DNA of 64,000 bases from the NCBI RefSeq assembly GCF_947623445.1, contig NC_135247.1:18478501-18542500 (forward strand). The letters are read 5' to 3'. Position 1 is the first letter of the stretch; the number at the start of each line of letters is the position of its first letter. The notes beneath the pieces were generated by a model that ran no database searches, was not told where the DNA came from, and saw only the letters and a list, made by a program, of their open reading frames with translations. Both the position numbers and the translations under genes were made by a program. This document shows, one piece after another, positions 1 through 64,000 of this stretch. This DNA comes from Clavelina lepadiformis (Eukaryota; Chordata; Ascidiacea; Aplousobranchia; Clavelinidae).

Positions 1-56
1 TTTAATAATATTAAAAAATTACCTTTCTTAATACAAAAAAATAATTTGCGTTCAAC

Positions 57-105
57 AGTATATTTGCGTATATAGTATATATATTTATTATATATAATTT
101 GCGTT
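57..105. repeat. AT-rich simple sequence
   Basis: A TATA-rich low-complexity tract near the left edge. The remaining bases from 1 to 843 hold no open frame with recognisable protein features, and I see nothing else there. Confidence 0.5.
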
Positions 106-843
106 AAACGATGTTCAACAAAACAAAAAACGATCTTTACAGCTGCAAAAAATATTTGCAGCTATCAAAGCTTTGTGATCAATGTTCCCTCTAATTTTTC
201 ACGAGTCTGAGCAAACACACTAACTACCTGAGCGGTCCCTTGGACAGCTGTGAGCAACATCAGACGTGCCACGTGCGCACTGTGGCCATTATTATGCGTT
301 TATTCTATTTTCAATTCAGGTTGGATTTTTTTCTTGTGTGCAACACAGATTTTCTGTGCGCGGAGACCGTGTCAGCAGTGCGCATTTGCGCACGCGCGCA
401 GCTTAGAGGGAACATTGTTTGTGATACATGTTCTCGTGTTTCTGGTTCACGGTTTAAAGTGCAGGATATAAGGGAAACGTAAGAAATTTACATCCCGTAT
501 GCGACAGATACGATCAGTCTTTCTTTCACACATTCAGCAAATCGCGGCATCAAGCACTTATGGATGAAATCGAAAAGAACTTTCTTTCGAAAAAAGAATC
601 TTTTTTTCGTTATTTACAGTCGCCTAAATAATTATTCTCTGACAAGCGACATTCTTAAAATGATGAACGCAATGCACGCCACACAAAATGTTGATACCGC
701 AAAGGCAAAATGAACTTACAATAAGTTTGCTACTGGATTTAAAACCTTTCACAGGATCTGGTGAGTAATCCAGAAAGTTTGTTATATCAGTGTTAACACA
801 AATCCTTCGACATGTTAACTCATGCACTTACCAGGATTTTGCG

Positions 844-1516
844 TCATTTTCTCCGTGAACGTCTAAAACGTATTGCATCTGACCTGACTATGTGCAGTAT
901 ATGAACAGTACAGTGCATGCAAGATGATTTGTCAAATGTAGTGAAAGAACCCGTTAGGGTTAGATGCTACTGAAAGTATTGTAGGATTTTCTTGAACAAA
1001 TTGAACTAGTTTAAATGATGTTACAAGTTTCGAATGAGAACCGATTAGTTTTGCATAATGCACAATCGAAACAAAACAATTATAATTTACACTTATTTTA
1101 ACTAGTTTCGAAGTTGGATGAAGTTTCTTTTACCGCAGCCTTGTTATCATGGACGAGGTTTCTCTTGCATCACTCACTGGGCCCCTGTTGAAATAATTTT
1201 TATAAAACTAAGTAACTTTTGCTGATAACAGAACGTTGACATAGTGCAGCGTGTGACACTGGAGAATACCAGATACTATATTAAAGAAATAATTGCCACA
1301 TAAAAATTTGCTCACCGCTTTCCAGAATAAAACTTCTCTGCTTCTTCTATTTTCTCCATCAAGTTTTGTTTGTTCGTTTCAGGCAGTGAGGAAGCCATGA
1401 TCGCGGCCAACAGTGCGAGTGCGCTGAATATAGTGTTGGGAAGCCACGAAATGTAATTGTCAAGTGCGATGAAGAAAGGAACCAGAATGGATCCAATCTG
1501 GGCCGTAATGTTACGC
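844..1516 (-). CDS. C-terminal exons of an SLC22-like organic ion transporter (partial)
   Basis: Two minus-strand exons, 1516-1316 and 862-844, join in phase (CG|A) and end at a TGA. The first starts with RNITAQIGSILVPFF, then a second hydrophobic stretch, and a tail beginning LPETNK. This is the layout of the last two membrane helices of SLC22 major-facilitator transporters: the RN...G..A..GS.L.PF helix, the final helix, then LPET/LPES and a charged cytosolic tail. The tail is basic and ends in RRSRRK. The frame is open with a good acceptor and donors. Upstream exons for the other ten helices should lie at higher coordinates, but I found none before the MASP gene starts at 2936. Either this is a gene fragment, or its 5' exons lie beyond the MASP gene. 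Substrate cannot be inferred. Confidence 0.65.
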
Positions 1517-2935
1517 CTGAGCCAGAATATCTCGACATACCTATGTAACCAAGATTTTCTTGGGCCAGGAAACTTCCCGCTTTACAGCTAGTCAATTAGC
1601 TCTTTTTGCTTTACTAACTTTTAATCGCATCTCTTAGATAAAAACAACCATCTTTCCTCTCAAACGTCCAAACGTAGACGGAAATAACACTCGACCAGAC
1701 GAGCGCAACACCACACAAAAACATAGTGACACACATTTCCACACCACACCCACATTTCCACCAAACACCACGCATTTCCACTGCTGTCACGCCATGAGGA
1801 AATCAACGGACGCTAAACACCAGTTAGGCCCTATGGGTCGCGATGTGAGACGTCACAAAAGATCGACTAAAAACACGCGTACATATAAATAAGTAAAATA
1901 CGGCAGCACGTGAGCAAACATAAAACCTGACAAGCATGCATAGAAATGACACAATGCGAATAAAAACAAAAGTTGACCCACACATTTGTCTAAATTAACC
2001 TATACGCTCCACGTGGAGCGAAAAAATAGTGTACCATGTGATGGCTATAAAACGGGTGCATAAAAATAATCCCGTGACACCTACGTGGTCGATTCGAGTA
2101 GAACAGCATCCTGAATTGACTGATTAACAAAGGTAGGTATGCATGTGAGTTGCAGTTCCTTTTAAATACGATAATGACAAAGTGTTGTTAGCAAAAACAC
2201 GTTGAACACCAAGTAGCCTACTGTGCACGAATTGCCCGAAGGGTCAATGTTACACTTAGGTAGCGATTAAAATTTCCAATAAATACATCGGCATCGTCAT
2301 GTTATGTTGTGTGACTCTGCTACAAGATATTGCGCGAATTTCTTGCCTTTTATGACTTTGCGTGACTCCATAACCATGTATCTAGGGTATAAATACTATC
2401 GCGTACATACAACCGCGCTTCACTTTTGCTTTTCTTCTTCGCACGTCACTTTCTTTGGCAGCCTCTTATCATATATAAAGCTCTCAGCTCTAATTTCAGA
2501 CGCAGACTTAACTGTGGAGTCAGTAGAGGCGGAATGTCAGTTTTTTGTCAGTGACTAATCTGCTCGATGCTAAGGAAAGACTCAGCAGATGCTACAGATG
2601 GAAGACACAGGAAAGCTTACTTTGTTTGGTGATTAGTTTCAACTTTGGCATGTCACTATAGATTTCTATAGAAGTGCAAGAAGCACTATAGAAGCACTAT
2701 ATGCACTATAGAAGTCCAAGATCTGCAGAAAGGTTTTTCACCTTCACGTAACATGAGCGCATCATCTTGTTTTGGTGCGGTTCGTTGCAGCAGAGAATTT
2801 GTTCAAAACGGTCACAAACAGTTTATTGTCATAAACATTGTGTGAGAGATGTTCATAAAAGTGGAAAACAATTTCTACAATGTGGTTAATGTTGTTATGA
2901 GTGGAAAGTGCAACAAATATTTCTGAGATATCGAT
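1517..2935. other. Intergenic, no gene seen
   Basis: I see no convincing exon on either strand. The stretch contains CA/AC-rich low complexity around 1720-1800 and a short imperfect repeat at 2654-2714. Short open frames here have no protein-like features. Confidence 0.5.
2654..2714. repeat. Short imperfect tandem repeat, unit CACTATAGAAG
   Basis: CACTATAGA-type units recur within about 60 bases. GCACTATAGAAG is exact at 2683-2694 and 2703-2714, and diverged copies start near 2654. It lies in the 3' flank of the MASP gene. No function is implied. Confidence 0.6.
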
Positions 2936-2940
2936 TTATT
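2935..2940 (-). terminator. Polyadenylation signal overlapping the MASP stop codon
   Basis: On the minus strand the last codon and stop read GAA TAA ATC, so AATAAA begins inside the final codon and includes the TAA stop. The 3' UTR would be only a few tens of bases. Confidence 0.6.
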
Positions 2941-5900
2941 CAAGGTCAGTGTTGTCCAGGATCCAGTCAACAAATTGCGGAACTTTGGTGAACGCGGTGT
3001 ACGTTGCGGAAACTCCACATTTGGTCGCAGAAATTCCAAAAGACACCAGACCAAAAGAATAAAATTTATTCATTCCTTTACTTAACATCCAAGATCCACC
3101 TGAATCTCCACCACAGGTCGATATAAGTTGCCCGTGTCTAAAAACATAACAGTACAATCGAAAATTACTGAAGCATTTAAGGGAAATCCGACGGCTTGTT
3201 TCGCAACGCGGTTTGAAATTAATTCTGTGGTGGTGTAATTATATGGTTGCGTCAAAGAGATATTTCCAAAGGCACTGCCTTTAGCTCTTATTTTACTGTA
3301 AGAATATCTCATAAAGAAAAACTCTGAGTAGAAAAAATGCGCATCGGTAAAAGTGTTCAGAAACTATAACTCCTCCTTATCTACAACTTTATTGAAAGTT
3401 GTTTCATAGCAAAATGTGAAACATTGAGCTTACGAATATCCGGCACAAAAGTGGTTATTGGTGACGTTGAACGATCCAATAGTTGCGTTTGCTGCCTGGG
3501 CGGATTGTGCGATTCTATCCACGCAATAGGTTGTGTTGACCACAGGCAATTTGACGACTTGCAACACGATTGCCGGTCTGAATTGTAAATTCAGTCCCCA
3601 ACCAGCCACGTACCCAGCGGTTCCGTTTTTGAGCTGAAGATACATTGCGCGCATTAAACAATATTTTACTCACAACTGTTAAACCCATTTGAGACTGTCA
3701 ATTGAAAATAGGTACCAGGTTAAACTCTTGCTGTGTTCTTGGAATACAGATTGGTCTGATGTAATCATTCATTGTGATCGTTTCTTTAAGTTCAAGAAGT
3801 GCGACGTCGAAGTTTTGAGTCGCTCTGTTGAAGTCAGGGTGACGTATGACGTCGGCAACTCCTACAGACCTGTAAAAGTGTTTGAGATTGTTTCAGTTGA
3901 CAACATTTTGTGGCTTGTTCCAAATTTCAACCAAGTTCTTGTTAAAGTAACTCCTCCATAGCGACATGAGCCCACCTTGCATGTGTGCTTCCACCCTCGT
4001 CCTCTTCTCTGTTGTGGGCTCCCAACCACACAAAGACGTGAGTTGGATAAACCTCGCCATCGGGCTCGAAGTCGTATTTGTTGAAAGTCAAACAGTGAGC
4101 CGCGGTCAGGACGTATCTGTGCATTAAAATGGCAAAAAATGTTTGTTTCGTCAATCACGTTACTCGGTCGATGACTGGGGAAAGTTTCTTAGATTAAGAG
4201 ACTTTTCTTACTTTGGACTGATCAAGGCGCCACCACAGAACCGTCCCGAAGGTGTGATGTCGGGATGTGGTCCGATATTGATAAACACCATCCAAGGGTA
4301 TTCATTTCTCATCGCCGGGTCACCACCGAAAGCATGACTTCGCAAAAACATCTCCCTCATCACGTGATTCTTCTCACCACATCCTGCGGAAAAGCAAAAC
4401 TTAAAATCCCACAGAATTATGATCAGCTCGTTTGTAAACTTTGCTTGTAGCAAAGTAGCTAAGTCTTCGGCAATGTAACACGGTTAAACAGGCTGCGCTT
4501 TAAAGCTGGTTAATTTGCACCAAGCACTAGTTCCATTGCTAAATGCTCACTTGGCTTACAAACAGGTAGGTCTGTGGTTGAGTTGTCGGTCGATGTCCAA
4601 ATCGCATCTTCGGAACAAACCCATTCTGGTGCCCCGGACATTCTTTTGTACCTGAAGGAGAATTAACAAGACATTTTGTTAATTTACAAAAAGAAAATTA
4701 AAACTTATGTTAAAGTTTTGATATTTCTACCCACAATTTTGCATGAACACACCCGACAAATATTTGTTCAGGTAAAGGTTGTTAAAAGTGGTTTAGCAGG
4801 AACCTTGTAACATATATACTTGGAAATATGTAAACACTAGAGTTAGAATGAAGTGATTGACAATCGAAATAAGAAAGTTGACAGCTATACATACCATTTC
4901 TGGCATTTTACCCGAGCAACATCTCCATAGGTGAATGCCAGGTTGTCGATATCAACTATTTCAGAATAAGCCACATTCTCAAGCTCTGTCGGCCGCCCGC
5001 ACGATTTAACTAAACACAAAATATGAGATTTATCAAAACTTTTCCAGCCCTCCGGCGTATGTGATTAGTATAGTTTTAAATGTTGTTACGCTTTATAAAA
5101 CTGAACCGTTACAATTTGTTTCTTGACTACAATTTATTTTCTACAGTTTATTTGTGCAATTGATTTTCTGATTCCACATGATCCATTTGATTTTCCATCT
5201 GGTTTTTAACACACATTTGAATTTCAGGCCAAAGTAAATATTGCTAAATATGTCCGAATATAGTGCAGTGGACTAGACAGATAATAGCATTTATTTTATT
5301 AACTTATTTAAGCCAGTTCATTAAAAAGATAGAACTTGACCGATGGATTGCTTACTTCTACAAGTCGGGCTCTCTGCGCTCCAAATACCGTCATTTCGGC
5401 AAGTTATCTCATTTTCACCAACCAGACTATATCCACGATCGCAGGCAAATGTAATTACATCTTCAAATTCGTAATAACTTTTCGAATTCGTGTTTGTGAT
5501 CTTGCCGTTGCTAGGAGCGACGCGGTCTTCCAGGCATCTTATTCCTTAAAACATTGACACTTAACTTGTAATAGACATTTCCACTACTTGGTATAAAAAG
5601 CGAACAAAATGTGATGAATTACATTCGTAATATTTGCACAATTACTGCAATGGCGATTGCAAAAAAATCCAACACTTACTGTTTGTAGTAAAGTACATTT
5701 TAAAGCCCGCCTTTTCGACAGCAAGATCTGTGTGAAAATCAAGTCGAATTACTCTCGTGTTCGTATCTATCCATTCACCGTTGTATGGCGCTGTTTGGCC
5801 ACAAAATTGAGTTTTCGTATCGCCTTTCGTCAACTAAGAAAAGTAGGAAATCTATTTAAAGCGGGAAAAACAGAAATCCGAACTAGAATTTTCTCAGTGA

Positions 5901-7683
5901 AATGCCCGCGCCGTAAAATATGATAAATATTCAATCACCACAACGAACTTTCCTGTCTGATATCTGCTTTACAACTGTCATGCATTTCATTTCATGTTTT
6001 CTTACCTGAACCCAATCGTAAACGCATTCTGTGTAATCCGGATGATCTTCAATGTCGAAGGTGTCGTTATCAAACCTTATGTTAAGGCTCAATCCTTTAC
6101 GAACCTGCAAAACGTCTGCAATTGTAAAAGCTGATACAGTCAGTTGTTTGAGTGATTTCGATGCAGATATTTCAACACTTGCCTCGATCATCCAGTCACA
6201 GTCTGTTAACTTGGAATAAGGCTCCGGATAGTCAGGACTTGCAACTTCTCCCGAGTCGGAAGTGATGACTTCGTTTTGACATTTTGCTGAAATGAACAAA
6301 ATTAAATTAAAGGTCACCTTGCAACATAAGAAAATTGCTATTTGCCGTCGATATACAGAGTATGACGGAGTTACCTGCACAGGTGTGTTGGTTTTCGTGA
6401 AGTTCAAAGCCTGGTCTGCAAGAACAGTAATAAGAGCCCGGTATGTTATGGCAGAAGTGGTTGCAATATATCAGCTCGTCCCAGTCTTCAAATGTATTTC
6501 GAACCTCGTATTGCATTTGGGCGCATTCGTCTTTGTCTGCAGATATAAGACAGATGACGTATCTTTTACATATATTGTACTTTAAAACTTCTAGTAACAC
6601 ATAAATTTTTTCACGTTTTTTTTTTGCAAACAGAAATAAGTGATACGGTGCTACGTATGCTATGATGTCACCTTCTATTACGTAATGAGCCTTAAAGCCA
6701 AGCGGAAGTGGTTCTTCGTTGGAGTAATCTGTGACGAAACGAATTGTCGTCTCGTTTCCTTCCGAGCGAAACTGTTGCCCTTTCTTGGGCGCATCGTAAG
6801 GATGGAAGACAGAGTTGCCGCAATATCTTTGCCTTTTTCCCAAATGCTCAACCTTATTCACAAGCATAAGGGAGATAAAGTGATAATAGCATCACTCTCG
6901 TGTGCTTTGTTGTGCTCAACAAGTGTTCAATTAATGAAGTTCACCGAGTCAAATATAATAAAAACAGACCCTGCATATGCGTGAGAATGGCTACAAGCAC
7001 CATGGCTTGCTGCTTGTAATATATTTTTATAGCAGCGCCAAAAGCAATCTCTTGAGTCTTGTCTCACTACTCACTCTCACCACTCACTCTCAGCACGATC
7101 TCGCGCATCGCCCGAAGTGTTTTTTGTTTGTTCAAGAAAAACTTCAAGCTCACTGCAGGTTATGTGCATAGCTCATTCAGTAATTTGTCGGTTTTATTTC
7201 TTGTCGATATTTATTTATTTATTTCGGTTTTATCACGATAATGATACCAAGTGCTATCATTATGATAACTATGTAAGATAAATTATAAAAATGTTTGACA
7301 AATACTAAAAATAACTTAAACCACTCTTTATATAAACAAAAAGTAAAGGCACCATTACGACAGGAAAATAATTTAATCAATTTGGCCACAACAAATACTA
7401 AAAGCGTCACCTCTATGAAGTCATAAACACATGATCCTCCTAGCTCTTCATCATAGGAGTCCTCCAGATCAAAGACGGAAAAGTAGATGAGGACCTGAAA
7501 TCCAGGAGGTGCCGAAATTTTCCACGTCATATCCAGGTCGTCTCCATACGGTGCCGGATAGGCCGGACTTTCAAAAACACCGGACATGTCGTTCAACATA
7601 ATCACAGCCGCACATTCTGCCACACACAGCAAGAACGTTCCGAAGATTTCAATCCTGTCGAACAAATGGTCATTGTTCAACAT
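2936..7683 (-). CDS. masp: MASP-type complement serine protease (CUB-EGF-CUB-CCP-CCP-SP)
   Basis: Secreted protease of the complement lectin pathway, expected to dock on collagen-stalked lectins and cleave C4/C2- or C3-like targets. My model has 14 phase-consistent exons: 7683-7411, 6846-6672, 6536-6375, 6286-6183, 6104-6006, 5833-5680, 5544-5356, 5009-4895, 4651-4551, 4383-4212, 4116-3976, 3869-3716, 3633-3434 and 3137-2936. They encode 746 residues; human MASP-1 has about 700. Order: signal peptide, CUB1 (about 25-149), calcium-binding EGF (starts DKDEC), CUB2 (204-322), two sushi domains (325-455), protease domain. The triad is His522 (LTAAHC), Asp583 (NFDVALLEL) and Ser692 (CGGDSGG). The His-loop cysteine pair is present and the active Ser codon is TCA, as in the TCN-type MASP-1 lineage with split protease exons. 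Odd points: the pocket residue at chymotrypsin position 189 is Ser, and the activation site reads H|AFGG instead of R|IVGG. The ATG at 7683 is followed by a hydrophobic leader. Confidence 0.9.
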
Positions 7684-9592
7684 CTCTCGACTATTCCAAT
7701 TCTGCTGTTTTAATGTCGGTTCAACGTTTAACTTACCTCATTATATTTACTGGGCAGCTACTATCAATTGCTTGCCAACTTGACTTGCTTTAATATCCTG
7801 AACGCGGAAAAACAACTCCGATTTAAGCTTTCTTGCCCCGAGCGAATTTGTGCACTACTTCACGAAAACGTGAGCGACGGAAAAATTTTTCTGTTTAGTT
7901 TCTTTTTGTTAAGCCGGATAAATCACGGTTTGGTTAAAGCACGAAGGCAAGAGTATGCTTTAAAAAAATGCTTTTAAGTTTCGATAAACTGAGACAAGTT
8001 GTTCTTCCTTGACACAGTAATAAGATGTCAATACCAACATTACCAACTCAAGCCTATTAACGAGTACTATGCATTCTGCTATTATTCGTACACTTACTCT
8101 GTCAGATTAATCTTACCTCAGTGTAAGCTTTGACGGTGCTGTTTGTTTTATTAATATTTTAAAGATGAAAACAATTAATCGCAAACACATTCTAACACAC
8201 TGTTTCTTTGAATGTGGGCTGTACGAAATTGAAATTATATTGTTTTCTTTACAAACGCAATTCATTTTGCTATTATTGTGAACTATAGTATAGTTCACAA
8301 CTATAGTGTAGGACGTACTGTATCTGCCTTTGTTTGGTTTCGTCTTGGACACTGAGCTGAGACTTTGAAAACATGAATTAATTTTAGCATAATCAGAAAT
8401 GGTTTCCACAAACAGATAGTTTTTTACTAATTTTAATATCTTTGACTAATACAATAACATATGTTCTGCTCGTTTACTTTGGTAAGTTGTTGAAAGCAAA
8501 ACGATTACTGCATAAACTTGGCAAAACTCGATCTCCATGTTTTCCGAAACTAAAGTTTCTTTCTATAACATTAAGGGAATCTTATAAGCGTATGTCTGAT
8601 TGCCTGGGGCGAAAAAAGAAACAACCCAAATGACTAAAGATTTTGCCACAGATTTCTGTTTATAAAATTACATCGATCAATCACCTTCAGAAATCGGTGC
8701 TGATCTGTAATTAATTTATAACTAAACTGCTAGAACTAAAACATGGCTAAACGGCAATAGCTTATCTTCAAACGAACCCTGTTGTTATCTATTAATGTTA
8801 ATTTGTGAAACCAATCATTCGTGCAAAACAAGCCAAGTTGACTGAATTGCCTCGTTCCTATACGAAGTATATCCGGTAGTTTCCTTCTTCTGACGTCAGT
8901 TTGTTTCGAATCGTTGTCTTTTAAACTGTGCAACGTCGACAACAACTTGTAGTGGTGAGTGGCCGGGAACTCATGCCTGCGGTAAGCTTTGGAGTAAATA
9001 ACATTTGGTTTTGCGTCAAGAGGCTAAAATTAATTTCACGTTTGTTAAAATGATACGAAACTTACAATCGTGTAGAACTTATAATTTGTGAAGAACTTCG
9101 TTACTATAACATATAACGTTTATTATTGTATTATATTTGTTTGCATATAAGACTATTTCTCACAAGTTTTCCAGTTTAAGACTTTTATCCTCTTTAGTTT
9201 CTTTCTTTTCTTTTTCTTTCCAGCCATTGTTTTAGGGATATACTGTTGGTCAATATAAATGTTGTTCTGGGTGTTAAAAGTAGATTGTGGTTGATTTCAG
9301 TGACCATGAGCGGTAAAACGATTCACCGTTGATGTGAAAACGATCCCGGTGTATGCAGGCATCAAAACTTCCTGCAAACTAGCATTTGTATTAAGTAAAG
9401 TAGTATACGATATATGTACATGAAGCACTACGTAATTGCTTCGAACCAATCAATCGTCTCATTTAAAACACTAATTCGTCGTAAGGCAAATAGAGTATAT
9501 ACAGGACAGGGACTGACGAACGTGCGAAAACAAAGTTTGTCTCGTAAGAATTCGGGTTTCGATATAGAGAAATAATAGGTTCCACCTCTTGT
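7684..9592. other. Intergenic, no gene seen
   Basis: This is the upstream flank of the MASP gene and the downstream flank of the vWA/CCP relic. I find only AT-rich sequence with short, non-protein-like frames. The MASP promoter is presumably here, but I cannot point to a TATA box or initiator. Confidence 0.45.
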
Positions 9593-10960
9593 TCATTTCC
9601 TCGTTAAATTTCCGGACTGAGAATAAAATCCGACGTCACACCGGTAGTAAGCTCTCCGATATAATCCTTCTCCCTCATATTTGATTGAAGCGTGTGTGGA
9701 TGGTGGGGCTTCCCCGCAATCGATATCTTTGAAAAATAAGAATTGAAATATAGCACTTAGTCAATGAAAGTTACATAAAAATAAAGATGATTGATATTAT
9801 TCTGTGTAAATATATCACCTGGGTTCACACAAGTCCTACCACAATACCCATCACACACACAACTCATGTCTTCCGTGCAATCTGAACTTGTCACACAATT
9901 TGTTCCGCATATCATGAGATTTTGCAAAACTTTTTCTTGATCAAACCTGCGGCAACTTCCTGAAAATAAAGTAACAAGTTTATGTGCAATGACCTTGTTA
10001 TATATGAGATAATAGCAAATGGTTTAGTTACAGCAACGTGGCATAAAATACGCTTCATCACGACGCGTTTTGAACGACTTTATCTTTGATGTTCATTGAC
10101 ATTCACTTACGAGCACAAACCGCCAATCTAGTCCAACTTTTCCTTCCATGGCATAAGTTAAAATTTTGAGATCCTTCTAAACGGTAACCAGGTGCACACT
10201 CATACTCAGCCATATCATCATAATGGTAAGGTGGCGACGGTTTCAATACGAGTGATCCGTTCGAGTGTCTTCGATAAACGACAAACATTTGCAAATTGCC
10301 CTTTTCTTCTTGCATTTATAGCAATTGGAGGCAATTCTTGCGATTATGACGTCTGTTGCCACCACGAAAGCGTCTCTGCATTCCATCTGCAATACCCGTA
10401 CCTCGTTCTTTGGTGATTTTGAAGTTGCAGCGACATTATAAGACGTCGAAGAATCGGATGTTTCGGCATAAATTAGTTCTAAATTCGTCTCCGCAGACTT
10501 CAAAGACTTGTCAAAGGTGTGTCGTACATCAAAATTCTTGCTTTCAAGAAGCCTTAGACGAATGGATAGTGAGGCGGATGACGTCTTGTCGTTACTGGGC
10601 GGCGGTCACGACCATAAACTTTCAGTCAAAACTTAATCGCTTTAATGTCTGAAAACATTCTTCCAACGACTGTCCAGTTTGCTGCCTGCAAGTTGCGATT
10701 CGATGCCTGGAAAAAACTCGTTAGCAGGGTTCATGTAGACGTGTTGCAACGTCTCTGCTGCTCCACTAAAATCTGCAGCATCGCTGATATTTTCGTACTG
10801 GAAAGAATTAAAGTTGTTAAAAAGTATACTCAGCTGTTTTTCGTCTGTGACATTTGGCAAACTAGCTACGTAGATTGTGAATGTCTGATACCAATGTTGC
10901 CACTTCCGCCGTGCTCCAGGAGAGTTTCTTCCACAAACCTCTCTGGATGTGGATATTTGT
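9593..10960 (-). pseudogene. Decayed vWA / sushi (CCP) secreted-protein gene
   Basis: Recognisable pieces on the minus strand, 5' to 3', are: a vWA-like stretch around 10960-10650 (FVEETLLEHGG, then SGAAETLQHVY); the next vWA strand around 10610-10440 (VVTAA, then SNDKTSSASL); a sushi domain about 10315-10110 (YECAPGYRLEGS ... W ... C); a cysteine-rich knot in exon 9959-9819 (SCVCDGYCGRTC); and the first half of another sushi domain ending at a stop near 9593. The order resembles vWA-CCP proteins such as SVEP1-like or factor-B-like relatives. Adjacent homologous segments sit in different frames at three places or more. The last sushi domain lacks its third and fourth cysteines. I therefore read it as a decaying gene, though an unusual splice pattern or assembly indels could mimic this. 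No MIDAS DxSxS was found. Confidence 0.5.
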
Positions 10961-11974
10961 CCACCTTGCAATCAGTTGAATGAAATGTTGTGAACTATGT
11001 ATCATTATCATAAGCTAACATGAGCTTTGTTCAACTAAAAGTTAGGATATTCCTACAAAAACAGATCGTTATATAATAATAACATAATAACAACCATGCT
11101 TAGTTTCAGTTCGACTATCAGTTGTAAACTTATTACACTGAAACAAGGACCGGTAAACCGCTAATTAAGGTGGGACTAAAGCAACGTGCGCTGTGAGCAG
11201 TTACGTGCTCTCCATGTTGATTGATCATACGCTCTGGAAAGAAGGGCGCTGTAAACAAGTATTGCAATACTCTTTCAACATCAACGTCTATGACAGCTAT
11301 ATTACAGTGCACTAAAGCAGAATATAGTAAAATGAAAAGCTCTGGGGCATAATATAAAAACCGTTTTAATACAATCGGGTTCAGTAAAGTATCTTCAACT
11401 TCTGCAACCTGTCGCTGGTTTGTTAATATTCGGAAATCTTGTTCAACTTCATTCTGAAGTGTGTGTTAGGACAACATGCTTTCATGTATCACAAGAATTT
11501 ACAAGGCGTGCCTTGTTTCACGTCTTAATTGAAACCTTACGCCCTCCTCGGACAGCGCAAACTGGTCGAGATGTTTCTTTTAAACGTTTCCACGTCTAAA
11601 CCATCTTAAAAAGCGGAGCAATTATTGAGTAACAAAATGCAATCTCTTTTTTCTTTGTGTAAACTTTCATACAAACTGAATATTGTTTCGTTCGATGATA
11701 TATATTTCATCACAAGGAACAGAAAATGAAAATGTTTGATATAATTACAACCCAATCAGACAGTTTCATCACGTATTTACGAAAATCAATTTCGGTAGAA
11801 TCTCGGCGCCGCAGTGACGAAGCGTTTTCAGGTTCAACAAATTACGAGCTACCTCGCTAACTTAATGATCGGTTTCAAATAGTTTTAAACTATTAGACGG
11901 CACATCAACATTTCAATACGTGAATGTTTTCCAAAATTGGTTAGACATTTGAGCGAGTTGTTGCAGACAAAACT
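10961..11974. other. Intergenic, no gene seen
   Basis: AT-rich sequence between the vWA/CCP relic (-) and the receptor gene (+). It should hold the receptor promoter. No clear core promoter or RNA gene was recognised. Confidence 0.45.
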
Positions 11975-12880
11975 ATGGATGAATTTAGCGGAGATAGTTT
12001 ATGGACAAAGTCGACTTCAAGCGCAGTATTCACTTCTGAGGGCAACAATGCAACGTTTCAAGGACATGTTCAAAGTCAAGGCCTTATTGAAGATATCTTG
12101 GCCGGTGTTCTGTTGCCAGTGAACTTTTATATGATGGTTGTGGCCGGAATATACCAGCATAAGTGCAACCAGGAAGGTCTCCGCCTCAGCAACACATTAC
12201 TTATGGTATCAGCGATAACCCAGTTTATTAGAATCATCTTCTTTGAAATTGAATTACGAGTGGGACACTTGTCCACAAAATTTTGCAAAGCTTTCAAGTT
12301 CATTACCATCTCTGCTTACTGTTTAGGGCGTTTGTTGCCCTTCGTCGTCCTATGGTTGCGACAAAACGGACTTAATAGATCAACTTTGACTTCCCCGCAC
12401 TTCAACTGCATTAAAATTTACAGCGTTATGGCGCTGGTCGGAATATTGTGCTGCCAAATCGCTTTTTCTGTCTTTCAGCTCGCCCTTGTTGATATGGCGT
12501 CGTCTCCGAGCGGTTGCCTTTACTTGGATGTGGTGACTTTTAAAAAGTACATCGTCATTTTCACACCGATTCATTTTACGATGTCGATCTTATCGCAAAT
12601 TGCGTTGGTGATACTCGTCATCTACCCAATCGTTGTGAATATGGCGCGGACTAGAGGCCGAGACAGTAAATTAAATTCGGCGGTGATTAGAGTAGCTCTA
12701 TGTACGTCGGGATGCATTGTGACCGACGTTGTGTTTCTGCTGCTTAAGTTAATCAGACCACCGGGAGCAGCCGCGTTGTACGTCGCCTTCTGGACCAACT
12801 ACAACAACACATTTATTGAGATATTTGTCTGGTTATCGTTTGTCGACTACAAGCATCGATTTTTCCCATTTGCTAAATAG
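11975..12880 (+). CDS. Intronless seven-transmembrane receptor-like protein
   Basis: A single uninterrupted frame of 301 residues. After an extracellular N-terminus of about 35 residues with one likely N-glycosylation site (NNATF), seven hydrophobic segments follow at roughly 37-60, 73-94, 106-130, 144-170, 188-219, 235-260 and 265-290. A cysteine starts helix 3 (FCKAF) and another lies in extracellular loop 2 (SGCLYLD), the pair normally joined by the GPCR disulfide. The DRY motif is absent (VLWLRQ at the end of helix 3). There is no NPxxY in helix 7, only a short basic tail (DYKHRFFPF). So it is GPCR-shaped but outside the classic rhodopsin signatures, and the ligand is unknown. The ATG is the first Met before helix 1. 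The lack of introns contrasts with its neighbours and suggests either an ancient intronless family or a retrocopy. AATAAA follows the stop by 8 bases. Confidence 0.7.
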   Translation: MDEFSGDSLWTKSTSSAVFTSEGNNATFQGHVQSQGLIEDILAGVLLPVNFYMMVVAGIYQHKCNQEGLRLSNTLLMVSAITQFIRIIFFEIELRVGHLSTKFCKAFKFITISAYCLGRLLPFVVLWLRQNGLNRSTLTSPHFNCIKIYSVMALVGILCCQIAFSVFQLALVDMASSPSGCLYLDVVTFKKYIVIFTPIHFTMSILSQIALVILVIYPIVVNMARTRGRDSKLNSAVIRVALCTSGCIVTDVVFLLLKLIRPPGAAALYVAFWTNYNNTFIEIFVWLSFVDYKHRFFPFAK

Positions 12881-12887
12881 GATCCTG

Positions 12888-12893
12888 AATAAA
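12888..12893 (+). terminator. Polyadenylation signal of the 7TM gene
   Basis: AATAAA begins 8 bases after the stop of the intronless receptor-like gene. Confidence 0.65.
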
Positions 12894-13670
12894 GAGTGAT
12901 TGTGTGTTTGCTAATTAATTTGTAAAGGATACAAATATGTCCTACATTTTTTGCATTGCTCTTTGTCGAAATGAAAACGACATCCTTGGGAAAATGCAGT
13001 AGTAGCCAATGATGGTAACTGCCGCCAGTTATAATTCTTGTTTGTTGCTCTCAAAATTAAAGACCAGCTAAGTTAAAGTGTGACTACTTCATACTTCCAC
13101 TTTTAGAGCTTTTTTCAATTTTTTGTGACGTATTAAACGACTCCGATTTGTGACTTTATTGCTTAATATTGGTCTAACATTTGTAGTAAATTGGCAAAAA
13201 GACAAACTGAACGCTTTGGAACCACCGCTGTGTCTTAGCGCAGAAACATCAACGTGGGTCAGACAGGCGCATGTAGCGTTTAGCAGACATATCGTGAAGC
13301 ATGATAAATGAATACAATAATCATGATGACAAATCATCGTAAATAAAACTGCGACTGGTATCAGAAAATGTAGGTTTATAAAATCATCCACGCGTCAAAC
13401 GCAAGGCAGAATAAGTTGGTCGTAAAAAACAAAGATGTAAAGTAAACGGTCTTGTTCAAGTTTTATTTTAAGGCCAAGGCTTTTCATGTGATGTATGTCT
13501 CACTTCAAAGCGGTTTAACTTTGACTTATGACGGTCGACGAGTAGGTGATGTGGAAAGGCGGCGCATATCCAGGCCGTAAAAGGCCCTCAGCAACTTAAA
13601 CACACGCCCCTTGAGACAAAGCCAATTATGTTCCCTTTAGCGCCATCTCTCGAGGGAATGTTTTAAATGA

Positions 13671-13676
13671 CAGCTG
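13671..13676. promoter_or_regulatory. CAGCTG E-box upstream of spegnb
   Basis: A palindromic CAGCTG, the preferred core of MyoD-type myogenic bHLH factors, lies about 180 bases before a probable non-coding first exon of spegnb (donor AAAG|GTAAGT near 13853). A muscle-type regulator would fit the IQ/Ig muscle-protein character of the gene. A single E-box is weak evidence. Confidence 0.3.
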
Positions 13677-14205
13677 CCTCGGGCTTGCTGTGATAACATC
13701 TGAACATCGCTTGCAGAAACGGGCGTGCCTGGGAACCCGTAAGCTCATTTGAAAAGCATCAAGATGTAGAATTACTTATATCAGTGAAAGGGTGTGGTTT
13801 AGATTTTAGTTCGGTGTTGTCGTTCTGAGAAGCAGACGACTGTTAAGATAAAGGTAAGTTTCTGCCGGTTTAAGGTGTTTAATTAGTTTAAATTTCAACT
13901 AAACGTAGAGCAGTGCGTAGGCCAAAAATGTTAAGTTAGTTGATAGTTGTATTTCTGCTCAACAGTTCTTTACGATATTTATTGCAAATGCTTCATTCAC
14001 TTCTGAAGCATAAAAAAGTTATGAACAGGCAAACAGTAACACATTTCCTGATATTACAACCATCAAATTAATATTCGATTGGATTTAACTAGCTTTAAAT
14101 TCATTTCAAAGCTGCACGTTGTAATCGGTTTCAAATCCAACCGCCCGCAATCTTGCTTTCCACATCTCAGGAAGAATTAACGTTCCGGGATACTTTTTTG
14201 ACTAG

Positions 14206-15637
14206 ATGAGTCGAAGGCGAGCTCCTCCGCCTGGCGTGGACATCGACTTGCAGGACAAAGATGTTCAGAAAGCGGCAAGCATGATCCAGAAGTCCTTCCG
14301 TGGACACAGAGTTCGCAAGAAGCTCATGGAAGACGGCCCGCCGAAGTAAGAAAGAATTATATGACGATGTGTAACCAAGAACAGTAGAAAACATATTCAA
14401 TATTCATATTTATTTACGTATTTGAATAAACATCATATTTCGACTTTCTTGATGTAAGTGTTTGTTCTGGGCAGCATATGGGACATAAGTACATAGACAT
14501 AAGTACATAAGTACTTAATAGCACTAGGATCTAAATCGTTACAGGACTAACTCCACTATTTGGGGAAACATAGACACAGCCATTTTAATATACAGCTTTC
14601 TTTGAACAAAATATGTTTTAGCTTATGGAAATCTGCCGCATATTTACTTCTGTCTTTGTATTAGGTTTCTTGACGAACTTCAAGACGTTACAGTCGTAGA
14701 AGACAGCGCTACTAGGCTAGATTGTTGCCTTGGGGGTTTCCCCGATCCTACTGTGTCGTAAGTTTTTCCAAACCGTATCAGCGTTGGATAAACTTAGTTT
14801 CATTTAAGAGTTGCCAAGCCAAAGCTGTTAACGCATATCGCGTAACACTTGTATAGGAAAGGGAATGTAGCGAAAAGCTTGCATTTACTGACTTGTTATA
14901 ATCCCTATGTAATCATATGCCAAACATATTCCATTGCAATCGCATTACAAATTTGTGGTTGTAGCCTATAACCGTGTGTTCATCCAGTCATAATCAGAAT
15001 GTTATTTTTTTTCGAAAACAGTTGGTTTAAGGACGGGCAGCAAATCAAGGAGGGTGTCAAATATGAAGTGAAATTTGAAGACCCGAATATTTGTTCTCTG
15101 GTCATCAAAAACATCAAGTATGAAGACGCTGGCACTTACGTCTGCAAGGCTTATAACCAGTTCGGAGATGCATTTGATTCAGCCAAAGTTACAGTCAACA
15201 GTACGTCACGAACAGTTTACCCTAAACAATTTGCTTTATACTTTTCCTTATGCGCCTTGTGGATATAGGTCCTGCAAAGATTGAGAAGGGTCCACCAAAC
15301 CAGGCCGCCAAAGCCGGGGCAACCATCACACTGACCGCAAAAATAGGCGGAGAACCTGAGCCAGATGTGAGTTTAGGTTGAAAGCAAAATTATCACAAAT
15401 TATTTGGGTTGTAAAAAGCTATCATACTCAGTACTTTGCTTTCTTCTAACCAAGGTCGGTTGGGCTAAAGACGGCGTGGACATCGACGAAGATGACCATA
15501 TTTTCTATGACGTCGATGGCGATACCACCGTTCTGACCATCAAGAATTGCAAGAAAAAAGACGCCGGAAAATACGAAGTTTACGTTGAAAATGAGAAAGG
15601 ATTCGACCACTCGTTTTCTCGCATCGACATCAAATAA
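14206..15637 (+). CDS. spegnb: SPEG-neighbour protein (IQ motif + two Ig domains)
   Basis: Five coding exons, 14206-14345, 14665-14757, 15022-15200, 15269-15366 and 15455-15637, join in phase into 230 residues. Human SPEGNB is about 238. An N-terminal segment (VDIDLQDKDVQKAA) leads into an IQ calmodulin/light-chain-binding helix (IQKSFRGHRVRKKL) and GPPK. Next comes an I-set Ig domain (W in SWFKDG, DAGTYVC), then the linker SPAKIEKGP and a second Ig domain (GEPEPDVGW ... DAGKYEVYVENEKG). The order and several exact short matches identify SPEGNB, an orphan relative of the SPEG/MLCK/titin Ig proteins. It is likely a sarcomere-associated scaffold, but its role is not established. The ATG at 14206 lies 35 bases inside the exon. 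A non-coding exon probably ends near 13853. AATAAA lies 12 bases after the stop. Confidence 0.9.
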
Positions 15638-15648
15638 TTTGGTAATTC

Positions 15649-15654
15649 AATAAA
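15649..15654 (+). terminator. Polyadenylation signal of spegnb
   Basis: AATAAA lies 12 bases after the spegnb stop. A second AATAAA at 15777-15782 could be used alternatively. Confidence 0.65.
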
Positions 15655-15659
15655 ATTCA

Positions 15660-17879
15660 TGACATTTACTGGCAAGACATTGATCTGGATTCATGATTTT
15701 GTTGAACGTTTAACTGCATAAATTTCTTACGATTAGTTTTTATGCATTTCAATTTTAATCTTTTCCAAATCGATCAAATAAAGCATCCCGATAAAATGTT
15801 TGTTTTCAAACGTGCAACATTCAATAAATTAACGAAAATCTCCATCACATAAAGCTATAGGGTTATTGCACTAACAAAACGGATGACGTAAATGCCACAA
15901 GTTGAAAGTTATTTAAGGAATAGCTTTATCTTTTTCACTCTAAAGCAAAGCAAATATATCTATTTCAATTACTCATAGTTGTCACATTGAATGGTGCATT
16001 TTGCATCAAGTAGTTTAGAAAAGTCAGACAAAACAACTTCATCTAAATAGAGCGTTATCATGACTATAAAGTTGAAACATTCCTGTAAATAAACAAATAG
16101 ATTGTTAACGACAATTATAGTGCGTGTTAATTCGACAAACATCAGCTGATGAACCTGAATACGTAGCAAGAAAAGCACAGAGGGCTCATGACCACGTAGC
16201 AGTTTGGAAATTTCACAACGATGTAGTTCCACACAAAAATCTTACATTTAGACATCATCTTACCTCATAGACTTAACCGAACATCTCATAACACATCTCA
16301 AACAGCTTAAAAAATACAACTTGCAATTTTCTCGTTGAATCTTTGGAACGATATTTGATATATTCACGTTGAGATAGGTGAGATTTAAATATCAGGCTTA
16401 TATTCATCGACTCTGTCCACAATGCCAATAACCTATACCACAGTGACCAGGCTAAATAGCCGTGCCTTATGCTAACTATTTAACCTAACCCCGTTTAAGC
16501 GAAATCAAACTTTTCCATGTCCAATCTCCTAACCTATGACATGACTTATGACATATCATTAAGGCAGCAAAATGAATTGAATATTACTGGTTATATGTTG
16601 GGAAAGCTTCGAAAACAATTGTCCACAATAAAGGAATATAATGTACCATTGGTTTAAATGGTTTGAAGCATTAAAAGTTATTAAAAGCATTAAGCATTAA
16701 AAACCAGCTAATTAAAACAACACTCCAGTACTCCCAACTTTCGTAATGACGTTTTCTCGAAGCAACAACTTTCGATGACGTTCTTTATTAGACCACATTT
16801 TCCAGCATCATCCACGTCTAAACCTTCAGTTTCAAGCTTCATAATTTTCAAGCACTTACAGCCTGTAGCCCTGTACCAGTGTGAGCGGCCTCCAGTCTAA
16901 ACTTGACTTGCACCAGACTTAAGACATGCCAGGTCCAGGCTCGCCAGGTGGCGCATATGCCGTTATGGACCAGGATATGAGAGTGTCCTGCATGGAACCT
17001 GTGATCGAGTCAAAGCATGTGTTGTGCATCTAACCGCCGTTGTTTAACTTCGTGTATGATCGTAGCATGACGTTTCACTTTAAACAACAAAATAATCTTA
17101 CTAGCATGACCTACCGCTCTAAGGCGAAGGAATGATTTCTTATAAGAAACATGTCTATAGACGTACAAATTATAGCTTTCGAGTCGAAGAAAGAATGATT
17201 GTTTTAAGAATCCAAATCTGTATTGCTTTGAAGTGGAACGGCAAACATAAATAAATCAATACTAAAGACATCGTAAGAACAAAATTGACGCAAGTGAATA
17301 CAATGAAAATAGATAAACTACAACAAAAAATATCTTTCAAAGCTTCAAAATACGCATCGTGGCGAAATTCGTTTTACGTTTTATCAACAAGTTTGTAAAC
17401 AACAACTACTTTACCTTCACGTTCAATACCAAGGTCGTAAAACGCATTTTAGTAGTCGCCTAATCTCTGCAGAAAAACTAAGCTGGCAGTCGTAGAGAAG
17501 CCCAATGTGGCGATAACCCAAAACGCTGGGACGTCAAAAACAAATTACAATTTACATTGGATGAAAAATGCGCTCAGTTACAACGCAACCTCAATAATGC
17601 GATAATTCGCGAAAGAAAAAACAAAAGCTAGAAAAATCGGCATCATTTCGAAACACCTTGTCGTCAGGAAAGCAACAAAAACTTTAAGAAATGGCGCAAA
17701 ATGTCTCCACAAATAAAACAGCGTCGCTGTCGAGCATCTTTCATTTAATACATCTCCGTCAGAGGGCACTAATGATTTGCCATCGCGCATTGTTCCATCT
17801 TCTTTTCCCGCACTCTACCACGGCCGCGAGCAAGATTGTGATGATGTCATATTCAATGACGTATGCTGCCGATGACGTG
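15660..17879. other. Intergenic between convergent spegnb and wnt10, no gene seen
   Basis: AT-rich sequence between the 3' end of spegnb (+) and the 3' end of wnt10 (-). Only short non-protein-like frames. No RNA gene was recognised. Confidence 0.45.
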
Positions 17880-20800
17880 TCAGTTACACACAGAAACACG
17901 CTCTGTCCATTCGCAGGTATCGCAATAGACATGGCAACACCAATGGAACTTGCAGCGGCACTTTTCCATTCTCCGGACTTCGTAACTTCGATGGCCACGG
18001 TTACAACACAAGTGGGCGCAAGAACTTGTGTCGTTGCGGGAGGCGTTGGCGTTGCAATATCGCCCTCTGGTGCCTTGAACATTAATGCTCGGGTCCACGT
18101 CGCAGTAAGTTGGAGAACGCTCGAGAAAAATGAGACTCTCCTTCGGAAAATTTTGCTTCGCAGCGCTGGGAGTTTGTACCGAATTTTCCTCGATGATCTC
18201 GTTGCTGCAAAGACAACGCCAAGGTGAAGTGCGTAAAAAATCAAGACAAAAATTACATTTCAGCTGCAAATAATTTCTCGTAAGTCAGCGCGCAACGATC
18301 TGTCCTTAAACACTTCGCATTTACCGATCTCAGGCCGCGACAGGCGAAATGTGTCCCGGAAATCGTCGAACGCGACCTTCTTGGTCGCCGCCACTCACCA
18401 GGAATCAAACCTGCCGCGCAAGGACTTTGAAACGTGTTGCAATTTCTGATCTGATCCTAATCGCAACTTCCACCCGTAACAAACAAGTGACGTCAGAGTT
18501 TTCGATGCACCAAAGTTGGGGGGTGGCGGTTTACGAAGATGAAAGCTTCTACTGAGGGCCCGCGGCTAATTTTTCGCTGCGCTAAACGGGCATTAATGCG
18601 CAGGAAATCCGAGATGAAAATACGCGATCTCTGTTGGACGTTGAACTCGCAAAATAATGTTCTCATAGTCGCAACCTTTGTCTACATTTCTTTGCACCTA
18701 ATTTATTTCAACATGTCAGTCTCTATTCGCGGGTAGTCAGCGATTTGTGACGTCGGGTTGTGCTTGAGCGTGTTACGTCACTTGCAAACATAAACGCCAT
18801 CGAAAGGTCATTTTGGGTACGCTCAGCTTCTAATCAACTCGCTAAACAAAAGTCATAAAAGACTTGCACAGCAGATGTGGGGCGGATTCTGATGTCATAG
18901 ACACAAAGAGCTGCGTCACAATCACGCCAACTCACCTCAAATTGTCGGAATCGATGGCCAGGGCGTTGTCATATTTCCTCTTCAGTTCGTCACCAACTGT
19001 TTTAAAGACGGGAGGAGCTTTCCAACAGGTCCTCTGACTGCAGGAGCCAGACTGACCGTGGCATTTGCATTTGTCTCTCATGTTATTGGACACGATCTGT
19101 GGATATGGACAACATGGTTTGCAAAATCTTTCAACGCTTTTCTAGATCCTCGCATCGCGCGTTTCGTGTCGCACCGAGCGTTGTTTCTTTACAAATAAAA
19201 CAAACTTTAAAACACTTACCAGACGGCCCACTCTGTTATTGTGAAGTCGCATCTCGGACGTTCTGAACATGGAGTGTCCCCGTGAATCAAGGAACTTTCG
19301 AGAGAAGTCGTTGCCGTAGTTGACGTTATCGCCGCAACCCGCGTGTTCAAACGTCTGCGCTTCCACATTGGCCCTTTGCGCCCTGTTCAAACCCTGACAA
19401 AGATGATTATTAATTAATTATAATGAATAGATTTTATAAATTTAGCAATAATACGTATAGCGGGTTTCTTCCTAACATAACGGTTTTCTACTCGGCAGAA
19501 ATCCAGTAACACTGAAACCTTACATCAAAACTGAAAACACCTTGGTGAAATCTTACCGCGTTTCCGTTCCTGAATTGTCGGAAAATTTCCTTGCGTCGCC
19601 CGGCGCTCAGAGACTTCGTTGGCGGCGGAACACATTCGCATTCCTTAATCTTGCCGAGAGCACACGCACGTGCAACGGCGTGAGCGACACCGGCCGACGT
19701 AATCGCATAAGAAAATGCCGTTTCAGGATAACCTTACAATGAAAAGAACATCAACGATAACTCATTGAATAAAGACTTAAAGCAGTCGGTGTGTCGTCCT
19801 TGATTTTCAAAGGTGACAACCCGAACCAGCATTCAACTACGAAGCGTTTCTTTGCGGAAAATGCAACAATTCTTTTACTTCCATGAATGGGCATGAACTA
19901 CAAGTTTTCATCAACAAGTTGCTACGTCAGATCTGAGAAGTTTGGGATATTTCAGAATCATGTCGCTTAAAATTCTTTCGCGTTGTACTCGAAGAAATTT
20001 AAGCGGATCAGGGAGAATAATTCGCGGTCAATGCCGGAAGATTCAATAAACAAAAGCACCCTCTTCGCGGTTTGCCAACATTTTTCAACTAATCTAGTAA
20101 AAAATTACCTGTCCCACTCGACAAAAACGAGCTGGTGTGGGGAATGTTATTCCTCGTCTCCAACGCGCTGCAGTTCCAGCGTTGGTTTTTGAACTGATGC
20201 TTACATTCGTGGATGGCAATCTGCAGACCCTGAAATAAAATCAGAATTCCATTGACTCCATCGTTAATACTACGGCGGTTTACATCGCGCGTATATAAAT
20301 CTGACGACATAATTTATGGTTCTCGGGCACTTGTGGAAAAATATTTAAAAGCTTAACTTTCCGCTAAAGCGGCACAGGTGGGAAGACTCGAAACTGGAAG
20401 TTCGAAATTACGGTTCTTAGCTTAATTAATACCTTGCGTGCTGCAAACGAGGTGTTATTACAAAGGTATCTGATGGCTTACATATCATTGATCGCTGCCT
20501 ATTTTTTGCTGAAATGTAGCAAAAGTCACACAAATAAATCTAAATTGAATGAAAAGGTACCAGCCGGAAGTTTGTCAAAATCGAACTTTGAAACTTCAAA
20601 GTAAATTTTATAGGACGTTTTGCCGCGGTTAAAAAGCGCTATAAGGCGCTGCATCATCGAAATGACAAGAGCGATCAAAAATAAAGCCGCATCAATCAAT
20701 ATTGTGATGCAACAGTGATTGTTATGACATAACAGGCGCCAGCTCGCTTCAACCAATGAAAACTGGATGTAAATAAAGACAAACAATGCGATAATTGTGA

Positions 20801-21171
20801 CCACACAGCATGTCACGAATTACGGATTAGAAAAATTATACAACAGGCTCAGCCCCGCCATTAAAAATATTAAAAATCTCAAAAAAACTAAAATCAAAAA
20901 GTCAAGTGCGACCGAAATCAATGTCAATGTAATAAACGACCGCGCTCTCCCACCAACAAACCACATCAGCTAATTTAAAAACAAAAATTCAAAAGTTTGT
21001 CAATTGTCATAAATTACCTGCAGCGCGGCGGCAACCGCAGAAGGATGCTCGTAGCATTGTCTTTGTTGGGTTGGGGTCAGTCCCAGAGTATTCCCGCAGA
21101 CGGTATTCGCGTTCACCGCTCGACTTTCGCGCGTCATCCTCGAACGCAGGTAATCTCGCAGAGCATGCGTC
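17880..21171 (-). CDS. wnt10: Wnt10 secreted signalling ligand (signal-peptide exon not found)
   Basis: Lipid-modified secreted ligand for Frizzled/LRP receptors. Exons on the minus strand: 21171-21018, 20229-20109, 19732-19557, 19393-19220, 19096-18936 and 18204-17880. All join in phase and give about 370 residues. Wnt hallmarks: the WNC motif ([12 protein letters not shown]), [26 protein letters not shown], the palmitoleoylation site [10 protein letters not shown], and the C-terminal cysteine knot with CKFHWCC ending in VSVCN. The stretch [10 protein letters not shown]...LETRNNIP and the final exon match WNT10 rather than WNT6 or others. The first exon with the signal peptide must lie above 21171. 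I could not identify it, so the 5' limit is incomplete. Short introns (about 130-900 bases) are typical of the window. The long open frames antisense to the last exon are shadows. Confidence 0.85.
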
Positions 21172-24100
21172 CTATGAAGAAAGCCATACTTGAAGACACG
21201 GCTATCAAATTTTAAGATAAAAACATCGCGATATATTGTTGCGTGATAAAAATCAGGTAATGTGACACATTTTACGTAATGACGTAACAATTCAGCGTCT
21301 TGAAAGGAACTTCTGATGATGCAATGTCGATAGAATTAGTGGCAGCTATGAACGAAGATATTAAATCAAATATCTAACACTAACAGAGTTACTAGTTAGC
21401 CAGGCCAAGTTCATCTGTCTAGACGTTAAATGCGCTTCAGAGATTAATTTGTGTTTACAAGGTTCATCAATAGCCGGCAAAACCTTAAATCTCAGCAAAA
21501 AATTATAAGTCACCTTTTCCACTTCTCCTTATGACAACACAATAACACTTCATCACGATAAACAGAGTTAAGTTATTATTCGGTGGAAATACCACACAAA
21601 GCATGTAAGTCAAACAGCCTTAGAGATTACGCGACCACCGTCGTGAAATCTGTGTTAACAAAAACTGAGCCCCTGTTGCCAGTTTGCTGGTGCAGGTCAA
21701 GCAGGGTCAACGAATGCTCAAATAATAACACGTGACCAGTAGAGTACATTAGCTTGCTTATGGTAAGCGATCTAAGGATAAACTGGGAACCGCTTGTTAG
21801 CGTAAAATTAGCTGAAAACAAGGCTATGCAACACGGTTAAGTCTCTTATTTACCGAATAATAGCCAGAAGCTATTACCGTAACTCGCTGGCCTATTTACA
21901 CCTTAGACCCGTAACCGAAAAGTGGGAAATATGTTGGTAAATCAAAAACACCTTTCACAAGTTCGCACAAATAAGATCCTTGTGTGCTATCAATCTGCTG
22001 AAAGTGTCGCGATGCCGACGTTCACCCGCGATTAGGCGTTTGGGGCGAACAAAAATTAGCAAATCTTCTCCAATGCAGAGGTAATCTCTGCGCTAACTGT
22101 GCATATGTTGTTGTGTTCACAACCATCCCATACATAATGTAGCAGTAGTTACCAGGCATATATACAAAGGCGCTAAATGTATGTACATTTGCTTAGTATC
22201 TATTCCACGGTGCCAGCAAAAGCAACAAATGTCGGTCAAAAAAGGTGGTTTGTGGTGCTGTAACTTCACTACCGCTGCCACATTCACAAGCAATGATTAC
22301 GATCTGTACTTATCCATGTGTGCCAGCACAAGCAATATAAGTTCAGTTGAATTAGAAGTCGCGATCACGAACTGTGGGTCATGATGCTGACAGCAAGATA
22401 GGCTAAGTATGCTCACCCGAATAGAGTTGAAAGCAAAGCAACAAACACGAAGGTTGTCTTCATATTATCCCAATATCACGCAAAGTAATCCAAAGTTCAG
22501 AGAAATTTCCAACACTTTTATCGTCAAAGGACGCGGTTTACTTATCTCTTCAGAATTTATGCTACAAAACTATTTGATTCGTTCTGTGCAACTCTGTAGT
22601 CGTGGGTTATCTGAAACAAAAGCGACGGAGAGCGATTATATATCGATGCGCTGTCCCTTGTCGGGCTATTACTTACTATTATGACATAATAAAACGTTTA
22701 TTATGATCTGTAGACTTTACCGTGACACGCCGTTTCTTGAATCTATCTCTTTATACAAAATTAAACTTGACGTAGCGTCACGTCATAAAGGGTGTGGATT
22801 GCCTTTCATTTTTACATACCATTACAAGTCAGTGACTGGTTATTTGAACTTAATGCTCTGACTGATCGCTCTGTGACACCCACTGAGGGTGATGCCGCCC
22901 ACATATTAATACACTAATTAAAGGCTGCTATAACGGCGTTACATCATAACTTATTTCAAGGGGATTTTCCTCACAATACCTTGCAGCTTTGCATAACCCA
23001 CAACCCGCAACCAGGCAAAACAACATTGATCAAAGTTGAGCAATTGAGGTTGAGCAGTTGAGGTTTTTTGCAAACAATTGCTTAATAGCAATGCCCTGCA
23101 CGTGCTGGTATTGCGAAACACTAAACAACAACCGGTAATTGTGCCAGGACATTGTGACATCATATAAGCGCGTGTAAGCAAGTGTCCTAATATCCTTAAG
23201 TGCAAAGTGATACCTTTGAAATGTGAGAAGGGCTTTCAATGCATCATACACTTTAAGAATTACAAAGGGAACAGGCGTTTATTAAATTTCATAAGCGTAT
23301 GTAAAACATTAGTCCCAAATTCCTAGCAATCCTTTATTACGTCAGCAGTTATCGAATCGCAAGAGGACAGAGAAATGTTAGATCATAATTGAGTTATTTT
23401 AAGTTAGTTGACCCATGATGTTGTTTTAGGAATAGCTCGACAAATAATTTAACGGGACTATGTTTCAAACAGTAGCCAAAATAGACGGCCTTTATGAAGC
23501 ATATAACCCTACCTTGCACGTGAAAACAATTTTCCTCATACACTACGCGTTAGTGGTAACCGATATGACAAATTACAGGGAAAATTATGTCGTCATAAAA
23601 GGATTAACAATAATGAAAGGAAGCGCCATGCCCCTGGTCTGACGTAGTAACATCAAATACAACAAAAACGTGTACATTGTCTTCTTCTACCTAGGGACAG
23701 CGAACGATTCTTACAAACAATGCAGCACGTGGCGTATTAATTAACGGCTTAAAAATGCAGCGACAGTTGATTAATGTGAAACAAAACGCCAGAAAACTTT
23801 TCAGCTAAAAATGACTGTTTTCTGCCAGTGGCTGTGGCGTCAACCTGCTTTGTTTAATGACTTATAACAAGACGACGCCACAAACCAATTTTATGTCAAA
23901 TTTAAGCCGCCATTGTACCGGCTCAAACCAACAGCATTGTTTAGGCTAAAATCGTCATAATACTCACTTTCAGACCACTTTGTCTCCGCGCTAAAAATAT
24001 CAAAACTGTGCAAAGTAATTCGACCTCACCAGGCTACAGACCTAATCTTAATTATGCCCAATTTTTCCAAACTGTTCTGGTCTTACAACGGCTGTCACAC

Positions 24101-27100
24101 TTTGGCGGTTAATTGTTACCAGAAGTCACAATTGCAGTCGTTATCCTCTTGTTCGATCACAATTATTCCATTGTTTTGTCATAATGACAGCTAATCCCGC
24201 GTGAATATGAAAGCGCGCGGAGGCGAGACAAAAAAGTAATTAGGCTTAAATGGAATCCTATTCCTGTACAGATCAAGTGGGCACGCGAATTTTCGCGCGT
24301 GGGATCGCTTGAACAGTCCACGTAGCGTGGTCAAGCTCAACTCGGCCGAAGGTAGGAAACGAGGCGGGGTCTGCAATTCAATGGCCAAGGAGCTAAAAAC
24401 CCGCGATAATAACCGCGCTCAGCTGTTGCCTGCAACTCCGCTCAACTTGGGCTGAACTAGCGCTGCATCTACACATTTTTATCTCTGGCAACTTTGTTTA
24501 CGGAAGATAGCTCGCCGTCTAAAAGCTTCAACGGACAAAGTTTCTATTGTTGAGTTTGGGGAAGTGTCGAAAGGCTCGGCTCTCTCAAAATGCAATCGAG
24601 TATCTCTTAACGCGATGCGGCTCTTCTCTTCCTTTCGACAACCACAAAAAACAAAAAACTTACAACTGACCGCATTCCCCACCCAAAGCGCTCTGGCTGA
24701 TATTTCTGTTTACAGCAGACTTGTCTTCAAGAGCTTGATTTTTTCGCGCACTTCCGAGTTCCGACATCATCATAAACCTATCGCGACGCGCGCTATATTA
24801 AACAAGTAGCGTATTATGACGATTACAAATCTTATTCATAGCCTCTATGACGCCATAAAGGCTAGCAGTTGAAACAATGCAAATGACGTTAGACGACAGA
24901 TAGGTCATAAAGATGTTTACTTTGATTATTAATTGCGACTTTAAAATAACTTCATTTTTCACCGTTTGTGTCAGATGGAGTCCGCGCGATAAACTTCCCA
25001 ACTTGTTTCACAACAGCGTAAATGAGGTCACAAAATGCGCAATAGTGATGCAATAATGCGCTATTCATCAGAGCGCGAAAATCTAATAAAATTCGCACAA
25101 ACTAGGAGGCATAAGTTACAGTTATAGCCTATAACGTTTATCACATTATCCATGAACGATTAATGCGGCCATGAAGTCATTAAAAGTCTTAAACATCTAT
25201 AAAACACATAAAAACAGATCGGCAATGCGCTAACTTGACCGAGCTAGTCCATCATCGACCATCAAGCTTTTTTTCTACTACAGCGCCTTGAAATCAAACT
25301 GAAATTACACGATAACAACAAAAACATCGTTTCGTAAGAATTTAAATAACGCGATTGTTAGTTTTTACAACAGCAAGTTTTTGAGAAGGGAAAATTGCCG
25401 GAATTCGTCTGCGAAGCATTTTTCTACGCCAGACGCTACTTAGCCAACAAGTTTTGTTCACGGTTTGAAGACGATAAAGAGTTGAGTTGGTAACTGGCTT
25501 TGGAAAGCTTAATACAACTTTCGATAACAAACTTATACACCAGGCTGTGTCTTCGAAGAGAATCTTAAAATTGTCCGTCATTGAATCTTACAACTCCAAA
25601 ACGGTTTTGACTAAGCTAGAGAAATGAGACTGTCTTCATCCATTCGTCAAACTCTTCTAGCTGACTTGGCCAAAATGAAGATATTTTATTCGTAGGCCCA
25701 CGTCGGTCTGATTTATAAAACGTTCCCAATATTCCGAACTGTCAGCAAAGAATGAATTCGATTTACGTCTGACATAAATCTAACCCAGCCGCTGAACATT
25801 TGCCCAACAACCTCTCATAGAAATCACACAACACCCACTCTTACGGGCTGACGCTTGGAATTCTGGAATTCTGTTTCTTTAAAATGAATTCTGTAAATAA
25901 GCGACTACTTCCGTTGTTTAACTATTCACAGAATAACATTGTTTGTCTTTACAGTTTGACTGGAACAAACCTTTTTCAAACACGAGGTTGCTTCGTTAAT
26001 TACGTCATAAATCCCAAATGACGGCTGTTCATCTCTGGCGCAACCCCGGGTGCAAACTAGAGCAATTTAAGAAGGGAAAGTTATTAAGGGAGGCAATGTG
26101 TGAACAGCCGTCCTTGGACTTTGAAATATTTTTCCCCGAACTTTAACTCTTGAAGTTGGGCTTAGACACGAACATATGACTCGATGTCAGTCAAAAAAGA
26201 AACTGTATCCGTATAATGATGTTGGGATTTTAAAGCCTTGGCATCGTTTGTAAAATCTAAATATTTATCTAAGCGCTAAACGGCTTTTTAGCGTTCGCTT
26301 GGCCGCAACAATAAAAACTTTCACCCGAATAATCCGCCCAAGCGCTTGTTATCCTAAGTTTGTAAAACTAACACAACTGTTGCGATGCAAACCAGCTTTG
26401 ATACAACAATTCCGAAGAAAGAGATACCGGGTGCCGTTGGCCCTAATTAACGGGATAGTTCGGAGATGATGTTTGTTATAAATATAACCCATGCACTTTA
26501 GCAGACCTTCGACCATCCTATACAGCTGACAGCATCCTTAATAAAACCTTGGGCAAACAAACTATACCGCAAATTCTCCACCACTTTATTGCTGTTGTAT
26601 TCCAATTAAGGAAAAAATTCACTTGAGCAACTCTAAAACGCGCTTCGAAAAGGTTTGAAATTCGCCTGATCGCGCAGGTTTTGATTTTGCAAGGTAAAAA
26701 GCCCTAAGTTCTTCTGACGCCCACTAGTTGAACGGGACGATAAATTTCATAGAAATTAGATAAAGCGATTAATTTATTGCGACAAAGCGGTGAAAACTTC
26801 TGAGAAAATAGGGTCAAACTATTTATAAGTTGGAAAGTATAGACGAGGTTAGGTAATTAGGCGCAAATGTCCCGAAAATGATGAGATCATCACCTTCTTC
26901 AGAAACCGCCGCGCAACTTGTAACAATGAGTGATTGTTGCACGCAGATTGCAAGACTTCGATAAACATAAAGTCTTAAAGAAACAGCGCTTTTGAAATCG
27001 TCCATTCCAGCTGTTCTAAATTCGCTTGATATTTTCATATTTACGTGTCACGTGTTGTGATGAAGTCGTTAGATTGTCAAGTTAGCGAATTTGAATTTCT

Positions 27101-30100
27101 CATTATCAGAAAATTTCGGTGACATCTGACGATTTCATCGATGACGTTTTCTAACACAAGTTTAAACAAAATGTTTGCCAAAATTTCCCACATAGTAATG
27201 TTCTGGAACGTGAAAGAATATCTAACCAGCGTGATTCATAGCGATGGTGATCGCGTCAAGGATTAGCTTAAAAAGCGTTATTTGCTACATCACCCCCGCA
27301 AACCGCGTCGGGCGGTTTTATAAATTGAAACAACGAAGAAACTGTTGTCACGTCGAGACGCTGCTGCAATTTTCTCCACACTTGGTTGGAAACTGGAGGG
27401 AAAATTTGCAGCTCGGAGATCTTAAGCATACGGTAGATGAGACGGCTCAGCTGCTGTATGCTCCGCTTTAAAATTTTCATCTTTGTGGTACAGATACGAA
27501 ACTATTCCGCGTCTCAAGGTGAAAAAAGAAACGTTCTTCATCCCGCAAACGATTAAGAGAGCGACGATTGATGAAACTGAAACGCGAATAAAGAATTCTA
27601 AAAATAAAACCGCTGCGCCATCACCTCTTTTGAAGTAGGAATATGAAAACAGTGACATCACAAAAGACTATTATGGGTTGAACATGCTGCATTATCACGT
27701 AATCTATAAATGACATTCACCCATTGTCGAGCGGTTCTCGTAGGTCACGTGCTCGTTAGCGTAGGTTAAGGTTTGCTGAAGGTCAAAGGGCAAAATAATA
27801 CGTTTGTGCCGCTCATAGGGGCGTGTTTTTCTGCCGGGTGTAGAACCCTGCTCGATTTGCTTTTAATTTTCGCTTCGACCTCACAGCAACTTGACACCAC
27901 ACCAACACAAGGAAGTCGTGATAAAGTTTCGGAATTGCAAATTTTACTGCTCAATGGACCTTCGTTGACGTTGCGCTCATATTCAATCTAAGCTCGGGCT
28001 TGCCTGAGTCATTACACTCCGGATATTATTCGCCTCAATCTCAACCACGCAACCGCCCCATCAAACAAATTTGGCAAATATTACAAACCGTGGATTAGGC
28101 GAAAGATCTTACAACTTACTAAATAATTGATGTAACGCAAACGCTAAACACTGCTGCAAATAACGAACCAAACACGTCGAATGCCGGCTAAAACATCCTC
28201 TGCTGGTTAAAATTGTCTGCGTAAAACTAAACCCGCACTGCTACATTTTTCGCTAAATGTTGCAATGTTTAGAAATATCGCCGCCGCTTAAAATCCCCGA
28301 TTCTGTCCAAATCTTAGCAAAAGCGAAGCCGTAATTTATCTTAACTTCGGAATATAAACATTTCAAGCCTGGAGTCACTGACACAGGCCAATAAAATGCA
28401 ATTGTTCAAGCACTGGTGGCCCGGGCACTGAATCGCGTCACTAAATTTGATGAATTAATTCTTTGCTGGCTTTTTATTTTCTCACTTTTTGACCACTAAG
28501 TCTTCACAAAGCGTATTGTGACCTCATTTCTTCTTAATCCAATCAGAACAAGTCTTTCTATGAAAGGCTAAAAATGCTATTTTTGTTTTTCGAGACCAAA
28601 CCTGTCAATAATAGCCAAAGAGCGAGTTAAAAAAGATAAAACGCAAACTGCACAATTTAAAAAGTGCATTTTCTTTTCACAAAACTAATCGTGCCTTCTA
28701 ATGTTTTATACAGAACGCAATATTTTTGATTAACTTCAAAATCGTCGAATTCAGTTTGAGTTGAGCACAAACAAACTTGACATTTGCTACAACCTTTCCG
28801 CAAAATGTTCAGTCAAAGTCATTTGTTACAATTCCAATAACCCCCTTGCGTGCAACCGGCGAATAATTACGTCTCGAAATTTCCGTGCGACAAGTCGAAG
28901 CGAGCTCGAGATCGCGTTTTATCGCGTTTAAGATCTCAAACTCACCTGTCGTGGGCTCGGTGTGTGTGTGAAAAAGTTGTAAAACGATGATTTTTAAAAC
29001 GGTATCGATGAAGCATCTCAAAACAGGATGAGGCGAGATAAGGAAAGTCACATTGAACAGCGGCGACTTCAACCCATTGTCGCGCTCTGGCTGCATCGCA
29101 GAAAGTCCAACTTGTGTTTTGAAAGGTGAACTCACCTGATGCGATTTTCTGCTAGATTCGCGTCGTATCGACGAACTCCGTCTCGCGCCATTTTTAAAGC
29201 CCGACCTGTTACACGCGACATTAGCGAAAGGCGCATCGATTCTTTATGACGTGAACATGATGTCACAACGATGATTGAATATTATGACACAATTTTCTTT
29301 CATGTGTGAGTTGCACTGTGGTTACGTTAATCAAAGTATTCATCAAAAAATTCAACATTTGTCTTCAGAATTTTCACAACAGCATAAAAGTTTTCAAAAA
29401 AGTTTCGCTGTAGGCTTTGCTCTGTTTGCTTTCGTGGTTCCCAAATAAGGAAATGTAACGCATCGACGGACTGGCAACAGCTGTTGTACAGTAATTTGAG
29501 CTTATCAAGTCTTTTAAAGAAACTTTTATAATTTTTTCAAATTCTTCCTCCCACTTCAAAAGTCAGAGTTATTTGTTGACTGTTCCACTTTTGCTCCATC
29601 TCATAACCAGCAGTAAAAACGTCATTTTGCACAAATACTTTTAGTGATAGACTCAATGATCAAAGGTTGCAACCCAGGGCGGTGTCTATTAACCTGATAT
29701 CGACCTCGACCGGAACTTTTTACTTCGATGTAAATTTTCTTGGACCCGAGTTTGGGAGCCGACCTGCCAGGGATGAAAAGATTTTGCAATCAGGCTGCGC
29801 CAATCATATCATGCACATCATCATTTCGAAATGTTCACCGCATGACGTCAGCGTCTGTGTCACTTTCAAAATGAAAACCAGGCTTTAACGTGATTTTTTT
29901 CCCGACGAAGCCTGATTGTTAATTTATAGTGAACTGCATAAAGCACTTTCTTCTCAACCAAAGGTCTTGGGTTAAATCGGTCGCAAATACCACAAACGAA
30001 GGGTATCTCGATGAAGACAAACCACCATTAGGCAGCCTCAGGGGACGATTAATGCATCTAAATCGATTATAAACGGCTATTTGCCACCAAGACTAAACCT

Positions 30101-33100
30101 TACGTCTTGTGCATGCAATACCATGTTTGTGTAACCACTTGAGGAGAAGGGTAAAATGTCGTCACAATGAACCCTTTGTTACGACATAGAGAAAAAGTTC
30201 CTCTGCTTAGCCAACTCTCCATCAATGATCGTATTAAAATGTCAGGCCTTCGGTCTTTTTGGGGCTCCACAATGCAAAGTTTTCAGAATATGTAACACGC
30301 GTGATGATTATGGTAATAATGGCCTCATAGTCGTAACATAACGCGGCTGCATTTTTCATAATGATGCCAGATAACAGACATTTGCAGCGTTTGCAAACTG
30401 TCTACAAAAATGGGCTGCACAGGTGGTCGCAGGCATTTTTTTCTTGTTTTTTGTAATGAAAATAAAAACTAACAGGAACTCTCGCTGGATCCACTCAACC
30501 TATATTCAACAACACAATATATTCAATATAATATAAGACGAACGGAAGCCAAAAAGGTAATGGATTGTCTGCTGCGGTTTAATTTAAATTCAAACCTAAT
30601 CCTTGACAATTTTGAAGAATAAAATCAGACATGAAACTTCCTTATATGATTATTTTGCTGCAATGATCGTGGATCAGTGACCTCATAATTACGTAATTAG
30701 TGTAATAAGCGGCCGTAGTTGAACACGACGGAATGGATTACAGAAGCGTTGTTGTACTATGACGTCACATAAAACCGAACACAAAAGTTAAGGAAGCAAT
30801 TAGAACTAATTGAAAACGAAAACGTAAATGAACAGACACGTTTTTTTCGCTTTTTTTCGATTAAATTTGATCCAATCTATAACATTCCGCCTACACCAGC
30901 GAATAATTCGCTGAAGTCCTGAACAATTTCTCTCAGAAAATTTCTATTTTGAGCGAAATGCAAACAACCAACAACACGCCAACAAGAGGTTGATCGGGTT
31001 TTTCACAAATCACTTTTTTACACAAGTTGCGTTTACTATGCCCACGCGTTTACCTCTATTTGCGTGGTCGGCGGCAATTTGCGAACTTTGCGGTTTAAAC
31101 GCCACGCGCCAATCTCGACACAACTTTCTAATTATGACGTCACAATGGTATGCGTCGGTATGCTCATGTTAAACGTTTTTATGATGTAATGTGTGGAAAC
31201 GTTAATAAGTGGTTGTCGGAAGGCATTATAAGACGATTATTAGGTAAGTAGTTATGTTGTGATAAGTGTGACATCACAATCAAAAGGCGGTGATATTTAA
31301 TTTGTATGAAAAATGTCACGTTCTTGTTTCAATCAATAAAACTTGCTGTGTCAATCAGAAAAAAATTCATATTTTGTCACCGAGCACACAGAATTTGTAG
31401 TTTGTAACCGACAAAAAAAATCCAAAACTAAATGTAGCAAAAATTATGCAAAAATAAATGTTTTGTAAAAAATTTGAGAAATATAAAAAATTTTATTTTT
31501 AAAAATATTTCATGGAGACTTGCAAATTCGCCAAAACTCCAAAACTGACCCTACCTATGGAACAGGCGACATCAAGTTGTTATTGTGTGGTGGTGCGGGT
31601 GACGATAACTCATCCCAAGACATTTACAACTGGAATGCGCTGCCAGGCTGGAGCCGAAATTAAAAAATCTCGACAGGCTCAGCAATAGACATCGAATAAA
31701 TCAGCAGCGAATTCCCACTGTGGGAAGATGTCATCCACCTGTCCAATAGGAGATGGATTTTTCAGAAGATCGCGCGACGTTTTGCGGAAAACAAATAAAA
31801 GAATTCAATCAAAAACTGTCATAGCAGCAACAGACGCGCGCGCTTCCCACGAATTGTTATAAATTTGAACAACACGGTTCGAAGAGCTTGGGAAAATTCA
31901 ACGGTGGTCGGGGCGGCGATATATGAACCTTATCGTTCGTGTCGCGCTCCAATGACTCATTACGACTCTCTCAGATTGTTGTCATCGATCAGAAGCGCTT
32001 CTTGTGATTGGGTGAAAGTGAAACGAGTGATTGTGACCGCAGAAAAGATAGAATTACATAACAATTCGCTTTTAAGTTTGTGGAAGCGGCGAATTCACAA
32101 CTTTGCTGAGGTTACGCAACAAACAATTTTTCGCAAACCTCGTTAAGAAGTTACGTCATTCGATTTATTTTGAAATATTACATTCAGTTTGATGCTGTTC
32201 GTCGAACGCGAATTATGAGGCAAAGAATAGCAAGTGACCTTGTAACAACATTATTATTACTTTTACCTCTATTTTGTCACAATGACAACATGTGTTCTGG
32301 CGCTTGTCCAAGACGTTGATCTCCACCCCTCATTTGACAACTGAAGGCGAGGCCATAAATCAAAATCGACAAGTGAATAACCTGTCAAATAAAACACAAT
32401 TTATTGAAGTAAAACTAATAAAATGTCCATGGAAAGATATTTGTTGTCGTCTGCGCTGGTTGCCGAGTTTGACAAAGTTGGAAAAAGACCTTTGAGCGTT
32501 TCAATTTCAAATACCACAGATGGTGACTGGAGGTACGCCGCGTTTGTTTGTTTATTGTAATTTGCTGGACAACGATTCGCGACTCAGCCAGCCATTAACG
32601 CCCTGGATATCGGGGTCATTGACCGGGCCAGTGACCCCGGTGATCGCATCGCTTAATTAGCGTTTTTGCGGCGTTAATAGCTCATTGTGAGGAAACAATT
32701 AAAAGCAGCCCGTGCTCTGCTAAAGTGATGTCGTATACGAAATTGTCACGTCACAAAACTAAAACCGCGCAAAGCGACATTGGTTTGGTTTCAATTTCAA
32801 GCTTTCTGGCAAGAGGTAAGATGAAAACGAACAACGCTGATCTTTATCGGGTATTTTAACTTATTTAAAGTGTCGAGTTTTGCGTTTATCTGGAGTTTTA
32901 AAGCAAACCGCTGAAACGCAGTCCCATGCCCACCTCGGTAGTAAATGTTATCACGATAAATGGCGCGTCTGCGTCCATCCAGTGCCGCATACCTCAGATC
33001 AAATTGTCCGGGGCGTCCAGTCGGTCAACTGGACACTTGACACCTCTGTAGGAAGGGCGTAGTGGCAACAAACTACCAACATAACCGATCCTGAAGACCT

Positions 33101-36100
33101 GTCTCGTTACGCGGAACATTCAACCCGATTTAGATGTTACGTCGCGCCGCATAAATTGAAAATAATCGGGATAAAACTTGTAAATAACTTAAACTTTTGT
33201 TGCACGCCAAAAGTAGATTAAACTAAACCAGCCAACTTCCTCATAATCTCGAAAGACAAAAGCCGTTCCAGCGACTTAATTTCTATAACTTCAAGCCTGG
33301 CATACATTCGACAAAGTTCCAGAATACACAAGTCGCGATAATGCGGGAAAATTAAGGAGGTTGGTTCGCCGAAAAGCGATTTAAATCCAATCAAGATAGC
33401 AGAAGGACATCTTGAAAGAACACAAAAATATTCGGTACAATTCGGTCGATTAAAGCGTGGTGCAAGAGAAGCCTCCATCAAAGACAAGCTGGGCAGGAAG
33501 TAGCTGGATTTGCGCCCAGGTGGGCTGAGAAACAGGGAATGCCTTTATTGGAGATGGGCACGGAAAAAGGGGCGACGTGGACCGGAAAAGAAGGGGTTGG
33601 GAAAGTTGAGAAAAACAAACATTGAACCGCAGGTAAAATGTGTATTATTCTTTGAAGAACCAAACGCACTTTAAGACCTCGCCGCCAGGAAACAGCTTTT
33701 AAGGCGTCGGCAACATCAAAAAGCAGCAGCCTTAATTGCAAAGAAGCCCATTATGACTTAACTCAGATACGGGTGACATCACAATTATGCTTTTGTGACG
33801 ACACGCAAGGACATGTGCTGGCCAAAATCAAAGACATGTGCGTTTAAGAAGCACCGGTACCAAGATGCATCGTGCGTCACGCATGACTTGACTCGTTTAG
33901 ATTTCTATGGCACGCCGGTCGCCCCTGTGCGGTTGATTCAATGTAAAAGAGAATGCTTTATTTCCTCACAAAGCGTGATTTGACTGTAAATATAAACAAA
34001 GTATTAAAATGTTTCGGGCAAATTCTAGAAAAAACTTGCGAATTTTCAAAGTAGATGCAAAACACAAACGACGACAAAAATCCATCGAAGCAATATGTAA
34101 GTCAACAAAATTTTTTCTAGCCATTAAGCATTTTAGATGAACCAGACCAAGACAAAATTAAGCAAATCGATTTGCAAATTGATAAAGCCACACAGAATGG
34201 GACGAATGTGAGACAGACGTTAAGTGCTTTTTATTTGTCTATGCCCGTCCAATGCAACGTGTTGTGAGTCACATGTTGGCAAAGTCGTTACATTAATTGT
34301 CACAACTATGGGCTGGGAAAGCAGGGTTCGTTTACATTGGAACATTTTTTTATGTCATTATCACACCCGGGGTACCTGGGGGTGAAGACTTTTCTAATCT
34401 TCGGAGATTTCAAGACAAATAAAAACTGATTCCGGGGTCGCTATTTTTAAACATAAACCCCCATTTGCACCCAGGCCGGGAAACAGAGCGGTAACGGCAC
34501 GAAGGCGAGTCTAGAATTTGTTTTGAAAGCGTCTTCAAGTCCCATGACCGCGGGGACAGCGCTCTGGGGCACGGTCCCTTGTTCAAACCCCACTTAATGG
34601 AGCAGATTTGCAAATGTCTCGATATTATTTTGTCTCTTATCACGTCACAACGATGCCGCGATCATCAAAAAGAAGGGGTGATTGCCGAGCTTGGGACAAT
34701 AACAACTTTCAGACAAACGCAGCGGGTTTCTTTAATTTAACCCAATACCGTCAGGCGTCAAGTAAAGTTTTATGACGTAGTTACCGACGCGAGTAAGCGG
34801 CAACAATGGCCGTGTGTGATGTAACAAGTGGTCAGGAAGTCAGAAATAAGAGAATCTGAGCAAATATTGGAGTCCATATTTCATGAAATAACTTATTGTA
34901 TCATAGAACAAACGATTTCTATTTCTTTGCTTAGACAGAATTATAACAACTAAAACCAATACACAAACATCGCTAATGTAACAATGACATGACATGACGT
35001 AACAACCACGATTTTCATTTTACAATGCCACGAAAACATGTTTTACCGAAAGGAGATTTCCACGAGTTCAACCGCGTATTTAAGAGCAGATTTCTGCGGT
35101 GTAAGAAAGTTTTTCAACTTCCCTAAAAATACTTGGGTTGCTGCAAAGTAAATTCTATTGTGAATATGTTGCACAATTTGCTCATAAAGCTTACGTCATA
35201 AGCGATCTGAGGTGCATTACGTCAGTTCTCTTACGTAGTGCAAGGTAGGCTTGGTTGCATCGAGGAAACTGCTCATCAAGTTCACTGAAAATTTTCTCAC
35301 AATCATTCCAACAAACATGTTGTCTCAATAAACATGGAATTTGTAACAAAATACCAAAAGTATCGCAATTATCTTGAGTACATGTGCGTCAAACTGAAAA
35401 TGGATTCGTTTTAAGTGCGAAAAACGATCTTTTAAATGATACAAATGGAAACGAACGTAATAAAATAAATAAAATTAAAAGGGGGGTGGCACAAAAACAA
35501 TCACTTCCCGTAAAACGTCGGGAGAATCGCTGTAGTTTACTTGAAAGCAAACAATTGATTAATTCGTCAAAACGAAGCGAAAACATATTTTTGGTGAACT
35601 TGACCGCACGGACAAAATTCCCAGCTGAACTTTCGTGGCCACCCATGCGTATCCCTTCTAGTTCAAGTTTCGCAAAAAAAGGTTGCCGGCACTCGCTTTA
35701 AAGAAGTGAGCTGTGCTGCAGGTACGGCAGCAAGTTGACAATGGCCCGCTTGAAGTAGCGGTAACTGGCACAAGCACATGTAAAGGCAACTCAAAGCCGA
35801 TGACGTATGAAACTCTTCTTGTGACGTAATAACCAGAACTTGCTCATCGGTTATAATTGTGGTGAGAACAGCTGATACGTCGCCATGGTCGAAAGATCGC
35901 ATCGATTAAATTTTTATTGCCGTTAAACACTGATGAGATTTACGCTGTGCATTGAGATTGGAAGAAGATGGTTGCTGATGGTTTGGTCGCTGAGCGCATA
36001 CCGCCAGAAAATTTACAGAAACGTCATAAAGCGGCGACTAACTCACCCGCGCAAAAAGTCGACAAAGTTAGAGAGGCATCACCTTCAACAGTCCCCTGAG

Positions 36101-37795
36101 TTCAGAGATTAAGTCTGACCCAACCAGCTGCGTTGATGACGTCACGTTCGGGCAATGCTGACGACTCAGTGGAGACAAACCATCCTGCTGCAATGGCTCG
36201 TACTGTTCAAGCAGCTGACAGAAATTCCAGTTCAGTTTCTACCAAAACCACAATCTCGTCAAAACAGAGAGAAACACGCGCGAGCTGGGAAAATTAATGC
36301 GGCATGCCCACAACACAAATGAATAAAAAATACACTAAACCACAATTTTTTACAAGGAAATTAGCAGACCACTAAAATATAGAGCACTCTACTTATTCGC
36401 AGGTGGGGAATCACCGAGTGTCATTAAACTCAGGAACCAATCAGATGGCTTCGATTTGTTGTGTTGAGAAAGTTCATAAACTTGAACTAAAACCTAGAAA
36501 CAACAGGAAGTTAATGGCCGCCTACGCAATAGCGAAAGGTTTAGGACAAGAACTACTTCAGATGGAGGCTTCATTGCCAATAAAATGCATTGAAGAAGCA
36601 AGACAAAAAACACAGTGACCTAATAAAGATCGAATATTGATCCTCCGTCGTCTATAGCTGCTGAAAACATCCAACTTTGCTTGTTGTTAATCTGGGAAGA
36701 AATTCCAAGGTCCATTTCATGAAATCGTAGCTCTATGGCGCCGTCTGACGATACGCCGTGTCATTGATGGCCGGTGCCTTACGTAACAATACACACCGCG
36801 CTGACAGTATCGCTATTCTTGGTGACAAAGGCGTGACAAGAGGTAGGAATTATATAACATTTTTATTTTAATTAGCACAGATTTGTAAAGGGCAAAGCGC
36901 CGGTTTGCGGATAGTCAGGTAAAATTAGTAATTGCAATTGCAAGATTTGCGCGGTGATAAACGCGAAAAAGAGCGCCAATAGCTCAATGATTCGATGAAA
37001 AATTAAACAATGATAAAGAACTCGGAATAAATAAAATATGGTGAAAACTTAAATCAGCAAGACCCCTCCATTTTCAATAAAACTCTGATACTGATGAAAT
37101 GGGCGAAAACAAGCGACAATTGCGGACAGCGGGCCTAGATCAGACCGGCGTAGAGTACTGCAGGAACAAGATCAAAGGTCATGGCAATGTTAGAAAGCGG
37201 AAAAATCGGAGTGTGCCTAAAATTTTGCACGAAATTTACAAGATAATGCACCACAATGCTGTTAAACGCTAATCTTTGGCTGGTTTACAGTTAATCAAAA
37301 AAAAGAAAATTATTAGTACCAAGTAAACACAGAAATACGATTCCAGCCCACGTTAATAAAGTACTGTACGGTACTGTACCACTGAGTACGTCAAATAATA
37401 CTTAGATTAGGTTTAAGTATCCGTGCAATCAACACAAGATGAACCTTGGCACGACTTTAAAATCGGTATAATGCTTAACACTAGGTGGAGCCAAAGAAAG
37501 AAAAACAATGAAATTCTGAAAAATACAAAAGAATCTGCGACGCCTATTACAGAAAATCCCATCGTGTGCGCGTAATGTCATTTGATATTTTTGACAAACA
37601 AAGTTTGAACAAATTTTAGAGCTTGTGTAAATTAGTAAGCATTTAGTGGAAATTAATTTTGTTCATGGTGATTCACGCAAGCACACAATCAATCGGATTC
37701 AACTGGCACAAGCACGCACAGCACGACGCAAAGTCTTCATCAAGAAAAGAAAAAACTCATTGAATACGCAGCAGATGACGTTTGGGTGCTTTTCA
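21172..37795. other. 16.6 kb region with no recognised gene
   Basis: I scanned both strands and found no exon with family features. Many short frames exist but none looks like protein. The wnt10 first exon and its regulatory DNA should be here. The GC content rises around 24.2-24.8 kb, a candidate promoter region. TGACGTCA palindromes occur near 29.8, 30.8, 31.1 and 36.1 kb. Such a gene-poor block beside a developmental ligand gene fits cis-regulatory DNA, but that is inference. Confidence 0.4.
32612..32638. promoter_or_regulatory. Nuclear-receptor-type inverted repeat (IR-1)
   Basis: GGGGTCA-T-TGACC forms a near-perfect inverted repeat of the AGGTCA half-site family with one spacer base, the geometry bound by FXR/EcR-type receptors. 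A third reversed half-site, TGACCCC, follows after GGGCCAG. The block also forms a larger palindrome. It is isolated in the gene-poor region and has no obvious target. Confidence 0.35.
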
Positions 37796-40700
37796 TCATT
37801 TCTTCGAATCTTTCGCAGCAAATGCGTTCACGCCGAGAAACTTCTTGTAATAACTGGGCAGGGTGGATCGGAGTTTGGGCGCTTCAAATCAAAACGAGAC
37901 GTTAAAGCGACGAATTTTGAACGAAACAACTGAATAATAAATTTGCTCTTAACTGGCACCCCGACAATTCCACGAATTAGAACTAGGGTTAGAATTGTCG
38001 GGTTTGCATTAACGCATAAACTTTTTACTGTATTGACTCCAACGCTTAATCTTCGAAAACTGTTCTACCTCCAACAGCACCCCAAGCAACAACCTTCACG
38101 TGGTGAGATAACCTCAAAGAAAGTTTCACAAGTAAAGGTACGCATCGGACTTACCAGTTTGTTCAACTTTGACGTCATCACTCTTTTTTGGGTCGTCGTT
38201 TATTCCTTTGATCTCGCCGCTGTTTGATAGTTCTATTCCTCCAACTGGAGCGACTTCGTAATCTTGGTGCGAGAATAGCTGCATTGAGTTAAACAAGGGG
38301 AGTAAATCAGATTATCTGATTACGCAGTGACCTGGAATATCTCAGACGATTATCTCTTTCAAAATTGAGCGACTAGTAACGATTTAAACAGAACACCAAC
38401 CTTCTGTTTTTGATTCGGAACAAAAGTGAACGATTTTGTGCCAGGATGCCACGAATTTCTGTTCGATTCTGAGAGATAATAACATGCAAAAGTCAAGTCA
38501 AAGATGGTTTGCAATACTCCATTACAACAGGTGTCTTTAAAAGCTGGTGTTCCTGTAATAATCGAAATATGACTAGAAAATTGTGGAATATCTAGGAAGA
38601 ACCTTTCATCTTTTGGTATTGTTCGCTCTTCTGGCTCTGCTTGACCGAGTTGCGATCCCTCATCTTTTTAATTTGCCGATGAAGTTTCTCGATTTCTTTT
38701 GCGGTCTCATCACTCTCGCTTAGTTCGTCCTAAACACAGGGAGTGGCTAAAAAATTGAGGTAAGATGAGAAACATATTCGTGATTGTATAACCGTGATTC
38801 CAACCAACCAACCAACCAACCAAGAAAAGATTGAATACATTGCTGCTGTAGTCAGACTAAAAGCATTGCAGCAGCTACTGAGAACCTCATGATGAACCGG
38901 AAAATATGGAGATCAAAAATTGTAAAAAGATATCTTTGATAAACTGAATTAAATCGAAGCAACAAATAAAAGTGATTTAGTTCAAATATGGCGCACAGCA
39001 TGAATGTCATCCCACATTCTCGGCTGAATCTTCGCAAGTCATGCTTTTGATATTTCAACCAAGCTGCATCAGTTGATGTGAGCCGACGCGGCACCGGCAT
39101 TCCTCACTGTATCGTTTGTGACCGACCAAAGCAAACAGCCTGCGCGCAAGCTGGGTTTAAATGGACGCTAAACTGCGACAATAAACATTCTTTCGCTGGC
39201 ACAGCAATGCTACTTGAGCTAGGCAGAATCCATAGGAGGACGGTAAAGGATTTTTCTTTTCATTCACTCTTAACAGATCGTGGCCAAACACCAGAGTACG
39301 GTGCTTAAGCGAGCACAATGGCCCTTGCGAGGGTGAATGCTTATTTGCTATTCTATTGGCTCAATTCCACTTGAAAAGACGAGTGGTTTGAGCTATTTAA
39401 ACGACATATCAATCAACTTATTGTTAAGTTTGGATAGACTGACTATGACAATACCTTGATAGGTAAAGCTTGGTATATTGTCGCTTATGGTTATGTGTGA
39501 ATAGTTTGTAATGAAGTTCATCAAATCTAACGAGTACTGGACCAAATGCAAGAAGCAAGTTGCACGCATTAAAAGCATTCTATGCATACGGTATAAATAA
39601 CTTTCCACACCAACAGAGTGTATGTATTATAACTGATAGCATGCTTTGCCGCGCAAACCTCATTTTTCTGGACAAGATTAGAATTCATGTCGACCTTCGC
39701 TTCCTTCCTATTGTCACTGACATCTGCTTTATTTCGCCCTTCTCCGATCGCTTCCAGTGGAATGTTGAGGCTCTCAGCAACATGAAGGTCAAAGTTATCC
39801 TAAACGCAAACAGAGGTGAGTATTCCTGGGCTTTAACGCTAAGGAAAAAGTGTCCCTTGTCAGCTGCATTGTTCTAATTGAACTAACAGCTACCAGGTTA
39901 CACATAATGGCCCAGTGTTATGTCACAATGGTATATATGGCAACGGCTCATGCCCGTAACAGCACATACAATATTTTTTACGCCAATAAGCGTCTATAGC
40001 GACCCAGGATGAGCATTTCAAACCGCGGCCTGTACGGAGGCAAACGGCCGCTTCGTCAGCAAGCTGCGCTGCCAGCTAAATGCAAAAATTGAAATAAACC
40101 AGGGTCGGTTATGATCGTGTTTTATGTTATTTTATTTATTTTGACAAAGTGATGATGCCTATAGCTGCATAGGCGAAAAATACTTCTGTTTTAAACTGTG
40201 CAAACTGACCCTACTTTATTTCAATTTTTACGTTCAGCTTTTTTATGCCAACGCATTATGATGTTCAAACACTTTCACAAAACAAGATTTTCAATAAACA
40301 AATGCCGTTATATCATTTCAGGTACAACGGTCTATCTTTCAATCAACAATATAACTAACCTAGTAAGTCAATCTGAGATATTGCACCAAATAAGTTTTAG
40401 CAGAAACTCACCTCTTTCCTTTCAATCGTTTCTTCTTGTGTCTGATCAGCTTTTGATTGGTCGCTTGGTATCGACGATGTCTCTTTTATCACAAGTTTTT
40501 CAGCGACTTCTTCTTCTAAACTTACCTGCATTTTATTGCAAATTTAAGCAGATTTTTATGCAGTGTTTCATACAACTGCTGCCCACAGCAAAATTCAACT
40601 TATGAATAAATTTACTGGATAACTGAAGTGCCATGGACTTGAATTCTGATTTAGATGAGATTTTTCGAACTTTAAAGCATTATTCACAACAGTTACAAAA

Positions 40701-43700
40701 AAACATCTTCTACAGCTATTTTGCGAAGAGCATAAAGTCTACTGAAGTCGGTTGAGGTGAAAATTTCAGTCGTACTTCTGCTAATTCAGGGGGCAGATCA
40801 GGCATCACAAGCTGCTCATGATGGGATGATGATGGATCTTCTGCTGGGATGGATGGACCAAGATCAGGGACCTGGAGATTGATGCAACTTGATAGAAATG
40901 TTGGATGAACACAAATACATTTGTTCAACTCAAAAAACATGTCAAATTTCAATTATTATATAACAAGTACAGACCTGAGCGGGAAGAGTTTCATCATCAT
41001 CCAGTAGTGATGGTGGTGGAGGAGGAAGATCAAGATCTTCAAGATCACTTGGAGGATCAACATCAGCAGGAAGAGGAATTGTCTCCTCCATATCCTACAA
41101 ATTATCTTAGGAATTAAATGCTAGGTCTTCCAATACGTCTTCCAGGTACAGGTGAAGGTGGTACAGGGGTTCAGCAAGTAACATTTTAATTCCTCATAAA
41201 TAGCCTACTAAGCAACAATTTCGAAGTTGGGGGTCCGTGAGAAAGAACTTATGGCAGCTAGGGGTCCACAATATTTCAAATCAAAATTTCAGGTCCAAAT
41301 TTTCTTTTGACCGGTTATCAGTAATTAACTTCTAAACGCTTTAGTTACTACTTTTGATAGTAAATTATTAATTACTAGTGCCTGGAAATTACTAGACACC
41401 AATACTTGACAAGCAATAGTAACAATATTGGTAAAAAACGCTGCCAGCTACTAACACAAATTGTCACGTTAATTAAAGGATTTAACAAGACAAACACTGA
41501 CACCAATTCATAAAAGTATGCAGTCAATATCATCTTCAAAGCTTTTTCAACGCTTTATCTGTTCTTTTATATCAAGTAGATGTGGATTGCAAAGCACCAG
41601 AGGGCGTTATACATTTACTAAATATATTTGTGCTGGTTATTGACATTCAAGGCAGTCAAGTTCAAGATAAATTGTCAAGTTCGAATAATGATTAAAATTT
41701 ACCTTTGAGGAAGCTGCTTCCTTTTCCGTCTCCATTTCTGGAGTGACATCATCATCACTGACGTCATAAACAATGATGTCACCATATTTCATGCCGTTGT
41801 TCTCTGTATCTTGTTTTGACTCAGTTGTCACGATTTCTTCAACCGCTTCATGTTTAACAACTTTGTCAGTTTCAACAACTTCAATTGTGACATCATCAGG
41901 TTTTGTTTCAGTCGCAACATTGGTTGATTCTCCGAGCGGGTCGCTGGTTGAGATGGTGCCAATCGTAGGATCGACATCTTCTACAGAATCCGGTTTATCT
42001 TCTGTGTCTGAATCCACGGACTTTTCATCCTGTGCTGTCTGGATAACAACAATAAGTATCAGCCATCTAACAGTTATAATTAAAGTTAAGAGCATTGTCA
42101 ATATTATGCAGCGATTATGGAAATCAAACAAATTCCATAAATATCAAATAACATTGGGATAAAACTCACTTCCGAAACTTTTTCTTCTATAATCGTAACT
42201 TCGTCCTCTACGACCTCTTCTGCTGAGTCAGCGTCGTCATGCGATGATTCACCTTAAAATACAATATTTTCTTTCCGAATACACTTTGCCGCTGTGAGTC
42301 TTCATTGTAGTTTAAACCGTAACTATCTGACTATTGAGACACAGAGTTTGAGATATCCATAGAGCATGCACGAGCTGCTCTGCTAAACACTTATCTCTCA
42401 TTATGAAATACCTTCACTTGTGATGTCATTAAGAACTTGGTCTAGCTCATTTGTGGCGTCTTGTACATCCTCAGACGGCTCTCTTGCCACTGTTGCTGCA
42501 ATGCGTAAGAGAGAATTTAGTCACAACTTGTTGCTTTATATACTTGTCGATGGGTCACATTCATGGACACAGGTCATGCCTCCAATGTGATATTGGCCAC
42601 TTTGTCTTACTTTCACTGGACGAGTCTTTTTGATTTTCATCTTCTGGCTTCGCGGCTTCTTTAATCTGATAAGAAACAGAGAAATATTATAATATCGGAA
42701 TAAGGTTGATGTTTATAAAACTAAGCGAGGTTAGTGACAAAAAAAAAATCGTCAGTTTAACGAAGAGAAAATGAAGGCAACAGCGAGAGGAAACATCGGT
42801 GGTAATAGAGGAAGCAATTGATCATAATTACTACAGAGTGCAATTTCAAGGCACGGCAAGATTATGACTGCTGACCAATAACTCTACAGCCGTCTCAGAA
42901 GTAAATCTGACATAAAAATGGTTTAACAGCCATAAAGTGCATGTAGACCTATAAATGGGCAAAACGTTGAGTAACAGAAAAATTTTATCATCTAACATTT
43001 TCTTCATCACTTACGTCTACTCTTGTCTCTTCGCCCGGCTTCCGCGATGGCTGGGGAGGTAACTCCGGTTTGGACTGTGGAGGAGGAGGAGCTGCCCGCC
43101 TCTTCGCAGGAACTGATGAAATATGATGTCATGACAAATATGATGTCATATCAACCAAGTTTTCAGGTTTATGGCTCACAGGGTCAAGTTAAATGAATAA
43201 ACTTGAAGTTAAAAGTAGAAAAGGAGGAAAGTAAGTGCCAGAGCCGAGGTATAAAAATGTACAAACACGACAGCAAACAAATGAAAGGTGAGAAATATGA
43301 CGACACAACGAGACATGATAAGATTTTGAAATTTAATTCAATCATCATGCTCACAGGGCTCATGACGTTTCGGGAATTTGTGTAACTTGTTTGTTTGTAT
43401 AATAATGGTTATCAAAATCAAACAGTGAAAATTCAGTTTCACCAGTGGCAAGTGTTTAGTTGACAAAATATTACAGAGCAGAGCACGGTGCTACAGCTGA
43501 AAACCAAAATTAATTTTTAATTTTCGGCTTGACTTCAACCACACAAGAGCAGACTTGTAATACAGTACTTACATTATACATTATGTGTATTCGACTTTCA
43601 AAAGAACAAACATCTTTTTATGCTGCCACCAGCACACAGCGTGCCTGAGGCTAGAGCATACTGCAGCTGACTGCACACAGTGTACTAAAATAAAATTAAA

Positions 43701-46700
43701 ATACAAAAACGCATAAAACTTCTGCGGACAGCTTACAACGCTGTAAATCACATCTATAAAACATTACAACCCAATGTGAGGGTGAGGGTGCTAATCATTA
43801 ACTGCGAGCTCTTGTCAACACTGTAGGGTTAAAATTGCTTGTGGTATCGCTGTGTGTAATATTGCAGTACTTTCGACCAAATCAATTCTGCGGTAACTAG
43901 CAGAAGCATATTACATGATTGATGATGGCATGAAATTAATTTTCCATTCAATAAAGGATAACTTCAATATACAATCATATCCACACAAACACAACATAAA
44001 ATATTACAAAAATATGACATTATAACATGTATGGTACTTTTAAGGCCAATACAAGCCACACATAATCGTAAGTACCCAGTACATGTAAATGATGACCAAT
44101 AGATGTTTAATGACAAATGACAAGATTACCATGTTAGCTTTGTCCTTAATGGTTGTGACCATACAACGAGACAAACTATTTAATAAGTAACATGGACACA
44201 TCTATAACCACGGCACATTGTTTACTTTCGCATTCCTTGACTGGATATTGAAAGCATTAATTTGAAATCCAGACCAAGCCAACAATTCCATTTAAGGCAG
44301 CCAACGTGTGGTGAATTATTACATCACAAACAAGGTTTTAATGTGAGGTTTAAGTATAGTACATATAAGTATGGGTGCCACTGAAAGTATCCGACGTCAC
44401 GAACGTATTGTATTGTCCAGAATTCTTCTATGTTGTGTTTGCATCACAAAGGAACAATGTGAGCACAGGGAAAGATAGACGTCATATATCAAAATAAAGA
44501 CATCATGATGGTATCTATATTTATATATTCAACAGTTTCGCTTTAGAATGTCCAGCAAACCACGTTATGGTGTAACTTGTCAAATGAGACGAGCTTGGTG
44601 TAATTAAAAGATTCTTTTACTCAGCCCGGGGCAAAGAAACAAGCTACATTTAGCTGGTGTTATCTCTTTAGCTCTGATCTATGTGAAATGCAAGGCTTGA
44701 CTCACCCAACCAGTTTTATGAACAAATAATAATCGGCCAGTGACAAATTGTTTAGGCTGTAGTGAAAATTTGTTAACTCCTAGCTGAAGGGGCCCATTAA
44801 ATTACTTGAATTAGTCAAAGTTGGAGTCGCAATGAGAATGCAACGAATAAATTTTCCAATGACTCATTAACCTGGTTGCTGCTTGCCATGAAGTGGCACT
44901 GGTTAATATTAGTGTTGACATTGATTAATTATATATCTGTAAAAAGTTTTACAGCAATGATTCTTAATAAATATAACCAGCAATAAATAATTAATAAACA
45001 ACGACAATAAATAATTAATTTTAACAACATAAACAATCATTTAGTTGAACAGCTAAAAACAAAAGCAAAAAATCACATAACATAGCAAGTTTCCCAACTT
45101 GACGCGTTTTCGAACAACAGCAATTTAACGGCCACACTGGACATGAAAACAAATCGAAATTCTACGAAAAACAGACATCCAATTACAATGTTCACCCACC
45201 TGGTTTTTTATCGGATTCACCCACAGCCGGAGGGTCCCTGTGTTGAATTGCAGGAGATTGCGACTGGGGAGTGCTATCTCCCGATGGGGTTCTCTGTGGG
45301 GGCAGGGGGGCTTTCCTCTTTGTCTTGGTTGGAGGAGGAGGGGCAGGTTTTGAGTGTTTTGACGATTCACCTGAATAATAACCAAAAATTCATTTCACCA
45401 GCAACAAATCATGAAGGTTTGGCATCGATAGAAACAACTAACTAACCAGAAAAGATGATACAAAGTTAGCTTTGGCTGCAACAAAGCGTCGTGTACTTGA
45501 ACTAAATAACCACAAATCATGCAAAAGTCAAAGTGTGTACTTTTCTTATCGACGAGGTAAACTTCTCTGAGGTTATAATGATTGAGGGATAGATCAGGAT
45601 CTAGCTTGACATTTGTTTGCACGGGATGACGGAGCTCTACTTGCTTCTTCGCTTCCTCGTTCAAGTTGAGTTTATCGCCGACAATGGTAAAGATATTCTT
45701 AAGTGGAACATCGGGATTGACTCGAATTATACTCTGTCGTATTCGTGCGAGCCGCACAATCAAACGGACTGTATTCTGCAATAAAACGTACAGTAGGTTA
45801 TCACAAAATTATTATCAATAAGATCAAATACACTATAAAATTTATCTGTTCAAAGAGCTTTGGCAGAGTATAAAATAGTCTGTATCATCATCAAGTTTGT
45901 TTAATATACAAATAATATGTTTAATAGCGTGTTGAATATATATATAATGTATATATAAACATCTATAGATATCATATATAGCCCATTTTGTAAAAGTGCA
46001 TCTATATGATATAGTATTTTACAGGATATTTAAATTAAACAGAGTGTAAGTGTTAATATGTTTTATTATATCAAAAGTTTGTCTATAAAATAAGTAAACA
46101 GCAATTAATGAATGAAACAGAATAATCAGATTAAAACAAGCCCTTAAGCCTATAGCTCCAGTTAATGGCTTGTGAAAGTCAAGTTGAATCAAGTGCAAAG
46201 GCTTGAATTGGATCAATCTATTTAATAGCTCCAAACAAGCTTCATTGTAACCTGGCTTTGGGCTGTTCGTAAACATAAAACTTGCCAATCTTTGTGTTAA
46301 ATAAATGAAGATTGTCACGAAACCACAGCAATAAAAAATATCAAAAAAAGGAAACATCCTGCAAATGAATATACAACCAAGAAGCTACTTAAATGCCATT
46401 TCAATTGGAAACAAATTTGGAATCAAATTTTGAACATATCTTTACTCATTTAATTATAAAGCAAATGGGTTGTATTAAATGGCAGACTGCACAGTGTTCT
46501 GCGATATGTTATGCACTTGTAGCTCATATACTGAGCAAAATAATTCACTTAGCTCATTTAATTTTCGTACCAACTTGTCGATGAACGAGCCAGCTTGTAT
46601 ATGGTTTTATTAGTGTTGAAATAAAGAGCACAGAGCACAAAAACAGTAATTTATTTAAGAGCAGCTTGGGCATTGTTACCTCTTTATTGCTACTGACAGG

Positions 46701-49024
46701 GTGTGGTGTTACATGCTTTGTTGTCCCATTTCCCTTGGCTTGTATGGTGATCATGCCTACATCCATCTTACCGATCGCTCTTGATGCCTTTCTCTGGAAT
46801 TTGTTACCGTTTGACTTCGATATAAAGTCAATCACGTGACTGCTCGGTGTAAGTTTGAGTTGAGAGTAGAGCTGTGTTCGAACATCACTCCAAGGTGTGC
46901 TGTAAAGTACATGAAGCTGCCATGAAATCTACATGACTTGTAACTTGACATGATAAATCAGCTCAAGCATTTTCAATAAGTTTAAATCAGCAGTGAATGA
47001 CAGTTGATAGCATCCAAGCAAAAAACTTGCTGATGTGCGTACATATTATACTGATCTATAATAAACAAGCTAAAGTAGGATGGATACAAGGCACACAGCT
47101 TTATGACATTTCTACAACGCAAGCTCTTTAACTTAAAGTGGTCGGACTAGTTTGACCTGACTGAACTTAGTCAGACGTTTGATAGTTAAAGATCATCACC
47201 TTTGATTGTTTAAGCAGAGATAACTTGTGGTAAATTTGTCAAGAAAAGACCCACAATTGCAATTAGGGTAATAAATGCAAGGAACGTTTCTTTATTTACA
47301 TTTTAATTTCTACCATGTTTCGGCCATATTTTTGTCCATCTTAAAAATGAGAATGCAAAATGCAATTGGTTACAGCAAATATAGGCGAAGGCACAGAAGT
47401 AAATATGCATTTCCTTCCTCTTACTGTTATTTACTTTGCTACTTACAGTAACCAAGTGCACTTCATAGCAATATTCTCTTACAAGGAAAAAATCATGAAA
47501 CATGTTAGTTGGAAAGTGCATATATGTAAAAGAAGAAATGTTTTCTGCATTCGTTGTTTTAATCTCAATCTTATGGTTGAAGAAATAGAAGGTTATTCAC
47601 AAATAAACAATTATAAACACTGTTTGCTTCTGCGCGCGATTTCTCTTGTCACGGGTTTTACTCTGCCTGACAAAAAAATTTTACCTGAAATTATATAGCA
47701 ATTTACAATCAGCCTGTTTTGTATCCCTGTTATATAAACACATACAATGGTAATAAAACTTCCTCGATAAGAAATCGACATTAGTGGAAATCAGTTAATA
47801 GTGAAATGACTCCAAAATGGCATTAATTAAATTTTTGAGCTTTGCATTTCAATTGCCAGAGTGATAATGTTGAGATCTATGTGTAGTGTAAATTTTCCTA
47901 CTGCTCAGTGAAATGATCAACTAAAAGAAATAAAATGAAATTGAGGTTTAATAGAACACCAACACAAACCTTGCCACTATGTTCGTCTTCTTGACAGTGT
48001 TGTCAGGCATAAGAACATCAATTGTGACATCATAATCAAGATCAGTGCTATCCTGAGTGGATTCTGAATCTTCAGACATGTTGGCGTCCTCAGAATTAGA
48101 TCTGAAACATACTTAGTTAAGTTGCCAGTGAGTAATATTCAATCCATATTTTTTGCATTTTTAAGTTTTCAGAATGAAATTATTTGCAATAAAATAAAAC
48201 AACGCTGGCCTAACTTTTTATAACTAAAGCTCCCTAGCTGTTGGCAATATGTTACCTCAATTAACGATTCTCTTTTTATAAGAAAATCATGGAACAAAAT
48301 GATTTAATCACACACAAACTACAGCTGTGTAAGCAAAACAAAGACAGAGCACCACGAATTGTGATGGAACTGTATCATTCGAGTTTATTAAGTAATATAG
48401 CCTGTAGCTACAACTGGAAAGTGCGGTGGTTTTCGACTAGAAATCGTGCGTGCAAAGACGCAAGTTTAGGCGTGCACTGATACCTTATGGCTTATATCTT
48501 TGTTTATTATAAATTGGCCTTCAAACAACCCGTTTTTCTTTGTATATTTATTATAAATCAGCGCGAGGATGAAAGATTTGGGTGTGCAAATTGATGAATC
48601 TCATGGGTTTAGGTGCCACACTTTCCACTACGGTTTATAGCTTGCATGGGATAAATGGCAAGATGATAGTTTGTCAACTACACAGCAGGTTCATCCCAAC
48701 TTACTTTAAGTACCCTGCAGAAATTTAACTTCAGAACTATGGGATGTATCATTCATACACCTGTACATTACCGCAATACAGCATTAAGACATATGCTTAT
48801 CCGTCAGTTTCCTTTTAAATGCCAAGAATAATTATGTCTATATTGTCGGTTGGGCATTCAGATTAACGGGATGAACCAACAGTGCAGCAAACAAGCCGGA
48901 TATCCTAAACATGACACGGGTTACCAAGTTCTGCAGTAAAAATACAAATTGCAATTTCGTCTATTTATAATTACTGCATGCATAAGCGTACCCAACGAAC
49001 TTACCGGCTATGCACAGCAGCCAT
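37796..49024 (-). CDS. cobl: Cordon-bleu (COBL family) actin-regulator homolog
   Basis: Chordate cytoskeletal protein of the COBL/COBLL1 family. Minus-strand exons: 49024-49005 (MAAVHSR), 48101-47970, 46899-46680, 45775-45541, 45370-45200, 43112-43015, 42665-42611, 42495-42412, 42252-42170, 42038-41703, 41094-40975, 40871-40776, 40525-40412, one from 38729 to roughly 38600 (3' limit unsure), 38278-38155 and 37881-37796; about 700 residues. Phases match wherever I could check. The first part has a ubiquitin-like fold segment (DVTIDVLMPDN ... LYSQLKLTPSS). Exon 45775-45541 is the Cobl domain (VRLIVRLARIRQSIIRVNP ... LREVYLVDK). Two KRAP-type motifs follow (KRKAPLPP and AKRRAAPPPP), then long acidic, Ser/Pro-rich exons, a short charged helix (AKEIEKLHRQIKKMRDR), and a tail ending FAAKDSKK. 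I see no WH2 actin-binding motif, the functional end of vertebrate COBL. It may be absent here or hidden near 38.6 kb. Introns are long for this window. Confidence 0.85.
38800..38823. repeat. (CCAA)6 microsatellite
   Basis: Six exact tandem CCAA units in a cobl intron, about 70 bases upstream (in gene sense) of the exon starting at 38729. Confidence 0.9.
43113..45199. other. Large cobl intron, no nested gene seen
   Basis: A 2.1 kb AT-rich intron between the two KRAP exons. It contains only short frames. The intron at 45776-46679 also has an AT microsatellite-like tract around 45930-46000. Confidence 0.5.
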
Positions 49025-50784
49025 TTTGTTCACTACGAGCTGATGAGTAAAGGTAATCAAGAAAATTTAGACAAGAGCTATAATTCCATCCAAAACCACT
49101 CTGGCAGTCTGAGCCAGGCTACAACAAATGCCGACTCTTCTGTTACGCTAGGCTAGCTTTTCCAAATACCGACAAGACCTTTGCTCACTGCTGTTGTGTT
49201 TCTTGTTTTGTCAAGCTTGCCCGAAGCTACTGTGCTTCCTAGCGCCCTTTGACGACAGTTAAAATTTAATGTTTTCGTCACTACACACAGTCGGGAGGGT
49301 ATTTGTGGACAAACGTTGCCATCAAAAAAATTCCGTATTCCTAAAATTTCAATATGAACATTTTTTACTAGAACTTTCAGCGTATTCGTCGAAAGTGGTT
49401 TAGTTGCATAAAAATGTTCTACGGTTTCTGTACAACACATAAGCAGCTGACAATTTCACATTAGCATCGGCTTACGTCTGGTACTTCGATGTAGATTATA
49501 TCCAAACAAGAAGACTATAGAATTTACATCACAAAGAGGCAAATTAAAGCTCAATTTGGGTGCCTGCAACATATAAAACCATATTGCATAAAATAAAAAA
49601 TGAATATTGTAGGCCAAAAAAAATTATAGGCTAGTTATTTTAGCCTTTTGCTAGCGTAATGAATTTTGGAGAAGAAAAAGAGTTAAAGACATTAAACAGA
49701 AAATCATAACTCATACCATTTATAACGCATGAAATACCAGTAAGCTTATTCATATTACTTACACCTTCTAGTTATAATTTTACGTGCATCAACTACTTCA
49801 ACGATCGAAAGTATTTAAAAGCTTCAATTTTTACGCCACTTGAACATAAGATAGTCTCGAAAAATGCCTCACTGAGTAGAACTCTTGCAAAAAAAGTTGA
49901 AATTGAAAAAATGATTAAAGCAAAGTTTATGGAAAATCACTGGGAATTTTCCAGAAAATCGTCCTGAGCAAATAAGCCTACTGGCGATAGTATAAGTAAT
50001 AACTTTGTTATGACGTTAGTCTGCAGCGGCTTGGGTGGTCTTTTCTTACTACATTGCACCATCTCTTGTAAAGCGTTTTCCAACTTGTGATTGATATTTA
50101 TGAATATGTTTTTCAGAAAAACTTATTTCAACTCTTCCATGCACCTGACACCTGTTGTTTATCAGGTCGCACATTTTAACTCTCCATCTGCACATTATAA
50201 AAGCTTGCACTTTTATAAGCGACTAAACAGAGACAGAGATAACTGACCGGATCACCAAAACGGACGTCTGTCTGACTTGATGAAAACGGACTCTTGTAAA
50301 TTGACCGTTTTCAAGACGCGACTCGCTTAATTATGGTGTCTTAAAATGTGTAGGACGTAACTTAAAATATTCGTCGTAATTTGTAGCCGACTGACAACCA
50401 CAGAGATGAAGTATTCTAATAGCACGCAATATCAAGAAACTTAAGATATTTCACCAGGTTAATTTAATGAAGAAACTGTTTGTACCCCAGATCTTTCAAA
50501 GTTTACACCTTAATTGGAAATCTAAGGGTGAGGTTAAGTGGCAAGAAAGATCTTTAAGCAAAGCCTAAAAACACTTAGCAAAAAAATCAAAAAATTTGTA
50601 ACTGTAGGCTACAAGTAGGCTAATAAAATAAATCATGTAACAAAACAGATTTGCATAGAATTGCGCACTAGGGCACCAGCTTATAGTTAACCTGAAACAA
50701 TCTTTAAGTAAACGATGCAGCGCCAGAGCATGATGGGCCTTCATTTAGTCAAAGTTCTACAATACTAGATCTTTTCATTAAATT
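49025..50784. other. Divergent intergenic region between cobl and ficolin
   Basis: The space between the cobl start (-) and the ficolin start (+). No exon is visible. Both promoters should lie here. The frame at 49440-49153 (-) has no recognisable features. Confidence 0.4.
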
Positions 50785-50792
50785 TATATATA
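50785..50792 (+). promoter_or_regulatory. Possible TATA box of the ficolin gene
   Basis: TATATATA lies 50-57 bases before the ficolin ATG, in a local AT-rich tract. The position suits a TATA box with a 20-30 base 5' UTR, but AT runs are common here. Confidence 0.3.
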
Positions 50793-50841
50793 TCTTATAG
50801 ATTTAATGCTAAGTCAATCACTGCAACCATTGTAGGCTATC

Positions 50842-52219
<1,378 letters not shown>

Positions 52220-52243
52220 ATTCCATTGCAGGGCAGAGAAACA

Positions 52244-52249
52244 AATAAA
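52244..52249 (+). terminator. Polyadenylation signal of the ficolin gene
   Basis: AATAAA begins 25 bases after the ficolin stop. Confidence 0.6.
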
Positions 52250-53539
52250 ATGGCTCTGATTTGAACGTAGCCTATTTGTGCACTGACAGTGATCTTCGAT
52301 TGCAGTAAGCTGTAGGAGGTTATGCACCGGCAAAGATAGTTGATACAGATGACTTTTGCAAGAACTGTACATCGACAAGTGGTTTTAGCTTTTAAACTCA
52401 CAGTCCACAATAAACACAAAAGCCTACAAAGCAATCAATCACCAGACAAAAGCAGCATCTTCTAAGCACAGTTATTGTTGAGTTGAGTGAGTTGCTTAGC
52501 TTTTTGAAAAGGCCCCACAGCTTCTTCTGGGGCCTTAAGTGTAGCCATAACCCAATATGTCTTACGTCGTTTCAATTCACATTAATTGAACCCTAGGCTA
52601 TTCAAAAACATGAAGACATTTATAATGTTCCTTAGATTCGTCTTTGGCGTAAAGTTGTTTTCTTCAAGTAATGCAGTTTATGTTTCAGTCATTCATTATC
52701 TATAACTTATTGTTTGAACAATGAATAGGAAGTGAGCTTCTTTCGATTTTCGTAATATTTGAAAAGAGTCGTCGTACTTTATGCCATTTTTTTCCCTCAA
52801 GTCAACTTTTATTCTATTCATATATGACGTCACAAAGCATGAACGACAACAACATTTCCCTGATTTGATCAGCTGCATAAAAGCTTGAGTAACTTTGAGT
52901 TAAGGTGAAGGCCAGAACTGTTCGAAAAAGGTTAAAGTTTTAGGTTTAGTTAAAGTGTTGAATGCACTAAAAGCGTTCAATTTTAAACATCTCATATTGC
53001 ATGTTGCTGAATAGTTTCTTGTGTCATTAGTATCACTGCTATGAGTAACTTCTCGACTTTTTGGGACACTGTTTAATACCGGGAATCACATACGCCATTG
53101 AAATAAGCGGTCTAGCTGTAGTTAGCGATTGGCCCACTGCCAGGCTGCCGGTTTGACGGCTGGTTGCCTTTGGGAACAGTAAGATTAATGAAAAAAAAAA
53201 AGTTCTTAGGTTGGGTTTCTTTTTGCAGCCTATTTAGATTTTCAGTGTTTGATCGCATGTAGCCTAAGTGCTTCTTCACCATTTAGTATTTACTGTCTCT
53301 GTTAGAAAGTTTGCTTTCAGTGCACCGGAAAAATGCGGCAATAAATGTAATGCTAATTACATTCTGTAATTCTGTGATTCTACGCCAGAGAAATCCAGCA
53401 CACAATACAAACTTCCCAGTAGGGTTTCCGGTTTACTGTGCAGTAAAAACAGTGTTACTGTGTTATGAAAATAACCTTACTAATAACAGTTGCTTTCAGT
53501 GTAACACTTTCCTTATGATTTTCTCTGACTTTGTGTCCA
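52250..53539. other. Intergenic, no gene seen
   Basis: Sequence between the ficolin polyadenylation site and the next plus-strand frame. I see no exon. Possible non-coding first exons of the downstream gene could lie here, because a good acceptor (TTTGTGTCCAG) ends at 53540. Confidence 0.4.
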
Positions 53540-53581
53540 GCGCCGTCGATTTGTACTGACCTAGAACATAGTACCAGGATC

Positions 53582-54970
53582 ATGGAGATAAATTCCAGCA
53601 GTCTAGGCAGTGAACCATTTCAATTTGTCAGAAGATTTTTAGATTTCATTTTCTTAACAGCCCATCAAAATGAGTCCAAGACGTCTTTCAAAGTGACAAT
53701 AAAAGCCATAAATAAAACCCTCGGTAAAGATGCGATGCGTCAGTACAAACTCATGGTTGATTTCGAAAATCGTCAAATCCCTTCAATGCTTCAACTAATT
53801 TCTAGTAACCCGTTTCTGACAACACAGCACAGTTTTGCAAAAGATGTCCAGATGTTTAGGGTGCAGCAGAACGACTCATCCCTGCAGATTGTAACTGAAA
53901 AACTGTTGGTTTCGCCTGGTGGTCAATTTGAGGTGGTTACTTCGGAAAGCAGTTGCACAAATAGCGGGGAAATTGGTTCTTGCCAGATGAGCTGCATCTT
54001 AACTCTTGTTCAGCAAACCGCGCTACTGTTCACTTCCAAACTAAAGTCATATCTCAATATACTGCATGCAGTCTGGCAGTCTTTGTATATCATTTCACTT
54101 CACTTGTTGGATGGAGAGAATGAAATAGACATCAGTTTCAACGACCAAACCGACGATGACGTGGTAAATGTACTGAGCGATGCGCTTGCGGTGTGCTCGA
54201 CTTTCTACTACAAACAACGCCAAGAATCAGATTTAATCGTAAAGAAAAGTAATCCTGTAGTTTTGATTGACAATACTAATTCACCAAATTGCATAAAGTT
54301 GAAGTTAAGCGTCATAGCAACAACTTTTAAGCTTTCGAACGACCGAGGTGGCATCTATGTGTACGTGCTCGGACCGGGGGGCCTTCCCGTAATCAACGAC
54401 AGTGACGTAAGCACGGATAGACTGGCTCCATGGGAAGATTACGGCATTAAAATGGATGAGGCATACGAACATGAAAAAGATGACATTTTGGAACCATTTC
54501 TGGCCTACAACATCAACACCGACTTCCAACAACCACTTAACATAGTCGCAGTAATAGCGATTGACGCTGTGGCCAATTGGCAAGTTATGGAAGAAAGAAT
54601 AGTTGCAACTAACTACGTACAAGGCAACATCGGGCAGATTTTAAGGAGCAATTCGTCTTTGGTGGAGCGCAGTTTCACGCAAGCCTTGAATCAACTTCTA
54701 CCTCGGACGAAAGATCTAAAACGAATGAGAACAAACGAGTTGTCTGTTGTGAACATTGTCACCTCTATACACGACATCGTCACACTGAGCACCAACGATA
54801 TATTCCGCGAGACGTGCATGTCGCTGATGGGCAGCGCCACCACCCACGGCCTACAAGATGACCTGCACACAGCCTTGACCTCGATTGCGCAGGAGAAACT
54901 TGAGCGAAAGCGACGGAAGAGTGACGCAAGCGCTGACGTCAATGAGCAACGGACATTACTTCAAAAATGA
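53582..54970 (+). CDS. Uncharacterised long protein-coding frame
   Basis: An uninterrupted frame of 462 residues from the first ATG, or slightly longer if entered by splicing at the acceptor ending at 53540, which keeps the same frame open. The protein has a leucine-rich region about 150-190 (QMSCILTLVQQTALLF), an acidic middle (DQTDDDVVNVLSDAL), an alternating hydrophobic segment about 245-270 (IYVYVLGPGG), and a helical, basic C-terminus (LERKRRKSD). There is no signal peptide and no clear membrane helix or catalytic motif. I do not recognise the family. A distant relation to an accessory protein such as TOPOVIBL came to mind but I cannot support it. Length and composition argue for a real gene. 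The absence of introns over 1.4 kb is unusual among its neighbours. Confidence 0.6.
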   Translation: MEINSSSLGSEPFQFVRRFLDFIFLTAHQNESKTSFKVTIKAINKTLGKDAMRQYKLMVDFENRQIPSMLQLISSNPFLTTQHSFAKDVQMFRVQQNDSSLQIVTEKLLVSPGGQFEVVTSESSCTNSGEIGSCQMSCILTLVQQTALLFTSKLKSYLNILHAVWQSLYIISLHLLDGENEIDISFNDQTDDDVVNVLSDALAVCSTFYYKQRQESDLIVKKSNPVVLIDNTNSPNCIKLKLSVIATTFKLSNDRGGIYVYVLGPGGLPVINDSDVSTDRLAPWEDYGIKMDEAYEHEKDDILEPFLAYNINTDFQQPLNIVAVIAIDAVANWQVMEERIVATNYVQGNIGQILRSNSSLVERSFTQALNQLLPRTKDLKRMRTNELSVVNIVTSIHDIVTLSTNDIFRETCMSLMGSATTHGLQDDLHTALTSIAQEKLERKRRKSDASADVNEQRTLLQK

Positions 54971-55282
54971 AACCATTAAGCCTCGCAATTTCTAGTTGCT
55001 GATGCTACTATAGTATTTTTCGTAGAGTTTGCGTGTATGCTTAAGTGCCTGAGCAATTGTTTGTTTTATTGTGGCTAAGCCGGCCAAGCATAAATCTTTG
55101 TGGTTGATATAGTCCTTTTATTTTCATTCATGCTCACGATTGACATCCAACATAGCATACCTCATAGTTATAGAATTGAAAGTTCCAACTAAAAGCAAAG
55201 CAAAACGTAGGCAACTGTTTGTCGGTGACAAACCAAAAAAAATGCTTAGCACAATGCAAGCAATTTGTGTTTGACACAAAAA
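54971..55282. other. Convergent intergenic spacer
   Basis: About 310 bases between the uncharacterised plus-strand gene and the MYCBP2 stop. On the minus strand an AATAAA lies near 55063-55068 and could end MYCBP2 transcripts. Nothing else was recognised. Confidence 0.4.
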
Positions 55283-58200
55283 TCAAAATGTGTGCGCATT
55301 TCTACAAACTCCACAACCAAGCGCAAATTCTTCTCCAGTTGGGGGATGCACCACATGGAGCGGGCATTCCTCGCCCTCAAGCTGCCTGGTCTTGTGGCCT
55401 GCAGGACAGTGGGGAAGGTCGGATTTAGGCAGGGCAGTGATGCGTTGAAAGTCGTCGTGGCAGGGCTGGCAGAAATGCGTGGTCCCAAAGCAGAAATACA
55501 CGGCGACGGAGCAGCAGTAACGACACTGGAAAGAGTTAAAATGTCGTCGATGACAATATAAAAAGCACACGATGTAGTAGAAATTATGAGATGTACCTTG
55601 TATTCAAGGAAATCTGTGCCGTGTTTCGGGCAAATCTGTGCGCAGGATACATCCGAACAAGCTCCGCAGATTAATTCTTGCGGATCGAATAAATCCGCCC
55701 CACCCGCTTCCGCGTCGCACCGCACTTCTCCGCCGTAGTAGGCCTATCCGCAAAAAACATCCCTCCGTCAATCACTGCAGCCTGGCGCAGTCATCGAAGC
55801 GTGACAGCATACGCAAGCCACAGATCTTACCTTCTTGCACTTGCAGCACATGTAGTAAGCGTATTTGCTGAGCGCGAACCCAGCCCGGTCGTTGAAGAAT
55901 CTCCCACCAATGGCGGTGATGGACTCGCATTCGTTCAAGCCTTCATACTCGAGACGTTGGAGCGCCTTCCTTTCAACTTCGCGAACCAAATCGCGAAGAG
56001 GCGCGAGGTAGCAATCGAGTGACGGATGTTTTATCTCGCACTGGAAGAAAATATTCAGGATAACATAAGCGACCCGAGTTGGAAAACACGGAGCAGTGAT
56101 TCCCAACCTTCTCATTCTTGCAGAGCCCTAGCTGCAATGCTTCCTTTCCGTGGTCCCCCAACTTTTAAAAATTCCCCAAAATTTTTACTTAACGGGCTAT
56201 TTATAAGAAGTTAAAGAATAACTTGCAGACGACTTGCGCCACTGCGAACCCTAGGTCGGGAAACACTGACTTGGGAGCATAACCTCATGATCCTACCTTG
56301 CATATGGAGCAATGCATGAAGGAGAATGTTATCCTTGGCCCGGCCCATTGCTTCTGAAGCTGCATCTCACAGCACGAGTAATGGAAGATGTGGCCGCAAT
56401 CCAACTAAGAATCAACAAATATTTAAAGTGTTGTCATTGAGTGTCGGCAGAGCGCAACGCAAATTAAGTGCCCTGTTAAGAACGAGGGTAGTCTAATAAG
56501 GAACCTATAAAGCTATATCTCAGTCAACGCCACCTGTACAGCTGGGGCGGCAGCAAGGGCGTCGGTGAAGCAGACCATGCACATATCGTCAGCATCCTGG
56601 TTCAACGCGGGATTGCAGGAGGGTTGGAGGCAGGGGAGACAGCTCTCCTCGTCCTTAACGCCTCCGCATAAATGCCCGCATTGGTGTGTGCGCGTGCACG
56701 CCTGGGCATAGTGATGTAACAATGACTAAATAATGTCTACAATGATGGCAACAACTTTCTGCCACATATGATCAGGCGATAACGAAAGCTTACCCTGGCT
56801 GCGTGTTGCTGACACGCGGGGTCGGAACAGACGTTGCCGACGGCCAGTTGTCCGTCATCTGACGACCTTCCGCAGAACCTACACACACCTGTCCCTGTGG
56901 TCACGTGTTTCCTCTGGCCTGGAGTCGAAGTACAACAAATTTAAATTTGTTTTGAAGTGCTCACTACTTCGTCATATAATGACTAAGATGATAACATAAG
57001 ATAACTAACATGATAGCCACATAAGTTGAACATTTGGAGCACTTCGCAGTGAAGAGGGTAAAGTCTGCTGTAGATGAACTAGTTACTATTTACCAACATT
57101 TCAGTAATGGGATTACGAGAATAAACATTTGTCACGGTGCAAACCACCTGCGCTTGACTCTGTTATTTAAGGAAGTTCAAAGAACTTTTTCGATTACTGG
57201 GGTTAGTTTCCGAAAATTGAAGAAATGGCCACAATTATGTGGTCGGGATTCTTATCGAAGAGGTTGGATTACTCCGACGTAACCATCCATGAAATTCACG
57301 ATGAAGATCTACTGCAAAGAATGAGACGCCGCATTGTGACGTAGTTGCTCACCGCCAGGCGCTCTCGATTTGAATTCGACGATCGCTTTCAGCGTGTTGG
57401 CATCGGCGAGAGCCATGAACCAGAAGAGTTTTATCCTCCCGCATCCTTCGTGGAGGTTGACCCGGATCGCCTCCTCCTCCTCCTTGAAGACCTAAAATTA
57501 TATGACGTCATCGTATAACGCACGCGCCGAAGACAATGCATGGTAGGGATGAAGTTCAAGAGCAGTTGTAGACAGGTATGAGCTATGACGTCAAACTTCA
57601 GAATAACTTTTCCCACTAAGATGAAGGATTTCTTTTTTAAAATAGAAACCGACCTGGCGTTGATGAGAGAGCGTCCTCTTGTGGAGATGGAGGTAGCGGT
57701 CGCATTCCGAGCACAGGTTGCCGCACTCATTGCAGAGAACTATGGCCGGTGTGCTACCGTCGTCGTGGTTGTCGCAGGTCAACTGTGAGAAACAAAATCA
57801 ACGAAACAATGATAAAAAATATGTTCTGAGCGTTGATGAAATATAGTTGAATGCACAGAGAGAAGCTGAAACAACACACGCATTCGGTGGTAGAGTTTAT
57901 TAGCAAAAACGACTAAGTGGCACAAGGCGAACAAAACACATTTACAGCAGAACACACGAAATCGAGAGTACAGCGTCGACATATGCACGCTATTGGTTGC
58001 TTCAAAATTTTATTATCCAATCATCGCCCAGTGCTCAGTGACGTCACAGAAGGACTTTCCATCAAGCCAAGATCATGTGCCCAGGCCTCCAACATTCGTC
58101 TGAAGGGAAGCCACGAGACTGGCGTCTCGGCCACGTTGTTTGCCGGATTGGCCGGGTCCTGTACAATAGGCGGGCATTCCCCCGACATGGAACCGCTGTA

Positions 58201-61200
58201 CTCGATATTGTAGTCTTTGGGGTCGTAAAACCGGGACCAAGCAATTCGCATTGGGGCTGGTCTGGATTTAAAAAAAAATTGAAAACTTCACGATCCAGTT
58301 TTTGCTGCAAGTTGACAAAAAGTTAGTGTGGTAACCTACGTTCTCACGTCATCAGATAACGATGTCATCACAACTACCTGGGATTCCCCGTGGAGAGAAT
58401 AAGTTTGACGAAACTTTTCATCACTGTTTTGTTGCTGGGCAAGCTTCCCTCCACCACGTGACAAGCGTTCTCATACGCTCGGATCAATAGCAGGGCGAGC
58501 AGATATGACGTAGGGCGCCACTTTCGCTCGTTCCAGTCGGCTGCGTTTCGCCAAAACTTGATAACCATGATGAGGTCTTTCACCTAAGAGTAAATGAAGA
58601 TAACGGTCAGTGGCAGAGCGCTTGGGCCTGAACAAACCCTGGCTGAGAGTGGACAGCCGGGCAACATGAAAGCTTCAAAATTCATTCGGATGAGTTTGTT
58701 AGGGCCGTTTATAAATAACGTGTCATCTACACTCCACAATGGTAAATATAACCAAGCAACAGCACAATCACAACCACGTGACGTCACGTCACGCTTCATA
58801 TCACACCTGGTCAGGTTGTTCCTTGATGAAGAGTTTCTGTCTCTGAGCAGCCGCGGGGCAGAACCAGGTGAGATTTTCCGAGGTTCTCTGCCTCAGCAAT
58901 TCCTCGTACAAAGCATCGAAGCCGCCCTCGTGCTGCCAGTCATACGCCGGCAGGATGTCGACCTCAACATCTTTATGCTTGAACTGAACTGAGTAATTCC
59001 TGGAAAAGAACAAGATAACTTACACCAGGACCTTTTAATTGGTCCCTCGCCAATGCATGTGTATTATGGCGAGGACTTTTAACAAAAGCAGACAAGAAGG
59101 CAGATGATTTCAAAAAAACAAGCTGCTGAGCCATGAGTGATAAAACTGCCGCTTGCTCACGTGTATGTGAAGTTCGAACAATCCGGCAGTTTCCCTTCGA
59201 TTGCGCCTTCTTCGAGCATTTTCGCTAGAGCGACCACGAACGAAGGCATCCACATCACGTGACCGATCCTAGGCAGATCGGAGCTTAGCAGAACGAAGTC
59301 GACGTCCCACCTATTGCTGCAGGTTGTATTCGTGCCGAGCGAACCTTCGATGAAAGACAATTCTTATCACGTCAACTGGATGATAGTTTAACTTAAGTTG
59401 AGGAGCGAATAGAAATATCGTGGAAAAACAGCATTAAATGCTTTGAAACATGACGGAAGTAGGAAAACGTAGATCGCTTGAAACACAACAACAGGCACTA
59501 AGCTAATTCAAAAACAAGTCGAGTTCAAGGATGCAATATTTTGTGGACCTACCAGATGTTATGACGCCGCTGACGTGAATGGCGGCCTTCGCTTCGATAA
59601 ATCGCGTCAATATTTCTTTGAACTCGCCCATGTATTGTTGGACGACGGCCAGCTCAGACAGATTGGGTCTAGCGTCAGACAACAGCCTAGAATAATTTAA
59701 CAAACTTGAATATACACGACCACTACACACTACACACGCTATGTACCAAGCACGGACAAGTGTTAATTGCGCTTTATAACGCACTGCAACGGCTTAATTC
59801 GGTTGAAAACCCGCAGAGTTCCCACGAACTGTTAATTTACTTACAAACTGAAGTTTTCGCGATAATCCGCCAACTTTTTTTGCCGTTCTTTCTCGTCAAG
59901 TTGTGGCGTGGCCTTGTATGGCCTCCCAACTCTAGTTTCACGCGCCTGTAACCTGCCTAGTTGAGGAAAAAGTTTTTTAGGCTTTTAACGAAAGGTAACA
60001 GTGTAGTGAGGTGTCATGTAAAACCAGCTCAACTTGCAAGTTTAAACCTACAAAGTTAAGCATTCCCGAGAACTAAAACAGGCCAAGAACTTAAGGCACC
60101 AACCTTTGCTCGCCGCCCGCTGAGACAAGTCCAACATGACGTCAGAGAGAAACTTTGAGAAGTCAGGAACAATCTGACTAATGACGTCATTCTTTTCATC
60201 ACCGATCAGTCGCGTTCGTTCGCGCGTCAAATTTTGACATTTCGAAGCTAAAAGCGCTTTCTGACGTAACAGTTCCTGATATCGCGCGTGGACTTGGGTT
60301 CGGTCTTTCCTGGGAAACAAAATCGCCCGCGATGTTACTGTGACGTCATAGAAGTCTTTACGGGGATAAAACCAAAAGTTTCGGCACTGATTCCAAAGTC
60401 GGCAAAGATCAGCAAACAAAAAACCTATCACACAGACCTGGCACTGTAGAGAAGTTTGCGCTCGCGATCGCCGGTGGGGGACGGGGTCGGGGTTTTATAA
60501 AGAAGATGATTTGAAACGATCTCGACGTGGATTGACACGTAAGAATACCTGATTGTTAGATGAAAGACATGTTACTAAAACGAAATAAACTTCCAACGAA
60601 ACATTCCACTTCGTTCACAATCCCTACAAAGCGAGTGGAAAGCTAAACCTGTCGTATCCGTCATCAACATCGGTCCTGTACGGGTTGTCGGTCAAGGCAA
60701 GATCCTCTACCGCCAAATCTGACTTTATGACGTCAGCGTCCGACCAGTTCTCGCCAAAGTAGCCAACCAGAGGTCCCTTTGTGTTGAGGGCGACGTTCAG
60801 GGAAACATCTTCTGTTCCTGTGGGGTGGGGGAGTTTAAATTTCTATTTCTGACGAATCAAAATCTTAAATCAGATGTGGCGATACAGCACAAGCAAGTAA
60901 ATCATATAACCAAAGGAAACCAACGTTACACAAGATATTTAAAGCCCAAAAGTCAATCAGTGCTTAGGTAATATCGACCACCAAGATAAGTGATACGGGT
61001 GTTAAAGTTATAATCGATATTTCTCGCATTGACCTTAGTCAGGTGTTACGTCACAAAGCATACCCGGTGAGACGAGGGTGGCGTTCCACATAACGTGACG
61101 GTGGTAGAACTCCATTAGACCGCTGGTTGTCTTCTCGTTCTGGTCCATCTTGAGCTTCAATTTCACCGCTTGCAGGGTCTTCAGCACCCAAGGGCACCCA

Positions 61201-63973
61201 CTGAGGTCCTCGAATGGGGTCACGCACACAGTGGGACATGAATTCGGTTCCGAGAGGGTCACGTGAACCTCGTTGACCTAAAAAATATGTTTTCAATGAC
61301 TTGGCAGCAAAAGCGCTCACAGAGTTGCTAAAAATTAACTTTACTACCAATTCGCGACCGCGTAAAGAGCAGATGCTTAACGCTTCAATTGCAAAATCCT
61401 GACAACACATTCATAACTACAAGTTGAACATGATCGCGCCCACCTCTGTCACAGACATGAACTCAACACCGACCCTCAGCTGGTTCTCCTTCAGGGATTT
61501 CATGAATTCGCCTTTATTGGGAAACGCGACCCCACTCGGCATCTCGCTGATAGAGTTTGGCGGGAAGGTGTGTTCGTACACGGTGGGCGACGGCTGCACA
61601 ATCACAAGCATTAACTTAACTTCATAAAATATATCGCCCTGGCATAAGAATTAAGATTGTGACGTGGTGACCGCTGTAATACGCCCACAAGCAAAATTTA
61701 AGCTTTTACAGCTGCGTTAGTAGGAGTTTGTCTTATTCAGCTGATCATTGACTTTTATCAAAACAAAAGTTATTTCAATCAAGTTGTGATGTGGTTTTCG
61801 CGGTGTAACTCCAAGCGAACCATTTGGAAGCATACACAATCTTTTGTGCGATTGTTACGCAGACATACGTCACAGGAAAAGACAAACCTGTCCTTCGATG
61901 AGGAATCTAGCCTTAATCTTGGCCAGGTGGTTGGATGTCGTGCAATGCAGGAACAACGCAACATTGCCTCTGTTCTCTACATCCGGGCCATCGGGAAATA
62001 TTCGAATCTGTACAAAATGGCCGACGTTGTAGATGAATTATATAATAACAGATAACAGCATATCGACAATTTTAACAAACATCTTTCCACATCACGAAGC
62101 TGATTACAAACTCGGTCGGGGGAATCAAAACAGAGAGGTAATTAACATGGCGTGGCGTGGCCTCACCTGCCAAGCAAAGCCACCAACACTGAAAGGCGAG
62201 GTGTGTACCATAGGATATGGATTTTCTTGCCCTACTTTAGGCAGTTCGACGTTTTCCTCAAACACGGTCTTATAAGCCTTGCATTCAAGCTCGACCAGAA
62301 CCTTGTTGCCGTCGAAGAAAAAACCCCCGTTCGGTTTCAGCAAAGTCTGCAAAGTTTAAGCATTAAACAATAAAGGTTCATAATGTAGTTCAAATACTTT
62401 CAAAGGTTTTTTACAATTGAAATCGATCCAAAGGATTTCCCCAAATCTCGATGACGTCATAGATTACAATTATTACCTCACGCCTGATAAACTCCTTCCA
62501 TCCCCATGACAACGCGTCATCATCACGCGAGAAGACCCTCCCAGTGGGGGGACTGTGGTAGGTGTAGTTGTTCTGGTAGTTGACCAGGTTGACCACGTTG
62601 AAGGAATAGACGGTGTGCACGCGCACGTCCTTGCCAAGGTTCACGATACGAAGATAAAAACTATGACGTGACAATTGGTGAGTTATGACGTCACAAGACG
62701 TAACAAACGAATCACGCAAGCGCGTACCTGAAATACTCGTTGTTGGGCTTGCCAGTGTAGACATACCAGCGGTGGCCGGCGAACTGAAACTCGCGGGACC
62801 TCACGTCAAAGCTCGAGATTTCCTGAGGATTCTCGACCAAGAAAGTGAAGATATGAGTTCGTTCCTTGTCTTGGAGAGCGAGGAATCTATGCAGCTGTAT
62901 GCTGGGAGCCATAACCTTCCACACTTACTGCCACTATCTCGCTAACTTGACGCATTCGCGAGCTGCTCTAACTGTTCTTGTTACCAAACTAAAATCTATC
63001 TGTGTTACATATGCGGCGGTAAATAAGCGGCTTGAAACTGTAGAAAAGCGCTTATGGATGGATTGACCTCAGTGGGGCGATGTTTTAATGATAAAGCTGT
63101 CAGGAGAACGACACTTAATCAAATCATGAGCACTCCACACTGCTCTAACACCGAACACTTATCTCTCTCGTTGTAAATATCAAATCTACTTGGAAACAGT
63201 CTAGTTATTGAAGCCTACGGTGAATACTTACAACTGCAATCGGCCAAACGTGGACAGCGGTTGCGAAAAAAACACAACTGACCGCTATTTACGAAACAGA
63301 TACGACCTTCCTTCGTACCGCTATATTGTTGGTTGAAAGTAATTCAAGCATCAATTGATTTGACAAACAGATGACAAACTACACGAGCGCAGCCCTACGG
63401 TACAAACTACAACAATGCTCACGTTGCTATGTCAGCGTAGAACGGGCGAAAGCGTTGCTACAGACTTGTATTAAAATCCTCAGCACAAGGAATTAAGGAG
63501 CTCGTTCCAGCATTACACCACATCACCTGCAACTAAGTCCGAAACCCACCTTGTTCTTCTGTGAGCTTGATCTTGCCGAGGAAAGCTTCTCCACGTGGTC
63601 ATGGTCCAGTACACACAGCGCTGCAAGCGCTTGCCACGTGATCCGGTTTCTAAGACAACAGCCTGCTTCCCGTTCCGCTTCGGTGAGTTTCATCAACGAC
63701 AAAATGGCTTCCGACACAGAACATTTGGTGACGATTTCCCAAACCGTGCTAATCTTACCCTGAAAGGCGAATAATATGTTAATATACTCTTCATATAAGA
63801 GCATATAAAACAACAACCCATACAAACTGGTGTTGCGGGCTTCGTCGAAAGAACAAGTCACAGCTTAATAACGTACCGCGGACATGTCACTGAGCAGTCT
63901 GATGATCGCTTCAACAATGGACCGGTCTTGTATGGAACCGTGCATCCACCATGCTGGATGGTCCAGTTCTGGT
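55283..63973 (-). CDS. mycbp2: MYCBP2 / Highwire / RPM-1 E3 ubiquitin ligase, C-terminal part
   Basis: Giant atypical RING E3 ligase controlling axon and synapse development. Only the last exons are in the window: 63973-63877, 63759-63550, 57782-57654, 57491-57353, 56918-56794, 56701-56534, 56404-56297, 56040-55831, 55743-55597 and 55525-55283. All join in phase, about 525 residues, and more exons lie beyond the right edge. Matches to the family in order: [29 protein letters not shown], the zinc segment [15 protein letters not shown]...[29 protein letters not shown], the RING-type CMVCF ... [12 protein letters not shown] ... CSICK, then the Cys/His-rich tandem-cysteine C-terminus ([38 protein letters not shown] then stop). 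The tandem-cysteine part carries the esterification-type transfer activity known for this enzyme. The intron 63549-57783 contains a complete separate gene on the same strand. Confidence 0.95.
58009..58014 (-). terminator. Polyadenylation signal of the nested MATH-OAS gene
   Basis: On the minus strand AATAAA lies 6 bases beyond the OAS stop codon, well inside the MYCBP2 intron. It supports independent 3' end formation. No AATAAA follows the alternative stop after the MATH part (near 60.63 kb). Confidence 0.6.
58021..62912 (-). CDS. MATH (TRAF-C-like) - OAS nucleotidyltransferase fusion, nested in mycbp2
   Basis: Fifteen minus-strand exons: 62912-62728, 62660-62477, 62346-62167, 62007-61888, 61593-61444, 61277-61064, 60817-60649, 60548-60438, 60309-60104, 59956-59845, 59686-59553, 59344-59161, 58999-58807, 58583-58378 and 58261-58021. 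They total 2,589 bases with matching phases at every junction: 862 residues. Residues about 20-165 form one MATH domain ([18 protein letters not shown]); about 173-273 form a second ([28 protein letters not shown]). A third beta-rich segment runs to about 420, then a charged helical linker (440-545). From about 545 to the end it is an OAS-type enzyme: GS motif (SGSLGTNT, 588-595), metal ligands Asp602 and Asp604 (DVDFVLL), third Asp664 (EVDILPAYD), [10 protein letters not shown], and the OAS C-terminal signature (DPANPANNV ... AEAW-like EAWAHD). OAS enzymes make 2'-5' oligoadenylates on sensing dsRNA; MATH domains bind receptor tails or ligase substrates. The ATG at 62912 has in-frame stops just upstream. 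The weakest join is 60649/60548 (donor GTTTAG). Without it the MATH part ends at a nearby stop and the OAS part would lack a start. Confidence 0.8.
62913..63549 (-). other. MYCBP2 intron segment carrying the promoter of the nested gene
   Basis: About 640 bases between the upstream MYCBP2 exon and the nested gene's ATG. No exon-like frame is seen. The nested gene's transcription start must be here unless it uses a splice leader. I could not identify a core promoter. Confidence 0.4.
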
Positions 63974-64000
63974 CTACACACACAAACTGGTATGACTACT

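Follow-up and report, generated by a model that had tools for sequence, protein, structure and literature searches.

OAS enzymes are a means by which vertebrates signal the presence of virus. The role of OAS in animals without interferon or RNase L is a question on which a natural fusion of an OAS with a MATH docking domain, found near the vertebrates, would bear; such a fusion would indicate the place where the signal arises and suggest partners. Here we ask whether a locus of the ascidian Clavelina lepadiformis encodes a fusion of this kind. The window, that is, the whole stretch of 64,000 bases analysed, covers positions 18,478,501-18,542,500 of chromosome 8 (OX392446.1; contig C8), and a preliminary description of it had claimed a single MATH-OAS protein. 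Judging from the DNA, we consider it likely that one gene, nested in MYCBP2, encodes two MATH domains, a third module, a basic linker and an OAS-family nucleotidyltransferase with an intact metal site, and that docking or clustering of this protein would lead to an oligonucleotide signal.

The gene was rebuilt on the minus strand (62912-58021) as 15 exons and 14 introns forming a single 862-codon frame (Table 1). The 14 introns run from GT to AG throughout, measure 67 to 294 bases and join in phase. The exons, coordinates and 862-residue frame of the preliminary description were borne out by this model, as was the correct phase that it had reported at the 14 junctions. An in-frame TAA begins 15 bases 5' of the start ATG. 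The frame stays free of stops in 36 combinations of splice sites. Among the 6 of these 36 that were listed, the variants were confined to the linker and left the matches of MATH domains 1 and 2 and of the OAS core untouched; among the same 6, the ends of exons 8 and 9 varied by four codons and a second open frame could be read in exon 10. Residues 507-543 are therefore the least certain part of the predicted protein.

Table 1. Features of the MATH-OAS locus, in window coordinates
Feature	Position	Strand	Content
Exon 1	62728..62912	-	start Met, MATH domain 1, residues 1-61
Exon 2	62477..62660	-	MATH domain 1; Pfam, exon model
Exon 3	62167..62346	-	end of MATH 1, start of MATH 2
Exon 4	61888..62007	-	MATH domain 2; MATH_2 6.3e-7, 30.1 bits, cut-off 32
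Exon 5	61444..61593	-	end of MATH 2, boundary set by eye
Exon 6	61064..61277	-	third module; without Pfam match or MATH profile support
Exon 7	60649..60817	-	third module; held-out coding score 0.540
Exon 8	60438..60548	-	joining exon: third module ends, linker starts; held-out coding score 0.254
Exon 9	60104..60309	-	basic linker, includes Met496 (60137); coding score -0.045
Exon 10	59845..59956	-	basic linker; second open frame possible
Exon 11	59553..59686	-	start of OAS nucleotidyltransferase core
Exon 12	59161..59344	-	G589-S590, D602, D604
Exon 13	58807..58999	-	D664 and acceptor-pocket region
Exon 14	58378..58583	-	OAS1_C (Pfam)
Exon 15	58021..58261	-	OAS1_C (Pfam), TGA stop
Poly(A) signal AATAAA	58009..58014	-	six bases past the OAS TGA
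Enclosing MYCBP2 intron	57783..63549	-	holds the entire MATH-OAS gene

A Pfam scan of the 862-residue frame matched MATH_2 (PF22486; E = 3.6e-18, best stretch residues 33-139), MATH (PF00917; E = 3.2e-7) and OAS1_C (PF10421; E = 7e-16, residues 680-845), and no family beyond these three at E-values up to 10. MATH and OAS1_C were the two families that the preliminary description had expected such a scan to find. Scanned alone, MATH domain 1 scored 43.4 bits against the Pfam cut-off of 32, and MATH domain 2 scored 30.1 bits, slightly below it. The PDB matches of the MATH part were to SPOP chains and were weak (best 0.029). The number of recognisable MATH domains in the predicted protein is two.

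By eye, residues 274-428 resemble a diverged third MATH domain. This assignment was not adopted: the Pfam scan of the segment gave zero matches, and comparison with a MATH profile gave no support either. The segment scored 12.9 when MATH 2 was left out of the profile and 11.6 when it was included, whereas the ten highest-scoring of 100 shuffles reached 15.1 to 19.2. This comparison is insensitive, because the Pfam-supported MATH 1 itself reached just 15.4 (MATH 2, 24.0). The segment is referred to here as the third module, with no family assigned. The linker that follows it (residues 429-543) is basic, with a pI of 10.2 and a net charge of +11.

The OAS part was recognised by several models. 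Its OAS1_C match scored 58.8 bits against a cut-off of 19.9, and human OAS1 (PDB 4ig8) matched residues 578-844 at 3e-13. Cyclase models matched as well: the NCBI profile for CBASS oligonucleotide cyclases at 3.5e-10 (residues 560-828; 39.5 bits, far under its curated cut-off of 200) and a PADLOC cyclase model at 1.5e-9. A phmmer alignment to pig OAS1 identified the GS motif as G589-S590 and the first two catalytic aspartates as D602 and D604; the third is D664, within VEVDILPA. The three aspartates and the GS loop thus lie where the preliminary description had put them. Having OAS1_C over the cut-off, the GS motif and all three metal-binding aspartates, the protein belongs to the OAS superfamily, which PF10421 marks (PMC10732462).

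Outside the metal site, the sequence departs from that of vertebrate OAS1. In the same alignment, the positions of pig K59, K65, K203 and R209 are occupied by T, T, Q and M, and K212 is kept; K59, K65 and K203 count among the basic residues of the dsRNA face. The positions of pig R194 and R198 are Lys; the corresponding human residues, R195 and K199, are required for RNA activation of OAS1 (PMC3961380). In the acceptor pocket, S186 is replaced by C697, T187 by P698 and T190 by A701, and Q193 is kept as Q704. Sponge enzymes are no longer strictly 2'-5' specific, which has been tied to changes of T187 and T190 (PMC6307210), and P698 and A701 stand in place of the Thr187/Thr190 pair of a vertebrate OAS1-type 2-5A synthetase. 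Since the dsRNA face and the acceptor pocket are both altered, a nucleic-acid-triggered 2-5A synthase cannot be taken as established, and the product of the OAS part is not to be assumed even with the metal site intact. The claim that the enzyme should be catalytically competent is supported only for the metal site, where the aspartates and the GS motif are kept. The OAS part probably differs from a textbook OAS, because several dsRNA-face residues and two pocket threonines are changed and because IRE1 accounts for the sole RNase L-type domain that the genome search detected (see below).

We then asked how firmly the two halves are joined. A codon model was trained on 942 codons with exons 7 to 11 held out. 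The modelled frame scored best in 5/5 of these exons and above 42/42 intron frame values, in a comparison whose background was built from these same introns and so favours this result. Exon 9 was the weakest of the five (the portion before Met496 scored -0.06). A small splice matrix was made from the 12 other introns of the gene and set against the GT and AG sites between 63.1 and 57.0 kb. Donor 8 scored 7.97, a value reached by 3.5% of GT sites, and acceptor 9, which forms with it the junction between the halves, is in the top 3.7% of AG sites. By the same measure donor 7, whose score is reached by 14.7% of GT sites, is ordinary, and donor 10, at 60%, is poor. The matrix is coarse, because several undoubted acceptors score poorly too (up to 48%). 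The 94 codons of exons 8 and 9 before Met496 are free of stops in the frame set by splicing, whereas the other two frames carry 3 and 7 stops before Met496. The chance of 94 stop-free codons was 0.0029 under an intron Markov model and 0.0098 by shuffling, both for a fixed frame and with the freedom of splice choice uncounted.

On these grounds, a single fused frame is quite probably the best reading of the DNA. What speaks against it is the low coding score of exon 9, the weakness of donors 7 and 10, the second open frame of exon 10 and the finding that no second copy in the genome repeats the MATH-then-OAS order. The fusion claim of the preliminary description stands in so far as one open frame covers both domain families, but its statement that the OAS part has no visible start Met of its own was wrong: Met496 lies in frame and 5' of the OAS core, so the locus could instead be two abutting genes. 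In favour of one gene, residue 336 and Met496 have no in-frame ATG between them. The frame of exon 9 also stays open through intron 8 (60494-60048, minus strand), so that the OAS frame is stop-free from 60494 even if unspliced, but here too no in-frame ATG lies ahead of 60137. Two codons past donor 8, a TGA at 60430 could end a MATH-only protein.

The alternative would be that exons 1 to 8 form a MATH gene, ending at the TGA past donor 8, and that an abutting OAS gene on the same strand starts at Met496, possibly as an operon with spliced-leader trans-splicing. In an ascidian operon pair, a poly(A) signal lies immediately 5' of the acceptor of the downstream gene. No AATAAA or ATTAAA precedes the acceptors of exons 8 to 12 in this way, nor does either occur between 60649 and 59039 (the ATTAAA at 59039 is in intron 12), which argues against two genes. 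Past the stop codon of the OAS part, AATAAA stands at 58014 and again at 57901; one further AATAAA, at 61518, is inside exon 5. The rarer hexamers TATAAA (60499, exon 8), AGTAAA (59841) and TATAAA (59778) do occur between 60649 and 59039; the first could act as a rare poly(A) signal. The earlier statement that no polyadenylation signal follows the MATH part holds for AATAAA and ATTAAA. The position of Met496, the strength of acceptor 9 and the coding score of exon 9 ahead of Met496 also fit two genes, and the tunicate precedents are pertinent. Operons hold about one fifth of Ciona genes, which abut directly and are often mispredicted as fusions (PMC2760879), and the Botryllus fuhc locus was described first as one gene and later as two, 227 bp apart (PMC3691228); rare fuhc transcripts splice across both genes (PMC3691228). 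Against this, donor 8 is strong, exons 8 and 9 are open specifically in the frame set by splicing, and two separate genes would leave either exon 8, taken as an OAS exon, or 57 codons of exon 9 open though untranslated. We regard two abutting genes as unlikely.

The other readings concern what a fused locus might make, or whether it makes anything. The stop at 60430 and the start at Met496 are what would be needed for the locus to yield, besides the long fusion, a MATH-only form with intron 8 kept and an OAS-only form; this overlaps with the one-gene reading and is a minority prospect, the short MATH-only form having neither AATAAA nor ATTAAA. Also within the one-gene reading, the OAS part could be catalytically dead or repurposed as a scaffold, as in human OASL. 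In favour are the replacements at the pig K59, K65, K203 and R209 positions and the documented loss of OAS activity in human OASL1 and in a number of mouse members, where the three aspartates are changed (PMC6307210). Against it, the fusion protein keeps all three together with the GS motif; we find a dead or repurposed enzyme doubtful. That the gene is decaying, unexpressed and open by chance is very improbable: its nesting on the same strand in a host intron counts in favour, but 862 codons are open across 15 exons, two domain families score far over their Pfam cut-offs and the catalytic residues are kept.

Taking the locus as one fusion gene, we compared its product with known systems. A description of MATH joined to OAS in one protein was not found in a search of open-access papers. 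In a study of the OAS superfamily (PMC10732462), the terms 'math' and 'traf' appear once each, both within the reference list, and the main text of a preprint on cGAS-like receptors (PMC9980059) holds no whole-word MATH. A close parallel comes from metazoan proteins that unite a TRADD-N domain of the DEDD2 clade with an oligoadenylate synthase (PMC8195603). There, too, the OAS carries an adaptor domain belonging to the TNFR/TRAF pathway, but the domain here is MATH, and Pfam shows no TRADD-N or death-like domain in the fusion protein. The same source reports that vertebrate TRADD-N binds the MATH domain of TRAF2 and that TRADD-N of another clade has MATH as one of its attached domains, although MATH is not a partner that TRADD-N always has (PMC8195603). 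The phrase "new innate immune architecture" used in the preliminary description can be kept for the MATH-OAS order as a candidate, this order having been met in none of the papers searched, but the published OAS and TRADD-N fusion (PMC8195603) limits how new it is. The fusion would seem to be a combination of domains not met in the papers searched; as a type, an OAS or cGLR joined to an adaptor is already known.

The protein shares OAS1_C, the GS motif and the three aspartates with the OAS superfamily (OAS1, OAS2, OAS3, OASL); it differs in its N-terminal MATH array and basic linker, in the changed dsRNA-face and pocket residues, and in having no UBL, in a genome where no RNase L was found. 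OASL resembles it in that the OAS unit carries an additional domain for protein docking, but has a C-terminal UBL, whereas the fusion protein has N-terminal MATH and keeps the three aspartates (PMC6307210); the Pfam scan of the fusion protein showed no ubiquitin-like domain. The lower metazoans examined by others had no UBL on OAS and no RNase L (PMC6307210). Ankyrin, TPR or death domains occur on cGAS-like receptors, and these fusions likewise combine a second-messenger nucleotidyltransferase with an interaction domain (PMC9980059, a preprint), but the cGLR superfamily (Mab21, PF03281) is only distantly related to OAS (PMC10732462). With the MATH proteins TRAF, SPOP and USP7 the product has the MATH domain in common, domain 1 being over the Pfam cut-off, but Pfam found no RING, zinc finger, BTB or protease domain in it. 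Members of the TRAF family carry RING or TRAF zinc fingers followed by a C-terminal MATH domain; the fusion protein, with neither finger in the Pfam scan and with MATH at its N-terminal end, falls outside that family.

To look for other copies and for pathway genes, we searched the species' own genome (209,060,895 bases in 95 contigs; the published assembly GCA_947623445.1 has 210.1 Mb in 102 scaffolds, PMC10884593). In protein searches, 8/8 matches of the OAS part and 9/9 of the MATH part fell in the MATH-OAS gene itself, and neither part gave another copy. An exon-wise Pfam search of the genome found OAS1_C on contig C4 only (2 matches) and MATH_2 14 times, on C2, C6 and C7 and not on C4. 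As the Pfam search missed the gene in the window and the protein searches missed the OAS on C4, distant copies may escape both. The C4 matches mark a second, more canonical OAS gene (C4:4,342,969-4,344,987, the extent of the two matches), for which joined exon pieces (C4:4342000-4351999) gave OAS1_C at 2.4e-19. It keeps T187, Q193, R198, R209 and K212, but not S186, T190, R194 or K203. Upstream of it, on the same strand, a piece at about 4,347,432 resembles a C2H2 finger (zf-C2H2 9.5e-5, below the cut-off).

The RNase L-type domain Ribonuc_2-5A (PF06479) was found as two stretches of one locus (C4:5500948-5501625), which is IRE1 (2.7e-57). As this is the sole such locus, no RNase L was found, by an exon-by-exon search of the genome that cannot prove absence. 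STING gave 0 matches in a search of a kind uninformative on absence, and 0/4 candidate stretches were confirmed as viral relatives of the OAS part.

These features suggest the following course of events. One transcript of the MATH-OAS gene would yield a protein whose MATH array most likely docks the OAS enzyme on a partner, or clusters it there. Once clustered or bound by ligand, the OAS part would most likely make a short oligonucleotide signal. The product may be of mixed linkage instead of being 2'-5' oligoadenylate alone, and its synthesis may not be strictly controlled by dsRNA; ancestral OASs have been argued to be independent of dsRNA and to make both 2'-5' and 3'-5' linkages (PMC6307210). 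The readout would be something other than RNase L, and the protein may have an immune role. The coupling to TRAF-like signalling or ubiquitination proposed in the preliminary description is conjectural. A more specific version, in which a TRAF-type MATH array puts the OAS at a receptor or ubiquitin-ligase complex and clustering, not dsRNA, triggers a mixed 2'-5'/3'-5' oligonucleotide with a reader other than RNase L, is speculative and improbable as stated. If it were true, an animal lineage that lacks interferon would have a second-messenger pathway coupled to TNFR/TRAF. The fusion in itself would make MATH the second TNFR/TRAF-pathway module on an OAS, after TRADD-N.

The MATH-OAS gene shares its strand with the E3 ligase gene MYCBP2 and lies wholly inside one of its introns. 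Because the poly(A) signals of the nested gene are within this intron, transcription of the host gene has to pass them. The host was recognised by its RING/TC exons at 56.6-55.3 kb, which match PDB 5o6c at 3.5e-127. A B-box-like piece at 57782 and an exon ending at 63550 we take to be MYCBP2 from their position and sequence; a PDB search with the former and a Pfam scan of the latter returned no match. Of nine PHR-domain matches in the genome, five lie on the same strand at C8:18,559,545-18,564,008 and four on contig C2. G+C content is 43-47% at window positions 52001-64000 and 35-42% in the remaining window; that of chromosome 8 is 35.0% (PMC10884593). Elsewhere in the window, open frames at 7737-5931 on the minus strand resemble, by eye, the CUB and EGF-like domains of a MASP/C1r-type complement protease, and a 311-codon open frame with hydrophobic stretches at 11945-12880 on the plus strand looks like a multi-helix membrane protein.
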